DNA of 64,000 nucleotides from NCBI GenBank assembly GCA_017399035.1, contig JAFQEM010000009.1, positions 21,006-85,005 of the forward strand, given 5' to 3'. This document shows, one piece after another, positions 1 through 64,000 of this stretch. Source of the stretch: Clostridia bacterium. GTDB taxonomy: Bacteria; Bacillota; Clostridia; Christensenellales; Borkfalkiaceae. Every line of letters starts with the position of its first letter. The stretch's first letter is position 1. The notes beneath the pieces are model-generated. The model was not told where the DNA came from. It did not search any database and was given only the letters and a program-made list of their open reading frames with translations. Both the position numbers and the translations under genes were made by a program.

Positions 1-536
1 ATATCGTCCATCATCTGTTGGCGGGTAAAAATTTTACCCGGAAAAGATACCATTTTATAAAGTAACATAAATTCTTTTTGTGGTAAAATTATACTTTCCC
101 CACCAGTTATAATAGTTAGCGAATCACACTCTAAAACAGTTCCGCCTATAATCTGACGGCGGTCGTTCATCATTTGCGCACGACGAAGTAACGCACCTAC
201 ACGGATTACCATTTCATTTACGTTTATAGGTTTTACCATATAATCGTCAGTACCCGATAAAAATCCTAAACGCATATCGTCAAACTCTGCCTTTGCCGTT
301 ACCATAAGCACTGGGATATTGCTACCGCTATCACGAATTGACCTAACTAATTCATTGCCGTCCATAACGGGCATCATAACGTCTGAAATAATAAGGTCGT
401 AATATTCGGCGTCTAACGCCTCTAAAGCCTCTTTTCCGTTAGAAACCCCCTTTACGTTATAGCCGTTTTTCATTAGTACCCTACCAAAAAGTTGGCGAAT
501 TTTTGCGTCGTCTTCAGCGATAAGAATTTTAAACAT
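1..536 (-). CDS. OmpR-family response regulator (C-terminus cut by window edge)
   Basis: Two-component DNA-binding response regulator, translated by hand from the minus strand. It begins MFKILIAEDDAKIRQLFG; the start is supported by an AAGGAGA ribosome binding site just upstream. The receiver domain covers about residues 1-115, with the acidic pair E8/D9-D10, the phospho-acceptor Asp52 in IISDVMMPVMDG, and the conserved Lys in MVKPIN. A winged-helix OmpR/PhoB output domain begins near residue 130 (LPQKEFMLL) and runs off the window after about 178 residues. The partner histidine kinase would be expected beyond the left edge. It is transcribed separately from the fumarase operon, because a terminator-like hairpin lies between them. 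Confidence 0.9.
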   Translation of the reverse strand, partial: MFKILIAEDDAKIRQLFGRVLMKNGYNVKGVSNGKEALEALDAEYYDLIISDVMMPVMDGNELVRSIRDSGSNIPVLMVTAKAEFDDMRLGFLSGTDDYMVKPINVNEMVIRVGALLRRAQMMNDRRQIIGGTVLECDSLTIITGGESIILPQKEFMLLYKMVSFPGKIFTRQQMMDD

Positions 537-696
537 ATCTTCTCCTTAAATTAGTACCTTGTCTTTTATTATATATAAAATTAAAATTTATGTAAAGCAA
601 AAAGCAAAAACACCTTGTTTCTATTTCAAATTACGCTATAATTGTATACGATTTTCTTCAATTAAACGTCAATTACTTATCAATTTTAGTTGATAT

Positions 697-731
697 AAAA
701 AGTGGCGCACCACTAGGATACGCCACTAAAA
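697..731 (-). terminator. Rho-independent terminator of the fumarase operon
   Basis: A 7-bp stem, AGTGGCG (701-707) with CGCCACT (721-727), is followed on the minus strand by a T-run. It lies just past the stop codon of the hydratase beta subunit. Confidence 0.65.
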
Positions 732-745
732 AATTTTATAAAATA

Positions 746-1369
746 TTAGTATAATTTTGTAAACTCAAAGTCTTCTTCTATTCCTAAATCTTTTAACGCC
801 TTTTGTTTTCTCTCAGCAATTTCACCGTCAAGTTTATCAAAATAGTTATTGCCTTCTGCATCAATATCTACGATAAACGGACCTAAATCTTTAACCTTGA
901 AAAACCACGCAGCCTCAATTCTTCCAAGTTCGTCGTAAAGATGAACGTCTTGCACTTCAATAGAATCTATCCATAAGTTAGGGCTTACCGAACGGGGGGA
1001 AACGTGCACGCACTTTTTCTCTTTCATCATTGCCATTGTAGATGCGCCCATAGTCGTTTTACCAACAATCATTTTTAAGTTCCACTCGTCAACGCTCTTT
1101 GCGCCCCACTTTTCAAAACGGATACTTGAAGTGGGCATAAACGACATAAGTTTCCACTTGCCGTTCTCTTTTACGATAATAGGACCGTTATGTATCAAAA
1201 TATTTCTGCCTTCCGTAGAAAAGGGAAGCGTGTGCTTTTCGTCAAAAATATACTTTTGCAATCTTGAACGACAGGTAAAACACTCACCGCTGATATAAAC
1301 CGTGTCGCCAAGTTTAAGTTTTTTTACGTCTTCGTCCGTAAGTGGACCGTTAAGATGATATACAGACAT
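746..1369 (-). CDS. Class I (Fe-S) fumarate hydratase-type, beta subunit
   Basis: C-terminal-half subunit of an oxygen-sensitive Fe-S hydro-lyase (fumarase / L-tartrate dehydratase family), 207 residues, the usual size for the split beta subunit. Family signatures seen are LNGPLTDEDVKKLKLGDTV at the N-terminus, GPIIVKENGKW, and the strongly conserved GKTTMGASTMAMMKEK segment, which belongs to the swivelling domain carrying substrate-binding residues. It starts 12 bp after the alpha subunit and should form the enzyme with it. Fumarate, tartrate and mesaconate hydratases cannot be separated by sequence alone. The neighbouring AtuA-like and DUF4387 genes argue for a specialised hydroxy-acid route rather than only the TCA reaction. 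Confidence 0.88.
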   Translation of the reverse strand: MSVYHLNGPLTDEDVKKLKLGDTVYISGECFTCRSRLQKYIFDEKHTLPFSTEGRNILIHNGPIIVKENGKWKLMSFMPTSSIRFEKWGAKSVDEWNLKMIVGKTTMGASTMAMMKEKKCVHVSPRSVSPNLWIDSIEVQDVHLYDELGRIEAAWFFKVKDLGPFIVDIDAEGNNYFDKLDGEIAERKQKALKDLGIEEDFEFTKLY

Positions 1370-1381
1370 TTTTTACCCTCC

Positions 1382-2299
1382 TTATCTATCCCCGAACCAG
1401 TTGGGGCTTTTCATTTTGCTAACAGTTCCGTCTGCATCAATTCTGCTTGACGCACGGCGTGCTACCATACAGTTTGTGCTTGTTGCGCAAGCAATTCCTG
1501 CAATATGCGTATATGCGTATTCAACGTTTACCGCAAGCACCGAAGTTGCACCGCCCGAACCTAAAATACCTATGCCAAGACTATTTAACGCCTTATATAA
1601 ATCTTCTTCTATCTTTGCAAACATAGGGTCGGGGTGTTTTGAACCAACCGTTCTTAAACAAGCCGCCTCTTTTGCAAGGTTTGCAGCAACGTTTGCCGTG
1701 CCACCGATACCTATACCCAAAACGGATGGCGGACAAACAGCACCCGCTCTTGCCGACGCAACAAAACTTTCAATAACGAATTTTTCAATACCCTTTATTC
1801 CGTCTGCAAAAGCAACTATTCTGTGTCTTGTTCCACCAAAGCACTCACTTCCGCCGCCTTTTGCTGCGTAAGATATTTCAATAAAATCTCCGTCTACGAA
1901 CTGATAAGTAAAGTCGGGGATATTCATACCGATATTGTTACCAGGGTCGTAACCCGTCAAGGGGTGTTTCATGGTTGCTCTTAAATAACCCTTTTCCGTT
2001 GCTCTAGCAACTGCTCTGCGGGCAGCGTTTTCAAGTTCAACAAAACCACCCTCTAATTTACAGTTGTTACCAACCTTAAAATAAAAGATAGGCCAACCCG
2101 TATCTACGCACAAGGGGTTTTCACGCTTTGCCGAAAGTTCCATACTTTCAAGAGTTGCCTTTAACCCTTTTTTTGCCTCTACGTCGGTTTCTCTCTCTAT
2201 TGCTTTTTCAAACGCCTCTTTAACGTCGTCGGATATTTCCGTTGCGCCACGCTTTATCGTTTGAAATAACGCCTCTTCATAAATTTCAGTTTTTATCAT
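1382..2299 (-). CDS. Class I (Fe-S) fumarate hydratase-type, alpha subunit
   Basis: Cluster-binding subunit of the two-subunit [4Fe-4S] hydro-lyase, 305 residues. Candidate cluster cysteines are Cys64 (NPLCVDTGWP), Cys189 (GAVCPPSVLGIGIGG) and a cysteine in the C-terminal CATSTNC region. The KGGGSECFGG motif and KHPLTGYDPGNN are also typical of the family. It catalyses reversible addition of water to an unsaturated dicarboxylate in the cytoplasm. It is read after the DUF4387 gene and before the beta subunit in one apparent operon. Whether the substrate is fumarate, tartrate or a methylated analogue is not decided by what is visible. Confidence 0.88.
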   Translation of the reverse strand: MIKTEIYEEALFQTIKRGATEISDDVKEAFEKAIERETDVEAKKGLKATLESMELSAKRENPLCVDTGWPIFYFKVGNNCKLEGGFVELENAARRAVARATEKGYLRATMKHPLTGYDPGNNIGMNIPDFTYQFVDGDFIEISYAAKGGGSECFGGTRHRIVAFADGIKGIEKFVIESFVASARAGAVCPPSVLGIGIGGTANVAANLAKEAACLRTVGSKHPDPMFAKIEEDLYKALNSLGIGILGSGGATSVLAVNVEYAYTHIAGIACATSTNCMVARRASSRIDADGTVSKMKSPNWFGDR

Positions 2300-2349
2300 A
2301 ATTTTTATTTCCTTTTATATAATTTTGTTGCCAAAATCCGCTACCGTAT

Positions 2350-2646
2350 TTAAATTTCTATGTTTGCAAGTGGCATATGTTGTTGACAGCCATAAACGTC
2401 GTCGTCAAAAAGACTTCCACTTACGTTCTTTCTTGGGAAAGTTATTTTAATAGAATTTACTATTTCATAAGGGATTATTTCCACACTATTTTCATCTACG
2501 TTATAAGCCTTTGCAACCACGCTTTTATTAAGACTGCAAAGTGCAGTTTGCATTTTTTCTCTGCTATCGAACATAAGGTCAAAAGTTATATAGAGCGGAC
2601 CTGCATTTTTACTTCTTAAAATTTTGGTAAGTTCAATTAGTTTCAT
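2350..2646 (-). CDS. DUF4387 family protein
   Basis: Small 98-residue protein matching the DUF4387 pattern: an N-terminal LTKILRSKNAGPLYITFDLMF, a central YNVDENSVEII, and the acidic DDDVYGCQQHMPLANIEI at the end. The family is known to sit beside AtuA-like DUF1446 proteins, and here it starts one base after that gene's stop, so the two are probably translationally coupled and may act together. No catalytic function is established for the family. The conserved Asn/Ala-Gly segment and the terminal Cys-Gln-Gln are visible, but no known cofactor motif is. Confidence 0.8.
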   Translation of the reverse strand: MKLIELTKILRSKNAGPLYITFDLMFDSREKMQTALCSLNKSVVAKAYNVDENSVEIIPYEIVNSIKITFPRKNVSGSLFDDDVYGCQQHMPLANIEI

Positions 2647-2647
2647 C

Positions 2648-3964
2648 TTAAACCTCCTCTATCGCTACTTTTACCGTTTCTTCTAAATTGTCAACCTTTG
2701 CCAAATGGAACACAGAGAACTCGTAAACCTCGCCCACGTGTACGTCTGACGGAGAGAATGGGAACGCCACGTTACCCGCGCTTGACTTTCTGCCAACGTA
2801 ATCGCAATGCAACGTTCTTGACCTTGCCAAAGAACAAACGGTGTCGGCTATATCTTGAGTTTTGCCAACCGCATCAATAACTACGCAGAAATTTGATTCT
2901 GCACCGCCGTATTTTCTAAAGTTAAGCGTATAATCTTCACTACCGCAAGTAACTGCGCTTGCAACGAAGTCTTTTACCGTCTTTTCTATATAGTCGAAAT
3001 TCTTTATAGTGAGCGGGTCGAAAATGCCACCTACACAAATGGTTCTATACCCTACCTTTTTAACCCCTTCAAGTTTAAGAGTTTTTTCTTTTGCGGGTGT
3101 AAAGGTTGCGCCAGAAATTCTCACCGTGCGTTCGTCAATTTGCTCAAACTTTGCATCTTTAATATTTATTTCGCCATCAGGTTCGTATATCATATACGGG
3201 TTAGTTTGCTCGTACATAGTGTGTGCGGCTGTTCTCTCTGCGCTACACTTTCTTTTTGGGCTTGCAGGGCGAAGTTCAAAATAGTCGTCGTACATATAAC
3301 TTTGCATAACGTCTGCCGCCGCCACGGGTTCTGCGCACATTGCCCCACATTCCATAATTTTTGCCATATGGAAAGCAAGACCTTCTTTATAACCGTTAAA
3401 AACACACGGCGCAGCGTAAATAGCCGTATCACAAGCACGCCCAGAAACTATAACGTCAACTTTTTGCTCTAACAACTTTATAATAGGGGCAACGCCTATT
3501 TGACTAACTATTCTTTCGCTATCTGAAACCATTTTTTCAGTAAGCGGAAAACTTTCGCTCATATTGATAATTTTTCCACTGTTTAACTTTTCTAAAACGT
3601 ATTCTTTATCAACGTCGCTATAAATAACGCCCATCTTAAAGGATAGATTTTTTTCTTTTGCAATTTCTCTGATAATATCTAGCAACCAGTCGGTATGCGC
3701 TTTTGCGCCCGCACCACCTGCCGAACCTATTATAAACGGCGCTTTGTGTTCAAGCGCTTTTGGCAAAGCAAGCGACAAATCTCTTTTTACTGCATTTCTG
3801 TCTGTAAAAGATTTTCCGCTACCTAAATAATACGGACCTGGGTCGGTTGAACCTGCGTCTACGCCAACGTAATCAACGTGTTCGGAAAAAGCAACCTCTA
3901 AAGCCTCTTCACTATAGCCGTAACCAAGCAGTCCGCAAAGTGAAACTATTTTCATCAAATCCAC
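2648..3964 (-). CDS. AtuA-like (DUF1446) protein
   Basis: 438-residue protein of the acyclic terpene utilisation AtuA / DUF1446 family. Features seen are a Rossmann-like start KIVSLCGLLGYGYSEEAL, VDYVGVDAGSTDPGPYYLGSG, IIGSAGGAGAKAH, VSGRACDTAIYAAP and a C-terminal YGGAESNFCVVID segment. AtuA is needed for citronellol/geraniol use in Pseudomonas, but its exact chemistry is unresolved, and most Firmicute members lie in gene sets with no terpene genes. Here it is the promoter-proximal gene of an operon with DUF4387 and the hydratase subunits, divergent from an AraC regulator. I infer a role in a catabolic branch for a hydroxylated or unsaturated acid. Confidence 0.8.
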   Translation of the reverse strand: MDLMKIVSLCGLLGYGYSEEALEVAFSEHVDYVGVDAGSTDPGPYYLGSGKSFTDRNAVKRDLSLALPKALEHKAPFIIGSAGGAGAKAHTDWLLDIIREIAKEKNLSFKMGVIYSDVDKEYVLEKLNSGKIINMSESFPLTEKMVSDSERIVSQIGVAPIIKLLEQKVDVIVSGRACDTAIYAAPCVFNGYKEGLAFHMAKIMECGAMCAEPVAAADVMQSYMYDDYFELRPASPKRKCSAERTAAHTMYEQTNPYMIYEPDGEINIKDAKFEQIDERTVRISGATFTPAKEKTLKLEGVKKVGYRTICVGGIFDPLTIKNFDYIEKTVKDFVASAVTCGSEDYTLNFRKYGGAESNFCVVIDAVGKTQDIADTVCSLARSRTLHCDYVGRKSSAGNVAFPFSPSDVHVGEVYEFSVFHLAKVDNLEETVKVAIEEV

Positions 3965-4093
3965 CTCCGAATTTTTATTTATAAATAAATTATACCACCG
4001 TTTATATATCTAATTATTGCATTTAGTATTATTTTAATTGCATTTTGTACGATTTTATTGTATTATAATATAAAAAGTTTTTAAGGATAAATT

Positions 4094-4963
4094 ATGGATA
4101 TCAAAAATTTTGTACTTTCATATTATCTTAATTCAACCGAATATTTTCACGTTCAAAAAGTAGAAAACGCAAAAGAGGCAAGAAATCCGCACACGCACGA
4201 CTATTTTCAAGTATATTACGTTTTAAAAGGCGGACTTACGCACCATCTTGAAAACCAAAGTTCACGCCTTGTTCACGGGGATACTTTTATTATACCGCCT
4301 GCGCGCACGCACTACGTTTCCCCCGACGATAACGCCGTTTTTTATTCGTTTTCTTTTACCCCTGAATTTGTAAACGAGCAAAACATAAGTTCTCGTCTTG
4401 CTAGAAACTTTTTAAATCTTTTGCAAACGGACACAAAAAATCCTTTGCACCCAAAAATTACACTTAACGCCAATGACGTTTTTCAAGTTGAAAACATTTT
4501 TTCACAACTTCTTAAAGAGTTTACGGACAAGTCGCTAGGCTATAACGAAACCGTTTGCTCTTATACGGTTATTTTATTGACCTTGCTTGCGCGCAACTAT
4601 TTTGAAAACGAACAAGCGCACCCCGTTAGTTATTTTGAAGACGACAAACAGTTCGTTATGCATTGCATTGATTACGTTGAAGAAAACTTTACCGACAAAC
4701 TTTTGCTTTATGAAATATGTAAGCGGTTTGGCGTTTCTAAAAGCAATTTTTGCGCGTTGTTTAAAAAAATTACGGGGTATTCTTTCAACTCTTTCGTGAA
4801 CCGCCGAAGAATTAAACAGGCAACTACCCTTATAAACGGCGGTTATAAAATTGACACCATTGCAGGGCTTTGCGGATATAACGATTTTTCAACCTTTTAT
4901 CGAAACTTTAAAAAGATAACGGGCGTTTCACCCAAAGACTTTAAATCACGCCCTAATCATTAA
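4094..4963 (+). CDS. AraC-family transcriptional regulator (divergent from AtuA operon)
   Basis: 289-residue activator-type regulator. The N-terminal cupin-like sensor covers about residues 30-110 (HTHDYFQVYYVLKGGL, HGDTFIIPPARTHYV). The C-terminal double helix-turn-helix covers about 190-285 (LLLYEICKRFGVSKSNFCALFKK, then IDTIAGLCGYNDFSTFYRNFKK, ending GVSPKDF). The start codon follows AAGGATAA. It is divergent from the AtuA-DUF4387-hydratase operon across a 129-bp AT-rich gap, the classic arrangement for a local activator of a catabolic operon. The ligand is unknown. Confidence 0.88.
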   Translation: MDIKNFVLSYYLNSTEYFHVQKVENAKEARNPHTHDYFQVYYVLKGGLTHHLENQSSRLVHGDTFIIPPARTHYVSPDDNAVFYSFSFTPEFVNEQNISSRLARNFLNLLQTDTKNPLHPKITLNANDVFQVENIFSQLLKEFTDKSLGYNETVCSYTVILLTLLARNYFENEQAHPVSYFEDDKQFVMHCIDYVEENFTDKLLLYEICKRFGVSKSNFCALFKKITGYSFNSFVNRRRIKQATTLINGGYKIDTIAGLCGYNDFSTFYRNFKKITGVSPKDFKSRPNH

Positions 4964-4980
4964 AAGTAGTTTTCGCAACA

Positions 4981-5013
4981 AAACCCCGACTAGCCGTTTG
5001 CTAGTCGGGGTTT
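4981..5013 (+). terminator. Strong rho-independent terminator after AraC gene
   Basis: Perfect 14-bp inverted repeat, AAACCCCGACTAGC (4981-4994) with GCTAGTCGGGGTTT (5000-5013), with a 5-nt loop followed by T-rich sequence. It can act in both directions, between the AraC gene and the convergent ACT/MBL operon. Confidence 0.85.
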
Positions 5014-5120
5014 TAGATTTATTCAATTAAAATATAGAGTTTAACGCTCTCAACTTTTTAACGGTAGATTAAACATCAACGAAAGCACATACTGCATTTT
5101 ACCAAAAACCTAAAATATCA

Positions 5121-6560
5121 CTATTTGGTCGTTTGTGTAAAATATTCTTTCTTTCCACCGTGGCCACCAAAGATATTCCAAATTCCTACGCCTAATCTAT
5201 GCAAAAAAGCAGAACGCTCTTTTGAACAAAGTTTTACGTCAGTATCCACCGAAGTCATTAAAATAGGTGCGTATTGATTATATTCGGCTTGTTTTTTAGT
5301 TAAATCTGTAAGATTTATAAACACGTCGCCCGTAAAAGCAACCATATGCTCGTAATCAATTAACAAAATTTCACCAGGTAAATGCCCGCCCTTACCTTCG
5401 TAAACTTCAAAATTAAGTTCACCTACAGAGTAAAAACCTATCTGTTCTATAGGGGCAGTTAAACTTGATTTATTCCACAATGGATAAAGTTTGTTTTTTT
5501 GAGCAGTTTCATACTCGGTTAAAATTTTACAAATACTTACGTATGGCAAATGCAAATAATTTCTTTCTCTAAAACCAGCAGTATTGTCTGCTTCTGCGCT
5601 TAAACTTTCAAAACTTCTTTGACTTGTTATAACTTCATCAAATTCATTAAGCAAACCACAATGGTCAACGTCTGCGTGAGTGATAATTAACCTTTCCTTT
5701 TTTGTTTTGAAATCAGGCACTAGGCTTTTAATCAAATTAAGCATTTCCTTTTTATAGCAAGCGTAACCCGAATCAACAAACACTCTTTCGCCGTCGCTTT
5801 GTATAATAGCGGTATTACTGCCACAATCAGGTTCTATTAAAATAATTTTCGTCTTTTCTGTGATATTATGCGTGGTAATTCTAGGGTTAAAGTTTTCGCC
5901 TTTGCTTTCTGCTAAAAGTTCTGCAAACTTACTTATACTATCAAAAGTTTTATAGGGGGAAAGACCTTGTTCGTCAAGCGTTTGCATTGCCAAATTTACG
6001 TTAACTAACAGTTCTTCTTTCTTTTTTTCTAAAAGCCCCATAGTTTTAACTAGCCCGTCAACGTAAGTGTTGTAAAAAATACTATTATCAAAAACCTTTT
6101 CAGTATTGTTATAATCAATAACGTTAACTTCACAAAGTTTTTCAGCTTGCGCTAAAAATTCGGTTAAATCATTTGTCTCATTTACATATAAGCCCATTTT
6201 AAAATATTGATAATCACTTCCGTTTTCTTGAGAACTAATATAAGAAATATTAAAATTAAAATTATTGATTAACTCTAAAACATTCGTTACACTTCCGGGT
6301 TTATCTTCCAAACGGAACTCTACCAAAACGATTTTGGTGTTTTCATCACCGTTTGAAAGATACCCTATTTCTTTTAATTTTTCATTTGCCTTTTCAAATT
6401 GAGTTTGTTCACCGTCAACTTCAATAAATAGAGTGTGAGAATCAACCGCTTTATTGTAACTAACTCTAGTAATGTTTATATCTAATTCAGAAAAACACTT
6501 ACTTGCTTTTAGAAAAGCGCCGATATGATTAGGCATTTTTGTTACGTATGTTTTTTTCAT
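5121..6560 (-). CDS. ACT-ACT-metallo-beta-lactamase-fold protein
   Basis: 479-residue protein. Two ACT-like ligand-binding modules are seen at about residues 3-68 (TKMPNHIGAFLKASKCFSEL) and 77-145 (EFRLEDKPGSVTNVLELINN). After a helical linker, an MBL-fold domain runs from about 235 to the end. MBL ligand motifs are THADVDHCG, GGHLPGE, FTGDVF and GGHGG. The first motif is HxDxDH rather than the usual HxHxDH, so metal binding may differ. It starts 6 bp after the XRE-cupin-acyl-CoA synthetase gene and is clearly co-transcribed. ACT domains often bind amino acids, which fits a T-box-controlled operon. A thioesterase-like or other hydrolase role acting on the synthetase's products is a guess; the true substrate is unknown. 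Confidence 0.78.
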   Translation of the reverse strand: MKKTYVTKMPNHIGAFLKASKCFSELDINITRVSYNKAVDSHTLFIEVDGEQTQFEKANEKLKEIGYLSNGDENTKIVLVEFRLEDKPGSVTNVLELINNFNFNISYISSQENGSDYQYFKMGLYVNETNDLTEFLAQAEKLCEVNVIDYNNTEKVFDNSIFYNTYVDGLVKTMGLLEKKKEELLVNVNLAMQTLDEQGLSPYKTFDSISKFAELLAESKGENFNPRITTHNITEKTKIILIEPDCGSNTAIIQSDGERVFVDSGYACYKKEMLNLIKSLVPDFKTKKERLIITHADVDHCGLLNEFDEVITSQRSFESLSAEADNTAGFRERNYLHLPYVSICKILTEYETAQKNKLYPLWNKSSLTAPIEQIGFYSVGELNFEVYEGKGGHLPGEILLIDYEHMVAFTGDVFINLTDLTKKQAEYNQYAPILMTSVDTDVKLCSKERSAFLHRLGVGIWNIFGGHGGKKEYFTQTTK

Positions 6561-6566
6561 AACGTA

Positions 6567-8834
6567 TTAAAGTTTATTTCTTTGAATTTTTCCGCTGATA
6601 GTTTTGGGAAGTTCGTCACGGAACACAACCACTCTAGGATATTTATAAGGTGCGGTATGGTCCTTAACGTATTTTTGAATTTCCTTCTTCAATTCTTCAC
6701 TAGGTTTAGTTCCTTTAGTTAAAACTATGCTTGCCTTAACGACTTGGCCACGAACTTCGTCAGGAACGGCAGAAACGCCACATTCTAATACGTAAGGTAA
6801 TTCCATTATTACGCTTTCAATTTCAAACGGTCCGATACGGTAACCACTAGACTTTATAACATCGTCAACACGGCCAACGTACCAAAAATATCCGTCTTCA
6901 TCTCGCCACGCAGTGTCGCCCGTATGATACAAACCGTCGTGCCAAGCATCTTTAGTTTTAACCTCGTCAAGATAATATTCTTTGAATAATCCACAGGGAA
7001 CTTCTTTGTCGGTATGGATAACTATTTCACCAACTTCACCTGCAGCCACGGGATTGCCGTCAGCGTCAACAATATCTACGTCAAATTGCGGGCTTGCCTT
7101 ACCCATAGCGCCGATTTTTGGCGTAGTGCCGTAAAGGTTTGCTATTGCAAGAGTAGTTTCAGTTTGACCAAAACCTTCCATAATCTCTAACCCTGTTGCA
7201 GCCTTAAATTGATTGAATACTTCTGGGTTAAGCGCCTCACCTGCGGTAGTCATATGATGTATTGAAGACAAATCGAATTTAGACAAGTCGCCACGGATAA
7301 GCATACGGAGCATTGTGGGCGGAGCGCAGAAAGTGGTTATGTTATATTTTGCAAACATAGGCAATATATCGTTTTCATCAAACCTATCAAAGTCATAAAC
7401 GAAAACTGCGCCTTCGCAAAGCCATTGACCGTAAAGTTTGCCCCAAAGTGATTTACCCCAACCCGTGTCGGAAATAGTAAGGTGCAAACCGTCTCTTTCG
7501 CAACAATGCCAGTATTTTGCCGTTACGAAATGCCCCAAAGCGTAAGTGTGTTTGTGCGCTGCCATTTTAGGATTGCCAGTAGTTCCCGAAGTAAAGAACA
7601 TAAGCGCAGTTTCATCACCGCAAGACGCATCTTCAGTGCGCTCAAACTTACCAGAGAACAAGGGATATTCTTTATCAAAATCGTGCCAACCCTCTTTAGC
7701 GTCGCCAACCATTATAAGCGTTTCAACTTGCGAACACTTTTTAGCCGCGCTTTGCGCAAATTGATAAGTGTCGCCGTCGGCGGTGCAAACTATCGCCTTA
7801 ACGCCTGCAGAATTATATCTATATTCAAAATCGTGTTCTTTAAGTTGATTAGTTGCAGGTATTGCAACTGCGCCAAGTTTATGAAGGGCAACCATACAGA
7901 ACCAGAATTGATAGTGGCGTTTAAGAACAATCATAACTTTATCGCCACGCTTAATACCTAAAGACGTGAAATAGTTTGCCACTTGGTTAGACGCGCGCTT
8001 TATATCTTTAAATGTAAAACGACGTTCGTTTTTAAATTTATCTAAATGCAACATTGCAAGTTTGTCGGGATATTTTTCAGCAATTTGGTCAACTATGTCA
8101 AAACCGAAGTTGAAAGTTTTTGTATTTTTAAATTTAATGTTTTTAAGTTCACCGTTTTCGTTTTCTTCAACGTCAACGAACTTTTCGCACACCAAACTTT
8201 CACTCTTTTTAGCCGCCATAACGCTCTTTCTAACAGCGGTTTCTTCGGTATTATCACCCGACATAACCACCGCAACGAAAGTGCAATCTTGCCCGTCAAC
8301 GGCAATCATACCGTGTGGGATAGAAGAGTTATAATAGATGCTATCGCCTTCGCCCAAAATTTCAGTATGGTCGCCAACTTGAACTTTGAGTTTACCGTTT
8401 AAAACTAGGTCAAATTCTTGACCGCTGTGAGTGGTCAAGTGAATAGGCTTATTTTGTTGAGTGGCAGAATATTCATACTTAACGTAATAAGGTTCTGCAA
8501 GTTTATCTTTAAATTTAGGCGCAAGGTTAGAAATATCAATGCCGTCTTCTTTAGCAGTTTCTTGCCCACGGCCTTTTCTTGTAACCGTATAAGTGGAAAG
8601 TTTTGCAGAACTACCTTGCAAAAGTTCTGTCATTTCTACTTTGAAAACCAAAGCGCATTTGTGGATAAAAGAGAAAGGAATATCCACCGTTCCACTTTCA
8701 TAAGAAAGATATTGTTGTTCGGAAACGTCGGTTTTTTCAGCTAATTCTGAAACGGAAAAGCCCATAATTTCACGCAACTCCTTAATTCTAGTTGCGATTT
8801 CAGATAACTGATTTAAAGTGTTGTTTGAGTTCAT
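6567..8834 (-). CDS. XRE-cupin-AMP-forming acyl-CoA synthetase fusion
   Basis: 755-residue three-part protein. Residues about 10-65 are an XRE-type helix-turn-helix (IKELREIMGFSVSELAEKT). Residues about 115-190 are a cupin (HSGQEFDLVLNGKLKVQVG, SSIPHGM). From about 235 it is an ANL-superfamily acyl-CoA synthetase resembling medium-chain ACSM enzymes. ANL motifs seen are the P-loop FFTSGTTGNPKMAAHKH, GFGQTE, YHTGD, the hinge GRVDDVIKSSGYR, and the catalytic Lys in PKTISGKIQR. It would activate a carboxylic acid with ATP to the acyl-CoA, while the HTH and cupin may sense ligand or bind DNA. It is the first gene after the T-box leader and repeat array, and is coupled to the ACT-MBL gene. A GGAGG-like site precedes ATG. 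Confidence 0.87.
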   Translation of the reverse strand: MNSNNTLNQLSEIATRIKELREIMGFSVSELAEKTDVSEQQYLSYESGTVDIPFSFIHKCALVFKVEMTELLQGSSAKLSTYTVTRKGRGQETAKEDGIDISNLAPKFKDKLAEPYYVKYEYSATQQNKPIHLTTHSGQEFDLVLNGKLKVQVGDHTEILGEGDSIYYNSSIPHGMIAVDGQDCTFVAVVMSGDNTEETAVRKSVMAAKKSESLVCEKFVDVEENENGELKNIKFKNTKTFNFGFDIVDQIAEKYPDKLAMLHLDKFKNERRFTFKDIKRASNQVANYFTSLGIKRGDKVMIVLKRHYQFWFCMVALHKLGAVAIPATNQLKEHDFEYRYNSAGVKAIVCTADGDTYQFAQSAAKKCSQVETLIMVGDAKEGWHDFDKEYPLFSGKFERTEDASCGDETALMFFTSGTTGNPKMAAHKHTYALGHFVTAKYWHCCERDGLHLTISDTGWGKSLWGKLYGQWLCEGAVFVYDFDRFDENDILPMFAKYNITTFCAPPTMLRMLIRGDLSKFDLSSIHHMTTAGEALNPEVFNQFKAATGLEIMEGFGQTETTLAIANLYGTTPKIGAMGKASPQFDVDIVDADGNPVAAGEVGEIVIHTDKEVPCGLFKEYYLDEVKTKDAWHDGLYHTGDTAWRDEDGYFWYVGRVDDVIKSSGYRIGPFEIESVIMELPYVLECGVSAVPDEVRGQVVKASIVLTKGTKPSEELKKEIQKYVKDHTAPYKYPRVVVFRDELPKTISGKIQRNKL

Positions 8835-8897
8835 GGTTGCTAACCTCCTTAAAAATTATATATGTTTTTTATTTTTTTATTTAATGAAACGCGTTGT

Positions 8898-9270
8898 AGA
8901 AACGCAGTTCGTACACCCTTTTTGTTTGTTAGAAACAAGTTGCAGTAGGCTCGACTGTGCAAAAAGATGAAATAGACCGTCTGGTCATTGAAGTTTTTTG
9001 CACAAGTCAGTAAACGACCTGCAACGCAATTTATACACCCTTTTTTGTTTGTTAGAAACAAGTAAGACAAGGCTCGCAAAGTGTTTTGGGTGAGATTAAC
9101 CTTTGTGGTTATCGAAGTCAAAACGCTTTGCAGAAACGCAGTTCGTACACCCTTTTTTGTTTGTTAGAAACAAGTTGCAGTAGGCTCGACTGTGCAAAAA
9201 GATGAAATAGACCGTCTGGTCATTGAAGTTTTTTGCACAAGTCAGTAAACGACCTGCAACGCAGTTTATA
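8898..9270. repeat. Tandem array of structured repeats (three units) between T-box and synthetase gene
   Basis: A nearly identical segment of 29-30 nt (containing GTTTGTTAGAAACAAGT) occurs three times, at 8912-8940, 9034-9063 and 9146-9175. Between and after them lie long hairpins. Units 1 and 3 (8898-9034 and 9132-9269) are almost identical over about 137 nt: TGTGCAAAAA pairs with TTTTTGCACA, and inside GACC pairs with GGTC. The middle unit has a different stem, GCAAAGTGTTTT (9076-9087) with AAAACGCTTTGC (9120-9131), and inner AACC with GGTT. Pairing is kept while the sequence changes, which suggests selection on structure. There is no plausible protein here. Spacers are too long and too self-complementary for a CRISPR. 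Confidence 0.85.
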
Positions 9271-9275
9271 ACAAA

Positions 9276-9548
9276 CAAAAAACCCGCCTCAAATTTCTTT
9301 GAGACGGGTATAAATACTCGCGGTACCACTCAAATTGCAGTTTTCACTGCCACTCTCGAAGTCCATCAACTTCTATGCATTGACGCAGCAATCACGGGAA
9401 ACGCCTACTTGGGGAATAGCCCTTTGGGATTTCCGGCTCGGAAGTGATGGGAAGTCTATTTGTCTTTATCGGGATTACACCGCCCCCGACTCTCTGAAAA
9501 AAACGCTTAATAGGTTCCGTCTTCGTCGTAGCCTTTGCTATTAAATTT
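9276..9548 (-). promoter_or_regulatory. T-box riboswitch leader (best specifier AUC, isoleucine)
   Basis: Read on the minus strand, the RNA has the stem I features CAGAGAGTCGG and AAGTAGGCG. It has the T-box core GAGTGGTACCGCGAG at about 9317-9331, then a terminator of ACCCGTCTCAAA paired with TTTGAGGCGGGT followed by TTTTTT (9277-9309). The specifier region reads CCCATCACTTCCG (about 9443-9455); AUC followed by A is the usual layout. The acceptor-binding loop is TGGT, which pairs with ACCA and so needs an A73 tRNA. That fits tRNA-Ile and argues against a CAU/His reading. Uncharged tRNA would favour antitermination into the repeat array and the acyl-CoA synthetase operon. Confidence 0.9.
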
Positions 9549-9554
9549 AATTGA

Positions 9555-9584
9555 ATTTTAGCACTTTAAAAATTCGTTGTCAAG
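9555..9584 (-). promoter_or_regulatory. Promoter of the T-box leader
   Basis: On the minus strand TTGACA (9579-9584) and TAAAAT (9555-9560) are 18 nt apart, which places the start of transcription near 9548, at the 5' end of the T-box RNA. Confidence 0.75.
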
Positions 9585-9797
9585 CATTTTTTTGAAGTTT
9601 TTTTAATTTTTTTACAACCAACTTCAACCCCTAAAAAACAAATTTCTTAAAAAGCGCAAAAAGGCAATTTAGCGTTGGTGCATAAAAACAAAGCAATTTA
9701 ATAGTCTTATTTAAGATTACGTTCACTTTTTTTAATGCCAAAGGCAGTCCGCAAAGTGCGTACTCTGTTACACGAAAAATCCGCTAAAATTAAAAAT

Positions 9798-10127
9798 ATG
9801 GAAAAAGTTACCAAAGAGGAATTTTTAAAAGATAAAGAAAACAATATAAAATTACAAATTTCTCTTGGCAATGAAGATTACGCTAACGCCTTTAACTTTT
9901 TACACGATTATTATATTTTTAAAAGCCTGTCTGACTGTTCGCCCGAACTTGCAATTTTTGACGCTATTTATATAAAACATTTAGATATGCCTGCGTGGAA
10001 ACTTGCGCAGTTTTGCAACGTATCACGCACCACACTATTTAAATATCGCAACGAAATTATAAAAAATTTTAACATATGCCTAACCAAAAACTTTATTGAC
10101 AACCAAACCGCATTTACAAAAGGATAA
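9798..10127 (+). CDS. Small protein with helix-turn-helix-like segment, unknown function
   Basis: 109 residues when started at the ATG of MEKVTKEEFLKDKENN. The same frame is open further upstream to 9735, but that extension looks non-coding and neither start has a clear ribosome binding site. The C-terminal half contains AWKLAQFCNVSRTTLFKYRNE, which reads like a helix-turn-helix of the kind found in short phage or regulatory proteins. The protein is acidic and lysine-rich with no membrane segment. It is followed 7 bp later by another small gene, so the two may be a unit. No family recognised. Confidence 0.5.
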   Translation: MEKVTKEEFLKDKENNIKLQISLGNEDYANAFNFLHDYYIFKSLSDCSPELAIFDAIYIKHLDMPAWKLAQFCNVSRTTLFKYRNEIIKNFNICLTKNFIDNQTAFTKG

Positions 10128-10134
10128 AAAAACT

Positions 10135-10332
10135 ATGAACGCAGAAGAAATTATTATTAACGTTATAAACTTATTTACCGACTATCTTGACGAACTTAAA
10201 GACCTACCACGAAACGACTTTATTCACGGCGAAATGACCGCCTACGTTGAAACGCTTGAACTTTTTCAAAGTTGGAAAGATGCAAAAAAACACAACCTTG
10301 ACTACGTTATACAAAAAAGATATAAAATTTAA
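10135..10332 (+). CDS. Small acidic hypothetical protein
   Basis: 65 residues starting MNAEEIIINVINLFTDYLDEL, preceded by AAAGGATAAAAAAACT as a weak ribosome binding site. It is predicted helical and acidic, with no signal, membrane or metal motif. It lies directly behind the helix-turn-helix-like small protein on the same strand and ends before a strong terminator, so the two probably form a two-gene transcript. Function not recognised. Confidence 0.5.
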   Translation: MNAEEIIINVINLFTDYLDELKDLPRNDFIHGEMTAYVETLELFQSWKDAKKHNLDYVIQKRYKI

Positions 10333-10355
10333 AAACAATTAAAGTTAGGCATAAA

Positions 10356-10400
10356 CAAAAACCCTGCCCACTGCATAAAAAAGCAGTAGACAGGGTTTTT
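10356..10400. terminator. Bidirectional terminator
   Basis: AAAAACCCTGCC-CACTGC pairs with GCAGT-AGACAGGGTTTTT across an A-rich loop, flanked by A/T tracts on both sides. It separates the small genes on the plus strand from the convergent anti-sigma gene. Confidence 0.8.
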
Positions 10401-10425
10401 AAAATTTGTTAAGGTCTTAATTTAA

Positions 10426-11100
10426 TTATTGAAAAAAGTCGTTTAGAAAAGATATAAACTCGTCAGTTTGCCCAACCCCTGTGTATTCAAACATATATTG
10501 AACGTTGTTGTGCTTTGCATAAACTTTATATTTATACATAGGGCTAGCGCTCTGTGTGTTTTTATAGTAAACCTTGGTTGAATTTACGTTGTGAAAACTG
10601 TCGTATTCTGCACCAAGATTTAATTTTAAATCTACCGATTTGTCAAACAGTTCCATATCAATTAGGAATTGCGTTGCGCTTACACTACCCGTTAGATTAA
10701 ATTTTGCGCCTTTTGCGACCAAGTCTTCCGTTACGTATAAAATTTGACTAGTTATATCGTATTCGTTAAAATTAACAGTTACTATATTAGAGTTAGATAG
10801 AGAAGAAAACATATCTTCAAGCGTTGCAATACCTTGTTCTGTCAATTCATCGTGATAAAAAACTTCTTCTGGTGGCGGGGTTGTGCTTTTTATTATTATA
10901 GGGGTCAACACGATAGCAGTTGCCATAACCACCGACGCCATTGCAAAGGGCAACCACTTTTTTAAGGCAAAAGTTTTTTTAGGTTGGGGTTGTGGCTCTT
11001 CAAGTTGGTCTTTAATTTCTTCCCACACAACAGAGAAAGGGCGCACCTCAATTTCATCTGCCTTTTTTTGTAAAATCTCTTCTAACTTTTTGTTTTGCAT
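10426..11100 (-). CDS. Predicted membrane-anchored anti-sigma factor
   Basis: 224 residues. The cytoplasmic N-terminus (about 1-45, LEEILQKKADEIEVRP) is followed by one membrane helix (about 49-71, LPFAMASVVMATAIVLTPII) and an extracytoplasmic C-terminal domain rich in Asn, Thr and Tyr. This topology and its place in a cluster with an ECF sigma factor suggest it holds the sigma at the membrane. No zinc-binding HxxxCxxC motif is visible in the N-terminus, so it is not a classical ZAS protein. It lies 7 bp after the exported protein gene and is the last gene of the operon. Confidence 0.65.
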   Translation of the reverse strand: MQNKKLEEILQKKADEIEVRPFSVVWEEIKDQLEEPQPQPKKTFALKKWLPFAMASVVMATAIVLTPIIIKSTTPPPEEVFYHDELTEQGIATLEDMFSSLSNSNIVTVNFNEYDITSQILYVTEDLVAKGAKFNLTGSVSATQFLIDMELFDKSVDLKLNLGAEYDSFHNVNSTKVYYKNTQSASPMYKYKVYAKHNNVQYMFEYTGVGQTDEFISFLNDFFQ

Positions 11101-11107
11101 TTTTTCC

Positions 11108-12292
11108 TCAATTTATTTGTATTGATATTGCCTTGCTTATCGTTGTTCTTGAATTTATATTCAAATAACCTATGCCGTAAGTAGTTAAACCACAAGCAAC
11201 CTTTAAATATCTGTTTGTTTGAATTACGCTGTTGTTTGCGTTATAATAAGTGTCTACCCTATACCCACACCCCACAACAACGTGAGATACTGGGCAATAT
11301 TTTGAATATATTGTGTCAACACCGTTATCTGCAACAGTTCCGTCCATCATAGCAAAGTTTGTTAAAAACAACGCAACAGGTATATCGTTTTCAACTGCGT
11401 TTTTATATGCGTTAAAATTTAAACTGCCGTTAGATAACACGCTGTTTGAAGTATAGGTGTAACCTTGCCTTTCAACGTAAGTTTGCATACCATATTGAAA
11501 TTCAGTAAAAGTTGTGCCTGCGTGCGGTTCACCTATAAGCATAAGTTGTGATAGTTCGGTTACTACTTCTAACGCTGTTGCGTCTTCTTTATAAAAGAGC
11601 AAGCCTGCAAAAGTAAAACACGGGTCATAGTCTGGTATTAAGTTTTGATAAAATCTATCGTAATAAACAACCACAACTGCGCCCGCAACGTTTGCGCAAG
11701 ACGAGCCACTTGTTGCGCCTAAATCAGGTAAATCATATTCTATGCTATACTCGTCAGTATTTTTTGTTGCAAAATTCACCGTGTCTTGAACTTCTGTAAA
11801 TGAACTTGTCGCACCGCCAAAATAGTTAAAGCCTTGGGTTTTATATTCTAAAAGCGTTTGGCCGTCAACAAGTGCGCCCGAAGTTAAGTTATAAAAGCCT
11901 TGGTCTTTATATTCTAAATATACGTTATGCGTTATATAAATCGGCAAGCCGTTGCAACCTGCAAACGGACTAACTTTGTTATAAAAAAGTTCTTCAATTT
12001 CATAAAAAACGTTACCGTTTCCGTAAAATTGCGTCATCAACGCATATCCACCAACGTTGCCAACGGTAAAGTTATATTCTCTGCCGTTTACATTAAGTTG
12101 GTCGTCATACAAGGGGGTGTGCGTAAAATCTATTTCCCCTTGAAAAGTTGTGTCTGACAAAACAAACTCTAAAAAATAGTTATCTGCCTCGTCAAAACTT
12201 TGCGCGCTAACGGGTGTAGTTTGTAAAAAAAACGTCGTTACCGACGTAATACCCAACACCAACGCTATCACTAGTCCTAAAAATTTTTTCAT
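11108..12292 (-). CDS. Exported papain-like cysteine peptidase-related protein
   Basis: 394 residues with a clear signal peptide (MKKFLGLVIALVLGITSVTTFF, cleavage probably after VSA near residue 30). The C-terminal half has the layout of a papain-fold (C10/C39-like) peptidase: a possible nucleophile Cys in ATSGSSCANVAGAVVV, a His in CPVSHVVVGCGYRVD, and a following strand RYLKVACG. The oxyanion Gln and the Asn partner are not certain, so activity is unproven. It lies between the ECF sigma gene (66 bp upstream) and the anti-sigma gene (7 bp downstream), which suggests the system makes, or is triggered by, this protein. Confidence 0.62.
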   Translation of the reverse strand: MKKFLGLVIALVLGITSVTTFFLQTTPVSAQSFDEADNYFLEFVLSDTTFQGEIDFTHTPLYDDQLNVNGREYNFTVGNVGGYALMTQFYGNGNVFYEIEELFYNKVSPFAGCNGLPIYITHNVYLEYKDQGFYNLTSGALVDGQTLLEYKTQGFNYFGGATSSFTEVQDTVNFATKNTDEYSIEYDLPDLGATSGSSCANVAGAVVVVYYDRFYQNLIPDYDPCFTFAGLLFYKEDATALEVVTELSQLMLIGEPHAGTTFTEFQYGMQTYVERQGYTYTSNSVLSNGSLNFNAYKNAVENDIPVALFLTNFAMMDGTVADNGVDTIYSKYCPVSHVVVGCGYRVDTYYNANNSVIQTNRYLKVACGLTTYGIGYLNINSRTTISKAISIQIN

Positions 12293-12358
12293 AAGTAAAT
12301 CTCCTTTATATCGTTTGCCATTTAGACTTTAAGAGATTTACTTTTTTATTCAAAATTT

Positions 12359-12889
12359 TTATATTTTATAATTTTTTTCTATCTTCTTCGTTCCCCTATA
12401 TATACAAGACGTTATGGTTGCTAGCGGTTTATTGCAAATTTCTGCAATCTCTTGATAGGTATATCCTTTGACAAAACGCAAGGTGAAAATTTTGCGTTCT
12501 TTCTCATTGAGTGGGCTTATAATTTCGTTAAAAGACATATCGTCAAGTAATTTGTTAATTTCGTCTTCACATTTTACGATATTTTCCTTTAATTCTAAAT
12601 GCCACTTGCCTTTCAACTCATCTTTAGCGCAGTTTTGCGTTACTCTGTATATCCAGCCTTCGGGATTTTTTATCTCTAGCAATTTATCGGCGTTCCTCCA
12701 CACTTTTACCAAAACGCTATTGAGCGCAGAGTTCGCTTTGTCGTCCGTTTTGCAAACCTGTTTGGCTATAGAAAAAATCATTTTAGCATATTGATTGTAA
12801 AATTTTTCTGAACCCAAATGTTTATCTACTAGAATTAAACGGATAATATCTTCAAAAACTTCTCTTCTTTCAGAATTAGGCCTTTGCAT
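12359..12889 (-). CDS. ECF-type RNA polymerase sigma factor
   Basis: 176 residues. Sigma region 2 covers about residues 25-95 (FYNQYAKMIFSIAKQVCKTDD, NPEGWIYRVTQNCAKDELKG). Region 4 is near 125-172 (LNEKERKIFTLRFVKGYTYQEIAEICNKP, then a helix-turn-helix recognition helix ending YRGTKKIEKNY). Regions 1 and 3 are absent, as expected of extracytoplasmic-function sigmas. It is the first gene of an operon with an exported papain-like protein and a membrane anti-sigma factor, so it probably directs its own operon. The promoter it recognises is not identified here. Confidence 0.88.
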   Translation of the reverse strand: MQRPNSERREVFEDIIRLILVDKHLGSEKFYNQYAKMIFSIAKQVCKTDDKANSALNSVLVKVWRNADKLLEIKNPEGWIYRVTQNCAKDELKGKWHLELKENIVKCEDEINKLLDDMSFNEIISPLNEKERKIFTLRFVKGYTYQEIAEICNKPLATITSCIYRGTKKIEKNYKI

Positions 12890-13102
12890 TTTTCTCTTCC
12901 GTTTGTTTATTATTTAAAACACAACTTTTTTATAATTTAAGCCGTTTTTTGCTAAATTTGTTCAAAAAAGCCGTATTTTTACGTTGCTATTATAACATAA
13001 CCATAAATAAAAATCAATAATTATAATTCACTATTACCATTTTTTGGTATATCTTTGATTGATATTTTTAAGTTTTTTGTGCTTTTTTATAGCAAAAAAA
13101 CA

Positions 13103-13141
13103 AAACACCGCAAATTAAAAATAATTTAGCAGTGTTTTTTT
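13103..13141 (-). terminator. Possible hairpin between the sigma operon and the MaoC gene
   Basis: AACACCGC and GCAGTGTT can pair around an A/T-rich loop, with T-runs beside the stem. The rest of 12890-13159 is AT-rich and shows no gene. Confidence 0.45.
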
Positions 13142-13159
13142 ATGTTATTTTTTTGCTCT

Positions 13160-13588
13160 TTATCTTTTTATTTTTACTATTGCCTCGGTAACGTTTGTTA
13201 AAACCATTTGTCCGTTTTGATTAAATACGTCTATTGAAACTTCAACTATTCCGTTCTTTTCGTTGCGTGGGGTAAGTTTTGTTACCATTGCTTTACCCTT
13301 AAGCACGTCGCCCGCAAAAACAGGTTTATACCACTCTATTTTAGTTGACTTGCCCGCTAGCAACTCTTCGCCAAAAAAATCAACTTCTAAATATTTTGCC
13401 CAAACCGCCATAAAAGACATAACCCCTGGCGCAATAATCTTTCCAAAAGGCGTTTTCTTTGCGTATTCTTCGTCGGTATGTAAGGGAATATTATCATAGT
13501 TTAAAGCAAAATCTAACATCTTTTGTTTTTCTATAACCGCTGGCTCTAATTCTACTGCCATTCCAAGTTTAAGTTCATCAAAATACAT
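13160..13588 (-). CDS. MaoC-family hydratase / thioester dehydratase
   Basis: 142-residue single hot-dog domain, the usual length for bacterial MaoC-like R-specific enoyl-CoA hydratases. Conserved elements are FALNYDNIPLHTDEEYAKKTPFG (with the Asp/His pair typical of hydratase 2), IIAPGVMSFMAVW, and the C-terminal strand region VTEAIVKIKR. It probably hydrates a 2-enoyl-CoA or related thioester in the cytoplasm. It stands alone between the sigma operon and the coat-protein genes, so its pathway is not shown by context. Confidence 0.8.
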   Translation of the reverse strand: MYFDELKLGMAVELEPAVIEKQKMLDFALNYDNIPLHTDEEYAKKTPFGKIIAPGVMSFMAVWAKYLEVDFFGEELLAGKSTKIEWYKPVFAGDVLKGKAMVTKLTPRNEKNGIVEVSIDVFNQNGQMVLTNVTEAIVKIKR

Positions 13589-13669
13589 AGTTTATCACCT
13601 ATAAAAAATCTTGTTTTTTATTATAGCACCCAGTTTTAATTATTGCAACAAAATAAAACTTAACTAAAA

Positions 13670-13708
13670 AATATGCGCCTTAAAAGGAAAAAACTTTTAA
13701 GACGCACC
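13670..13708 (-). terminator. Terminator of the cotF-like operon
   Basis: On the minus strand TGCGTCTTAAAAG pairs with CTTTTAAGGCGCA around a short T-rich loop and is followed by a T-run. It lies just after the second CotF-like gene. Confidence 0.65.
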
Positions 13709-13732
13709 TAAAACTTTGCAGTTTTATTTTTA

Positions 13733-14020
13733 TTAACTTAATTGACCTTTGATTTTTGAAAATTTGTTTTTGTGTTCTGAAAGCACGGTTTCGGGCGCAG
13801 ATTCCACTTGATAATAACCGTGTTCGGTCATTTGCAAAAATACTTGCAGTTGGTCTTCGCTCGCCTCTGCCCAGTGGCTTTTAATAAGCGTTCTAAAACC
13901 TTTGCTTGCGCCTTCGGTCATTGCCGTTGAATAAATTTTAACTAAACTCTTTTCAAGGTTTAGCATATCTTGTAAACTGTCTTTTTCATTAAGCGTCATA
14001 TCTGCTTTATAATTACTCAT
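13733..14020 (-). CDS. CotF-like spore coat protein 2
   Basis: 95-residue helical protein of the coat protein F type (LNEKDSLQDMLNLEKSLVKIYSTAMTEG, then FRTLIKSHWAEASEDQLQVFLQMTEHGYYQVE). Coat F-like proteins form ferritin-like four-helix bundles or pairs and are deposited on the spore coat. It follows the shorter CotF-like gene. The ribosome binding region is unusual: between the upstream stop and ATG there is a run of ten G (C10 on the plus strand, 14024-14033), which could slip during replication and alter start-site spacing. Confidence 0.75.
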   Translation of the reverse strand: MSNYKADMTLNEKDSLQDMLNLEKSLVKIYSTAMTEGASKGFRTLIKSHWAEASEDQLQVFLQMTEHGYYQVESAPETVLSEHKNKFSKIKGQLS

Positions 14021-14033
14021 ATTCCCCCCCCCC

Positions 14034-14225
14034 TTATAGCAACTCTAAAAGCGCGTTAAAACGTTTTTCGTGATTGTCGGCAATTTTGCCGAAAGCCCCT
14101 GCCAACTTTGTGTCGGTTAATATTCTTGAATAAAGTCTTGCCTTTTTGCACGCGCTCTCTTCCATTGTCAAAAGGTCGGAAATAAGCGTTGCCTCTTTAG
14201 TGGTGAGCATATTGTTGTTGCCCAT
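14034..14225 (-). CDS. CotF-like spore coat protein 1 (short)
   Basis: 63-residue helical protein, MGNNNMLTTKEATLISDLLTMEESACKKARLYSRILTDTK. It resembles the N-terminal half of coat F family proteins, with the helix pattern LLTMEESACKKA and a matching second helix FGKIADNHEKRFNALLELL. A good AGGTG ribosome binding site precedes ATG. It probably pairs with the adjacent 95-residue protein. It supports the view that the organism makes endospores. Confidence 0.72.
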   Translation of the reverse strand: MGNNNMLTTKEATLISDLLTMEESACKKARLYSRILTDTKLAGAFGKIADNHEKRFNALLELL

Positions 14226-14345
14226 AAAAACACCTCCATAATTTTATAATGCTATTTTACCCTACACTTGATTTTTTATACTATAAAAGGTGTTTTTGTT
14301 ATGGCTCAATTATAAGTTGTTTATCTTTCTTAATTAAAAAAGGAT

Positions 14346-15308
14346 TTATACTTCAACCTTTTGTCCGTTACTCTCATATGCCGAAAGTATTATTTTTATT
14401 ACTTTTGCGCCCTCTTCGCCGTTTATTTCAAAATCACTGCCGTCTTTTATGCAATCATAAAAGTTTGCAATAAGACCTTCATGTCCACGCCCGTAGCAAC
14501 TTTTGCCAAAAAATTCGCAACCGTTGTCAAAATTTATTAACCTGTCGCCAACTAAAACCTTGTTAGGTTGCACGGAAATAGTTTCTTCTTTCGTTTTAAC
14601 CATTACCCCAACGGGGAAACTTATCGCACCGCCGTTAGTTGCAAAAAACGAAAAATCAACCGCGCCACCACTACAATTTAAAAACGCCGTATCTTCAACT
14701 TCTATCGTGTCTTTTAGCGTTTGATTTACACAGTTTGCAACAACGCTTTTTGGCATACCAAAAAACCATTGCATAAGGTCAAGCGTGTGTAGGGCTTGAT
14801 TTATAAGCGTTCCACCGCCCTCGCCCTTTAGCGTGCCACGCCAGTCCGCCTTGTTATAATAATTTGCATCTCTGCGCCACACAACGTTTCCGTGAGCGCC
14901 CAAAACGGTTTTATCTTTTAGATACTCTTTAAGATATAAATTTTCTGGGTTAAACCTGTTTTGATGGCAAACGCCAAGTTTGCCTTTAGAGCGTTTTTCC
15001 GCCTCTAGAACGAGTGCAATCTCTTCTCTTGTGATACACAGCGGTTTTTCACATAAAACGTTTATATCTCTATTTAAGGCGGTTATTATCATTTGAGCGT
15101 GCAAATAGTGTGGGGTGCATAAATGCACCACGTTTGGCTTTTCGACGTCTAGCATTTGCTCGTAATCGGTGTAACCTTTAATATTTGAAAACTGTTCTAG
15201 TTTTTTAAGGTCTGTGTCGCATACCGCCACGACGTTTTTTTCAAGTTTTTCAAGAACTTTTAAATGAACTTTGCCTATTACGCCAAGTCCTACTACAGCC
15301 GTTTTCAA
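14346..15308 (-). CDS. Gfo/Idh/MocA-family oxidoreductase 1
   Basis: 320 residues when read from the TTG at 15306-15308, right after the upstream stop, giving an N-terminal Rossmann fold KTAVVGLGVIGKVHLKVLEKL. An ATG exists farther upstream (to 15371), but it would overlap the previous gene by 62 bp and add an unrelated tail. NAD(P)-binding GLGVIG and the family motif NVLCEKPLC (Lys-Pro) are present, then the TLINQALHTLDLMQWFFG catalytic-region motif. It acts on a sugar, sugar acid or inositol-like substrate. It is the last gene of a four-gene run of sugar-modifying enzymes. Confidence 0.83.
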   Translation of the reverse strand: MKTAVVGLGVIGKVHLKVLEKLEKNVVAVCDTDLKKLEQFSNIKGYTDYEQMLDVEKPNVVHLCTPHYLHAQMIITALNRDINVLCEKPLCITREEIALVLEAEKRSKGKLGVCHQNRFNPENLYLKEYLKDKTVLGAHGNVVWRRDANYYNKADWRGTLKGEGGGTLINQALHTLDLMQWFFGMPKSVVANCVNQTLKDTIEVEDTAFLNCSGGAVDFSFFATNGGAISFPVGVMVKTKEETISVQPNKVLVGDRLINFDNGCEFFGKSCYGRGHEGLIANFYDCIKDGSDFEINGEEGAKVIKIILSAYESNGQKVEV

Positions 15309-15309
15309 T

Positions 15310-16500
15310 TTATACCCCACTACCGCTACCGAAAGTATTTGACGTGTCTGCAACAACTCCGTCGTCAACAATTTTCAATCTAGATGCCTTTCTATGCTTA
15401 TTAAGTTCTTCAAGATATTCGTCTACATTTACGGGAATTGTAACAGCCTCGCCACCTTTCCAGCCCGAAAGTTCTATTGCGTTCATAAGTTCAACGCCTT
15501 TAATGCCCTCTTTTCCGTCAACAAAAAACTCTTCTAGCCCCAAAAGAGCGTTGGCAAAGTTATTTATTATGCCTGCGTGAGCGGGATTTTTACCGTCGGT
15601 TTCAACTTCAACCATTTGCCCTAAAAGTTTTCCGCCACCAAACGTATTTGCAGGGTCTTTGCTAAACTCTTGGCTATCCGCCGTATTTTTATTTATATAA
15701 AGTTTTCCACCCTCGCATAGCACTTTGCCTTTTGTGCCTGAAACTTCAAAACGGTTTGTTCCGGGGGCTTCACCCGTGGTGGTTATAAACACGCCCGTTG
15801 CGCCGTTTTCATACTCAAAATATGCAGTAACGTCATCTTCAACTTCAATATCGTGCCACTTTCCGTAATGACAAAAACCCCTAACTTTTTTAGGCATCAT
15901 ACCCACTACCCATTGAATAAGGTCTATTTGGTGGGGGCATTGATTGATTAAAACGCCACCGCCTTCGCCCGACCACGTTGCACGCCACGAGCCTGAATCG
16001 TAATATTGTTGAGTTCTAAACCAGTCGGTTATTATCCAAGTTACACGCTGAATTTCGCCTATTTCGCCACTTAAAATAAGTTCACGCATCTTTCTATAAA
16101 CAGCGGTTGTTCTTTGGTTAAAAAGCACGGCAAAATGCGCCTTGCTCTTTTCTGCAACTTCGTTCATTTCACGCACTTGCTTGGTGTAAACGCCTGCAGG
16201 CTTATCCACTATCACGTTTACGTTTCTATTTAAGCACTCTATTGCAATTTCTGGGTGTTGATAGTGTGGTGTTTCAACCAAAACTGCGTCTACTAAACCG
16301 CTATCTAACATTTTTTTATAGTCGTCAAAATACACGATATTTTTAAGGGGCGTTCTATTTTTAACCTTTTCTATCTTTACTGGGTTAACGTCGCATAGCG
16401 CGCTTATTTCGCCGTTTTCGATTTGACCGTTTTCAAATCTTTTAATATAATTGTTACCTTGATTGCCTAGCCCTATTATACCAAACCTAATTTTTTTCAT
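15310..16500 (-). CDS. Gfo/Idh/MocA-family oxidoreductase 2
   Basis: 396-residue NAD(P)-dependent sugar oxidoreductase. Rossmann start KIRFGIIGLGNQGNNYIKRF; family Lys-Pro motif in NVNVIVDKPAGVYT; substrate-site motif GGGVLINQCPHQIDLIQW; C-terminal alpha/beta domain from about 135. It has a long C-terminal tail beyond the normal family end (about residues 365-396). It overlaps or abuts the following oxidoreductase gene, and paired Gfo/Idh enzymes with TIM-barrel isomerases are common in sugar oxidation and epimerisation routes. Confidence 0.87.
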   Translation of the reverse strand: MKKIRFGIIGLGNQGNNYIKRFENGQIENGEISALCDVNPVKIEKVKNRTPLKNIVYFDDYKKMLDSGLVDAVLVETPHYQHPEIAIECLNRNVNVIVDKPAGVYTKQVREMNEVAEKSKAHFAVLFNQRTTAVYRKMRELILSGEIGEIQRVTWIITDWFRTQQYYDSGSWRATWSGEGGGVLINQCPHQIDLIQWVVGMMPKKVRGFCHYGKWHDIEVEDDVTAYFEYENGATGVFITTTGEAPGTNRFEVSGTKGKVLCEGGKLYINKNTADSQEFSKDPANTFGGGKLLGQMVEVETDGKNPAHAGIINNFANALLGLEEFFVDGKEGIKGVELMNAIELSGWKGGEAVTIPVNVDEYLEELNKHRKASRLKIVDDGVVADTSNTFGSGSGV

Positions 16501-16512
16501 TTCTCTTTCTCC

Positions 16513-17289
16513 TTATAACGATTTAAGATAATCTATACTCAATTTTACTTGACCAAGTGGGTCGGGATAGGTTGATGCATCATCTTGCTCAACTATAAAA
16601 TATTTAGTTCCGCACTCTTTCCACTTTTCTATTATAGGTAAAAATTCCATATTACCGCAACCACAGGGCGCATATTTGGGGCGAAGTTCAACCTTGCCTT
16701 CTTCGGTTATGGTACGATTTATGCGATAATCTTTAAGATGCACGCATTCCATTTTACCTTTAACCTTATCTACGAAAGTGAGCGGATTGAACCCACCGTA
16801 TTGTATCCAGTAAGAATCAAGCGTAAAGTTTATGTTAGGACAATTCTTTAACATATAGTCAAAAGCAAGCGTTCCGTCTTCAAACGCATGAAATTCATAG
16901 TGGTGCTGATGGAAGAAAAACTTACTGCCTGCTTTTTCAATTTTTTCAGCGACAACGTTAAGTTTATCAAGCGTTTCTTTCCAAGTTTTATCATCTTTCA
17001 TAACACCGTTTTTCATTCCGCCCAAACCTATGTTTTTACAGCCAAAATAATTATGTTCTTCTATTAGTTTATCCGTATCGTTTAATATTCTATCAATATC
17101 AACGTGGGTTAGAACAACGGGCAAACCACTTTCGTCAGATACCCTTTTAATCTTTTGCGCATCAAACGGCGCGCCCGAAAACTGCATAAAAGAATAACCC
17201 ATATCTTTAAGTTTTTTTGCCGTTTCTAAAAAACTTTCTTCTGTTGCAATAAGTTTTCTTATTGAATATAAATTTAAACCAAATTCCAT
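16513..17289 (-). CDS. Sugar phosphate isomerase/epimerase (TIM barrel) 1
   Basis: 258-residue xylose-isomerase-like TIM barrel of the AP-endonuclease 2 superfamily (IolE/UxaE-like group). Metal-site features are Glu and His residues in FFHQHHYEF, TLDSYWIQYGG, VHLKDYR and a final Glu in FIVEQDDAS. It isomerises or epimerises a sugar or keto-sugar in the cytoplasm. It lies between the second isomerase and the oxidoreductases, all on the minus strand with gaps of 1-12 bp, so they form one operon. Confidence 0.85.
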   Translation of the reverse strand: MEFGLNLYSIRKLIATEESFLETAKKLKDMGYSFMQFSGAPFDAQKIKRVSDESGLPVVLTHVDIDRILNDTDKLIEEHNYFGCKNIGLGGMKNGVMKDDKTWKETLDKLNVVAEKIEKAGSKFFFHQHHYEFHAFEDGTLAFDYMLKNCPNINFTLDSYWIQYGGFNPLTFVDKVKGKMECVHLKDYRINRTITEEGKVELRPKYAPCGCGNMEFLPIIEKWKECGTKYFIVEQDDASTYPDPLGQVKLSIDYLKSL

Positions 17290-17290
17290 T

Positions 17291-18151
17291 TTATTCTCCT
17301 TTTACGAATACGCCGTTTTTTAATACGAATCCGTTTTTTAACAATATTTTTTTTAGTGAAGAAACTGCAACGTCAAACGCTTGCCTATTATTTTCAAACT
17401 TGAACCTATGTTTCATTTGCGTGTTGTCAATATCTTTAAATGCGTCAAACACGGCAAGATGTGGTTCTAGCGTAAGCGTGGTTGAGCGGTCAATCATTGA
17501 CACAAGTTTATCAATCTTTCCACTGCCAAACCCTGCGGGAACTAACTCGTCGGTCTTTGCGTCAACGTCTTTGACGTGAAAATATTCGGTTTTTGAGTGA
17601 AACTCTGACAAAGTATAGTCGGCGTTCTCGCCCGTTTGAATATAGTTAGCAGGGTCGTAAATAAACTTTAAGCCCTTTACGTTTTCCATCAAGTCTTTTA
17701 CTCTTATTGCCACGTCGCCGTAAATATCTTTTTCGTTTTCGTGGCAGAGTTTTACGCCAAAAGAATTGCCTATTTCAACCATTTTAGAAAGATAATCTAT
17801 GACCTTTTGACGCTCGTTATAAGCATTAAAGAAACTGAAAATTCTTATGTTTTTTGCGCCAAATATATTTGCCGTTTCACAAACTTTTTTCACCTTTTCT
17901 AAATAACTTTCAAAGTCTACGGTTATATCTACCTTGCCAAGAGGTGAACCTATAGACCAAACGCCAACACCGTTGTCGCTTAAAATTTTAGCGTATTCTA
18001 AACAATCTTCTTTTGAAAATTTAGATACGTTCACTTTATCTATGGTGCGCAGTTCAAGTAAGTTTAAGCCATTTTCTTTTAGCGCCGAAATCTGCTCTTC
18101 TAAAGAGTTTCCAGCCTCGTCGGCAAAACCTGCAAGTTTAACACAAAGCAT
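17291..18151 (-). CDS. Sugar phosphate isomerase/epimerase (TIM barrel) 2
   Basis: 286-residue TIM-barrel isomerase of the same superfamily. Seen are the N-terminal VKLAGFADEAG strand, GVGVWSIGSPLG, KLCHENEKDI with a metal-ligand Glu, FIYDPANYIQTG, YFHVKDVDA, and a C-terminal LTLEPHLAVF. It is promoter-proximal in the four-gene operon and divergent from an AraC regulator across a 145-bp gap. Substrate unknown. It is not a close copy of isomerase 1, so the two probably act on different intermediates. Confidence 0.84.
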   Translation of the reverse strand: MLCVKLAGFADEAGNSLEEQISALKENGLNLLELRTIDKVNVSKFSKEDCLEYAKILSDNGVGVWSIGSPLGKVDITVDFESYLEKVKKVCETANIFGAKNIRIFSFFNAYNERQKVIDYLSKMVEIGNSFGVKLCHENEKDIYGDVAIRVKDLMENVKGLKFIYDPANYIQTGENADYTLSEFHSKTEYFHVKDVDAKTDELVPAGFGSGKIDKLVSMIDRSTTLTLEPHLAVFDAFKDIDNTQMKHRFKFENNRQAFDVAVSSLKKILLKNGFVLKNGVFVKGE

Positions 18152-18261
18152 ATTTATTCTCCATTAACTGTTGTTTATTTAATTTTAGCATAATCTTTTT
18201 AGTAATTCAATGTATAATGCTATTGAAAATGTGGTTTTGTAGCATTATCTTACGATTTTAT

Positions 18262-18297
18262 TTGACAATAAATATTTATTATATTAAAATAAAATTA
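18262..18297 (+). promoter_or_regulatory. Promoter with start at or next to the ATG (leaderless AraC mRNA)
   Basis: TTGACA (18262-18267) and TAAAAT (18285-18290) are 17 nt apart. Transcription should start about 7 nt later, at the ATG itself. No Shine-Dalgarno-like sequence is present upstream of that ATG, consistent with a leaderless message. Confidence 0.65.
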
Positions 18298-19019
18298 TGA
18301 AAACTTATTATTATAGGCACAACAAATTTATTAAGCGACCAAACGAGATACCTGCAAAACGCATAAAATTTAACGAACTAACTTTAGTGTTAAAGGGTAG
18401 CCTTGAATATGAAGTTGACGGGCAAACTTTTTTTGTTGATGCTGGCGATTGTATTTTTATAAAAGAAAATTCTTTGCGAAAACGAAATCTTTCCCAAATA
18501 TCAGACTACGTTAGTTTTAATTTTTATGAAGATATTGTAGGCGAATTGCCCACCCTTATTAAAGGAGGTGTCAATAGCGACGTTACGCATCTTATAGCCG
18601 TGTGCGACAACGTGGTTGCTAAATACGCTGAATGGTCAAGTATTATCGACGGCGTGTTGCTCACCCTTATAAATCTTTTGCAAGCAAGGGTTGCAAATAG
18701 AGAAGAACACCCCGTAATAGTTAAAATAAAACGTTTTGTGCGCGCAAACTTTTCACAAAAAATATCACTTAAAGATATTGCAGATGACGTTGGATATTCA
18801 CCCAACTATTGCGACACATTTTTTAGAGAACACACGGGGGAATCACTCATTGATTACGTTATAAACCGCAGAATAGACGAGGCAAAACTTTTGCTTGTTG
18901 AGGGGGCGTTATCGCTAAAAGACGTGGCTTTTGCCGTTGGCTTTGAAGATTATAATTATTTTTCTAGATTGTTTAAGAAAAAAACGAAATATACCCCTAG
19001 CGAATATAAGAAAAAATAA
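18297..19019 (+). CDS. AraC-family regulator (probably leaderless)
   Basis: 240 residues: a short cupin-like sensor (about 20-90, LVLKGSLEYEVDGQTFFVDAG) and a C-terminal double helix-turn-helix (about 140-238, ISLKDIADDVGYSPNYCDTFF then LSLKDVAFAVGFEDYNYFSRL, ending TPSEYKKK). It is divergent from the isomerase/oxidoreductase operon and is at the left end of the large carbohydrate locus, so it probably controls one or both. The sensor half is shorter than in the other two AraC proteins here. Confidence 0.87.
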   Translation: MKTYYYRHNKFIKRPNEIPAKRIKFNELTLVLKGSLEYEVDGQTFFVDAGDCIFIKENSLRKRNLSQISDYVSFNFYEDIVGELPTLIKGGVNSDVTHLIAVCDNVVAKYAEWSSIIDGVLLTLINLLQARVANREEHPVIVKIKRFVRANFSQKISLKDIADDVGYSPNYCDTFFREHTGESLIDYVINRRIDEAKLLLVEGALSLKDVAFAVGFEDYNYFSRLFKKKTKYTPSEYKKK

Positions 19020-19037
19020 GTTTTTTATTATTAAATG

Positions 19038-19070
19038 AAAGGCTCTGCCGAAAAATTCGGCAGAGCCTTT
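19038..19070. terminator. Terminator between AraC gene and carbohydrate operon
   Basis: Perfect 15-bp stem AAAGGCTCTGCCGAA with TTCGGCAGAGCCTTT, 3-nt loop. It lies between convergent transcripts and probably serves both. Confidence 0.85.
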
Positions 19071-19102
19071 AACTTTGGAGTTTATGAGAAATAAACGATT
19101 TT

Positions 19103-21178
19103 TTATGACGCGCTAGGCGTTACAAAACTGATACCTGAAACGTAAAGGTTTACCGTATACGGTCTAAAACCAGAGTTCAAGAACAACATATCGTCTGAAA
19201 CGGGAACGTTCTTCCACGACCTTACGGTAGTGGTTGTAACCGTTGTAATGTTGCCAGTAACACTGTCAACTGTTGTTTCAGTGGTGTCTTTAGGTGCAGT
19301 AACGTAATCAGGTGTTACGCCCATAAACGCAATAAACTCGTCAATAGTAAATTCAAGAGTTATCCACTTGTTATAGTAAGACTTATCTTTATTGCCACCA
19401 ACTTGCAAAATACCGTTGGTAGAGTCTTTAGTCCAGTACCAACCCTTACTACCGCTAGTTTCAATTTGCATATCTAACATATAAGTTATGCGAATCTTTT
19501 CATAACCGCCTGCGGTTGCCATCTGTTTAATTTGGTCTTTATTATAACGTAACTTAACGAAATAAGCGGTGGTTCTACTTGTAGCACTTATCTTAAGCGC
19601 GTTGGGGTCAGGACAACTGCCCACAATATCTACCGCACCACTATCGTTGTCAGCACTTGCGTCGTACCAGTTTATATTTTTCTTTGGTAAATCTTCTGCA
19701 AATACCGAAGTGGTTACGTTTCTAACGTTTACGTCGTCAATAGTAAAGGTCGGCGTGATTGTTTCCGTAGTAGGCGTTCCTATAACGGTACCTTGAGCGT
19801 CGGTAACGGTAGTAACTACCGTTTGAGTTTCAGGAAGATAATCGTAACCGAAAAGCGTTTGAGTGGGGTCTGCGCTAAAGTCCATAATGTCAGTATCTTT
19901 AACTTCGGGAAGTTTAGGTAATTTTATCGTTTTTACTTCGCCAAGATAGAAATCACAAACGTTTTTAGAACCAACCGAATAGAAAGTTCTAATTACTATA
20001 CCTTGCAATCCCGTACCTAACGTTTTAACAAATTCTTCAACCGAAACGGTGTAAGTGTGCCACTTGTTGATAGCAACGCTTCTTGCCGCAGCAGAAGAAC
20101 CAAAATACCCCGCTGAAGATATTATAGAACGAGCATCCCCTGGTTTACCTTGGTCGTTATTGATGATAGTCGTAGACATAGTTTTAGTTTCGTCGGCGTT
20201 CACCTTATGCGCGGGTTCACCTGCGTCGTTTTTATAGTTAGTTATAAGGAAACTGAAACGAATTGCATCAAAATCGCCACGCTTCGCCATTGCAATATAT
20301 TCTTTAGCAGAAAAACTTGAGTTAAATCTCAAATAAGTGTCGTGCGGAATATTAGAGAATTTATAAGCGTTACCAGTGTAACCCACTTTGTTGTCAATAT
20401 TAACGTCGTTGCCCTCTAAATCTTTATACGTTGTGGGAATTTGCGCATTTGTAACAAATCCGTCGTTTTTAACTTTGTCGGTCTTGTTATAAGTGAAAAT
20501 GCTTTCACCACCCTCTTCAGGTATAATATCTACCGAACCAGTTGGCGTTACAACGTAAAAGTAAAGAGTTTGGCTGTTGGTAATTCCATCTTGGTTGGTT
20601 ACCGAAACTTTCCAGTAATAAGTACCCGCCTTTTGGGGTAAATATTCGTTAGAAACGCCGTCGTAATCAGTCATTTTGTTAACTTCAAATTTGCCAACGA
20701 AATAAACTTCTTTTTTAATTTCACTTTCAGTAAAATCATAATCTCCGTCAACTGCAGTAACGGTTGGAAGTTCTGCAGGTAATATACCCAAACTATAAGT
20801 ATATTCACTGTGGTCTGCAAGAGTAACGATAGGCGTTGAATAAACTTTTACCGTTACCGTTTTGGTTTTAGTTTCGCCGTTGAAATTAACTTTATAAACT
20901 ACGGTATATTCGTCGTCAACTGCTTTGAAAAATTCATTTGCAGTAACTTTTTGGCCGTTTGAATCGGTTACGCTTGAAGTAAGTTCGTATCTATCACCGT
21001 TGGTGTCGTAAACAAAGTTTTCAAACGTATAATTCATTCCGTATTCAACTTTTACCGTGCTGTCAACAAAATCTACTAACGTTGCGTTAGTTTTGGTTGG
21101 CTTTTGGTTGCAGGCAACAAGCCCTAAACAGCAAACCGCAAGTATAACCGTAAAAACTTTTAATAAAATCTTTTTCAT
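19103..21178 (-). CDS. Large exported lipoprotein, unknown function (last gene of carbohydrate operon)
   Basis: 691 residues with a lipoprotein signal (LKVFTVILAVCCLGLVAC, lipobox LVAC, Cys near 23). The N-terminal part carries repeated beta-rich segments like Ig-like or bacterial Ig-fold modules (VEYGMNYTFENFVYDTNG, PTVTAVDGDYDFTES). Two similar beta-sandwich regions follow, separated by Thr-rich stretches (TTTVRSWKNVPVSD). The layout resembles carbohydrate-binding or surface lipoproteins. No catalytic motif was found. It starts exactly at the end of the next lipoprotein gene (overlapping at ATGA-type junction 21178), so they are translated together. Confidence 0.6.
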   Translation of the reverse strand: MKKILLKVFTVILAVCCLGLVACNQKPTKTNATLVDFVDSTVKVEYGMNYTFENFVYDTNGDRYELTSSVTDSNGQKVTANEFFKAVDDEYTVVYKVNFNGETKTKTVTVKVYSTPIVTLADHSEYTYSLGILPAELPTVTAVDGDYDFTESEIKKEVYFVGKFEVNKMTDYDGVSNEYLPQKAGTYYWKVSVTNQDGITNSQTLYFYVVTPTGSVDIIPEEGGESIFTYNKTDKVKNDGFVTNAQIPTTYKDLEGNDVNIDNKVGYTGNAYKFSNIPHDTYLRFNSSFSAKEYIAMAKRGDFDAIRFSFLITNYKNDAGEPAHKVNADETKTMSTTIINNDQGKPGDARSIISSAGYFGSSAAARSVAINKWHTYTVSVEEFVKTLGTGLQGIVIRTFYSVGSKNVCDFYLGEVKTIKLPKLPEVKDTDIMDFSADPTQTLFGYDYLPETQTVVTTVTDAQGTVIGTPTTETITPTFTIDDVNVRNVTTSVFAEDLPKKNINWYDASADNDSGAVDIVGSCPDPNALKISATSRTTAYFVKLRYNKDQIKQMATAGGYEKIRITYMLDMQIETSGSKGWYWTKDSTNGILQVGGNKDKSYYNKWITLEFTIDEFIAFMGVTPDYVTAPKDTTETTVDSVTGNITTVTTTTVRSWKNVPVSDDMLFLNSGFRPYTVNLYVSGISFVTPSAS

Positions 21179-22575
21179 TATGCTTGCCCTCCTGTAGCAG
21201 AAGTGTCAATACGCTCTATTCTAATATTATCAAGAATAAAATATTTTTCACGTCTATCGTCTGCGCTCATACCTGTAAGCGAGAAATTGAGCGCTCCACC
21301 GCCAAAATCAGTAAACCATTTCGCATCTTCTTTTGCAGGCAACTTTGTAGTTTTATCGTAAAGATAAGCATACTCTTCTTTAAGGTCGGGGTAGGTTGAC
21401 TTTCTATCCTCGCCCTCTACGGTAATTCTATCGTACAATAAGTTGTTAAACCAGTCTAATGTTTTTTCAAACGTTGCCCAAGTATACGGTTCAACGTAAT
21501 TAAGATAAATCCACGTGGGCGCGGCCTTTGTTGCAACGTTTGCAGTGAAAGAAAAGCCTGCGCGTTGTCTTACTGGCGAATAATTATAATAATCTATAAC
21601 TATCTTATAATTTTGAGGATTGTCTAAAGCGTCTTTTCCAACGTTTGCAAGCGCTTTTGCAATAACGTTTGCTGAAAGAATTACCGACTGTGATTGACTA
21701 GAACTTGCGCAAGAACGCCTTGTAATTTTTAATACGTTAGTTCCACTCTTTGCGGTTGTTCCAATGCTTGATGCGCTTACAACTTCTACGCTTGCGCGTT
21801 GATACTCGCTCTTATCAGCAGCACCTAAAGACATAAACTGGAATTGACGTTCATCTTCAAAGTCTGCAATTTCCCAAACGCCGTTTTGAGCGTCGGTTTT
21901 CAAAACGAAATCTTCGCCAACAACGGGGGTATCGCTAAAGTGGAACCTAAAGTCGTCCATATAAATGTCAGGTGAAACATCTCTATACGGGTCAACGTAA
22001 TCAAACTGAACGTAAACGCCCAACACGTTAGAAAGGTCTAGCGCAGAGTTACAGTTTAGATAGTAGGGATTTAACTCGTATTCAACGTAAGTCCACTGTC
22101 TTGGCGCAAGGGCAAAACGCATAGCGGGCGTTCTGCCTGCGCAACTTATAGTATCGTGGTTGATAATTTTATCTATTTGCAAACCTAAACCAGCGTATTT
22201 AATTTCGTCTTGGTCGTTATAAAACCAAGCGGACATTTTTTCGGTTTTTGTAAAATCCGTATAGTCATATCCGTAACGAGCCGAATAAGTTGGTATATAA
22301 ATTATAGGTCTACCTGTTCCAAAAAGACCAGATACAGGGTTAAATTTTGCTGATGCGTTGCCAAATTTTACAAACTTTTTATCGTATTCAATACTTGCCG
22401 AACCAAAGTCCCAGTTTACGACACGCATAGTGAGAAAATCTTTTTCAAAGTTTTCAAAACCGTTAAACAAAATATTGTTTGTGTTTTTTGTTTCGGGTTC
22501 TTTAGCACACGCTACAAGTGAAAGAGCGGAAAACATAGAGATTATTGCAAGAAACAATGCTATTATCTTTTTCAT
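21178..22575 (-). CDS. Exported lipoprotein, carbohydrate-binding-like
   Basis: 465 residues; lipoprotein signal LFLAIISMFSALSLVAC with the lipidated Cys near residue 23. The body consists of two beta-sandwich-like halves: MSAWFYNDQDEIKYAGLGLQ and PDIYMDDFRFHFSD in the first, DRREKYFILDNIRIER in the second. Each ends in a strand pattern common to carbohydrate-binding modules. It probably holds or presents glycan at the cell surface. It is overlapped by the downstream lipoprotein gene and follows the DUF4091 lipoprotein by 18 bp. Confidence 0.6.
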   Translation of the reverse strand: MKKIIALFLAIISMFSALSLVACAKEPETKNTNNILFNGFENFEKDFLTMRVVNWDFGSASIEYDKKFVKFGNASAKFNPVSGLFGTGRPIIYIPTYSARYGYDYTDFTKTEKMSAWFYNDQDEIKYAGLGLQIDKIINHDTISCAGRTPAMRFALAPRQWTYVEYELNPYYLNCNSALDLSNVLGVYVQFDYVDPYRDVSPDIYMDDFRFHFSDTPVVGEDFVLKTDAQNGVWEIADFEDERQFQFMSLGAADKSEYQRASVEVVSASSIGTTAKSGTNVLKITRRSCASSSQSQSVILSANVIAKALANVGKDALDNPQNYKIVIDYYNYSPVRQRAGFSFTANVATKAAPTWIYLNYVEPYTWATFEKTLDWFNNLLYDRITVEGEDRKSTYPDLKEEYAYLYDKTTKLPAKEDAKWFTDFGGGALNFSLTGMSADDRREKYFILDNIRIERIDTSATGGQA

Positions 22576-22593
22576 AAAAATTTCCCCCTTTAA

Positions 22594-25296
22594 TTAGCGA
22601 TAAATGGTCATACCTGCAAGATAGATATCCGACCTTGCAACGTCATTAACCTTTCCAACCTTAACGTAGAAACTTTGCATCTTACCTATCGTTCCCCAGT
22701 TGAGCGACTTAATACCACTTATCGTTAGTGTATTTACGCCTTGTTTCAACTCTGTTACAATAACTTCAGTTGCAACGCCGTATCTATTTACGTAAGAAAG
22801 AGATACGCTAGGTCCTAAATCAGTTCCAGTATAATACAATTCAATTTCTACTTTTGAAACGTTTCTGTTGATATCTTGAACTTTCTTTCCACCGATAACG
22901 AACGTGGGCGTTGCATCTTGTTTTGCCGTGCCGATTGAAAGTTTAGCGTATTTATCAATTTGCACTTCTTTAGCATTTATTGTGGTTGCATCAACAAGTT
23001 CGGTTTCTAGCGTCGTTTGCGTATATTGAGAGTCGCCGACTACGTCTGCAATCATATCTTCTGCTTTATAGAACTGCGTAGTACCTCTTTCAAGGTCGAT
23101 AGAAAGTTGTTTAACTACTGCGCTTGAGCCTTCGCCTTCAGAAAGGGTTAAAGTAAACGCATTTTCTTCTTTACATACGATATTATAAAGTGTGCCGTTT
23201 TCAACGGGGTTAGCCGTAACTTCAAACTTTGGACTAACCTTAACGTCGTCAGTGTCGCTACTTCCGAGCGTATAACCGTCAGCAACGAAAACGCTGTAAG
23301 AAGAGTTACCACGCGCGCCAACGAAGTCGGTTATCATAACGTTTGCATCACTTGTTGCCAAAACGTACATATCGAGAAGTTTTTCTCTTGCAGATGCAAA
23401 AATTTCACAAGAAATGGTTTCATAAATTTTTGTTCCGCTATACATTGTGTCGTAAAGCGTACCCATAATAACGTCTTCTTCATAACCTTGAGCGGCAAAA
23501 AGTTCTTTGAGTTTATAAATTAGTTCAAATTCTTCAAGACCGTTCTTGTATTCTTTAATACGCATTGTGGGGATAGGTCCGTCAACACCGTAATTTTTAC
23601 CGGGGTAGAAAAGCCAACCTTCGCCAGGAACTGAACGGCAACGAACTGCTTGGTCATAATAGTCTTCCATATAGTTTGTTCCGTCAATGTTTTCACATTT
23701 ATAGTCGTTTGTTGCCCAGTTAAGATTTGCTTGAATATCATAATCAGCTTCCATCCAGCCGGTTATACGGCAAGAGAGAGCGTGGTTACCCAAGTGATAT
23801 GATGGATAAGGCGCTTTAGGTGTGTCGCAACCATACCACCACAAACTATCTTTAGAGTTTGCTTTTCTATAAGCCGAACGAGCGTCAGCAGACGCGCTTG
23901 AATTATAGTGCGGGCATTGCGTCATTTCCATAACGTTAGTGTCGTATTTGTCGTCAAATTTTTGTTGAGTTGTAGACGTACAAATATGTTCAACTTTCAT
24001 CATTGAGTCTAACAACTGCTTATAGAAGTTGCTGTTTTTGAAATCTTGAGAGATAGACTTGTCGTTTTCAATTTCTGCTTTAATTTTTAACAAGTTTTGC
24101 TTATAACTATACGCATACATATACATATATTCGCCTATGTTGCGAAGTTCGGGTTCGTCAATACCCTTACAGAAAGTTTTAGCAAAAACGTCTATACCCG
24201 TATCGGTAACAGGGTCCCAAGTTTCCATACAGCCGTAGAACATTGCAAGGAAATATTTTGATTGAGTGTTATAGTTCCATACCCTTTTTGTTTCGTCTTC
24301 ACCCAAAACAACTTCTTTGGGGTTACCCGTTCTTTCAACCCATTCGTCTGAATAAACGATTGTGAGTTCGTCAACGGTGTCGGCGTCTAAGGCCGCCATA
24401 CCGAAAGAAATTGCCTTTTTGTCAGTTACCCAACGGCCTAATTCTTCGTCGTAATCACCGCAATATTCTATTGCAGTTTTTACGCACATATCAACTTCTT
24501 CTTGACTGCCACGGTTTGCGCGGTACATAAGACCAGACGGCCCTAACCTATGTTCTTTGAGGGCGTTAATATAAGTTACGTACATATCTTGAGTGGTATC
24601 AAGTTCACCACGTTCGCCACCCCAGAAGAGTGAATAAGAACTTCTAATGTGAGTTTCTTCACTAACTTGAGCGTCTAAAACTTCCACTCTAACTGGTACG
24701 TTTTTAGTTTCTTCACCCATAGAAATAACTAAAGTTCCAGTATAAACGCCTGCAGGTTGTTCGTAAGGTATGTTAAAAGAAACGTATATACCTTGGTTAC
24801 TGTTTTTAGGAATAACGTTTTCGCCCAACGCCTTCGTACCGTCAATAGGCGCTAATCCGTCGGGGTAAAAACCCTCGTATTTATAAAATTCTTTCGAGCC
24901 AAGTTCAGTGTAAAGCACTTGATAGATATCTACAGTGTCTTTTGACATAGAATTTTGCCCGCTAGTAAGGTCGGTTATTTGTGCGTAGAATTCTTTTACG
25001 GGTTTTGCACCCGTGGTCATAATAATTTTAGCAGCCTCTTCTTCTCCGCCAACTACACGAAGGTCAATTTTTGGATTGTTTGGCGTTTCACCGTTGATGT
25101 TTTTAAAATCGTCGTATACGCCGTGTAAATCTTGCAATATAGATTCGCTTGCGTAAGTTGACCAAAACTCAACGTCTGCCATCTTTGCGTAATTTATTCC
25201 GCCCGCGTCTTTGTTACAAGCCGTAACCGAAAATGCAGTTATAACGGATAAACCAACGGCAATTAAAGAATTTTTTATTCTCTTTGCTTTGCGCAT
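22594..25296 (-). CDS. DUF4091 lipoprotein (glycoside-hydrolase-like)
   Basis: 900 residues; lipoprotein signal ending in VTAC (Cys near 27). The central region (about 130-680) matches the DUF4091 / GH123-like pattern: YSLFWGGERGELDTTQDM near 215, and GWLFYPGKNYGVDGPIPTMR with KNGLEEFELIYKLKELF near 570-600. GH123-related enzymes are N-acetylgalactosaminidases, but most DUF4091 proteins are untested. A C-terminal beta-sandwich (about 720-900) may bind carbohydrate. It is exported and anchored, so it would act on glycan outside the cell. It lies between the solute-binding protein and the two other lipoproteins. Confidence 0.72.
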   Translation of the reverse strand: MRKAKRIKNSLIAVGLSVITAFSVTACNKDAGGINYAKMADVEFWSTYASESILQDLHGVYDDFKNINGETPNNPKIDLRVVGGEEEAAKIIMTTGAKPVKEFYAQITDLTSGQNSMSKDTVDIYQVLYTELGSKEFYKYEGFYPDGLAPIDGTKALGENVIPKNSNQGIYVSFNIPYEQPAGVYTGTLVISMGEETKNVPVRVEVLDAQVSEETHIRSSYSLFWGGERGELDTTQDMYVTYINALKEHRLGPSGLMYRANRGSQEEVDMCVKTAIEYCGDYDEELGRWVTDKKAISFGMAALDADTVDELTIVYSDEWVERTGNPKEVVLGEDETKRVWNYNTQSKYFLAMFYGCMETWDPVTDTGIDVFAKTFCKGIDEPELRNIGEYMYMYAYSYKQNLLKIKAEIENDKSISQDFKNSNFYKQLLDSMMKVEHICTSTTQQKFDDKYDTNVMEMTQCPHYNSSASADARSAYRKANSKDSLWWYGCDTPKAPYPSYHLGNHALSCRITGWMEADYDIQANLNWATNDYKCENIDGTNYMEDYYDQAVRCRSVPGEGWLFYPGKNYGVDGPIPTMRIKEYKNGLEEFELIYKLKELFAAQGYEEDVIMGTLYDTMYSGTKIYETISCEIFASAREKLLDMYVLATSDANVMITDFVGARGNSSYSVFVADGYTLGSSDTDDVKVSPKFEVTANPVENGTLYNIVCKEENAFTLTLSEGEGSSAVVKQLSIDLERGTTQFYKAEDMIADVVGDSQYTQTTLETELVDATTINAKEVQIDKYAKLSIGTAKQDATPTFVIGGKKVQDINRNVSKVEIELYYTGTDLGPSVSLSYVNRYGVATEVIVTELKQGVNTLTISGIKSLNWGTIGKMQSFYVKVGKVNDVARSDIYLAGMTIYR

Positions 25297-25364
25297 TTAT
25301 TTTCCTCCTATTTTTTTAGTTGCTTGTAACCACAACTGTTGTTGCGGTTACAACGCTGTTTTAA

Positions 25365-27176
25365 TTAAGCCAAACCTAATTCTTCTAATAGAATAGTAAA
25401 TTGTTCGCCCCTCCAGTAATCTACGTCTTGCTTAAAGATAGACATAGCGGTTGCACGGTTAGACGCCTTTGAAATAAAGGTTTGGTTCATATTTCCACGA
25501 TAGCCTTTCAAGTTTTCTAAACCAACTTTACCAAAACTAAATTGAGTGTTTGCGGGAAGGTTGATTGCACCCTTTCTAAACATCCATTCAAACTTGGTTT
25601 GAGCCTCGGGTTCAAGTTTAGCAACCTTTTCAGCAAATTCTGCATCAGAAAGATTTTCATAATATTTAACGGGGAAAGATACACCGCCAGATGCATTAGA
25701 AAATTCTTCAATTGCTTCAGGCGTATACATAAATCTCAAGAAGTCTACTGCAAGGTCTTTAGCAGGGGTGCTTTCAGGGATAACTGCCGCTTGAGTAGGA
25801 ACCGTTCTTGCGCCCTTAACTTGGCGAGCATTGTAAACGATATCCCAGTCTTTTTGGGTAATTTCAACTGCGCCGTCGTGATAAGACTTGGTTGCAGTTT
25901 CAAAAGTCTTGCCTGCGTCAACTTCTCTTATCATACCTGCTAAAACGGTATCGTAATAAGTTTGTTTTGCTTGGTCAAGTTCTTTATAAGGCGTTTTTTG
26001 ATTGATTGCGCCCTTGAAAGATTCATAATCACATTCGGGCGTTGCACGAAGTGATTCGTTATAGAAAGATAGTTTTTCTACGAGTTGAGAAAGAACGGGG
26101 GTTGCAAAAGTTTCAATGCGGAAATCCGTTCCTGCCGCTCTTGCAGCCTTTCTAGTAAGCGCCATTTCTGAAGTGAAATAGTCGCCATTCCAGTGGAACA
26201 AACCTTGTCCCATCAAGAATTTGGTTTGAGCGTCAAGATAATCGGTTTCAGACGCTTTATCGTAAGTATATTTGCTCCAAATTTCTTCAATAGTTTCAAG
26301 TGAACGAAGTCTACCCTTTTGCTCTAAAACTTTTTCGCTATATACGGGTTGTTGACCGTCAACAACGTATTGACCGTTATAGAAGTTTTCATATTGCTTA
26401 ATACCTTCGTATTGTACCCAGTATACGGGGAAACCATTTGCTGCGTAACCACCGTTTATACCAGAAAGCATAATAGGCGTGGTGTAGTGATGGTCGGTTT
26501 TTTGAACGGTAACATCGTAACCGTTGACTAAAATGTCTTCACAAATAGCGTAGAACTCTTCAGTTGTTACGGGAAGTTCCCAACCCCTTGCGGTTTTGAA
26601 AGCATCAAACAAATCTTTATTATACATCCAGCCGTACCAAATGTTAACGTATTTTAAGCCGTAATAACTTTCGTAAGTTCTTCCGTCAATATTCATTTGC
26701 GGATAAACTTCTTCGTCAAGTTCATAAAGAGCATTGTGTGCAGCCTCTGGCAATAAATCGTAAATGATTTGACCCGTTCCCGAACCGTCTGCCTTGCTGT
26801 TATCAGGCACTTCAGTAGCGTAAACGGTTTCCGTAAGGTTGGTCAAATAAGATGGGTCTATTTTATCAATCTTATAAGAACCGAAGAACAAATCCGTGTA
26901 GTTGTTTCTTTGGTTATAAAGTCTGTTGCTTGCTTGAGAAGAGATTGAGTCAGACTCTAAAACAACTTTCAAATTGGGGTATTTTTGTTTTACCCACTCG
27001 GTTTCTTCAAACAAGTCTATAACGCCCTCTAACCATTGAGTACCGAAACCTTGAACGTAACAGTAAATTTCAAGAGTGTTTGGGTCGTTAGAACCTGCCG
27101 CACCACGGCAACCCGTGCCTGCAAACGCTGTAAACGATATACAAATCGTCAACAAAAAAGTTAAAAATTTCTTCAT
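25365..27176 (-). CDS. Carbohydrate ABC transporter solute-binding lipoprotein
   Basis: 603 residues; lipoprotein signal with lipobox ending GTGC (Cys near 23). It has the features of a large family-1 sugar-binding protein: EIYCYVQGFGTQWLEGVIDLFEE, aromatic-rich YVNIWYGWMYNKDLFDAF, and LAVDFLRFMYTPEAIEEFSN. It is larger than typical maltose-type binding proteins, like those for complex oligosaccharides in gut Firmicutes. It works with the two permeases encoded upstream. It captures glycan breakdown products at the surface and hands them to the membrane channel. Confidence 0.85.
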   Translation of the reverse strand: MKKFLTFLLTICISFTAFAGTGCRGAAGSNDPNTLEIYCYVQGFGTQWLEGVIDLFEETEWVKQKYPNLKVVLESDSISSQASNRLYNQRNNYTDLFFGSYKIDKIDPSYLTNLTETVYATEVPDNSKADGSGTGQIIYDLLPEAAHNALYELDEEVYPQMNIDGRTYESYYGLKYVNIWYGWMYNKDLFDAFKTARGWELPVTTEEFYAICEDILVNGYDVTVQKTDHHYTTPIMLSGINGGYAANGFPVYWVQYEGIKQYENFYNGQYVVDGQQPVYSEKVLEQKGRLRSLETIEEIWSKYTYDKASETDYLDAQTKFLMGQGLFHWNGDYFTSEMALTRKAARAAGTDFRIETFATPVLSQLVEKLSFYNESLRATPECDYESFKGAINQKTPYKELDQAKQTYYDTVLAGMIREVDAGKTFETATKSYHDGAVEITQKDWDIVYNARQVKGARTVPTQAAVIPESTPAKDLAVDFLRFMYTPEAIEEFSNASGGVSFPVKYYENLSDAEFAEKVAKLEPEAQTKFEWMFRKGAINLPANTQFSFGKVGLENLKGYRGNMNQTFISKASNRATAMSIFKQDVDYWRGEQFTILLEELGLA

Positions 27177-27216
27177 ATATTTTCTCCTTAAAATATTTTT
27201 CTTATTTAATTGTAAC

Positions 27217-27268
27217 TTTCTCTCACCTGCCCCTTAAGATTAAGGGTTAAGATTTTGAAAAGTTTTGT
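27217..27268 (-). repeat. Imperfect direct repeat, copy 1 (binding-protein/permease gap)
   Basis: First of two related segments of about 50 bp (copy 2 at 27360-27410). Both have a CCCCTTAAGATTAA core followed by GGG and a T/G-rich part ending AGTTTT. CCCTTAA and TTAAGGG can form a stem. The 290-bp gap that holds both shows no gene. Confidence 0.6.
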
Positions 27269-27359
27269 CTTTTACCATAAAATATTGAAGTTGTTAAAGT
27301 TGTTTGATAACACATTGAATACTTAACCAACTTTTACAACGTTCTCTTCTTTTACCCGC

Positions 27360-27410
27360 TTTCTCTCTACCCCTTAAGATTAATGGGCTAGGGGTTTGAG
27401 GAGTTTTATC
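27360..27410 (-). repeat. Imperfect direct repeat, copy 2
   Basis: Second copy of the CCCCTTAAGATTAA segment, with GGCTAG pairing with CTAGCC at its right side. It is followed at 27436-27459 by CGAGCCTACTGCAAC and a tail resembling the end of the repeats at 8.9-9.3 kb. Confidence 0.6.
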
Positions 27411-27466
27411 TAGCCACGATTAAACGGTTTAGAAACGAGCCTACTGCAACGAAGTTTATAAAGCGT

Positions 27467-28381
27467 TTAACCTTTGAGACCACCGATTGAAAGGTTAGTC
27501 ATCATCTTTTCTGCAATAAACGCATAACAAATCATAACAGGGATAAGGGTAAACACTAGACCGCAGAAGTAGATAGGATACCCTGCACGCTCTATGGTCA
27601 GCGAAACTTTATATAGACCGCTGGCAACCGTTGGCGTACTTGGCAAATAAACGAGCGGGCCGTTATAGTTGTTCCACAAACCAACTGCGCTTGAAACTGC
27701 AAGAGCAGAAAGCATAGGCATTGCTTGTGGCAACATAATTTTAAAGTAAACCGTTGTGTCGCCACCACCGTCGATATAAACCGCCTCTGCGTATTCCCAA
27801 GATATACCACGGAACAAACCAACCATAGTAAGGAAAGAACCGCCCAAGCCACCAAAGGTGGTCATTATCAAATAGATAGGTCCTTGGTCATAAAGCCCCA
27901 AGTCGTTTATAAGTTTATAGCCTGCACCACCAGTGCCGTAAACGGGAATAAGCGCGTTTATAATAACCAAGTTGTAAAGGAAGTTTCTTCCAATGAAACG
28001 ATATTTTGAAACGATATAAGCAGTGGTTGCGTGCCAGAAGATACTTTGGAAAGTACCTATGCCCACCCACCAAATACTGTTGGTAAGCATTCCGAAGAAG
28101 TTTACGCCTTTATCTTGTATTCTGGTAAATGCGTTAGCATAATTTTCCCAGTGAATTACGTCGGTTACGTATAGCCAGCCATGCAAGTTTCTGTTAAACA
28201 AATATGCGCCGGGGTCTTCAACCGATTTTAACAGCAACCAGAAAACTGGGAAAGCAAGCGAGAATGCGTAAATTGCGCAGAAAACTGCCATTACGCCAAA
28301 AAATATTTTTTCGCCCACAGAAACACGTTGAGTGAGTATTGATTTTTCTTTAATTTTTTTGTTTTTAATAACTTTTTGCAT
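27467..28381 (-). CDS. Carbohydrate ABC transporter permease, inner-membrane subunit 2
   Basis: 304-residue MalG/YcjP-like permease with about six membrane helices. The ATPase-coupling EAA motif is seen as EYAEAVYIDGGGDTTVYFKIMLPQAMP. It pairs with the 318-residue permease upstream (18 bp away) and the binding lipoprotein. The operon has no ATP-binding subunit, so it must borrow one, as many Gram-positive sugar importers do with a shared MsmX-type ATPase. Confidence 0.9.
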   Translation of the reverse strand: MQKVIKNKKIKEKSILTQRVSVGEKIFFGVMAVFCAIYAFSLAFPVFWLLLKSVEDPGAYLFNRNLHGWLYVTDVIHWENYANAFTRIQDKGVNFFGMLTNSIWWVGIGTFQSIFWHATTAYIVSKYRFIGRNFLYNLVIINALIPVYGTGGAGYKLINDLGLYDQGPIYLIMTTFGGLGGSFLTMVGLFRGISWEYAEAVYIDGGGDTTVYFKIMLPQAMPMLSALAVSSAVGLWNNYNGPLVYLPSTPTVASGLYKVSLTIERAGYPIYFCGLVFTLIPVMICYAFIAEKMMTNLSIGGLKG

Positions 28382-28399
28382 AATTCAACACCCCCTTTA

Positions 28400-29356
28400 T
28401 CAATATTCAACCTGCGGAAGAACGTCCGTAAATATCCATTTAACGAAGAATACGAACGGCATAACCATAATGGACAAGCACAAACCAACACCACAAACCC
28501 TTGTGTAAGCACCCGCCATATGTTCACCGCCAGCGTATACTTGCGACCACATCCAGAAGGTAATTGTATGCGCACCAAGGTCAAACGACGCTGCGTCACC
28601 AACGAGCAAGAGCAACGCGCCTGACGCCTCTAATATACCAGTTATTTGAAGTAGCAATATGGTAGATAAGGTTGGCCACATCATAGGCAGAATAAGTTGG
28701 AAAAACTCTCTGCTTGCGCTAACGCCGTCAAGCCTACCAGACTCTAGCGTTTCAACGGGAATTCTAACCATTGCGCCACAGAACAAAAGCATTTGCGTTC
28801 CCAGCGAGTCCCACATACCGTAAGCGATAACCGTTGGTGTAACAGTTGCGGGGTTACCTAGCAAGCCATTCGCGGGGAAAGGCCAGCCAAACGCTGCGAA
28901 TATATCGCCAAGCAAGCCTTCAGAGTGGATTACTTGCTTGAAAACGGTTGTAAACGCAATGTTTGAAATGATTGCAGGGAAATAGAATATGTAACGCCAA
29001 ATTTTATAACCGAAAACCTTTTTAAATATAAGGTATGCGATTAAAAGTTGGAAAGGGAACTTCAAAAACAAGCCTACAGAGAAGTGGGTTAGCGTGTTTT
29101 TAAGCGCGACAAACAAATCGCCCTCTGCGTTAAACATCATTTTTGCAAAGTACTCAAAGTTCTCAAATGAAAACTGACCGTGTCTGTTTTGGAAAGCCAT
29201 CATAATTGAACTTAACTTTTCGTAAGCGCCGAAAATCAAGAAAGAGATGATAGGTGGCATCAACCAACTCCAAATAAATATTAGTTGGTTTCTGCGAAAA
29301 CTACCCATACTGCTCTTTGTCTTTTTCGGGATTCCGTGTGGTAATTCTTGTTGCAT
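28400..29356 (-). CDS. Carbohydrate ABC transporter permease, inner-membrane subunit 1
   Basis: 318-residue LplB/UgpA-like permease. About six membrane helices are visible (QLIFIWSWLMPPIISFLIFG, and others). The EAA loop is LESGRLDGVSASREFFQLILPMMWP. It is the first transporter gene in the run and sits between the DUF4838 gene and permease 2. It forms a heterodimer with permease 2 to import an oligosaccharide. Confidence 0.9.
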   Translation of the reverse strand: MQQELPHGIPKKTKSSMGSFRRNQLIFIWSWLMPPIISFLIFGAYEKLSSIMMAFQNRHGQFSFENFEYFAKMMFNAEGDLFVALKNTLTHFSVGLFLKFPFQLLIAYLIFKKVFGYKIWRYIFYFPAIISNIAFTTVFKQVIHSEGLLGDIFAAFGWPFPANGLLGNPATVTPTVIAYGMWDSLGTQMLLFCGAMVRIPVETLESGRLDGVSASREFFQLILPMMWPTLSTILLLQITGILEASGALLLLVGDAASFDLGAHTITFWMWSQVYAGGEHMAGAYTRVCGVGLCLSIMVMPFVFFVKWIFTDVLPQVEY

Positions 29357-29440
29357 TTTTAATTTTTCCTCCTAATTTACCTTATCTATATGTAAAAACC
29401 TAATCATTTGAGCGTTTTTATCAAATCCACCAAGCGTAAT

Positions 29441-29478
29441 TCTTCCATCAGTTGATGGAAGAAAGGGTGCACCCTTTA
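29441..29478 (-). promoter_or_regulatory. Paired hairpins in front of the ABC permease genes
   Basis: Perfect inverted repeat TCTTCCATCA / TGATGGAAGA (29441-29462) directly followed by AAAGGGTGCACCCTTT. Both sit in the 178-bp gap between DUF4838 and permease 1 genes. They could be an operator, an attenuator or an mRNA processing site separating enzyme and transporter levels. Confidence 0.5.
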
Positions 29479-29534
29479 AAAACTTTTGCTCTTTTTATGA
29501 ATTTAGGTCGTGGATTGAGTATGTTTTAACCGTG

Positions 29535-31919
29535 TTAGTTAAAACGCAAATTAAAATTAGTAAAGTTCTGTTTGCTCCAAAGCCCAAAACCTTTCCATCC
29601 GCCTCTGCCGAATTTATCGCTGAACACAACGAAGTGTCCATACGGTTTAAGGTCGGCAAAGTCCACGTCTAAAGTGGAAATAGGAACAACTTGAACGTGG
29701 AACAGCCCACGTTTTTCAGGTTGGTCTGAAAGGAAAACCTTTTTAACGTCGTGCACGCCGTCTGGCATTTTCATACTAGATGGTGAACCGCTGTTAATAA
29801 AGAACCTATCTAACGTATCTGGTTTGCTAAATCCGCTAACGTATCCGTAAAATACGTCGTGATTCATTGTGTTTCCACCCACGTAAGTTTCCGTTCTAAA
29901 ACTTGCTATACTGCCGTCCGTACGAACAACTCGCATATCGTTGCCGTCCATAACGACTTTTTCTATATCTTTATCACTAGTGTAGTAACCAAAATATAAA
30001 TTTTCTTTATCGAATAGTAACCTACATTCAACGTTTGCGTCTTTAGGATAATCTTCAAGCGTTTGCGGGTCTTTAATTACCCGACAAGGTTTAACCTTAT
30101 TCCAAACGCTATTTTTATTATTAAAGAAATCCATTTGCTCGTCAGCCACGGGGTTTACTTCGCAAAAAAGCATATCCGCCGTCTCATCAACAAAGTTTCC
30201 GTAACGCTCAATATATTCTTTAAGCGTAACAACTATACTTTCAATCCTACTTATAACTGTTGGCGTTGTTGCGTTTGATAGCGCGTCTTCTAAAACCTTA
30301 ATTATTTTATCTTTTAAGCCCGCTTTTATAATAAACTGATAAATATATACGTCTGCGCCCGTTTGCCACCATACGAAAGCGTCGTTATTCTCATAGCCTT
30401 GTTCTATCAATGAAAAATATTCTTTCATTTGCTCGGCGCACTCTTTATATACGATTTTACAATATCTATCTTTTAACGCATCTAAATCTTGTTCAGGATT
30501 CCACATAAGTTTATGTAATCCCCAAGTATACATTTCGTTAAAGTCGTTAAACTTTCTGCAATACGCTTGCTTTTCAGTATACTCTTTTAGTTTAGAGCAG
30601 TCTACCTTACCCTCGGGGGTAAAGCCTTTAATTCCTATCTCTTTCCACCAAAGCAAATTTTCTTTAGCGACCTTCCAAATAGGTCTTGAATAATAAGCAC
30701 CCTTAAAACAGTTCCAGTAGGCGTTTATGCATACGCCGTTACTCATTTTGCACCATTTTAAGATATTATCTCTTGTATCGTGATTGTCGGTTTTAACAGG
30801 GTCGTTGTGCGCAACCTTTTCGTTTGCAGAAAGGGGCGCAACCTTTATCATTACCCTATCGTCAACTTTTATCGCAGGCGCGGTAATACTATACATATAC
30901 GCTTGCGTATGAATAACCGTATTTGGGCGAAGTTCGTTTAACTCTTTTATAAGTCTATTTATAAAGTTAAAATATACGGTAGACTTATAATTTTTTTGTT
31001 CGGGATAAACGGTAACGCCACAGTCGGTTGTAAAAGGTTGTTTATCTAACCTTACGCCACCGTGAACCATACAAAAATACGGATTATCTGGCATATTGTA
31101 ACACAACACGTCTTCTGGGTGATGCTTACCTATATAATCACTCATTCTTTTTGCAATAACTTTTGCAACTTCAGGATTATAATAGTTAAGGTAACTTTCC
31201 ATAACCGTGGTGGGTCTTGGCTTTCCGTTTTTATCGGTCATAAAATATTCGGGGTTACTTTCCAGAAGGTCGTCAATATTTCTAAATTCAGGGCTTGCAA
31301 GGCTTTGCCCTGTAACACCGTATTGATACCAGTCGTCATCACAGTGATGATAAACGCCTATTATTTTATTTCTACCAAGACACATTGCCGTGCCCTTATC
31401 GCCGTGGTCAACGTCGTCCGTTCCGTGTCCACAAGTGTTCCAAACCCTAACCTTAAAGGGGGATTTTTCACGGTAATCTATCGTAGACAAACAAATTTCT
31501 CTACTTGGCAAAAATTCAAGCGAATATTCTTTCGCGCCTCTTGCCCAAATTACGTCTGCATTTTTTTCAAGCAAGTCGTGTAACCCGTAAAACGCGCCTC
31601 TATCACAATCTGCAAGCACGTAAATTACATTGCCTTTTCGTCTAATTGCAAATCCGTCAGTATCCTTTAAAAATTCAAAGTCCTCTTTGAACTCGGTTTC
31701 AAACTGCCCGTCTGAAAAAGTTGCAACAACTATTGCGTCGTTGATATTATCAAAGGTTTTTACTCTTTTAATTTCCGCTTTTATGCCAGTTATTAACTCT
31801 GACGCTTCAATAATATCTAAAACCGCTCTTTCGATTATTTCAGATGCTTGCTCTTTTATACAAAATTTTAATAAACTTTTTCCGTTTTCTATAAACTTAA
31901 GTCCGTTATGATTTTCCAT
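29535..31919 (-). CDS. DUF4838 protein (alpha-hexosaminidase/glucuronidase-like), intracellular
   Basis: 794 residues without a signal peptide. The N-terminal domain (about 1-130) has the GNVIYVLADCDRGAFYGLHDLLEK pattern typical of the GH20-domain-2-like module preceding DUF4838 and GH67/GH84 enzymes. The central DUF4838 TIM-barrel-like part runs from about 140 to 470 (VWNTCGHGTDDVDHG, YFCMVHGGVRLDKQPFTTDCG). A C-terminal beta-sandwich (about 610-794) resembles a carbohydrate-binding module. It would cleave imported oligosaccharides. Exact sugar and catalytic residues are not known. Confidence 0.72.
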   Translation of the reverse strand: MENHNGLKFIENGKSLLKFCIKEQASEIIERAVLDIIEASELITGIKAEIKRVKTFDNINDAIVVATFSDGQFETEFKEDFEFLKDTDGFAIRRKGNVIYVLADCDRGAFYGLHDLLEKNADVIWARGAKEYSLEFLPSREICLSTIDYREKSPFKVRVWNTCGHGTDDVDHGDKGTAMCLGRNKIIGVYHHCDDDWYQYGVTGQSLASPEFRNIDDLLESNPEYFMTDKNGKPRPTTVMESYLNYYNPEVAKVIAKRMSDYIGKHHPEDVLCYNMPDNPYFCMVHGGVRLDKQPFTTDCGVTVYPEQKNYKSTVYFNFINRLIKELNELRPNTVIHTQAYMYSITAPAIKVDDRVMIKVAPLSANEKVAHNDPVKTDNHDTRDNILKWCKMSNGVCINAYWNCFKGAYYSRPIWKVAKENLLWWKEIGIKGFTPEGKVDCSKLKEYTEKQAYCRKFNDFNEMYTWGLHKLMWNPEQDLDALKDRYCKIVYKECAEQMKEYFSLIEQGYENNDAFVWWQTGADVYIYQFIIKAGLKDKIIKVLEDALSNATTPTVISRIESIVVTLKEYIERYGNFVDETADMLFCEVNPVADEQMDFFNNKNSVWNKVKPCRVIKDPQTLEDYPKDANVECRLLFDKENLYFGYYTSDKDIEKVVMDGNDMRVVRTDGSIASFRTETYVGGNTMNHDVFYGYVSGFSKPDTLDRFFINSGSPSSMKMPDGVHDVKKVFLSDQPEKRGLFHVQVVPISTLDVDFADLKPYGHFVVFSDKFGRGGWKGFGLWSKQNFTNFNLRFN

Positions 31920-31920
31920 C

Positions 31921-32994
31921 TTATAACTTGGCTAACTCCTCTCTAATAGTGGGCCACACGTATTCTACGCCCCACCAGTGCCCGTGGTCAGGCATTATTA
32001 TCGACTTGCAGTTGTCGGGCGCGCCCGCTCTTTCATAAATTTTCTTAACCGTTTTATATCCACGGCGTACACCGTCTGCCTTAAAAGACGGGTCCGACTC
32101 GCCATTTATAAGCGCAAGTCTTCTTGGGGCGATAAGCCCTGCTAAATCTTGCATATCCCACCACTTAAACGCGTGCGGAATATAATTGCAAGAACAATGA
32201 TAAAAACGAAGTATTGATTCAGGGTAAGGACAAAACGCACTGCTCGGCACTGATAAAGTTATTCTCTTATCGTAACAAGCGGCGTAATAAGAAAGTGTTC
32301 CACCACCAGAATTTCCTGTGATTACAATCTTCTTTTGGTCTATAATATCCCCAAAATGCTCAATCATCATATCTATTGAACGCTTGATGTCAAAGCAACG
32401 TTCACCGATTAAACATCTACCGAGCAAAATACCCGTAACTTCTTCATAATAACAACCCGGTGTTCCTCTTGCGGGAACGTTTCTTATCTTGTTTCCGTCT
32501 TTATCGTATTCGCTAGTTGCCGCGCGTTCGCCCATACCACGGTTTTCAACCGCAATGGTTACGTAACCTTCGTTTACAGACTGAACGGCAAACTTACCGC
32601 GCGTTTCTTGATATTTAACGTCTCTTTCCTCTTTGACTATGCCAACGGAATTATGAAAGCCCGTTGAGTGCCCCTGTTGTGTAATAACAAGCGGACGCTT
32701 TTCACCTTGCTTTATATCGTCAGGAATCAAAACGTACATAACTACGCACGCGCCCTTTTCGCTTTCAAAGGAACAGCGAAGTTGTTTATATCCGTCTTTC
32801 TGCTCTTCACTTTCAATTTCAAAGTTAGGATTTTTAGAATCGTTAAGTTCAATATCGTCAAGCCCCGTAAGTTCCATAAACTTTGCTCTTAATTGTTCTT
32901 TCCACTCTTCAAAATTTACTTGGTCAGAATACCCTAACTTTTGTTTCATACTTGCAGTTATAAGGTCGTGGCAAACTCTTCCGTCAATTTTCAT
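31921..32994 (-). CDS. Acetyl-xylan-esterase-like alpha/beta hydrolase
   Basis: 357-residue serine hydrolase. The nucleophile elbow GNSGGG is near residue 230, with a following Asp candidate in INGESDPSF and the catalytic His in PDHGHWW. The N-terminal cap (about 1-85) and QQGHSTGFHNSVG region are typical of large carbohydrate esterases and abhydrolase-7-type proteins. No signal peptide is seen, so it acts inside the cell, probably removing acetyl groups from imported sugars. It is the first gene of the operon and 1 bp from the DUF4838 gene. Confidence 0.75.
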   Translation of the reverse strand: MKIDGRVCHDLITASMKQKLGYSDQVNFEEWKEQLRAKFMELTGLDDIELNDSKNPNFEIESEEQKDGYKQLRCSFESEKGACVVMYVLIPDDIKQGEKRPLVITQQGHSTGFHNSVGIVKEERDVKYQETRGKFAVQSVNEGYVTIAVENRGMGERAATSEYDKDGNKIRNVPARGTPGCYYEEVTGILLGRCLIGERCFDIKRSIDMMIEHFGDIIDQKKIVITGNSGGGTLSYYAACYDKRITLSVPSSAFCPYPESILRFYHCSCNYIPHAFKWWDMQDLAGLIAPRRLALINGESDPSFKADGVRRGYKTVKKIYERAGAPDNCKSIIMPDHGHWWGVEYVWPTIREELAKL

Positions 32995-33207
32995 AGTGTC
33001 TCCTTACATTATTGTATAATAAAAATTGATTTAATGTTTTTTTAAGCGGTAATAATATATTATTATCCCCACCCTAGGACGCATAATTTTTCATTTTTTA
33101 ATATTATACACTAAAATCGCTTGCAATACAATATAAAAAAATGTTATTATTTATGCAAATTCAATATATCTAACATTTTTTATAATAGGCAAAAGAGAGG
33201 TTTCGAT

Positions 33208-34083
33208 ATGGCAAACAATAATCTATACTCACAAATCTGTCAAGTAGAGCGAGTAACCAAAAACGTAGAAATTGCAAACCCTAGACCCCACCAGCACGAA
33301 TATTACGAAGTGTATTTTCTTCATTCGGGTAGTCGTCAAGTTTTTATTGACAACGAAATGTATCCGCTAGAAGAAAATTCTATATACGTTGCCCCACCTA
33401 AAAGTTTTCATAAAACCGAAGGTGGTCCGTATTCTAGAACTCTTGCGTTAATATCTGGCGAACAACTTGATAGCGCACAACTTAAAATTCTCGACGAACT
33501 TGCAAAAGCAAGGGTTTCACTTGTTGGCGAAAAACATTTGCAAATTATTAAAGACTTGCTTAGTGAGTGCGTCGAAATTCAACATAGTGCAACCGAAACG
33601 TCGTTGAAGAGCGAACGCATTTTACAAATAATTAAAGCCATACTTACCTTTTTATCAATGCAAGAAAACCCACCCGTTCCACCGTTAAGTACGGGCGCGC
33701 ACGCAAAGCGTCTAAAGAAAAACACTTCGTCTGAAATTTTACACATAGCGCACTATATAAACACCAACTATGCTGAAAAAATTACCTTGGATTTTTTGTG
33801 TAAAAAGTTCTTGATATCAAAAACTGCTCTAAACGTAAAGTTTAAACAAGTTATGCAATGTACGGTGGTAGATTATATTTTAACGGTTAGGTTAAACCGC
33901 GCAAAATATCTTCTCAACAACACTCGCCGTACTATTGAAGAAATTTCTCAAGCGTGCGGTTTTTCATCTGCAAACTATTTTGGTCTTATATTTAAAAGAA
34001 AGATGGGTAGAACCCCCTCTTCTTTTCATAAAAAAAGACCACGCAAAAAAGGTGCTATCACCCATCATACACGCGGAAAGTAA
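33208..34083 (+). CDS. AraC-family regulator at right end of the carbohydrate locus
   Basis: 291 residues from the ATG preceded by AGAGAGG; a further upstream start (33121) gives a tail with no ribosome binding site. The sensor half contains HQHEYYEVYFLHSGSRQVFI and YVAPPKSFHKTE. The DNA-binding half is residues about 195-285 (ITLDFLCKKFLISKTALNVKFKQ, then RRTIEEISQACGFSSANYFG, ending GRTPSSFHKKR). It is divergent from the esterase operon and is its most likely activator. Confidence 0.87.
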   Translation: MANNNLYSQICQVERVTKNVEIANPRPHQHEYYEVYFLHSGSRQVFIDNEMYPLEENSIYVAPPKSFHKTEGGPYSRTLALISGEQLDSAQLKILDELAKARVSLVGEKHLQIIKDLLSECVEIQHSATETSLKSERILQIIKAILTFLSMQENPPVPPLSTGAHAKRLKKNTSSEILHIAHYINTNYAEKITLDFLCKKFLISKTALNVKFKQVMQCTVVDYILTVRLNRAKYLLNNTRRTIEEISQACGFSSANYFGLIFKRKMGRTPSSFHKKRPRKKGAITHHTRGK

Positions 34084-34150
34084 AAGAAAGCGCGCAAAAA
34101 ATAAAGAAAAGTTAAAAAAATCTTAAACCGTTTTGTTTTTTAAAGTAAAA

Positions 34151-34180
34151 AACACCCGCCCAAAACTTTGGGCGGGTGTT
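34151..34180. terminator. Terminator between AraC gene and PEP carboxykinase
   Basis: AACACCCGCCCAAA pairs perfectly with TTTGGGCGGGTGTT (2-nt spacer between arms), flanked by A- and T-runs. It serves both convergent genes. Confidence 0.85.
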
Positions 34181-34195
34181 AATTTTTACCTTTAA

Positions 34196-35971
34196 TTATT
34201 TGTTAAGATTTGCTTTAAGGTTAGCAAGTTGATTTTTAAGTTCTTCAGGAACTCTAGTAAGTTCGCCGTAGAATTGTTCAATGCCTTCAGCCTCTTTCTT
34301 CCAGTTTTCAGTGTCAACGGTAAGAAGTTCTTTAATAGTATCAACCGTGATATCTTCAAGACCTTCGATATTGATGTCTTCTGCGTTAGGAACGTAACCG
34401 ATAGCAGTTTCTTTAGCGTCTACCTTGCCTTCGCAACGGTCAATAATCCATTCAAGAACACGCATATTGTCGCCAAATCCCGGCCATATGAAGTTGCCTT
34501 CGTCATCAGTTCTGAACCAGTTTACATTAAATATTTGAGGTTTGTTGGTAATCTTTTTACCCATTTCAATCCAGTGGTTGAAATAATCACCCATATTATA
34601 ACCTACGAAAGGTCTCATAGCCATCGGGTCACGACGAACAACGCCAACTGCGCCAGTAGCGGCTGCGGTTGTTTCACTTGCCATAATTGAACCTACGAAC
34701 ACACCGTTGTTCCAGTCTTTACTTTGATATACTAGCGGAGCGGTTTTAGCACGTCTTCCACCGAATACGATTGCGGTTAGAGGAACACCGTCGGGTGCTT
34801 CAAACTGGTCTGAAATGCAAGGGCAGTTAATAGCAGGTGCAGTGAAACGGCTGTTGGGGTGTGCGCCCTTGATTGCCTTTCCGTCAGCATCTTTCATGTC
34901 GCCGTTCCAAGGATTACCTTTCCAGTCGATAGCGTTCTTGGGGGGATTTTTATCAAGACCTTCCCACCAAACGGTGTTGTCGTCAAGATTTTGAACAACG
35001 TTGGTGAAAATGGTATTTTTCATAGTAGATTGAAGAGCGTTGGGGTTAGACTTAACGTTTGTTCCAGGAGCAACGCCAAAGAAACCGTTTTCGGGGTTTA
35101 CTGCCCAAAGTCTTCCGTCTTCGCCAACTCTAATCCAAGCGATATCGTCGCCTACGCACTCAATTTTATAACCCTTTTCAAGATATGATTTGGGAGGTAT
35201 AAGCATTGCGAGGTTAGTTTTACCGCAAGCGCTGGGGAATGCTGCTGCAATATATTTCTTTTCGCCCTTGGGGTTGGTGATTCCAAGAATAAGCATGTGT
35301 TCTGCCATCCAACCTTCGTTCTTTCCAAGGAAAGATGCAATACGAAGTGCGAAACATTTTTTACCAAGAAGAACGTTTCCGCCGTAGTTAGAGTTGATTG
35401 ACATAATAGCGTTTTCTTCGGGGAAGTGCATAATATATCTCTTTTCTTCAGAAAGTTCTGCATAAGAGTGCAAACCCTTGATGAAGTCGCCGTCGCCAAG
35501 AGCGTCGATAACAGCCTTGCCAACGCGGGTCATAATAGCCATATTAAGAACTACGTAAACAGAGTCGGTAAGTTCAATACCTATTTTAGAGAACTTGCTA
35601 CCAACGGCGCCCATTGAATAGGGGATAACGTACATAGTTCTGCCTTTCATAACGCCTTTGAAAAGGTCGTTCATAAGATTTAAAGCCTCGCCAGTTTCCA
35701 TCCAGTTGTTGATAGGAGCGGAGTCTTCTTTTTTCTTTGAGCAAATAAAAGTTCTGCCCTCAACACGCGCAACGTCGTTAACGGTGGTGCGGTGGAGATA
35801 ACAGCCTGGTAATTTTTCCTGATTAAGTTTAATGAGGATTTTTTCGTCGCAAGCCTGTTTTCTCAATGCTTCGAGTTGTTCTTCGCTTCCGTCAATCCAA
35901 ACGATATTATCGGGCTGACAGAGAGCCTTTGTTTCATTGATAAAATCAATTACTTTTTTGTTGGTCGTCAT
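34196..35971 (-). CDS. pckG: Phosphoenolpyruvate carboxykinase (GTP)
   Basis: 591 residues from the ATG of MTTNKKVIDFINETKAL, preceded by AAGGAGAATT; a longer open frame exists upstream but lacks support. GTP-type signature motifs include the kinase-1a loop FPSACGKTNLAMLIPP near 248, NSNYGGN and FAPA-like segments (SRFTAPAINCPC), and VFVGSIMASETTAAATGAVG. It interconverts oxaloacetate and PEP using GTP, feeding gluconeogenesis or, in anaerobes, ATP-linked CO2 fixation to oxaloacetate. It is a single-gene transcript. Confidence 0.95.
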   Translation of the reverse strand: MTTNKKVIDFINETKALCQPDNIVWIDGSEEQLEALRKQACDEKILIKLNQEKLPGCYLHRTTVNDVARVEGRTFICSKKKEDSAPINNWMETGEALNLMNDLFKGVMKGRTMYVIPYSMGAVGSKFSKIGIELTDSVYVVLNMAIMTRVGKAVIDALGDGDFIKGLHSYAELSEEKRYIMHFPEENAIMSINSNYGGNVLLGKKCFALRIASFLGKNEGWMAEHMLILGITNPKGEKKYIAAAFPSACGKTNLAMLIPPKSYLEKGYKIECVGDDIAWIRVGEDGRLWAVNPENGFFGVAPGTNVKSNPNALQSTMKNTIFTNVVQNLDDNTVWWEGLDKNPPKNAIDWKGNPWNGDMKDADGKAIKGAHPNSRFTAPAINCPCISDQFEAPDGVPLTAIVFGGRRAKTAPLVYQSKDWNNGVFVGSIMASETTAAATGAVGVVRRDPMAMRPFVGYNMGDYFNHWIEMGKKITNKPQIFNVNWFRTDDEGNFIWPGFGDNMRVLEWIIDRCEGKVDAKETAIGYVPNAEDINIEGLEDITVDTIKELLTVDTENWKKEAEGIEQFYGELTRVPEELKNQLANLKANLNK

Positions 35972-36352
35972 AATAATTCTCCTTATGTATTCTCGCATTA
36001 CCGAGTTTTTTTATTTAAAAAAATTTTTTACAGTTTGATATATTTGCGTTATTACGGTTTTGTTATAACACTTATAATAAAATGCGTAAATCGCCTTGAT
36101 TCTATTCACGATTTTGGCGATTGAAAATTCTTAAAAAGTTTAAAAATTTTCTTGTTCCGCAGTATATATTCTACCATTGATTGTGTCAAAAGTAAAGAAA
36201 AATATGGAAGTTTTTTAAAATTTTTATTTGCGAACTTAATTTTTTTAATTTTTATACAACTTTAGACATTTTTCGCCTATTTATTTTCTATTTTTCATTA
36301 CCGTATAATATATATTGTAATAGAACAAAAAGTGTATATTTCGGAGTGATAA
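35972..36352. other. AT-rich gap with a small hairpin, no gene seen
   Basis: AATCGCC (36089-36095) can pair with GGCGATT (36116-36122) in the leader side of the carboxykinase gene. A TATAAT-like box (36304-36309) lies in front of the next gene. No RNA gene or protein is recognised. Confidence 0.5.
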
Positions 36353-37471
36353 ATGCAATTTTATAAAAAAGTTTTAGTTCTAAAACAAATAGAGTCTGGG
36401 TTCTCTTTATCCGACAAACCCGTAAGCGGAATTTGCAGAGTAGAAGTTGAGTGTGGGGTTGCGCAGTTGTTTATAACCTTAATAAACGTTGCGCCACAAA
36501 AGGTAAATGATTACGAATTCGTTGCCGTTGACGGAAAGGGAAAAACTTTCTTTTTTAACGGCGGAAAACACCCGTCTTCACTGCGTTTTGATTTTACCCT
36601 TACCCCCGATATCCAAAACGGTTTTGCTATCGGACTTTATACCCTTTCAAACGACATACCGATAACGGTGGCGTTTGCTTGCGAGGGTTTAGATTTTTCA
36701 CTTGCAGATTTTAAGAAAACTATTGCCGAAAGGTGTCTTGCATTGAGAAAAGTTAAGCCCAAAAAAGACAACGAACAGCCCCAAGTAGACGAACCTTTTT
36801 CTAATCCCACGCCAACCAAACCACCATATCCACCTGCACCACAACCCGACCCAAATAAAAACCCACCGCAAGAATTTCCCTCGCCTAAAAGTAATGAAGA
36901 AGAAGTTTTATACGACGACGAGGCGGTTGCAACCACCGATTATTACGCTTTTGACCAACAACTTGACCAACGGCTTAACGCCGTAAAGGAGTGGAATGAT
37001 GAACGCTTACGGCTGGAAGATGAGCCAACTTTTAATAGGCGCAAAGAAGAAGAGAATACGCGCAAATCGAAAGATGCTTTCTTTGAAGATGAAACGGACT
37101 TTAGTTTCAGCCAAGAATATTCGCAACGAAACCCCTATTTTGCAACCGTTAAAAAAGATTTAATTTCGGTTTTAGAAAAATTTGAAACGCAAACTGGTTT
37201 AGAAAACCTTTTTCCCGAAAGTCGTTGGGCAAAAATAAATTATTTGGGGGATAAATATTACGTTGTGGGACTAATTAAAGAAAATAGCGTGGAAAAATAT
37301 ATTTGTTACGGCGTACCTGCAAAATATTCCCTCACCCCACCAAAAGAACTTAAAGGTTATTGCACGTTTATTCCACTTTCTATTTTCGACTTATCCGGCG
37401 ACGGATTTTGGATGATGTTTCAAAACGCAATCACCGGTGAGTGCATTAAGCCAAAACCACCGTTTGATTAA
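36353..37471 (+). CDS. Two-domain protein of unknown function
   Basis: 372 residues. Three parts are visible. Residues about 1-140 form a beta-rich domain (YKKVLVLKQIESGFSL, CRVEVECGVAQLFITLINVAP). Residues about 145-195 form a Pro-rich linker (PTPTKPPYPPAPQPD). Residues about 260-372 form a second domain (ATVKKDLISVLEKFETQTGLE, RWAKINYLGDKYYVVGLIKEN, ending IKPKPPFD). No signal peptide or membrane segment. This layout resembles poorly studied Clostridia proteins that may be tied to spores or the envelope, but I do not recognise a named family. A GGAG ribosome binding site precedes the start. Confidence 0.6.
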   Translation: MQFYKKVLVLKQIESGFSLSDKPVSGICRVEVECGVAQLFITLINVAPQKVNDYEFVAVDGKGKTFFFNGGKHPSSLRFDFTLTPDIQNGFAIGLYTLSNDIPITVAFACEGLDFSLADFKKTIAERCLALRKVKPKKDNEQPQVDEPFSNPTPTKPPYPPAPQPDPNKNPPQEFPSPKSNEEEVLYDDEAVATTDYYAFDQQLDQRLNAVKEWNDERLRLEDEPTFNRRKEEENTRKSKDAFFEDETDFSFSQEYSQRNPYFATVKKDLISVLEKFETQTGLENLFPESRWAKINYLGDKYYVVGLIKENSVEKYICYGVPAKYSLTPPKELKGYCTFIPLSIFDLSGDGFWMMFQNAITGECIKPKPPFD

Positions 37472-37521
37472 AATTTTACACAAAAACCGCACACGTATTA
37501 AAAAATTATCGTTTTTTATTT

Positions 37522-37562
37522 AAAACCCAACGCGGGCGCAAAATGCGTCCGCGTTGGGTTTT
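37522..37562. terminator. Terminator between unknown gene and phosphotransferase
   Basis: AAACCCAACGCGGGCGCA pairs with TGCGTCCGCGTTGGGTTT with one mismatch. T-run follows. Confidence 0.8.
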
Positions 37563-37600
37563 TGGGATTTATCTAAAAACTTTAAGGATGTTCTTAAATA

Positions 37601-38704
37601 TTAAAGGGAACACTCTTTTACAATTTGTTCCATTTGTGGCAAAAGTTTTTCCATATCTTCTATAAGTTTAAACTGAGTTCTTGCACGGTCAAGGTTATGC
37701 CCTTCTCTATGCGTTCTAAAATAAATATCACCGTCAAGATAGTCGGCTAAAAAGCGCATTCCGCACTCATAAGTCATCAAAATTGCGCCAAATGCAAAAT
37801 TGTCTTTTTCTATTTGAGTTGCGCCGTTACCTATTGCAGAGAGATATCCTTTTGCATATTCTTTGAAAAGGTTGATATCAAAATTAACCTTTGAAAGGTC
37901 CTTTTCATCTTCCGACGCAGGGTTACAACCAAAACGAATACTGTCGCCAAAGTCGTAACAAATGCTACCTGGCATAATCGTATCAAGGTCAATAACTGCT
38001 ACGGGTTCACCCGTGGTCTTATCTAACATAACGTTATTAAGTTTTGTGTCGTTGTGAGTAACCTTTGTGGGCATTTCACCATTTCTTAAAAGTTTAACTA
38101 TTCTACCGCAATAATCTTTGCGAGCAAGCACGAAGTCTATTTCTTTTTTGATAGTTTTTGCCCTATCAAACTTATCAGCCTTGAGCGAATTTTCAAAATC
38201 TCTAAACCTTTTTTCAGTATTGTGAAAATCTGGTAAAACTTCGTAAAGTCCGCTAGCGTCAAATTCCGCAAGTAAATTTGCAAAGTTGCCAAACGCTACT
38301 GCGCTTTGATAAAAATGTTCTGGTTTTTCTACCACTTGATAAGCCACCGCATCAGTAATAAATATATACATACGAAAATATCCATCACAAGTTTTGCAGT
38401 GATAATACGCCTTTTTATCTTTTGTATATATTAAAGAAAGACTTTCTCTATCAGGGTTTCCACCACGGGCTTTTATTCTTTCTCTATTAAACTCTGTTAC
38501 CGAGCGAATATTGTTCATCAACGCTTCAACGTTGGTAAATAGTTTGCTGTTAATTTTTTGGAGAATATAATCTGTTTTTACACCGTTCTTTTCTAAAACG
38601 GCAAGGTAAGTTTCATTGATATGACCTTCCCCGTATCTTTCGCAAGAAATCAACTCGCCGTCAACTTCAAATTTATCAATTATAGACTTAAAATCGTAAC
38701 TCAT
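37601..38704 (-). CDS. Sugar/amino-sugar kinase of the aminoglycoside phosphotransferase fold
   Basis: 367 residues with the choline-kinase/APH fold. The catalytic loop is THNDTKLNNVMLD near 217-229 and the metal-binding loop VIDLDTIMPG near 236. N-terminal GEGHINETYLA is the nucleotide loop. The whole resembles N-acetylhexosamine 1-kinase (NahK)-type enzymes of gut bacteria, which phosphorylate sugars released from glycans. The fit with the nearby glycan locus is suggestive, but the two are separated by a terminator. Antibiotic resistance is unlikely for this subgroup. Confidence 0.75.
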   Translation of the reverse strand: MSYDFKSIIDKFEVDGELISCERYGEGHINETYLAVLEKNGVKTDYILQKINSKLFTNVEALMNNIRSVTEFNRERIKARGGNPDRESLSLIYTKDKKAYYHCKTCDGYFRMYIFITDAVAYQVVEKPEHFYQSAVAFGNFANLLAEFDASGLYEVLPDFHNTEKRFRDFENSLKADKFDRAKTIKKEIDFVLARKDYCGRIVKLLRNGEMPTKVTHNDTKLNNVMLDKTTGEPVAVIDLDTIMPGSICYDFGDSIRFGCNPASEDEKDLSKVNFDINLFKEYAKGYLSAIGNGATQIEKDNFAFGAILMTYECGMRFLADYLDGDIYFRTHREGHNLDRARTQFKLIEDMEKLLPQMEQIVKECSL

Positions 38705-38834
38705 AATTTTTCTCCTTTTTCTATATTAAAATGATATCATAAATTTAACTATTTTTTCAAGTAAAGTCGTTATAATATAGGATTGCGTTTTTGCAAAATA
38801 AGACTTTTTAAACTTTTTGTCTTAAAATACAAAA

Positions 38835-38861
38835 GGCGCAGAACGTTTGTCGTTCTGCGCC
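38835..38861. terminator. Terminator upstream of the kinase gene and after the MBL gene
   Basis: GGCGCAGAACG pairs with CGTTCTGCGCC over a 5-nt loop. It lies just after the MBL hydrolase stop codon on the minus strand. Confidence 0.75.
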
Positions 38862-38874
38862 CTATTTATTTTGA

Positions 38875-39837
38875 TTATTCTATGTCAATTACAATTTTCA
38901 TATATTTACAGCACTCTTTCCACTCTTCAACGCTAGTGGGGTCCGTTGGATATTTTTCATAAAGACAACCCACAAAGTCGGTAGGCGTGTTCTTTGTTTC
39001 GTCAGTACCAAACCAACCGCGAACTTCACCTATCCTATATTTATCGGGTTGCGTCCATACCCAACTTGGCGTGGGCCACAATCTTAAAGATGCGTCAACT
39101 GCGTCGTAAACGTCTTTGAGAACACCTGCTTGACCGTGGTGCGCCATTTGAACAATATCACACTTAACCTTATTATTATAGGTTCTTAAAAATCTTTGAC
39201 CACTAACTTCGCTTGCGTCGTTTAAGAAAAGGCAAGTTTTACTTTTTCCACCGCTAGCAACAACTTTTATTATGGTAGAATTGCCGTTCACTTGGTCGTC
39301 GTCATCTAAATCGTAAGTCATTAAAATTTCAAAATCTATTCCGTCAACGGTTATAGTAAGTCCTTTTTTTACTGCCTCTGAATTTATTACCGCGCCGTTA
39401 AGTTGGTCATAAAATCTCTTTTGCGTTTTTATTCCGTTAATTTCCGCATAGCGGTCTAAACCTTTCTTTAACAGTTCAAGATTATCTAACCCATAATCGT
39501 TAGTGCTGAATTTTGTGTTTGCAAAATCGGGAAAATCAAAATAAAAGTTTTTAATTTTATAGTTAGAATTTTCGTCGTATTCTTTGAGCATTGTCAAAAG
39601 TTCGCCGTAATGGTCGTTATGCCCGTGCGATAAAAACCACGCGTCAACTTCAAAATAATCCTTTTCGTTTAAGCCTAAAATGCCCCTTATTGCCCACGGC
39701 AAAAACGCCTTTTCCATATAAATCATATTTCCGCCGTCAATAATTACTATTTTGTCGTTTGGGGTCTTTATAAGATAAGAATGCATCAAATATCCTTTGT
39801 TAGGAAAGAGTTGATAAATTTCAAATTGCTTTTGCAT
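38875..39837 (-). CDS. MBL-fold metallohydrolase
   Basis: 320 residues. The metal-binding motif HGHNDH is near residue 71 (WFLSHGHNDHYGELL), after the strand NDKIVIIDGGN. MAHHGQAG near 230 may supply further ligands. There is no signal peptide. It resembles ComEC/Rec2-like or lactonase-like cytoplasmic hydrolases, but no specific substrate can be assigned. It stands alone between two intergenic gaps and is not clearly tied to its neighbours. Confidence 0.8.
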   Translation of the reverse strand: MQKQFEIYQLFPNKGYLMHSYLIKTPNDKIVIIDGGNMIYMEKAFLPWAIRGILGLNEKDYFEVDAWFLSHGHNDHYGELLTMLKEYDENSNYKIKNFYFDFPDFANTKFSTNDYGLDNLELLKKGLDRYAEINGIKTQKRFYDQLNGAVINSEAVKKGLTITVDGIDFEILMTYDLDDDDQVNGNSTIIKVVASGGKSKTCLFLNDASEVSGQRFLRTYNNKVKCDIVQMAHHGQAGVLKDVYDAVDASLRLWPTPSWVWTQPDKYRIGEVRGWFGTDETKNTPTDFVGCLYEKYPTDPTSVEEWKECCKYMKIVIDIE

Positions 39838-40080
39838 TTTTAATACCGCCTATTCTTTATAATCTTATTATTGCATAAGCGCGTAAAATATTCAAGGGTA
39901 AATAATGATTTTTTATAGGGCTTTTTTTACTTTTTGTGATAAATACACACCATAGCCACAATCGTTTTTTTAAAAACTAAAATAAACATATAAAAACATT
40001 TTAATTTTTATTAAAATTTACTTGACAACGGCATTGAACTATAGTATTCAAATTATACAATAAATATTTTGGAGGTTTTT

Positions 40081-40665
40081 ATGAGTAAACAAGTTTTTTT
40101 AGACTTAGAAGATGACTTATTTGAACAGGCTAACGACATTTTGGAAAATGTCGGATTAGATTTTCAAAGTGCAACAAAAATGTTTTTAAAAAGAGTAATA
40201 AAAGATGGTACAATATCGTTTCTACTCTCTGAAAAAGCAGAAACTAACTATGATAAGTCCATAACTGAAGCCCATTCTACAACGCCCATTTTATATGGGT
40301 TCAGTAAGATTGACAAGGGGGATATGACAAAAAGTAAAGCGGTTCGACTATTAGCAAGTAAAGGACATTGGTTGGGAAAAAATGTGACATTTGCCTCTAA
40401 AAATAGGGGTGCATATAATTATTGGGCAAATGTAGAATTTGATATACTATCTACTAATTGGTCACTTATACTTAATGATTGGATTAACAAAGTGGTATAC
40501 TTGTTTATAATTCCAGCTCATTCCATAAAAGATAATGAATTAACGCCAAGAAGCGATAAACCTTATTTAATAGATTTGCAGATTATGTATAACGATACAA
40601 CCTTTACTGACAATAGAAGTGGTTATAGTTTTGCCAAGTATTTAGTGGAGAAAATAAACTATTAA
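40081..40665 (+). CDS. RelB/DinJ-like N-terminus fused to an unknown domain
   Basis: 194 residues from the ATG preceded by GGAGGTTTTT. Residues about 1-50 match a RelB/DinJ antitoxin-type ribbon-helix-helix (FLDLEDDLFEQANDILENVG, then FQSATKMFLKRVIKDGTI). Residues about 75-194 form another domain: SKAVRLLASKGHWLGKNVTFAS, ILNDWINKVVYLFIIPAHSI, DLQIMYNDTTFTDNRSGYSF. No toxin is next to it; a 129-residue unknown protein follows. Codon use leans to AAT, GAT and TAT, unlike the AAC/GAC-rich neighbours, which suggests transfer from elsewhere. The C-terminal part might be an effector or DNA-binding domain. Confidence 0.6.
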   Translation: MSKQVFLDLEDDLFEQANDILENVGLDFQSATKMFLKRVIKDGTISFLLSEKAETNYDKSITEAHSTTPILYGFSKIDKGDMTKSKAVRLLASKGHWLGKNVTFASKNRGAYNYWANVEFDILSTNWSLILNDWINKVVYLFIIPAHSIKDNELTPRSDKPYLIDLQIMYNDTTFTDNRSGYSFAKYLVEKINY

Positions 40666-40739
40666 ATTAGTAAAATGTTAAAAATTGCGCAACAAAAATA
40701 TTAAAAGAATATAATTTACAAATTAAGGAGAAAAAATTT

Positions 40740-41129
40740 ATGTTTACCGCCGAACAACTAAAAAAACAATTTGATTTATTTAATCAAGACACCGACACCT
40801 CTAGGTCATGGACAATGACATATGAAATGCTAGAAAATTATTCTAATGAATATATATCTTTTATTAGAATGGATAGTTCTAATAATTGGCTAGGAGAACC
40901 ACATCTTTCCCCGATGACAAAAATGTGGAGCATAATTATTGATATAAAAGAAGATTTTTCTACTTTATTAACCTTGAAAAAACTAATACAAGCAGGATTT
41001 AACATAAAAATTACTAAAGTGAAAAGAGGAAAACATAAAGGAAAATACGGAATAAGAATATATGATATGAAAAAAGAACCAAACCAAACACTTGTTAAAA
41101 TACTTTTAGATTTTATTTTCCAAGAATAA
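40740..41129 (+). CDS. Unknown small protein of the tRNA-Leu island
   Basis: 129 residues, MFTAEQLKKQFDLFNQDTDTS, with an AAGGAG ribosome binding site. The middle contains MTKMWSIIIDIKEDFSTLLTL and a basic stretch KVKRGKHKGKYGIRIYD. No known domain recognised. It follows the RelB-like fusion by 74 bp on the same strand and shares its AT-rich codon use, so both probably came in together. A role as partner of the RelB-like protein is possible but unproven. Confidence 0.55.
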   Translation: MFTAEQLKKQFDLFNQDTDTSRSWTMTYEMLENYSNEYISFIRMDSSNNWLGEPHLSPMTKMWSIIIDIKEDFSTLLTLKKLIQAGFNIKITKVKRGKHKGKYGIRIYDMKKEPNQTLVKILLDFIFQE

Positions 41130-41194
41130 TTTTTTGCCGTCTTCCGCTAGGAAATCAGAACTGGCACGGTTCGACTTTCGTTACGACAGTAACG

Positions 41195-41247
41195 CAAAAA
41201 GAGCAAATAACTTTTAGTTACTTGCTCTTTTTGTTGGTGCCGCTGGC
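41195..41247 (-). repeat. Duplicated tRNA-Leu 3' end with hairpin (possible attachment-site scar)
   Basis: A 19-nt stretch (TTTTGTTGGTGCCGCTGGC, 41229-41247) is identical to the sequence covering the 3' end of the tRNA-Leu gene (41425-41443). It is followed on the minus strand by an independent hairpin with A-rich arms similar in place to the tRNA terminator. The two copies are 196 bp apart. Confidence 0.75.
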
Positions 41248-41392
41248 TCGTCAAAGTACGACCTTTAATTTGCTTTTTCACATAAAAAGCAAGATTTTTC
41301 AGTCGGCTTTTCCTCTTCCCAAAAAATCTTTTGCGTTGCAAAATTTTTTTCGGGACACCCTATAATTATCAACTCCGCCCAAATTAACACAC

Positions 41393-41430
41393 AACAAAAT
41401 AAGACAGGTGCAAAACCTGTCTTATTTTGT
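41393..41430 (-). terminator. Terminator of tRNA-Leu
   Basis: On the minus strand, directly after the tRNA CCA end, AACAAAATAAGACAGGT pairs with ACCTGTCTTATTTTGTT around a 5-nt loop. Confidence 0.75.
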
Positions 41431-41517
41431 TGGTGCCGCTGGCCGGAGTCGAACCGGCACGGTATCACTACCACTGGATTTTGAGTCCAGCGCGTCTGCC
41501 AATTTCACCACAGCGGC
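41431..41517 (-). tRNA. tRNA-Leu (anticodon CAA, codon UUG)
   Basis: 87-nt class II tRNA on the minus strand. The acceptor GCCGCTG pairs with CAGCGGC, followed by discriminator A and an encoded CCA. The anticodon stem-loop is CTGGA-CTCAAAA-TCCAG, giving the anticodon CAA. A long variable arm is present, as expected for leucine, and GGTTCGACTCC forms the T-arm. Confidence 0.95.
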
Positions 41518-41665
41518 AAATATATTTGATTATTTGTTGCAAATTAAACGTATTTTTGTTAAAATTAAATGGTAAAATCTATTTATCTTAAACACTTAAC
41601 GCTCACTTGCTATAAGATAATATCATAATTTTTGATAAATAGCAAGCGATTGAATAGGATTTTTT

Positions 41666-44236
41666 ATGGAAAAGTTAGTTTTAATTGACGGAAACAGTTT
41701 AATAAACCGCGCTTTTTACGCAATGCCTTTGCTCACCACTAAAATAGGCGTACCGACTAACGCTGTTTACGGTTTTATGAATATGTTTTTTAAAATGCTT
41801 GGGGAAATAAAGCCCAAATACGTTGCGGTTGCTTTTGACCTTAAAGCCCCAACGTTTAGGCACAAACTATATTCAGAATATAAAGGCACTAGAAAACCTA
41901 TGCCCGACGAACTTCGCCCACAAATACCACTTCTTAAAGACCTTTTGAGGCTTATGGGGGTTACCGTTATGGAAAAAGAAGGGTCAGAGGCGGACGACAT
42001 TATAGGCACGGTTGCAAAACACACCTCTATTCAAACGATAATTTTTACAGGCGATAAAGACTCTTTTCAACTTGTAGATAACGAAACGGAAGTTCACTTT
42101 ACTAAACGCGGAATTACCGATACAGACGTTTACAACGACAAGAATTTTACAGAAAAGACGGGGCTTGTTCCAAAACAAATTATAGAACTAAAAGCACTTA
42201 TGGGTGATGCGTCTGACAATATCCCCGGCATAAGTGGTGTTGGCGAAAAAACGGCAATAAGTCTTTTGCAATCTTACGGCGACCTCGACGGTGTTTATGC
42301 AAACGTTGACAACATTAAAGGCAAACTTCAAGAAAAAGTTATAAACGGAAAAGAATCAGCCTATCTATCTAAAACCCTTGCAACCATAGATTGTGATTGT
42401 GGGGTGGACACCGACGTTAGTAAAATGACAATTTCTTTGCCTTTTAGTTCGTGCGTTCGCAAACGTTTTGTTGAATTAGAATTTAAAACTTTATATAAAA
42501 AAGACGAGTGGTTTGTTGAATCTGAAGATAAAGACGATATTCCCGACGACCAAACCCCCGTTTTTAGTCAAGTAAAAACCGTTACGGTTGAAGATTTAAC
42601 TAACATAGAAGAAAAAATTACAGACAAAATTGCAATAACGTTTAACGAAACTGCATTAAACTTTTCAGATGGCAAAACAGAATACGTTATTCCTATCCGC
42701 AAAACTTTGTTTGACGAAGGCTTTATGCTCTCTGAAGTTTTGCGCGCATTCACGCAGTGTTTTACGGGCAAAAATACGCTTATAGTATACAACAAAAAAG
42801 AAATAAAACACTTTTTGAAAAATAATGCGGATATTTATCTTTCCGCCCCTTGCGAAGACGTTTCTATTATAAAATATCTTGCGGATTTTTCTGGAAAAGC
42901 AGAAACTTTTGACGACTTGTTGCTTGAATATGACTTGCCCCGCACCGCCCCTGCGTCTTCGCTTTATTTTACCTATCAAACGCTTTTGAAAAAACTTAAA
43001 AGCGAAGAGCAAATTGACCTTTATTATAACGTGGAACTGCCCTTATCTGACGTTCTTTACGATATGGAAGTTGCGGGATTTAAAGTAGAATCTGACGCGC
43101 TCAACCAAGCAAGCACAAAATATCGTGCAGAACTTGATTTACTTGAAAAGCAAATACGAACTTTGACAAATGAAGAACATCTAAACGTTAATTCACCAAA
43201 ACAGTTAGGCGACGTTCTTTTTGAAAAACTTAAACTAGCAAAGGGCAAAAAAACAAAACACGGCTACTCTACCACGGCGGAAATTTTAGAGAGCATAGAA
43301 AACACACACCCCGTTATTCCGCTAATATTAAAATATCGTCAACTGCAAAAAATACATTCAACCTATATCGAAGGGTTTAAACCGCTTATTGAAAAAAATA
43401 CGGGGCTAATACACACTTCGTTTAACCAAACCGTAACCGCCACGGGCAGACTTTCTAGTAAAGAACCTAACTTGCAAAATATTCCCGTGCGCGACGACGA
43501 AGGCAAAGAGATAAGAAAATTTTTCGTTGCGAAGTCGCCCGATAGAATTTTAGTGGGGGCGGATTATTCACAAATAGAGTTGAGACTTCTTGCCGCATTT
43601 TCTAAATCTGAAAGTTTAATTAACGCCTTTTGCTCGGGTAAAGATATACACGCAACCACCGCGTCTAAAGTTTTTAACGTGCCTATTTCGGAAGTAACAC
43701 CACAGATGAGAAGTAATGCAAAAGCCGTAAACTTTGGTATTATCTACGGTATGAGTGAATACGGCTTGGCAAAAACATTAAAAATAGAAAACTTTGAGGC
43801 TAGAAATTTTATTTCTTCTTATTTTAAGGAATACCCAGAAGTAAAGTCTTATATGGACGAAAACGTTGCATTTGCAAAGGCAAACGGTTACGCAAAAACG
43901 TTGCTAGGTAGAAAAAGATATATTAGAGAACTTTCTTCTGCAAACTATAACTTGCGTCAATTTGGCGAACGCGTGGCAATGAATATGCCTTTGCAAGGCT
44001 CAAGCGCAGACATAATTAAATTAGCAATGCTTGGCGTAGCAAAGAGATTAAAAGAAGAAAACTTAAAATCTGAACTCATTTTGCAAGTTCACGACGAACT
44101 TATTATCGACGCATTTATTAGCGAACAATCTGCCGTAGAAAAGATTTTAGTTGAAGAGATGGAGGGGGCTGTTAAACTTGCCGTTCCACTAACCGTATCT
44201 TTAGGAAGTGGAAAGACTTGGTTTGAGGCAAAATAA
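41666..44236 (+). CDS. polA: DNA polymerase I
   Basis: 856 residues. The N-terminal 5'-3' exonuclease covers about residues 1-260 (LVLIDGNSLINRAFYA, FTGDKDSFQLV). The middle domain (about 290-450) occupies the 3'-5' exonuclease place but lacks the metal-binding Asp-x-Glu start seen in proofreading enzymes (here KIAITFNETALNF), so proofreading is probably lost. The polymerase domain (about 460-856) is intact: motif A DYSQIELR near 632, motif B RSNAKAVNFGIIYG near 682, motif C VHDELI near 808. It fills gaps in repair and replaces Okazaki primers. coaE follows 3 bp later. Confidence 0.95.
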   Translation: MEKLVLIDGNSLINRAFYAMPLLTTKIGVPTNAVYGFMNMFFKMLGEIKPKYVAVAFDLKAPTFRHKLYSEYKGTRKPMPDELRPQIPLLKDLLRLMGVTVMEKEGSEADDIIGTVAKHTSIQTIIFTGDKDSFQLVDNETEVHFTKRGITDTDVYNDKNFTEKTGLVPKQIIELKALMGDASDNIPGISGVGEKTAISLLQSYGDLDGVYANVDNIKGKLQEKVINGKESAYLSKTLATIDCDCGVDTDVSKMTISLPFSSCVRKRFVELEFKTLYKKDEWFVESEDKDDIPDDQTPVFSQVKTVTVEDLTNIEEKITDKIAITFNETALNFSDGKTEYVIPIRKTLFDEGFMLSEVLRAFTQCFTGKNTLIVYNKKEIKHFLKNNADIYLSAPCEDVSIIKYLADFSGKAETFDDLLLEYDLPRTAPASSLYFTYQTLLKKLKSEEQIDLYYNVELPLSDVLYDMEVAGFKVESDALNQASTKYRAELDLLEKQIRTLTNEEHLNVNSPKQLGDVLFEKLKLAKGKKTKHGYSTTAEILESIENTHPVIPLILKYRQLQKIHSTYIEGFKPLIEKNTGLIHTSFNQTVTATGRLSSKEPNLQNIPVRDDEGKEIRKFFVAKSPDRILVGADYSQIELRLLAAFSKSESLINAFCSGKDIHATTASKVFNVPISEVTPQMRSNAKAVNFGIIYGMSEYGLAKTLKIENFEARNFISSYFKEYPEVKSYMDENVAFAKANGYAKTLLGRKRYIRELSSANYNLRQFGERVAMNMPLQGSSADIIKLAMLGVAKRLKEENLKSELILQVHDELIIDAFISEQSAVEKILVEEMEGAVKLAVPLTVSLGSGKTWFEAK

Positions 44237-44239
44237 CCT

Positions 44240-44833
44240 ATGAAAAATTATAAAACAATAGCCGTAACAGGCGGAATAGGTAGCGGAAAAAGCATTGCGT
44301 TGTCAATAATTGCTGGCGCAGGCTATAAAACGCTTTCTTGCGACTGCATAACGGCTGACCTTTACAACAAACGAAAGATAAAACTTAAATTAAAAAAACT
44401 TTTCCCCACGGCAGTTAAGGGGTTTTTCAACCCTGTGATTGACAAAATAGAACTTTCTAAAATCGTTTTTAACGATAGCGAAAAACTAGAACTGCTTACT
44501 TCAACTATTACCCCTTTAGTTATGGAAGAAGTTTTAAGCAGAGCAAAAGCGTTAAATCAAACGGTGTTTGTTGAAGTTCCCTTGTTGTTTGAACGCAAAT
44601 ATGAAAATAAGTTTGATAACGTTTTAGTAATTACTCGTCCCTTAAAAGATAGAATTGACAGCGTAAAAACCCGCTCTAATTTAACTGAAGAGCAAATTAA
44701 AGCACGCATCAATGCGCAAGTAAATTACGAACAAATTGACCTTTCCCCTTACACGGTTATTATGAACGACGGCGACAAAACGGCGTTAAAAGAAAAAGTG
44801 CTTGACGCAGTTAAAAAACTGACTGAAGAATAG
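44240..44833 (+). CDS. coaE: Dephospho-CoA kinase
   Basis: 197-residue kinase catalysing the last step of coenzyme A synthesis. P-loop GGIGSGKS is at residues 11-18, followed by LSCDCITADLYN, VEVPLLFE (substrate and lid region) and the Arg-rich stretch LKDRIDSVKTR. It is transcribed with polA, a gene order common in Firmicutes, and is followed by a terminator. Confidence 0.93.
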   Translation: MKNYKTIAVTGGIGSGKSIALSIIAGAGYKTLSCDCITADLYNKRKIKLKLKKLFPTAVKGFFNPVIDKIELSKIVFNDSEKLELLTSTITPLVMEEVLSRAKALNQTVFVEVPLLFERKYENKFDNVLVITRPLKDRIDSVKTRSNLTEEQIKARINAQVNYEQIDLSPYTVIMNDGDKTALKEKVLDAVKKLTEE

Positions 44834-44838
44834 AATAT

Positions 44839-44881
44839 AAAAACCCCCTAACGGCATTTCAAAATTCCGTTAGGGGGTTTT
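44839..44881. terminator. Terminator between coaE and the convergent hydrolase-like gene
   Basis: AAAACCCCCTAACGG pairs with CCGTTAGGGGGTTTT around an A/T-rich loop. Confidence 0.85.
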
Positions 44882-44883
44882 GT

Positions 44884-47340
44884 TTAATCTTTGTCAATAA
44901 TGAACTCTTTAATTTCGCCAACGGCTATCGTTGCGCTTAACTCTTTTCCGTTAAACTTGATAGTAAACTCTTCGGTGGCGTTCTCTAAACAATTCATATT
45001 TAGCGCGTGTATATAATAATTGTCTTGGGTTTCTCTTATTGTAAACGATACGTTATTATTATTGCACTGTGATAAACTATTTTCGCCCATAAGTTTAAGA
45101 ACGTACTTGTAAACTTCAATATCGTTTTCTCTGCAAGGATAATCTTTAAATGCGGTAAAATAAACCTTGCCTTTTCCGTAATTATTTAAATATACAACGC
45201 CCTTTCCGTTTTGGTCAGAACAAAGCACCTTTGCCCCTAACACGTTACCCACGGCAATTTCTAAATCTTGTTCAATCCTAAACTCTTTTCCGTCAACAAA
45301 ACTAATATTTTTTGCAATCTTTTCAGCACCTTTGATATCCACCCCGATAAAATCTTTAATCTTTTCGCCGTCAACAAATTCAAAAGGCAAATCGTTGCGG
45401 TCAACTTGGTTAAAGTGCGCGTAAGATATCATAAGTTCGCCACCATTTTGAACGAAGTCTTTAAGTTTTGAAAGCAAATCTTCATCCATCGTGTTCCAAC
45501 CAAGAAGAGATAGTTGTTTATATTTAGAAAAATCGCCGTCTGCACTAACTATATCCACGTTTCCATAAGGCGTGCCTGAAAATAAATTTTTGTTTAAGGG
45601 ACTTTCAAAAACGTTTTGCTTATCAGAAGGTGGCAACCACTCTTCAGTTGCGTTCCACGCTATTTGATAATCGTTATTCCACTTGCCCCAAACGTTGCTA
45701 TCCCAGTCTTTTTCTTTAAGTTCTGCAATTCTATCATTGAGTTTCCACATAAAAAATTCGTTCCTGCCATAGATAAACGCCTTGTCTACCAAAAGTTTGC
45801 CCTTTCTTTGATGAGTTAAGGCGTATTCATAAAACTCTCTATGATATTTTCTGTTTACTGTGCAGAACTCACTTTCCCAGTCGCAACGCTCGAAAGCGTT
45901 GGTCTTAAAGAGTGAATTTTCGGCATAAAGATATTTTGCGCCATTGAGATATAAATATTGCATTGCAAGCCTATACTTATTAGACTTAACAACGTCCACG
46001 GGTACGCCAAAATACCAATCGGTAGGAACGTGCGCGCCCCAAGTTTTAACCGACGTAGTTCTAACTGCACCCACAAGCAAGTTTAAGTTTGAAACAGGCT
46101 CAATGGTAATTCTATCCACCCCCGATTCCCCTTCGTAAATGCAGAGCATACTTGGTGCGCCAAGCGAAGTTAAACCTTTATCTTTAGAAAATGCCTTTCT
46201 AGACTTGTTTAAAACTTCTTGATAAAGTTTTCTACTTTCGCCAAAAGAATTAGAAGAATTTATCTTTTCTAGCTCGCAAAAATATTTTTCTTTTTCGTAG
46301 GGATTTTCTAAAAGTGCGGGATTGAAAAACAAATATGGTTCGTGAATATGATAACCATAGAAAATTTCTGAATTTAAGTCTGATAAATATGGCGCAATCA
46401 TAGCGCAATCACAAACGCCGTATTTTACACCAAAAAGCGACGCTAGGTCAATAAGTTTTTTGAACCCTTGCTTTGATAATAACATATAATGGTTTCGGCT
46501 ATATTGCGGTCTTAATTGAATAAAGTTGCCCATATCCGACATTATAAGATTTTCTATAATAAACGCAGTTTCATCTGAATTATCGTGGCGGTGGTCGTCG
46601 CTATCCGAACCAAAAAGAAAATCGTCTACGTTTTCAACAATGGTTGGCATTTGCAAACTTAATTCTTTCCCACCGATATTTATAACGCACTCTGATTTGC
46701 CTTGCTCTTTTGCAAAAAATGATAAAACGGTCAAATCTTCATATCTTTCCGCCTTGTCAAACTGGCAGTTCTTTATTTCTTTAATAGCGCAAAAACTATT
46801 AGTTTTATCACAAACGGCAACGCCAAAATATTCGCCCAGCTTAACGAATTTTTTTAAAGATACTTGCGAAAGGTCTTTTATTTGGGGATAAGAAACAATG
46901 CTTATTTCAGAAAGGAATAATTTGCCCGAAGTTTTTATAGAAAAATCGTTTTCGCCATTGTTAAGCGCGTCGCAAGGTAACTGAATATAGAGCGCGGGCC
47001 AACCTAAATTTACCTGTTCAAAAAAAGTTTCTTTATTGTCGTAAACAACTTTTCCGTTTATGGTAACGGTTAAATCGGTAATTAAATCTATCCAGTTTGG
47101 CATACACGCAATAACTTTAAAGTAATTTCGCGCGTTTTTATCGTTAATCAAAAGTTTTCCATTTATTTCTCTTGCGCTCAAATCAACGCATCTTCTCTCT
47201 AATGCCTTTCCGTAAGCCCAGTCAGTTACTTCACTATGAATACTAGTTTTAGAAACGTAATTAAACCACTCTTTTTCGCCAACGTTTAAAGTTGCTACCG
47301 TGGTTTTAATATCTTCATAAAGTTTAAGTATGTTTTCCAT
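44884..47340 (-). CDS. Large putative glycosyl-hydrolase-related protein, cytoplasmic
   Basis: 818 residues from the ATG of MENILKLYEDIK (an alternative GTG three codons upstream is less likely because AGGATAGGG is better spaced to ATG). No signal peptide. A beta-sandwich-like N-terminal domain is at about 1-180, a TIM-barrel-like part at about 240-520 (YGYHIHEPYLFFNP, TWGAHVPTDWYFGVPVDV), a GATase-1-like segment near 620-720 (LLSKLKDFVQNGGELMISYA), and a beta C-terminus. The layout recalls GH42-type enzymes, but no catalytic Glu pair could be fixed. It follows an isomerase gene by about 10 bp. Confidence 0.55.
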   Translation of the reverse strand: MENILKLYEDIKTTVATLNVGEKEWFNYVSKTSIHSEVTDWAYGKALERRCVDLSAREINGKLLINDKNARNYFKVIACMPNWIDLITDLTVTINGKVVYDNKETFFEQVNLGWPALYIQLPCDALNNGENDFSIKTSGKLFLSEISIVSYPQIKDLSQVSLKKFVKLGEYFGVAVCDKTNSFCAIKEIKNCQFDKAERYEDLTVLSFFAKEQGKSECVINIGGKELSLQMPTIVENVDDFLFGSDSDDHRHDNSDETAFIIENLIMSDMGNFIQLRPQYSRNHYMLLSKQGFKKLIDLASLFGVKYGVCDCAMIAPYLSDLNSEIFYGYHIHEPYLFFNPALLENPYEKEKYFCELEKINSSNSFGESRKLYQEVLNKSRKAFSKDKGLTSLGAPSMLCIYEGESGVDRITIEPVSNLNLLVGAVRTTSVKTWGAHVPTDWYFGVPVDVVKSNKYRLAMQYLYLNGAKYLYAENSLFKTNAFERCDWESEFCTVNRKYHREFYEYALTHQRKGKLLVDKAFIYGRNEFFMWKLNDRIAELKEKDWDSNVWGKWNNDYQIAWNATEEWLPPSDKQNVFESPLNKNLFSGTPYGNVDIVSADGDFSKYKQLSLLGWNTMDEDLLSKLKDFVQNGGELMISYAHFNQVDRNDLPFEFVDGEKIKDFIGVDIKGAEKIAKNISFVDGKEFRIEQDLEIAVGNVLGAKVLCSDQNGKGVVYLNNYGKGKVYFTAFKDYPCRENDIEVYKYVLKLMGENSLSQCNNNNVSFTIRETQDNYYIHALNMNCLENATEEFTIKFNGKELSATIAVGEIKEFIIDKD

Positions 47341-47350
47341 AATTAGCACC

Positions 47351-48277
47351 CTATCCTCTGTTTTTTATAATTTGCTCTCTAATATATTTACCTATTTCCG
47401 CTTGAAAAACAGCCGACGGTTTAACCAATTCTTTGGGCAATTTTTTCACTTGCGACCAACACTCGAAAGTAACGTCACCATCATAACCTATTTCGCCAAG
47501 CGCTTTCCAAATAGGCGCAAAATCTATTTTGCTAAAATAAGGCCAAGTGTGTAAATCGTCGTGCAAATCGGTATCGTGAATATGCAAAGCCTTAATTTTG
47601 TTGCCAAGCGTTTTTATCATTTCTACTGCACAAGTATTTAGCCCACGCATTTCAGAGTGCCCTAAATCTAAACAAGCGCAAAAAACGTTTTGGTCAAGAA
47701 GTTCTAGATGCTTTAAAAAATTATCGTGGTGTGAGCACGCCGCAGGCAGAGCCTCATCTTTTTCCCAGTCCCAGTTCCACATATTTTCAAGCGCAATTTT
47801 AACGCCAAATTTTATTGCGTAAGGTTTTAAGCGGTTATATAACTCTGCATTTTGTTCGGGGGTATAATCATTTGCAGGGTGAACTACGCAAATTTTTGCG
47901 CCCAAAATAGAAGTTATTTCTAAAGATTCTATAATGTTTTGAATAGCGTATTCGTTATAACCTTTCGCCCCCACGAATGCGCTTGGGTAAGGTGCGTGCG
48001 TTTGATTGCAAACTATACCGATTTCATCTGCATAAACACGCAGTTTTTTTGCCATTTCAACGTCAATGACTTTAGGGTTATCTACTTCAAGTTCTTTGAT
48101 TTTTTCCACAGGCCACTTTTTAATGCCCTTTACCGTATACGCTTGGTCAAGCACAAAAACGCTAGAAGTAAAAATGGTAACGTCATAGGCATCAAAACCT
48201 GCGTCTTTCATCATTTTTATAATTTCAAAAAGATTGCCATAATCGTTAAAAACACTTGTACAAGTTGAAATTTTCAT
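47351..48277 (-). CDS. Sugar phosphate isomerase/epimerase (TIM barrel) 3
   Basis: 308-residue member of the xylose-isomerase-like superfamily. Metal and acid/base motifs include FTSSVF, KICVVHPAND, KIALENMWNWDWEKDEA, CLDLGHSEMRG, LHIHDTDLHDDLHTWPY and the final VTFECWSQVKK. It is followed directly by the hydrolase-like gene, so the pair probably processes one imported sugar. It is a third isomerase of this superfamily in the window. Confidence 0.85.
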   Translation of the reverse strand: MKISTCTSVFNDYGNLFEIIKMMKDAGFDAYDVTIFTSSVFVLDQAYTVKGIKKWPVEKIKELEVDNPKVIDVEMAKKLRVYADEIGIVCNQTHAPYPSAFVGAKGYNEYAIQNIIESLEITSILGAKICVVHPANDYTPEQNAELYNRLKPYAIKFGVKIALENMWNWDWEKDEALPAACSHHDNFLKHLELLDQNVFCACLDLGHSEMRGLNTCAVEMIKTLGNKIKALHIHDTDLHDDLHTWPYFSKIDFAPIWKALGEIGYDGDVTFECWSQVKKLPKELVKPSAVFQAEIGKYIREQIIKNRG

Positions 48278-48295
48278 ACTAAATCACCTTTTTTC

Positions 48296-49693
48296 TTAAA
48301 TATCACTTTCAAAATAATAGTGCGTTTTGTCTTCTAGAACTTTTTTCAAGCCTAACCGCCCTATAAGGCGTGCAGACGGAATATTTTCCTTAAAACAACG
48401 GGATTTTAATTTTTTTGCGCCCAGTACGTTTTTAACGTAATCTTTAAGCGCACTCGCACTCTCTAACGCAAAGCCTTTGCCTTGGTGTTCACTAAAAAAC
48501 CTAAAACCTATTTCCACCCCACCATAATAATCAAAATTGTGAAGTACAAGTTCGCCAACCATTTGCCCGTTATACTTAACGGCTAAAGAATATTCTTCCT
48601 TTTTTTCTTTTAACAAGTTTTGAAAATTGAAAAAATATTCAGGGGTGGGCAAATTGTCTTTCAAATCTTCTTTATAATCATACCCCCACCACTTATTCAA
48701 CTCGTCGTCAAGATAGAGTTTTGAATATGTTTGAGCGTCGCTATCATTTATATCCGTAATGGTTAAACGTTCGGTTTTTAATAAAACGGGTGCAGAAATT
48801 TTGTCAAAAAGCGTGTATGCGTGTAAAAAATTCTTTTCTTTTACTTCTATGGGTTGATATTGAAGTTTAGATATTCTTAAACCCACGTCGCCACAGTCTT
48901 CTTCTCTATTTATAAGTTTAACACCGTCAACCGCAAACGCCTTTGCAAACTCTTGAGCCATTGTTGGATAAACCCCGTCGTATTTAACAAGCGCCTTTTC
49001 TATATGAACTATAAGCGTATCCCCTATAATCTCACCCACGGAAAAAGCAATTACTTTATTGTCAACTTCAATAAGCCCACCAACTTGACCTAGGTTAAAT
49101 AAGTTTTCCATTAGGTCAAACACCTTTTTTTGTTCTACCGTTTCAGACCAACGCAAAAATTCCGTTTTACTTTCAAACTCTTGCAAAAACTCTTTTATTC
49201 TTACAAAGTCGCTCGTTTCAATTTTTTTAAATTTATAGTTAGGGTATAACCTTTTGAACTTATTTACGTGGTTTCTTTGTCCGCTAAACTTTTTTCCAGA
49301 ATAAGTTTTGAACTTTTCGGCGTCGTAAATATAATCGCTCCAGTCCCTATCGTTATTTATGCTTACCAAATTATATCTTTTTGCAAGTTGCGCAACCACG
49401 CGGTTATCTAAACAACAAAAAGTGAGCGGTAAGTTTTTTTCTTTCGTATATTTTTCAATTTCATTTAGCGCGCCGTCAACGTCTTTACCCATAGGATAAT
49501 AAAAAGCACCCGAATAATCAGGCGAACTTTCTTTCATAATGAGCGTATCGTTGAATATAGCGTAATCGACCACAAAATCATCACGCCACATATACCTAAC
49601 GCCTAGCGATATATCGCAAAAAGATATTTCCGATTGCTTTATATATTTTTCTATTACACTCACATTTTCGTTAAGCCTAGTAAACTCTAACAT
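48296..49693 (-). CDS. DUF2156 (phosphatidylglycerol lysyltransferase-like) + GNAT acetyltransferase fusion
   Basis: 465 residues. The first half (about 1-290) is a DUF2156 domain of the lysylphosphatidylglycerol synthetase C-terminal type (FAVDGVKLINREEDCGDVGLRISKL). The second half (about 305-465) is a RimJ/RimL-like GNAT acetyltransferase (IGFRFFSEHQGKGFALESASALKDYV and SARLIGRLGLKKV). Unlike MprF, no membrane helices precede the DUF2156 domain, so it is probably soluble. The two acyltransfer domains may modify one substrate, protein or lipid, but the target is unknown. Confidence 0.8.
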   Translation of the reverse strand: MLEFTRLNENVSVIEKYIKQSEISFCDISLGVRYMWRDDFVVDYAIFNDTLIMKESSPDYSGAFYYPMGKDVDGALNEIEKYTKEKNLPLTFCCLDNRVVAQLAKRYNLVSINNDRDWSDYIYDAEKFKTYSGKKFSGQRNHVNKFKRLYPNYKFKKIETSDFVRIKEFLQEFESKTEFLRWSETVEQKKVFDLMENLFNLGQVGGLIEVDNKVIAFSVGEIIGDTLIVHIEKALVKYDGVYPTMAQEFAKAFAVDGVKLINREEDCGDVGLRISKLQYQPIEVKEKNFLHAYTLFDKISAPVLLKTERLTITDINDSDAQTYSKLYLDDELNKWWGYDYKEDLKDNLPTPEYFFNFQNLLKEKKEEYSLAVKYNGQMVGELVLHNFDYYGGVEIGFRFFSEHQGKGFALESASALKDYVKNVLGAKKLKSRCFKENIPSARLIGRLGLKKVLEDKTHYYFESDI

Positions 49694-49711
49694 TATTTCC
49701 CTGGTATAACA

Positions 49712-49731
49712 AAAGAGCGCTTCCGCTCTTT
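49712..49731 (-). terminator. Terminator after the SPFH/small membrane genes
   Basis: Perfect 8-bp stem AAAGAGCG with CGCTCTTT and a CTTC loop, lying after the small membrane protein stop and before the DUF2156 gene. Confidence 0.65.
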
Positions 49732-49750
49732 ATTTTTTATTATTAAATTT

Positions 49751-49954
49751 TTAACGCAGTTTCCACATAGACATTATAGACATTGCAGATATCGCAATCA
49801 ACGCAACAAAACCTAAAATGGCTAATATTATTAAAACTGCCCTTATTATTCTATAAGCGGTGGTTTTTCCATGTTTTCTTTTTATAATAGAACTGAATAT
49901 AAACAAGAAAATAACTAGAAAAAAACCTAAAAAATAGCCTAACATATAAGCCAC
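49751..49954 (-). CDS. Small two-helix membrane protein
   Basis: 67 residues. Helix one at about 3-24 (YMLGYFLGFFLVIFLFIFSSI), a basic loop RKHGKTTAYR, helix two at about 38-62 (AVLIILAILGFVALIAISAM). The basic loop is on the likely cytoplasmic side. It follows the SPFH gene and is convergent with nothing, so it may belong to the same membrane module, but no family was recognised. The short size makes it easily missed. Confidence 0.6.
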   Translation of the reverse strand: MAYMLGYFLGFFLVIFLFIFSSIIKRKHGKTTAYRIIRAVLIILAILGFVALIAISAMSIMSMWKLR

Positions 49955-50018
49955 CTATCGTTTTATATATGCAACATTAAATTAGTTTAAAATAAACTAC
50001 TGCAGACGATACTAACTT

Positions 50019-50891
50019 CTATGATTTTTCTTCCTCTGTAACTGCTTTTAAACTAGCAAGTAAACCCGTTACGTTTTGAATTTCACTTGGAACTATAATC
50101 TTGGTAGCGTTTCCGTCAGCCATTACCTTAAGCGCATCGTATCCTTTAAGCGTCAAATAAGCAGCGTTTGGATTTGCTTCATTTATCATTTTAATTGCTG
50201 TCGCCGTTCCTTCTGCTTCTGCTATTACCGCCGCTTTTTTTGCTTCCGCTCGCAAAATCATAGCTTCTTTTTCACCCTCTGCAACAAGGATATTACTGCG
50301 TTTTTCACCCTCTGCTTTAAGAATCGCTTCACGACGTTCACGTTCTGCTCTCATTTGTTTTTCCATTGCTTGTTGAATATCTTTAGGTGGTAAAATATTT
50401 TTTAGTTCAACTCTATTTATCTTAATTCCCCACGGGTCAGTTGCCTCGTCAAGAATCATTCTCATTTTGCTATTTACCGTATCTCTTGAAGTTAGAGTGC
50501 CGTCAAGTTCTAATTCGCCAACGAGATTACGCAAAGTAGTTGCAGTTAAATTTTCAATTGCGCGTATAGGTCTTTCTACACCGTAAGTAAATAACTTTGC
50601 GTCGGTTACTTGAAAATAAACAACGGTATCTATTTGCATAGTAACGTTATCTTTTGTAATAACAGGTTGCGGGGCAAAATCGGCAACTCTCTCTTTCAAG
50701 CTTATTGGATTTCCAACCGCCTTATCTATAAAAGGTATTATAAAATGTATACCCGTATGCAATAATTTGTGAAATTTTCCTAATCGTTCAATAACCACTG
50801 CCGTTGACTGCCTAACAATTTTTATTGATGCGACTAAAATAACAAACGCTACAACAGCGAGCACTATCAAAACTATAAGTAAAGGTGACAT
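50019..50891 (-). CDS. SPFH/stomatin-family membrane protein
   Basis: 290 residues: one N-terminal membrane helix (about 1-24), an SPFH (prohibitin homology) domain (about 26-180, VVIERLGKFHKLLHTGIHFI, LKERVADFAPQPVITKDNVTM), then a helical Ala/Glu-rich coiled coil (about 180-245, RAERERREAILKAEGEKRSN). The family forms membrane rings or rafts. It normally works with NfeD, and an NfeD-like gene lies 38 bp upstream. Both sit immediately after ParB, ParA and FtsH. Confidence 0.9.
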   Translation of the reverse strand: MSPLLIVLIVLAVVAFVILVASIKIVRQSTAVVIERLGKFHKLLHTGIHFIIPFIDKAVGNPISLKERVADFAPQPVITKDNVTMQIDTVVYFQVTDAKLFTYGVERPIRAIENLTATTLRNLVGELELDGTLTSRDTVNSKMRMILDEATDPWGIKINRVELKNILPPKDIQQAMEKQMRAERERREAILKAEGEKRSNILVAEGEKEAMILRAEAKKAAVIAEAEGTATAIKMINEANPNAAYLTLKGYDALKVMADGNATKIIVPSEIQNVTGLLASLKAVTEEEKS

Positions 50892-50929
50892 ATTGTTTCC
50901 TCCTTTTTATTGCTTTTGCAAAGTTTTAA

Positions 50930-51358
50930 TTAAACTTTTTCTACTATATATTTGTTACCTTTAAGGCTTTTTACCCTAACTATCGTTCCTTCCGATAAAC
51001 TTTCATTAGCGTTTTCCGTGATTACACTCCAAATAACGTCGTTAATTTTTATCGTTCCTGCTTGATTAAACGAAATAGGCGATAGCAGAGTAAATTCTTT
51101 ACCGATTGCGGAATCAGCGTTTGTTCTAATATCTCCCTTATCAAGATATTTTAGTGCCATTTTTCTAAACGATAGTAACAACGTAAGCGACAACGCTATA
51201 AATACGGGAACGTGAACGTACCACTCAACGCCAAATGCGGATATTATCATAGCAATGAGCCCACCGCCAGCAAACCAAATAGAAACCATTTCGCTCGTAA
51301 TAAATTCAATAACGAGCGCAACGGCGGTTATCCCTAACCAAACGTAAAGCCACGCCAT
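50930..51358 (-). CDS. NfeD-family membrane protein
   Basis: 142 residues. The N-terminal half has about three to four membrane helices (LYVWLGITAVALVIEFITS, WFAGGGLIAMIISAFGV, VHVPVFIALSLTLLLSF). The C-terminal half (about 85-142) is the OB-fold typical of short NfeD proteins (GKEFTLLSPI, AGTIKINDVIWSVI, LSEGTIVRVKSLKGNKYIV). It should be the partner of the SPFH protein next to it. Confidence 0.87.
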   Translation of the reverse strand: MAWLYVWLGITAVALVIEFITSEMVSIWFAGGGLIAMIISAFGVEWYVHVPVFIALSLTLLLSFRKMALKYLDKGDIRTNADSAIGKEFTLLSPISFNQAGTIKINDVIWSVITENANESLSEGTIVRVKSLKGNKYIVEKV

Positions 51359-51369
51359 ATATATCTCCT

Positions 51370-52281
51370 TTAATTTTGGTTTCTCTTGACAAAATCTAAA
51401 ATTTCACTCAATCTGTCAAGGTCGTCTCTCGTGTAATAGTCAATGTAAATTCTGCCTTTTTTATCGTTGCCGATTGCATTTACTCTAGTTCCAAAAACCC
51501 TTTGCATATCAACGATAAGTTCTTTTAATTCAGCAGATAATTCTTGTTTAATTTTCTTTTTAGCCTTTTCTTCGGGTGGCGCAAAATATTCTCTTACTTT
51601 CTTTTCTACGTCGCGCACGGAAAGGCCGTCTTTAATAACGTCTTCAGCAAACTTAACTTGGTCGGCAGACGGCAAAGACCCTAAAGTTCTTGCGTGGCCG
51701 GCAGAAAGTGCGCCGTTTGCAACTAACTTTATAACTTCTGGCGATAAATTTAAAAGTCTCAACGTGTTTGCGATTGCGGGGCGAGATTTGCCTATTCTGT
51801 CTGCAAGTTCTTCCTGCGTCATACCGTAATCTTCCATAAGCGAACGCATTGCAGTTGCCGCCTCTATAGGATTAAGGTCTTCTCTTTGTAAGTTTTCTAT
51901 AAGAGAAATTTCTTTTATTTGACGTTCGTTATAAGTTTTTACAATTACGGGAACTTTCGTGAGCCCTGCTATTTTGCTAGCGCGGAAACGACGTTCACCC
52001 GCTATAATCATATAACGGTCGCCACTTTTATTAACTATAATCGGCATAATAACGCCGTGCTTTGCTATTGACGCAGCAAGTTCTTTAAGAGCCGTTTCAT
52101 CAAAAACTTTACGCGGTTGATTAGGGTTTGCAAAAATAGACGAAACGTCAATTTCCGTTACCCCTTCGCCTTTAGTAGTTGCTGTTGACTCTTCGTCAAA
52201 CAACAAACTCTTGCCGTAATCTTCTTCGGTTTCCGAAAATAATGCGGATAACCCTTTACCTAATCCTCTGTTTGGTTTCAT
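51370..52281 (-). CDS. parB: Chromosome-partitioning protein ParB (Spo0J)
   Basis: 303 residues. The N-terminal ParB/Srx CTPase domain shows NPNQPRKVFDE, SGDRYMIIAGERRFRASKIAG and LIENLQREDLNPIEAA. The central helix-turn-helix DNA-binding part is MTQEELADRIGKSRPAIANT, followed by GALSAGHARTLGSL. It binds CTP, loads on parS sites and spreads as a clamp to start segregation. It follows parA by 25 bp in one operon. Four matching parS sites lie about 3.3 kb away, beyond ftsH. Confidence 0.95.
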   Translation of the reverse strand: MKPNRGLGKGLSALFSETEEDYGKSLLFDEESTATTKGEGVTEIDVSSIFANPNQPRKVFDETALKELAASIAKHGVIMPIIVNKSGDRYMIIAGERRFRASKIAGLTKVPVIVKTYNERQIKEISLIENLQREDLNPIEAATAMRSLMEDYGMTQEELADRIGKSRPAIANTLRLLNLSPEVIKLVANGALSAGHARTLGSLPSADQVKFAEDVIKDGLSVRDVEKKVREYFAPPEEKAKKKIKQELSAELKELIVDMQRVFGTRVNAIGNDKKGRIYIDYYTRDDLDRLSEILDFVKRNQN

Positions 52282-52306
52282 TTAACTTTCTCCGTTGTTT
52301 AATGTG

Positions 52307-53083
52307 TTAATTCTTTTTAACGGGCTGTCTTGATAAAAATTCTTCAGTGAGCGTCAAATACGCTTTTGCACCCGAACATCTAGTGTCGTGTAACATAATA
52401 GGCACACCGTGGCTAGGCGCTTCAGCAAGTCTAATGTTTCTAGGAATTGCAGTTTCAAAAACGCGTTTGCCAAAAAACTTTTTAATTTCCGCAGAAATTT
52501 GACGAGATATTATAGCCCTGTTATCGTTCATTGTAAGAACAACCCCTTCGATTTTTAACGTCGGGTTAAGGTGCTTTACAACAAGTTTAATGGTGTTCAT
52601 CAGTTGACTTAACCCCTCAAGAGCGTAATACTCGCTTTGAATAGGAATTATCACCGTATCGGCAGCCGCTAACGCATTGATTGTCAAAAGCCCAAGAGAC
52701 GGCGGACAATCTATCGTAATAAAATCGTAACTGCCTCTTGCCTTCTCTAGCACACGCTTAAGCACGTGTTCTCTGTCTTTAATGTAAACAAGTTCAACCT
52801 CTGCCCCTGCAAGGTCTATGTTTGACGGCAAAATATCTAGCCCGTCAACGCACGTTTTAACAACGGCGTCTTCAATAGGCATATCGTCAATCATAACGTT
52901 ATAAACCGAATGTTTAACCTCACTTTTAGCAAAGCCTAAACCGCTTGTTGCATTGCCTTGCGGGTCAAGGTCAACAACTAAACATTTATAACCTTTTGTC
53001 GCTAGGTATGCAGACATGTTTACACAAGTGGTGGTTTTACCTACTCCGCCTTTCTGATTTGAAAAAGCAATAATTTTTCCCAT
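52307..53083 (-). CDS. parA: Chromosome-partitioning ATPase ParA (Soj)
   Basis: 258-residue deviant Walker-type ATPase. P-loop KGGVGKTTT at residues 10-18; LVVDLDPQGNATSGLG; FITIDCPPSLGLLTINAL. It works with ParB/parS to position the origin and, in B. subtilis, controls DnaA. The gene order parA-parB with yyaC and parS nearby resembles the origin side of other Firmicute chromosomes. Confidence 0.95.
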   Translation of the reverse strand: MGKIIAFSNQKGGVGKTTTCVNMSAYLATKGYKCLVVDLDPQGNATSGLGFAKSEVKHSVYNVMIDDMPIEDAVVKTCVDGLDILPSNIDLAGAEVELVYIKDREHVLKRVLEKARGSYDFITIDCPPSLGLLTINALAAADTVIIPIQSEYYALEGLSQLMNTIKLVVKHLNPTLKIEGVVLTMNDNRAIISRQISAEIKKFFGKRVFETAIPRNIRLAEAPSHGVPIMLHDTRCSGAKAYLTLTEEFLSRQPVKKN

Positions 53084-53143
53084 ACAACTCTCCTTCGCAA
53101 GTATAATTGCTCTTTTTTCTTAAATGTTAAGTTCTAATACATT

Positions 53144-55240
53144 TTATTCTTCGTCTTTCTTTTCTTCAGACTGGTTGTTAGTATCTTCTTTATTTTCTGT
53201 GGGCTGTCCTGCCTCTTTGTCAATCTTTTCCTCTTCCGTTTGTTTATTTTCGGGAATTATTACACTTTTTGCAGATTTTCTTGCAAAAGGATTTTCTTGA
53301 AGAGTGCGTTCGTTTTCATCCATAAACGCCATGATTTCTTCAACGCCCTTTCCTTCCATAAGCATATCAACTTCTTCGGTAAAAATTGTTTCTCTCTCAA
53401 CTAGTAAGCGCGCCATATTGTCAAGAAGTTTTTTGTTTTCAAACAATAATTTGCGTGCCTTTTGTAATCCACCATCAATAATCAATCTTATTTCTTCGTC
53501 GATAATCGCAGCAGTTTCTTCACTATATGAAACGTGCGACGCCATATCTCTACCGATAAACACCTCTTTATCAGAACCGTAAGAAATAGGACCGACTTTT
53601 TCGCTCATACCCCACTCGGTTACCATAAGTCTTGCGCGTTTTGTTACCATTTGAATATCGCCAGACGCACCTGCGGATATATCTTTTATAATAAGTTCTT
53701 CAGCAACTCTACCACCAAGTGTCATAACGATATCGTCAAGCAATTTTGCCTTGGTTAAATGATTGTCGTCAGTATCCGGTCTTGTCATAGTATAGCCTGC
53801 AGCCTGACCACGGGGTATAATAGAAACCTCGTGCACGGGGTCGCAATGCGGTAAAAGTCTTGCCAAAACGGCGTGCCCTGATTCGTGATATGCCGTAATA
53901 CGCTTATCCGTTTCAGTAACCAACCTGCTCTTCTTTTGCGGACCCATAAGAACTTTATTTATACCTTCATAAAGGTCTTTATTTACGATATATTTTCTAT
54001 TTGCTCTTGCTGCAAGTATAGCCGCTTCATTTAAAAGGTTTTCAAGGTCAGCACCCGAAAATCCGCTAGTCATACGAGCAACAGTTTTAAAGTTTACGTC
54101 AGGCGCTAAAGGTTTATTGCGTGCGTGTACTTTAAGGATTGCCTCTCTTCCGCGAACGTCAGGCGTATTAACGTAAATTTGACGGTCAAATCTACCCGGT
54201 CTTAAAAGTGCTGGGTCTAAAATATCCGCACGGTTAGTAGCCGCCATAACTATTATACCGTCGTTAGTTTCAAAGCCGTCCATTTGTACTAAAAGTTGGT
54301 TAAGCGTTTGCTCTCTTTCGTCGTGGCCACCACCCATACCCGTGCCACGTTGACGACCTACTGCGTCAATTTCGTCAATAAAAACGATACACGGCATGCT
54401 TTTTTTAGCAACGTCAAACAAATCTCTAACCCTTGACGCACCCACGCCGACAAACATTTCAACGAAGTCAGAACCGCTTATTGAGAAGAACGGAACGCCC
54501 GCTTCACCTGCAACCGCTTTAGCAAACAATGTTTTACCCGTTCCCGGAGGGCCCACTAAAAGAACGCCTTTCGGAATACGCGCACCTAGTTCAGAGAACT
54601 TTTTGGGGTTTTTTAGAAAGTCTACAACTTCTGCAAGTTCCGCCTTTTCTTCTTCTGCGCCGGCCACGTCGGAAAATCTCACTTTAAGATTGTGGTTTAC
54701 TCTAGCGTTAGTTTTTGCAAAATTCATTGCGCTCTTCGTTCCGCCCTGAGTTTGCATCATAAGAATAAAGAAAACAACTGCAATTATCAAGCACCCTGCA
54801 ATAGGCAATAACGACGACCAAATTGACCCTTCGTTAGGATTTGTGTAGTTATAATCAATCTTTTTTTCAGTTAACATACTCTCGAGCGTAGAAACGTCTT
54901 GACGAGAATAATTTGTTGTAAAATTAAGAGTTGTGATAACTCTACCGTTTTTAATAAGTTGCATATCAAAATCAACAACGTAAACGTCAAACAAAACGCT
55001 TTTAATTTTGATAGAATCGTAATCAGCCTTGTCTAAAATATTTTTAATATCTGGGGCATCAACGTTGGCAACACCGTCTTTTAAAATTCCAGAATCGCTC
55101 GAAACTGATACTATTGAATAAAATTCCGAGTAATTTACTTCAGTGCGTTTATTAACGCAATTTACTATGGATAAGGCAGCAATAGCAACGACTATAATCG
55201 TAAGAATTATCCATAAAGTCTTTGGCTTTTTTGTTTTCAA
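53144..55240 (-). CDS. ftsH: ATP-dependent zinc metalloprotease FtsH
   Basis: 698 residues when started at the TTG at 55238-55240, which is preceded by AAGGAGATTTTAAC. A longer reading to 55285 lacks this site. Two membrane helices near residues 8-28 and about 130-155 flank an extracytoplasmic domain. The AAA module has GPPGTGKT near 232, [13 protein letters not shown] and SRH-like RFDRQI. The zinc-protease domain has HESGHAVLA near 450. The acidic Glu/Lys-rich tail is non-conserved. It degrades membrane and regulatory proteins and is needed for sporulation in related species. Confidence 0.95.
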
Positions 55241-55598
55241 GTTAAAATCTCCTTCTGCATTATTTAAGAATAGTATACGCAACAAACGTTAAAATAACCT
55301 TGAAGATTGCGCGCAATATATATAATGTTTACATTTTCTCTTTTATAGTATACTATATTCTTCAGTAAAATACAATAGATTTAGCGATTTTATACAACTT
55401 TTTCACAAAATATTTAGAAAAAAGTTTATAGCGATTTTGCGCTATGCTATTTTGTTTTTGTTGCGTATTTTAGCGCAACATCTAAACTATTAAACTAAAA
55501 AACTAAACGCAACAATTTTTTTAAAATTTTTAGTTTTTTTATTTTTTAACGCAAAATTTTTAACTATACGTTTATTTAACAGCAAGAAAAAATAATTT

Positions 55599-55724
55599 AT
55601 GCCGAAATTATGTCAAATATTATATTTTCCAGAAGAAGTTCCACGTGAAACAATGATATGTTTAGTTGAAATAATGAAAAACGGCGGGGATTTATTAGAA
55701 ATTAAGTCAAAATTAGTAAAATAA
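55599..55724 (+). CDS. Possible 41-residue ORF that overlaps a parS site
   Basis: An uninterrupted frame starts at ATG (MPKLCQILYFPEEVPRETMI) and ends with TAA at 55722-55724. It encodes Pro-Arg-Glu-Thr from the parS bases. No clear ribosome binding site is present, and such a short run can arise by chance in AT-rich DNA. It is listed because the gap has no other coding candidate. Confidence 0.25.
   Translation: MPKLCQILYFPEEVPRETMICLVEIMKNGGDLLEIKSKLVK
55637..55652. promoter_or_regulatory. parS site 1
   Basis: AGTTCCACGTGAAACA differs at one or two positions from the Firmicute parS consensus TGTTTCACGTGAAACA. Confidence 0.85.
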
Positions 55725-55883
55725 AAATTGTCATTTTAACGCCGTGAGACAGAATGGCTTAAATTTTTTCTTGGGAAAAATATCGACTATTTTGTCTGAA
55801 AAGAGGCTCGTTCTATCGACAAATAATTAAAATAAACCATTTGCCAAATCAAAATTTTATAAGCAATACCGACGACTTCTAAA

Positions 55884-55899
55884 TGTTTCACGTGGAACA
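55884..55899. promoter_or_regulatory. parS site 2
   Basis: TGTTTCACGTGGAACA, one substitution from the palindromic consensus. Confidence 0.93.
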
Positions 55900-55925
55900 A
55901 TGTGAATTAAAACGAAACAGTAATT

Positions 55926-55941
55926 TGTTTCACGTGAAACA
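55926..55941. promoter_or_regulatory. parS site 3 (perfect palindrome)
   Basis: TGTTTCACGTGAAACA is the exact consensus and a perfect 16-bp palindrome. Confidence 0.97.
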
Positions 55942-55967
55942 AATAAGCATGTTTGACATCATAATAA

Positions 55968-55983
55968 TGTTCCACGTGAAACA
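55968..55983. promoter_or_regulatory. parS site 4
   Basis: TGTTCCACGTGAAACA matches the B. subtilis-type parS sequence. Confidence 0.95.
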
Positions 55984-56110
55984 AATTGAATATAAAGAAC
56001 GATTTTTTTAATATTTTCGCCTAAAACATAACGGAAATTAGTTATAAAAGTTATTCTAAATCAAAAATAGGGGTGTTTTTACATAAATCACAGCCTTTCA
56101 AACAAAAAAA

Positions 56111-56140
56111 ACAGACACCGCATTATATTGCGGTGTCTGT
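56111..56140. terminator. Terminator of the cvpA gene
   Basis: ACAGACACCGCA pairs with TGCGGTGTCTGT over a 6-nt loop, flanked by A/T runs. Confidence 0.8.
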
Positions 56141-56142
56141 TT

Positions 56143-56895
56143 TTACAACATTGTTTTAACAAATTCAATAATATTTGTCGAAGAAATTGTATCAAAAACA
56201 AGTTTATATAGATTTATTTTCTGCACTACGGAAACAAACGCCGTGTTTGCAATTTGCGCAGTAATATTTTGCGTAAAGGGAATAGGTAAGATACCTATTA
56301 TCATAATAACTAGTTCTAAATAAATAATTCCACTCAATAATCCAAGCGTAAACCCTAGCACTCTATCTAAAGTTGCAACTGTTTTTAACGCGTGCAATTT
56401 ATTGATAAATCTACAAATTAAAAAGAACAAGATTTTGAATATAATAAATAGCACTAATACCGATAACACAATTACAATATAATAAGCAAACGTAGGGCAA
56501 ATGATTTGATTTAGTGTTAAATTAGTAGGGATTGATGCGTCGGATGCAAAAGACATTATTATTGACGCAAATAAACCGCCAAGACCCATGCTTGACAATT
56601 TTTCACTAGTTGCTTGTTCTAACGTGGTTGTAGTTATGCTTTCGCCAAAGATTTTAATTAGTGCGCCCTCAAGTTTGACTGCAACTGAAGATACTAGCCC
56701 GTGCTCATTCTGTAAAAAGTTGACAACGCTAGCGCATAAAAGTATTGAAAGCAGTAAACTTAATATAGTACCAAAAAACTTAAAAAACAGTTTTGCAAAA
56801 CCTTTGCTTAAACCGTTTAAGGCAAAAATCATAACGAAAAGAATAGCAACCAAATCAATGCTACTGGGCGATATGCCCGCTAACAATAATTCCAT
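56143..56895 (-). CDS. CvpA-family membrane protein
   Basis: 250 residues with four predicted membrane helices (about 10-30, 33-56, 132-162, 180-205). It shows the family-type start SIDLVAILFVMIFALNGLSKGFAK and a helix pair LDRVLGFTLGLLSGIIYLELV. CvpA-like proteins are needed for colicin V export in E. coli and are widespread with unclear function. It reads towards the parS region and ends at the terminator there. Confidence 0.8.
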   Translation of the reverse strand: MELLLAGISPSSIDLVAILFVMIFALNGLSKGFAKLFFKFFGTILSLLLSILLCASVVNFLQNEHGLVSSVAVKLEGALIKIFGESITTTTLEQATSEKLSSMGLGGLFASIIMSFASDASIPTNLTLNQIICPTFAYYIVIVLSVLVLFIIFKILFFLICRFINKLHALKTVATLDRVLGFTLGLLSGIIYLELVIMIIGILPIPFTQNITAQIANTAFVSVVQKINLYKLVFDTISSTNIIEFVKTML

Positions 56896-57057
56896 AATAT
56901 AATTCCTTTCCGTTTTTACCGCTTTATCATAACATAAAACGAATAATTTTTCAAGGAAATTGACGAAAAATTATATTTTGCTATTTTTAATAAAATAGAA
57001 TACTTTTAATAAAAACGGCAATAACCTATCGGAAAGTAAAATTTAGGAAGTATAATT

Positions 57058-57630
57058 ATGAAATCCAAGGCCTTTTCTTTTAACTCTTTTAGTGATTATT
57101 GCTCGGACGGTATTTTTCAATCGTTATTAGAATGCAATTCAAAAAATCTTAAACCCGTTTTTATATGTATCGGCAGTGATTTAGTTCTTGGCGACAGTTT
57201 AGGTCCGCTTGTTGGCACTATTCTTCGCAGAAAAAATATTAAATCATACGTTTACGGTACGTTAAACTATCCTATAACGGCAAAAGAGGTTGAATATGCC
57301 GGTAAATATCTTAAACAAATGCACCCTGATTCAATATCAATAGCAATCGACGCAGCCGTTGGAAACCCTGACGACGTTGGTCTTATTAGAGTTTTAGACA
57401 AAGGGCTAAAGCCTGGTCTTGGCGTTGACAAAAATCTAGGCGTGGTGGGGGATATAAGCATAATTGCAGTTGTTGCAAGCAAATCTTTGCAAAACTATAA
57501 TTTATTCAATTTAACAAGGCTAAATTTAGTTTTTAAAATGGCAGAAAAAATTGCCGACGGCATAGAAAAATATATTTCTCACGTATCGGCAAGTTCAAAT
57601 TCTTTTATAAAAAACTCATTTGGCGCATAA
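57058..57630 (+). CDS. yyaC: YyaC-like sporulation protein (DUF1256)
   Basis: 190 residues. Family features are the Asp/Gly-rich FICIGSDLVLGDSLGPLVGT near 35-55, VYGTLNYPITAKE, AIDAAVGNPDDVG and a glycine-rich GVVGDISIIAVVA. It resembles the germination-protease-like fold of YyaC. In B. subtilis yyaC lies beside spo0J/soj near the origin, and the same neighbourhood is seen here. It supports an endospore-former. Confidence 0.88.
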   Translation: MKSKAFSFNSFSDYCSDGIFQSLLECNSKNLKPVFICIGSDLVLGDSLGPLVGTILRRKNIKSYVYGTLNYPITAKEVEYAGKYLKQMHPDSISIAIDAAVGNPDDVGLIRVLDKGLKPGLGVDKNLGVVGDISIIAVVASKSLQNYNLFNLTRLNLVFKMAEKIADGIEKYISHVSASSNSFIKNSFGA

Positions 57631-57761
57631 TTTTTTGATATAGCGCATAAATGAAAATTCGTATAAACTATGTATTTATTCAATATTTTAAGGTGAGAAA
57701 GTTTGCAAAAATATTGAAGAAAAGTTGACTATTTTATAAAGGAATATTTTATTTAAAAACT

Positions 57762-57792
57762 AAATGCACGGCAAACATTTTGCCGTGCATTT
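57762..57792. terminator. Terminator between yyaC and gltX
   Basis: AAATGCACGGCAAA pairs with TTTGCCGTGCATTT over a 3-nt loop; it ends both convergent transcripts. Confidence 0.85.
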
Positions 57793-57805
57793 ATGCTTTT
57801 ACATT

Positions 57806-59242
57806 TTATTTCAAAAATTCTATTGAACAATCTATTCTTCTTAAAGTTTCTTCTTTACCCAAAATATCTGCAATTTCTGTTGCTCCGCCAGCGGTTGATT
57901 CAAAGCCGGTGATAGCAATTCTTGTAATCCACAAAAGCGCTTGCTTTTTAATTTCAAGTTTGGCAGAAAGTTCAACTAAAGCGGTGAAGAGTGCGGAATT
58001 ATTCCACTCGCAAACTTGGCTTAAAACTTCCTTTATCTGTGGTAGAATTTTAATCGCTAGTTCTTTTGACGCCTTTTGCTTTTGATTTTCAAAAAGATTT
58101 AAGTCATACTTACCAAATTCTTCTAAAAAGTTAATCTTTTCAGGTATTTCAGAGTAAATTTGAACACGGCCCTTTGATATCGCAAGCAACTTATCTTCAT
58201 CATATTTTCCAAACGCTTTGCTTTCTTTTAAGAAACTATACGCCTTTTCTTTAAATTCTTCAGCGGTCATCTCTTTGATATATTCTCCACTCAACCACTT
58301 CATTTTAGTTTCGTCAAAAATAGCAGGGGATTTACCTATTCCGTCAAGCGAAAAGTTTTCAATAAGTTCGTTTAGGCTCATTTTTTCAACGTTTCCTTTA
58401 GGACTCCAACCAAGCAGAGCAATATAATTTACTATTGCCTCTTTTACGTATCCCTTTTTAACAAAATCTTCATAACTTGCGTCGCCGTTTCTCTTTGAAA
58501 GTTTGTGTTGAGCGTCTTTCATAATGGGTGGCAAGTGTATATAAGTGGGGCGTTCCCAACCGTATGCGTCATACATCAAATTATATTTAGGCGTAGAGGA
58601 AAGATATTCTATTCCACGGATAACGTGCGTGATGCCCATAAGATGGTCGTCAATAACGTTTGCAAAGTTATAAGTGGGCATACCGTCGCTCTTAATTAAA
58701 ATTCCGTCTTCAATATCTTTATAATCAACGTTAATTTCACCATATACCAAATCGGTATATCTACCCACGCCTTCAGTCGGCACATTTTGACGGATTACGT
58801 AAGGTTCGCCTGCATCAATTTTCGCCTGTATTTCTTCTTTAGAAAGGTTTAAGTAGTGCTTATCATAACGCATATTGCCAGAGTCGTCTTTAAGCGTTTC
58901 AATTCTTTCAGGCTTACAAAAGCAGTAATATGCCCCGCCTAATTCAACAAGTTTTTTTGCATATTCAGTATAAATTTCTTTACGCTCGCTTTGAACGTAT
59001 GGTCCGTAATTTCCGCCTACGTCTGGGCCTTCGTCGTACATTATGCCAGAATCACGCATAGTGTCGTATATAATTTGAACAGACCCGTCAACGTATCTTG
59101 CGGTGTCGGTATCTTCAATTCTTAAGATAAAATCGCCACCCTTCATCTTTGAATATAAAAATCCATAAAGCGCAGTTCTCAAACCGCCTATATGCAAATA
59201 TCCCGTTGGGCTGGGGGCAAAACGCGTTCTTACCTTTTCCAT
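57806..59242 (-). CDS. gltX: Glutamate-tRNA ligase
   Basis: 478 residues, class I synthetase. The HIGH-like motif is HIGGLRTALY near residue 18, and the KMSKS-like motif is KLSKRNG near 247. The zinc-binding Cys cluster of some members is seen only in part (YYCFCKPERIE). It charges tRNA-Glu and, in many Firmicutes, also tRNA-Gln. radC follows upstream and overlaps closely (3 bp gap). Confidence 0.95.
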   Translation of the reverse strand: MEKVRTRFAPSPTGYLHIGGLRTALYGFLYSKMKGGDFILRIEDTDTARYVDGSVQIIYDTMRDSGIMYDEGPDVGGNYGPYVQSERKEIYTEYAKKLVELGGAYYCFCKPERIETLKDDSGNMRYDKHYLNLSKEEIQAKIDAGEPYVIRQNVPTEGVGRYTDLVYGEINVDYKDIEDGILIKSDGMPTYNFANVIDDHLMGITHVIRGIEYLSSTPKYNLMYDAYGWERPTYIHLPPIMKDAQHKLSKRNGDASYEDFVKKGYVKEAIVNYIALLGWSPKGNVEKMSLNELIENFSLDGIGKSPAIFDETKMKWLSGEYIKEMTAEEFKEKAYSFLKESKAFGKYDEDKLLAISKGRVQIYSEIPEKINFLEEFGKYDLNLFENQKQKASKELAIKILPQIKEVLSQVCEWNNSALFTALVELSAKLEIKKQALLWITRIAITGFESTAGGATEIADILGKEETLRRIDCSIEFLK

Positions 59243-59245
59243 ATT

Positions 59246-59977
59246 TTATTCTCCTTGGCTCATTAAAATTTTGTTTAAATCGGCGCTCCGTTTAATTTCG
59301 GATAGCCTATAATTGTGATGATAACTGTAAAAATTTTCATCAGACACGATAACGTGGTCAACAAGTTGAACGTTATGTAGATTGCATAATAAATTTATCT
59401 GTTTTGTCGTGCTGTCATCTTGCTCGCTAGGGAAGGTATTTCCACTAGGATGATTGTGAGCAATAATGGCAAAAGTAGGCTTGTGCAATGCAATAACGTT
59501 TGCAATTTCCGTTACGTCCGCACTCACGCTGTCCTTTTGTCTATCGCCAAACTCAATAACCGCCTTTTCCTTATAATTTTTATCTAGCAAAAACAATAAA
59601 AATTTTTCGTTTTCAAGCCCTTTCAGCCTTTCTGACAACACGCCTTTTATTGCATTAAAACTCAACATTTGGCGTTTAGGTTTTTCTTTACGGGCAATTT
59701 GTTTTATAATGGTTGCCGTAAGCAATATTTGAGTTGCAATTTTATCACCTACGCCACTGACCGCCTTAAGTTCTTTTGCCGTTGCATTAAAAACGTTATC
59801 AAGCGAACCAAACGTTCTTATAAGCCTATGCGCAATATCGTTAGTATTTTTACGCGGTACAGAATAAAACAACATAATTTCTAACAGTTCGTGTTCAGAA
59901 AAAGCGTCGGGGTTATTCAAAAATTTTTCAATCATTCGCGCGCGGTGTCCTGCGTGCAAATTTTCTCCGTTGTTCAT
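59246..59977 (-). CDS. radC: RadC-family JAB-domain protein
   Basis: 243 residues: an N-terminal helix-hairpin-helix part (about 55-90, AKELKAVSGVGDKIATQIL) and a C-terminal JAB/MPN metal site HNHPSGNTFPSEQDD near 174. Despite the name, RadC is not proven to act in repair. It is the promoter-proximal gene before gltX. Confidence 0.92.
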   Translation of the reverse strand: MNNGENLHAGHRARMIEKFLNNPDAFSEHELLEIMLFYSVPRKNTNDIAHRLIRTFGSLDNVFNATAKELKAVSGVGDKIATQILLTATIIKQIARKEKPKRQMLSFNAIKGVLSERLKGLENEKFLLFLLDKNYKEKAVIEFGDRQKDSVSADVTEIANVIALHKPTFAIIAHNHPSGNTFPSEQDDSTTKQINLLCNLHNVQLVDHVIVSDENFYSYHHNYRLSEIKRSADLNKILMSQGE

Positions 59978-60066
59978 ACGGTTTTATTGTAACACAAAAC
60001 ACAAAAAAAACAAAATAAATATATTGTTTTTACATTAAAAAGTGGCAATAAAATTATATATATAGT

Positions 60067-60122
60067 ATAATACAAGAAGTGAAGCGCTTGCTTGCAAAGA
60101 TGCAGAACTTCGCCGTGTTTCA
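60067..60122 (+). repeat. Direct repeat, copy 1
   Basis: 56-nt segment that starts ATAATACAAGAAGTGAAGCG. Copy 2 is at 60215. Both contain GCG-TTTGC-TT-GCAAA-GA-CGC-type hairpins bounded by GAAGT and ACTTC. Confidence 0.85.
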
Positions 60123-60214
60123 AACTGAAGTGTAAAAACAATTTAGTTTTTACAGTAAAACGACAGTTTTACAAATGTTTTACGTTAGTTAAAACATTTA
60201 ACTTCTTATAGTTT

Positions 60215-60270
60215 ATAATACAAGAAGTGAAGCGTTTGCTTGCAAAGACGCAGAACTTCGCCACGTTTCA
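60215..60270 (+). repeat. Direct repeat, copy 2
   Basis: Differs from copy 1 at four positions in 56 (148 bp apart). In copy 2 the GCGTTTGC / GCAAA..CGC pairing is perfect, while copy 1 has one G-T wobble and one mismatch. Gap 59978-60399 otherwise has no gene. Confidence 0.85.
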
Positions 60271-60399
60271 TAAAAACGGCAAAATTTTGAGTTTTTGAAA
60301 AAAAGTTTTAGTTACCGCAGTATCGCTACGGCAAAGCCATGCCATTTAGAACATAATAAATAATAAAGTTAAAATAACATATTATATTTAGGTGAGTTT

Positions 60400-61671
60400 A
60401 TGAAAAATTATCAAGAATTTATACAAAACCTTAAAACACTTATATCTTTTAAGACAGTTTCTGCGCCTGCAGAAGAAGACGCGCCTTTTGGTAAAGAAAA
60501 TAAAAAAGCGTTAAACTTTTTCTTATCCGTCGCAAAAGATATGGGCTTTGACACTATAAATTATGACAATTACGCAGGCGAAGTTTGTTTTGGCAACGGC
60601 GAAGAAATAGGTATTATAGGGCATCTTGACGTTGTTCCGACGGGTATCGGTTGGCAAACCGACCCGTTTGTTCTTACGGAAAAGGACGATTTTTTAATTG
60701 CAAGGGGGTTAATGGACGATAAAGCGCCCACTCTTTTGTGCCTTTACGCGCTAAAAGAATTAAAAGACAGCGGTATAAAAGTAAACAAAAAATTCCGCTT
60801 ATTTGCAGGTTGCAACGAAGAAACGGGTTGGCAAGACTTTGAATATCTTAAAACGAAAACCGTGATGCCCGAATACGGTATTTCGCCAGACGGAAATTTC
60901 CCCATAAGTTACGCAGAAAAGGGTATAACCGTGGTAGATTTTGAATTACCTTTATTAAAACGTTTCCATAATCTAAAAGGCGGAACGGTTATAAACGCCG
61001 TTTGTGATTACGCGCAAGTTGAGGCAGACGTTGAAGGGATAAACCTTGAATTGCTAAACAAATTCGGCTTAACGCTGAACGGCAACGTTATAGAAAGCAG
61101 GGGTAAAGCGGCTCACGGTTCGACCCCACGGTTGGGCAAAAACGCACTAAAACCATTGTTTGAATACTTTTACGCTTTGGGCGAAGACGTTAAAAATGCG
61201 ATAGATTATCTCTTTAACGATAAAGCAGGCGTTTTCAATGCTATAACCGAACAAGGCGGCATTACTTTCTCACCCGACCTTGCAAAAGAAGAAAACGGAA
61301 AAATTATAATTTCGTGCGACTGCCGTATTCCTGCGCCACTAACTAAAGAAGATTTATTTAAATTGTTTGACCTTTCAGGATTAAAATATGCTTATAGTGA
61401 AAAACACGAACCTATGATGGTTGAAAAAGACGGTTGGTTTGTAAAAACTTTGCTAAACGCATATAACTCTATTACGGGCGAAAATGAACCCCCCGCCTCT
61501 ATGGGTGGCTCTACTTTTGCTAGGTGTTTTAAAAAGGGGTGTGCGTTTGGACCAGATTTTAAAACTTATGAAACAAATATACACGACGCAAATGAACGAG
61601 TAAAGAAAAGCGACCTTTTGACCGCCTATGAGATTTATAAAAAAGCCATTTTTGATTTAGCACTCTTATAA
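60400..61671 (+). CDS. M20-family peptidase, PepV-like
   Basis: 423 residues. The metal-site motifs are GHLDVVP near residue 76, GLMDDKAPTL near 108 and CNEETGWQD near 140. The lid-domain part SRGKAAHGSTPRLGKNALKP is between, and the final His is likely in YETNIHDANERV. It resembles dipeptidases of the PepV group, cutting dipeptides in the cytoplasm. It follows the repeat-rich gap and is a single gene. Confidence 0.9.
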   Translation: MKNYQEFIQNLKTLISFKTVSAPAEEDAPFGKENKKALNFFLSVAKDMGFDTINYDNYAGEVCFGNGEEIGIIGHLDVVPTGIGWQTDPFVLTEKDDFLIARGLMDDKAPTLLCLYALKELKDSGIKVNKKFRLFAGCNEETGWQDFEYLKTKTVMPEYGISPDGNFPISYAEKGITVVDFELPLLKRFHNLKGGTVINAVCDYAQVEADVEGINLELLNKFGLTLNGNVIESRGKAAHGSTPRLGKNALKPLFEYFYALGEDVKNAIDYLFNDKAGVFNAITEQGGITFSPDLAKEENGKIIISCDCRIPAPLTKEDLFKLFDLSGLKYAYSEKHEPMMVEKDGWFVKTLLNAYNSITGENEPPASMGGSTFARCFKKGCAFGPDFKTYETNIHDANERVKKSDLLTAYEIYKKAIFDLALL

Positions 61672-61691
61672 AATTTTATCGTAAAAACATA

Positions 61692-61720
61692 AAACCGTTG
61701 CAAAAATCTTGCAACGGTTT
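61692..61720. terminator. Terminator between PepV-like gene and rubrerythrin
   Basis: AAACCGTTGCAA pairs with TTGCAACGGTTT over a 5-nt loop. Confidence 0.85.
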
Positions 61721-61738
61721 CGTTTTTTTAAGCATTTT

Positions 61739-62272
61739 TTAGTTTTGACCGGGCATAACTGAAAAGAAAGCGATAGGGTGAGAACAAACGGGGCATTTTT
61801 CGGGTGGGGTAAAGCCTTTGTGCCTATGTCCACAATTAGAGCATTGCCACCAAGTTTCTTGTTGACTTTCAAACACCTTTTTGTTTTTCACTTGTTCAAG
61901 CAACTCTTTATATTTTTCTTCGTGCTGTCTTTCGATTGCGGCAACGCCGTCAAACAACTTTGCAATATCTTCAAAACCCTCTTCTCGTGCAGTTTTTGCA
62001 AATTCAGAATAAAGCACCGTGCGTTCAAAATTTTCTAAATCTGCCGAGTCTTTTAAATTTTCTTCCGTGCCTGCTATGGTGTGAAAAAGTTTGAACCAAA
62101 CTTTTGCGTGCGCTTGTTCGTTAGATGCAAACTGCGTAAAAATTCTATAAATTTGCTCATAGCCGTCTTTCTTTGCTTGTTCAGCGTAAAAAGTGTACTC
62201 GTTAAACGCCCCCGATTCCCTTAAAAAAGCCGTCATAAGATTTTCTTGTGTTTTGGTTTGTTTGTCTTTCAT
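61739..62272 (-). CDS. Rubrerythrin
   Basis: 177 residues. The N-terminal ferritin-like diiron domain covers about 1-135 (FLRESGAFNEYTFYAEQAKK, FASNEQAHAKVWF, AIERQHEEKY). The C-terminal rubredoxin-like domain has CSNCGH and CPVCSH (about 143-165) for one iron. It reduces hydrogen peroxide using a rubredoxin-type donor and protects anaerobes. Single gene with its own terminator. Confidence 0.95.
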   Translation of the reverse strand: MKDKQTKTQENLMTAFLRESGAFNEYTFYAEQAKKDGYEQIYRIFTQFASNEQAHAKVWFKLFHTIAGTEENLKDSADLENFERTVLYSEFAKTAREEGFEDIAKLFDGVAAIERQHEEKYKELLEQVKNKKVFESQQETWWQCSNCGHRHKGFTPPEKCPVCSHPIAFFSVMPGQN

Positions 62273-62353
62273 AAAATTCTCCTTAAAATTTAAGATTTAA
62301 TTAAATTTTACCCCAAAAAAAGCAAAGTCAAACCTAAATTACCCTAATATTTG

Positions 62354-62382
62354 TTGTATATTTTTCTTTTTTGATATATAAT
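62354..62382 (+). promoter_or_regulatory. Promoter for the glutamate-5-kinase-like gene
   Basis: TTGTAT (62354-62359) and TATAAT (62377-62382) are 17 nt apart. The transcript would start near 62389, which rules out a translation start at 62371. Confidence 0.75.
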
Positions 62383-62421
62383 AATTGCGTTGATAAAATT
62401 TTTTTACGGAATATAAATAAA

Positions 62422-63246
62422 ATGAAATTCGATATTAAACTCGTTGGTAAAATAGGTTCCATGGCTCTCATTGACAAAGAGAGTAATATTCTTGATTATA
62501 CGCTTATGGCAAGGCTTTCAAGCGAACTTAAACCTGGTTACGTTTGGGTAACTAGTGGCGCGGTAGAAATAGGCAGACTTGACTATATAAAGAGAACGGG
62601 CAAAGAACTTAAAGGCACACCCGAAGACGTTAAAACTGACTATTCGGCGCAAGGTCAGTCCATTTTAATGGCAACCTATCGACAATTCGTAGACGCAAAA
62701 TATTCTATTCGCCAAGTTTTGGTAGAGCATCAACATTTTAACGACGAACAAAAGCGTGAACACCTTAAAGCAATGCTAATCCGTTGCAAAGACCAAAACG
62801 CAATTCCTATTATAAATTATAACGACGCAATATCTACTGAAGAAAGCCGTAGGTTTGAAATTCAATCGCTACGCAAAAAAATTAAAAACGTTGTTGAGTG
62901 TGTAGATAACGACGAAACCGCATCTCAAATTGCTTGCCTTGTAAAAGCAGAAAACTTGCTTATTTTAACTAGCGCAGACGGAATTTATCGTGATAGCAAA
63001 AACCCCGACACTTTGATTGAAGAAATTAGCGGTTCTAGCGTTTACGAAGTTTTAGAAAACATCACCGAGTGTGAAAATTATTGCAACGGCGCGTCTAGAG
63101 CGGGTGCAAACGGCGCAAAAGCAAAGTTAGAATATATTAAAGAGGCGGTTAAAATAGGCACAAAAGTTACCATTGCCTCTGCAAAATATTCAATTAAAGA
63201 CATAATGAGTGGCAAAGCAAAAGCAACCAGAATAGGCGTTAGATAA
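62422..63246 (+). CDS. Glutamate 5-kinase-like amino-acid kinase (no PUA domain)
   Basis: 274 residues from MKFDIKLVGKIGSMALID. It resembles ProB kinases: VWVTSGAVEIGR, GQSILMATY, LVEHQHFND, AIPIINYNDAI, then DNDETASQIACLVKAENLLILTSADGIYRDSKNP. Most ProB carry a C-terminal PUA domain and sit next to proA, but neither is seen. The N-terminal glycine loop is VGKIGS rather than the typical GSxLL, so substrate specificity may differ. An aspartate, glutamate or carbamate substrate is possible. Confidence 0.75.
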   Translation: MKFDIKLVGKIGSMALIDKESNILDYTLMARLSSELKPGYVWVTSGAVEIGRLDYIKRTGKELKGTPEDVKTDYSAQGQSILMATYRQFVDAKYSIRQVLVEHQHFNDEQKREHLKAMLIRCKDQNAIPIINYNDAISTEESRRFEIQSLRKKIKNVVECVDNDETASQIACLVKAENLLILTSADGIYRDSKNPDTLIEEISGSSVYEVLENITECENYCNGASRAGANGAKAKLEYIKEAVKIGTKVTIASAKYSIKDIMSGKAKATRIGVR

Positions 63247-63308
63247 TTATAAAAAAATATGAATAATGTTTTCTTCCCTGCACATAATACTATCAAGGGG
63301 AGGAAATT

Positions 63309-63477
63309 ATGAGAGATAAAAAGAAAAACAAGACGACCGGTAAAAGTCAAACTAACGGCGCGAAGAATTGCAAATAAGAAAAGTTTTGAAAGCAATTTTG
63401 ACGCACAAGGTTCATATACGGGTGTAGACGCATTTGATAAATACGAAAAACCCGTTCAAGACGCGGACGATTTGTAA
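63309..63477 (+). pseudogene. Small Clostridia-type protein gene split by a +1 frameshift
   Basis: A GGGGAGG ribosome binding site precedes ATG. Frame 1 reads MRDKKKNKTTGKSQTNGAKN and two more residues, then stops at TAA (63375-63377). The +1 frame, open across the stop, continues as NKKSFESNFDAQGSYTGVDA and ends in EKPVQDADDL, a tail typical of a short conserved Clostridia protein family whose members begin with KKN/TGKSQTN-like segments. The two pieces together look like one protein of about 55 residues. Either the gene is broken, the base call is wrong, or a +1 shift at the AAA-TAA site is programmed. Confidence 0.75.
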
Positions 63478-63519
63478 AAAACTTAAAAAAATCTTTGTAG
63501 TTAAAGAACCTTAAAAAGA

Positions 63520-63562
63520 AAAAAAGACGGCTAAACGAAAAAAGTAGTTTAATCGTCTTTTT
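63520..63562 (+). terminator. Terminator before rnpB
   Basis: AAAAAGACG-GC-TAAAC pairs with GTTTA-AT-CGTCTTTTT around an A-rich loop. Confidence 0.7.
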
Positions 63563-63605
63563 GTTTTTAAAAATTTTGTAATTGCAACGTTTTCTAAAAA
63601 AATAC

Positions 63606-63634
63606 TTTACAATTTAGCGCAAATGATATATAAT
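63606..63634 (+). promoter_or_regulatory. Promoter of rnpB
   Basis: TTTACA (63606-63611) and TATAAT (63629-63634) with 17-nt spacing; start expected near 63641. Confidence 0.8.
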
Positions 63635-63640
63635 AAAATT

Positions 63641-63997
63641 CCTTTTTAAGATGGTTATACGGTCGCGGGGGCAGGGAGAGCCTGTCAATGAGGAAAGTCC
63701 GAGCGTTATAGGAACAGAGTGCCGGAGAAATCCCGGTGAAGGCGACTTTAAGGAAAGTGCAACAGAAAACAACCGCCCTATTTTTAGGGTAAGGGTGAAA
63801 AGGTGCGGTAAAAGCGCACCGCCTGCACGGTAACGTGCGGGGCAACTGTAAACCCCACTCGACGCAAGATTGACAAACTGTTTCATACGGGAGTTCCACC
63901 GAAACAGTTTAACAAATATCGCTGGGGGATACTGGTAACAGTATTCGTAGATAAATGACCGTACACGACAGAACTCGGCTTACAGATTGTCTTAAAG
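63641..63997 (+). ncRNA. rnpB: RNase P RNA (bacterial, type A-like)
   Basis: Catalytic RNA that removes 5' leaders of tRNA precursors. Universally conserved parts seen are GAGGAAAGTCCGAGC, ACAGAGTGCCGG, GAAGGCGAC, AAGTGCAACAGAAA followed by ACCGCC, and at the 3' side CGACAGAACTCGGCTTACAG. The ends CTTTTTAAGA and TCTTAAAG can form P1, giving about 357 nt. The AGTGCAACAGA...ACCGCC middle fits ancestral (A) architecture better than the Bacillus B type. The 3' end lies a few bases inside the window edge. Confidence 0.95.
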
Positions 63998-64000
63998 TAC

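Follow-up and report, generated by a model that had tools for sequence, protein, structure and literature searches.

Several described families of small repeats and mobile elements resemble the element analysed here. The nearest published counterparts are the stem-loop families of two Clostridium species (Clop-1 and Clot-1), likened to it by description and not by sequence; together with ERIC, bcr1 and other stem-loop families covered in the accessible part of PMC2267715, they share its size range, stem-loop form, intergenic position and many copies. REP, BIME and REPIN repeats with TnpA-REP (RAYT) likewise occur as many dispersed intergenic hairpins, partly in clusters, and follow a single-strand, lagging-strand logic (available text of PMC6006769). 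For IS200/IS605 elements, the available portion of PMC5371812 describes an orientation that recapitulates the direction of replication; their mode of insertion, on the lagging template and just past the 3' side of a short site, would fit our element as well. The pneumococcal BOX, RUP and SPRITE repeats are small too, and some encode the stop codon of a neighbouring gene; 60.8-63.3% of them lie on the leading strand, mirroring coding bias (accessible text of PMC3049150).

Three hairpin units beside a T-box leader

The window, i.e. the whole 64,000-nucleotide stretch of a Clostridia bacterium contig that we analysed (JAFQEM010000009.1, positions 21,006 to 85,005), holds an array of three hairpin units placed between a T-box leader and the start of the gene for a 755-residue HTH-cupin-acyl-CoA synthetase (Table 1). 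The original prediction for this locus had described a short segment that recurs three times, each time followed by a long hairpin. We confirmed the recurrence: 54-nt copies lie at 8900, 9023 and 9135, thus 123 and 112 nt apart, and the hairpins fold with z-scores of -3.82, -3.70 and -3.79 for units 1 to 3 (RNA parameters, + strand). The middle unit indeed has a different outer stem and an AACC/GGTT inner stem, which had been read as compensatory change. The covariation holds, but as units 1 and 3 are near-identical (98% over 120 nt), the window supplies only two independent versions, and the proof comes from copies elsewhere.

Table 1. Coordinates of the array units and of the host features around them in the window.
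Feature	Position	Strand	Basis
HTH + cupin + AMP-binding (acyl-CoA synthetase) protein, 755 aa, downstream gene	6567..8834	-	ORF, domains
Right-end remnant of a further, deleted unit	~8898..8911	+	sequence equals unit 2/3 junction, by eye
Unit 1, core type A, farthest from T-box	8919..9044	+	R1 covariance-model match, 96.2 bits
Unit 2, core type B (G000:C5:30043-30177)	9038..9172	+	R1, 94.7 bits
Unit 3, core type A, adjoins T-box terminator; complete hairpin including outer stem P1	9150..9284	+	R1, 129.1 bits
P1 distal (left) arm of unit 3, TTTTTTGTTTGTTA	9153..9166	+	repeat search, DNA fold
P1 proximal (right) arm of unit 3, U-tract side of T-box terminator	9269..9282	+	inverted repeats, DNA fold
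T-box terminator stem-loop, host sequence adjoining array	9283..9310	-	sequence
T-box leader upstream of acyl-CoA synthetase gene	9297..9538	-	RF00230, 76.6 bits, E 1.4e-16

An outermost stem, P1, had been overlooked. In unit 3 its two arms pair with each other, which makes this unit one continuous 135-nt hairpin (DNA parameters, z -8.3); the distal arm, TTTTTTGTTTGTTA, precedes all three units and is one T shorter at unit 1. The array lies on the + strand and is thus antisense to the acyl-CoA synthetase operon.

Although the match to RF00230 falls below the gathering score of that family (93), we judge the T-box to be real. It is a neighbour of the array, which is a separate element and no part of the T-box. 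The suggestion that the hairpins form a second regulatory layer under the T-box found no support, and we rejected it because the T-box is only one of many sites at which the element occurs: of the 37 hits of covariance model R1 in the window's own genome (G000), 3 fall in the array, the array is antisense, and most other copies examined stand beside unrelated genes.

Two neighbouring proteins combine several domains. The downstream gene fuses an N-terminal, regulator-like helix-turn-helix and cupin to an AMP-binding enzyme, and the next gene on the same strand (5121-6560) joins an ACT domain to a metallo-beta-lactamase fold.

A dispersed hairpin with covarying stems

The hairpins in the window are copies of an apparently unnamed dispersed hairpin element of about 134 bases. 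We found 24 blastn matches in the window's own genome; across 61 genomes, matches occurred in 23, all of them within the 37 members of the genus, and in none of the 24 other members of the order. After omitting three of 35 raw copies, which looked truncated, degenerate or oddly ended, we aligned the remaining 32 with MAFFT (alignment A1). Model R1 gave 37, 48, 9 and 42 hits at E <= 0.01 in genomes G000, G003, G010 and G036, respectively. Larger genome searches were run with stricter filters and have rough E-values: R1 had hits in 29 of 44 genus genomes (the other 15 being without a hit at E <= 1e-4) and in 21 of 200 order genomes from 14 genera, while R2, a model of the second core type, had hits in 44 of 391 class genomes and in 35 of 398 phylum genomes from 33 genera, the own genome being included in each of these last three counts. 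Copies at the order level share the frame (arm)TTAGAWRC-RAG-CAAGAC-AAGG ... AACGCAGTATTGCG-NAG-YWTATAA(arm) and differ in the apex. A weak partial match to the element model also lies in the window itself, at 27415-27474 on the + strand (28.9 bits; G000:C5:48420-48479).

These results support the proposal that the structured element is undescribed and may form a mobile hairpin family: the covariance-model search that had been suggested for it returned dozens of dispersed copies with paired substitutions, and no Rfam 15 family reached its gathering threshold over the element in the window and the loci scanned. We therefore rejected a known RNA family; E-value scans against Rfam gave no more than chance-level overlaps at the array (E 0.76 and worse) and nothing convincing elsewhere. 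A phage origin was rejected as well, since 9030-9284 had no match in phage records and exact patterns occurred in 0, 1 and 1 viral contigs.

One viral contig of 19 kb from IMG/VR matches the second core type exactly at two places about 4 kb apart (L233, 5965-5998 and 10016-10049). A second repeat (GGGAAGAGGAGGGGCAATGT...), seen at L111 (queA-tgt spacer) and L173, is nested in one element's apex and also stands beside other elements. Furthermore, an attenuator-like conserved sequence, CGCCCTT...AAGGGCG, adjoins the element in four genomes (L007, L020, L021 and L023), most of which also have GGCGCACCTTTTAGTTTAGGTATTT there; scans of two of these loci, L007 and L020, matched no Rfam family there.

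Structurally, the element forms one long, imperfect hairpin, and paired changes maintain its stems. In A1, 88.4% of 1352 cells are paired compared with 65.4% in shuffles, a measure that leans towards structure because the structure was drawn from the same sequences. The stronger evidence for covariation is given by the counts of changes on both sides and by slid controls. Specifically, 307 cells are changed on both sides compared with 104.8 in shuffles (0 of 500 shuffles as high), 37 of 43 pairs carry such changes, and sliding the partner by 1-3 columns lowers the proportion of paired cells from 88.4% to 33-40%. Integron attC sites end in RYYYAAC and GTTRRRY boxes; we rejected this identity because the AAAC/GTTT pair at the element's end varies among A1 copies (ATGC/GCAT, TTAC/GTAA; by eye).

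The kinds of pairs bear on whether the structure belongs to DNA or RNA. In 66 genus copies (alignment A2, five regularly mismatched pairs omitted) we counted 2259 Watson-Crick, 44 G-T and 19 A-C cells. The G-T proportion of 44/2303 (1.9%) compares with 12/91 G-U (13%) in RNase P of the own genome, a comparison limited by the fitting of A2 to the model, by a control that consists of one molecule and by the non-independence of cells; in A1, 36 of about 1195 paired cells are G-U (3.0%). Since G-T pairs are so rare, this suggests a structure at the DNA level. Of the original wording, ‘RNA or DNA element’, the structured element thus stands, and RNA is doubtful on account of the rare G-T pairs and of copies in rRNA operons with the opposite orientation to transcription. 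As DNA, either strand folds well. The + strand has a slight advantage, both as DNA and as RNA, although the lagging template would be the - strand, which counts against the main reading given below; so does the + strand's excess of GT (44) over AC (19), which mildly hints that this strand is under selection.

Orientation, gene ends and the distal arm

Where tested (four genus genomes and one contig of a fifth), the orientation of the element goes with replication direction, for which GC skew and coding strand served as indicators. The 136 R1 hits in G000, G003, G010 and G036 form 107 clusters on 38 contigs, of which 14 hold one cluster, uninformative alone, and the other 24 hold 93 informative clusters. 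Orientation is uniform on 22 of these 24, with no opposed neighbours within 600 nt in the four genomes. The remaining two (G003:C4 and G036:C10) switch once each, and GC skew and coding strand flip in the same interval as the element; once these two skew switches are allowed for, 0 of 93 clusters are discordant.

We examined GC skew for 22 of the 38 contigs in all analyses, the window included. In 20 chosen stretches on 19 contigs of G000, G003, G036 and G007 (18 of the 38 R1 contigs plus both ends of G007:C6), element sign and skew agreed 20 times out of 20, ‘+’ going with negative and ‘-’ with positive skew, with the skew of two stretches near zero (-0.005 and -0.009). One G007:C6 stretch has balanced coding, and G000:C14, a stretch with a ‘+’ copy, has most of its coding on the + strand, the element's own, with almost no skew; both points count against the main reading. 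On G003:C15, all 20 listed copies are ‘+’, and 58 of 279 called genes lie on the other, minority strand. Had orientation merely followed transcription at that rate, 93 concordant clusters would have a probability of about 4e-10, assuming independence.

Outside the genus this polarity is weaker. We found an adjacent opposed pair in G073, mixed contigs in G110 and G235, and opposed copies in one locus of G421; in G727, hit positions alone can be read as 7 of 8 hits fitting a single switch. In three class genomes (G372, G434 and G590), copies directly abut the 23S and 5S rRNA at their 5' ends and lie on the rRNA strand, so that their relation to transcription is the reverse of that of copies at gene ends. 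This speaks against a single RNA function shared by all copies as well as against a polarity that holds everywhere. Separately, about 120 extra bases lie in the 5' region of the 16S rRNA of G372 (L217, 285-1937), and a 137-base insert lies in the 23S rRNA of G434 (L221, 2068-5119), both resembling intervening sequences.

Many copies end at genes that run towards them. The right end lay within -25..+2 of the stop codon of an opposite-strand gene in 31 of 52 rows (some of which revisit a place), in 14 of 25 rows of a second set (25 of 35 elements, from a list without the four weakest of 38 hits and with one R1 place added), and in 17 of 30 rows for copies that either come from beyond the genus or have the second core type. 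These are raw counts, uncorrected for intergenic length: genes are longest open reading frames, uncurated, and element ends are approximate. TTTAA occurs at many of the stop-codon sites, and many copies have TTAA-like outer ends. At two sites compared between G007 and G018, different core types occupy the same stop-codon position, with the neighbouring gene piece 98 and 95% identical.

At the queA, acs and T-box sites, the host gene end or terminator tail beside the proximal end recurs as its reverse complement in the distal arm. For queA in nine species, the arm matches the 3' coding end of its own queA at 73 of 90 positions; permuting arms among the species gives 51.7 (P = 1e-4), and G007 retains two wobble pairs. 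The queA-tgt search gave matches in 41 genomes, from which we fetched 30 intergenic loci; by eye, 9 had the element, 6 had remnants or were cut, and 15 were without it. On a weakly resolved tree, the species with the element at queA do not form a clade and show hardly any clustering (6 changes, a number as low being reached in 42 of 500 shuffles), which counts against the main reading. In three species (G000, G030 and G008), the arm at the T-box site tracks the terminator tail, down to its length (by eye). At the 3' end of acs, again judged by eye, the matching arm is present in all three units of G007; in G010 it is present in the gene-proximal unit and in a truncated one, and a middle unit has different arms. 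Where the C-terminal acs codons of G007 and G010 differ by a codon change, the arm changes with them. One acs mismatch is common to both species, which speaks for an inherited arm over fresh copying.

Mobility, alternatives and known systems

We consider it about an even call that the array arose from a small, mobile DNA hairpin that is non-autonomous and stands here three times in tandem. On our best reading, such a hairpin would behave like IS200/IS605 or REP elements without necessarily belonging to either. The element would fold as DNA and move, or be copied, via single-stranded DNA at the replication fork, and the strand used would be the gene-sense strand next to it, i.e. the lagging-strand template. 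It would take its place on the 3' side of a short, AT-rich sequence (TTTAA, often a stop codon) that may pair with its own distal arm, the stop-codon position being where it presumably does little harm. We also entertain a broader conjecture, tentative and on balance unlikely: that protein-less mobile hairpins throughout the phylum find their site by pairing of the distal arm with a gene 3' end on the lagging template, so that each lineage's arm is matched to ‘its’ gene end (queA, acs or the T-box terminator) and new copies stack there.

Three enzyme families searched in the 44 genus genomes (Y1 transposase, reverse transcriptase and TnpB) yielded no partner. Y1 transposase (PF01797) occurs in 6 of them: G003 (a high-copy genome), G018, G008 and G027, with partial matches in G023 and G024, and one each in G003 and G018. 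It was found in none of G000 (69% complete), G036, G022 and G007, and no element stood beside the four Y1 loci examined. Reverse transcriptase (RVT_1) was found in 5 of 44 genomes, none of them among G000, G003, G007, G022 and G036, and the TnpB domain in 0 of 44 over the cut-off. With genes so sparse or absent and no element at the Y1 loci, we rejected a REP/RAYT, reverse-transcriptase or TnpB partner.

Several properties of the element could also reflect a structured RNA or 3'-UTR element that serves the host (an mRNA stabiliser, RNase III site or partial terminator) and is kept at gene ends by selection. The frequent stop-codon position, the occupation of the same sites in several species (queA, acs and T-box), the very strong covariation and the copies that abut 23S and 5S rRNA at the 5' end in three class genomes are all in keeping with such a role. 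However, as the gene copies in the genus are antisense and those in rRNA operons sense, one RNA function could hardly serve both; moreover, G-T pairs are rare, no consistent T-run follows the stem (by eye), and the element is missing from relatives at the same site (the 15 of 30 queA loci classed by eye) and from the 15 of 44 genus genomes without a hit under the stricter filters. We regard this explanation as rather unlikely. A warning follows for similar loci: stems that covary strongly beside a riboswitch do not have to belong to a regulatory RNA.

Replication itself could make and keep the palindromes by template switching (quasipalindrome correction), with no dedicated mobility and with an orientation that comes from leading-strand synthesis. 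Template switching has been proposed to create and repair stems (available part of PMC8794818), and arms that track the host gene end and pair in Watson-Crick fashion with few G-T pairs would be expected of it. Yet purine mismatches at fixed positions stand uncorrected (e.g. G-A at A2 columns 30/178 in 35 of 66 genus rows), the two wobble pairs of G007 persist at queA, and the dispersal of a conserved core throughout the phylum stays unexplained, so that we find this account decidedly unlikely. The element family offers a case in which two causes of stem covariation, selection and template switching, can be told apart. We give little credence to a MITE moved by an unrelated host DDE or serine/tyrosine recombinase and oriented via the sliding clamp, as with TnsE of Tn7. 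Clamp-mediated orientation bias is known for several transposons (accessible text of PMC5371812), and the TTAA-like outer ends of many copies would suit it; judged against the terminal inverted repeats of MITEs, the element's ends are complementary and its arms vary by site. By contrast, no target duplication was demonstrated in the G007/G018 pairs, in which the search for a clean insertion facing an empty site gave rearranged arrays; this counts against the main reading too.

To return to the mobile DNA hairpin, its comparison with the systems named at the outset is mixed. REP units measure 21-65 nt, have a GT[AG]G foot and come with a partner Y1 gene, whereas the element measures about 134 nt and has the left foot TTAGAWRC (by eye, A1 and A3); the sparse distribution of PF01797 (6 of 44 genus genomes, none in G000, and none of four loci with the element) sets it apart from REP/RAYT in this respect too. 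Unlike IS200/IS605 elements, which have subterminal hairpins, it is one hairpin that spans its whole length, and most of its carriers lack tnpA, with no tnpB over the cut-off. In the largely open-access literature searched, we found no description of this family. The main text of PMC2267715, as far as accessible, does not contain the words ‘orientation’, ‘stop codon’ or ‘compensatory’; Clop-1 and Clot-1 are set apart from our element by description only and may be identical to it. The published small dispersed hairpins that we compared lean only slightly to one strand: for the pneumococcal repeats the share on the leading strand is 60.8-63.3% (accessible text of PMC3049150), compared with 0 of 93 discordant clusters for the element with its two skew switches allowed for. 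Its polarity on the tested contigs of the genus, its frequent stop-codon sites and an arm that copies or follows the host gene end make replication-coupled insertion testable from sequence alone.
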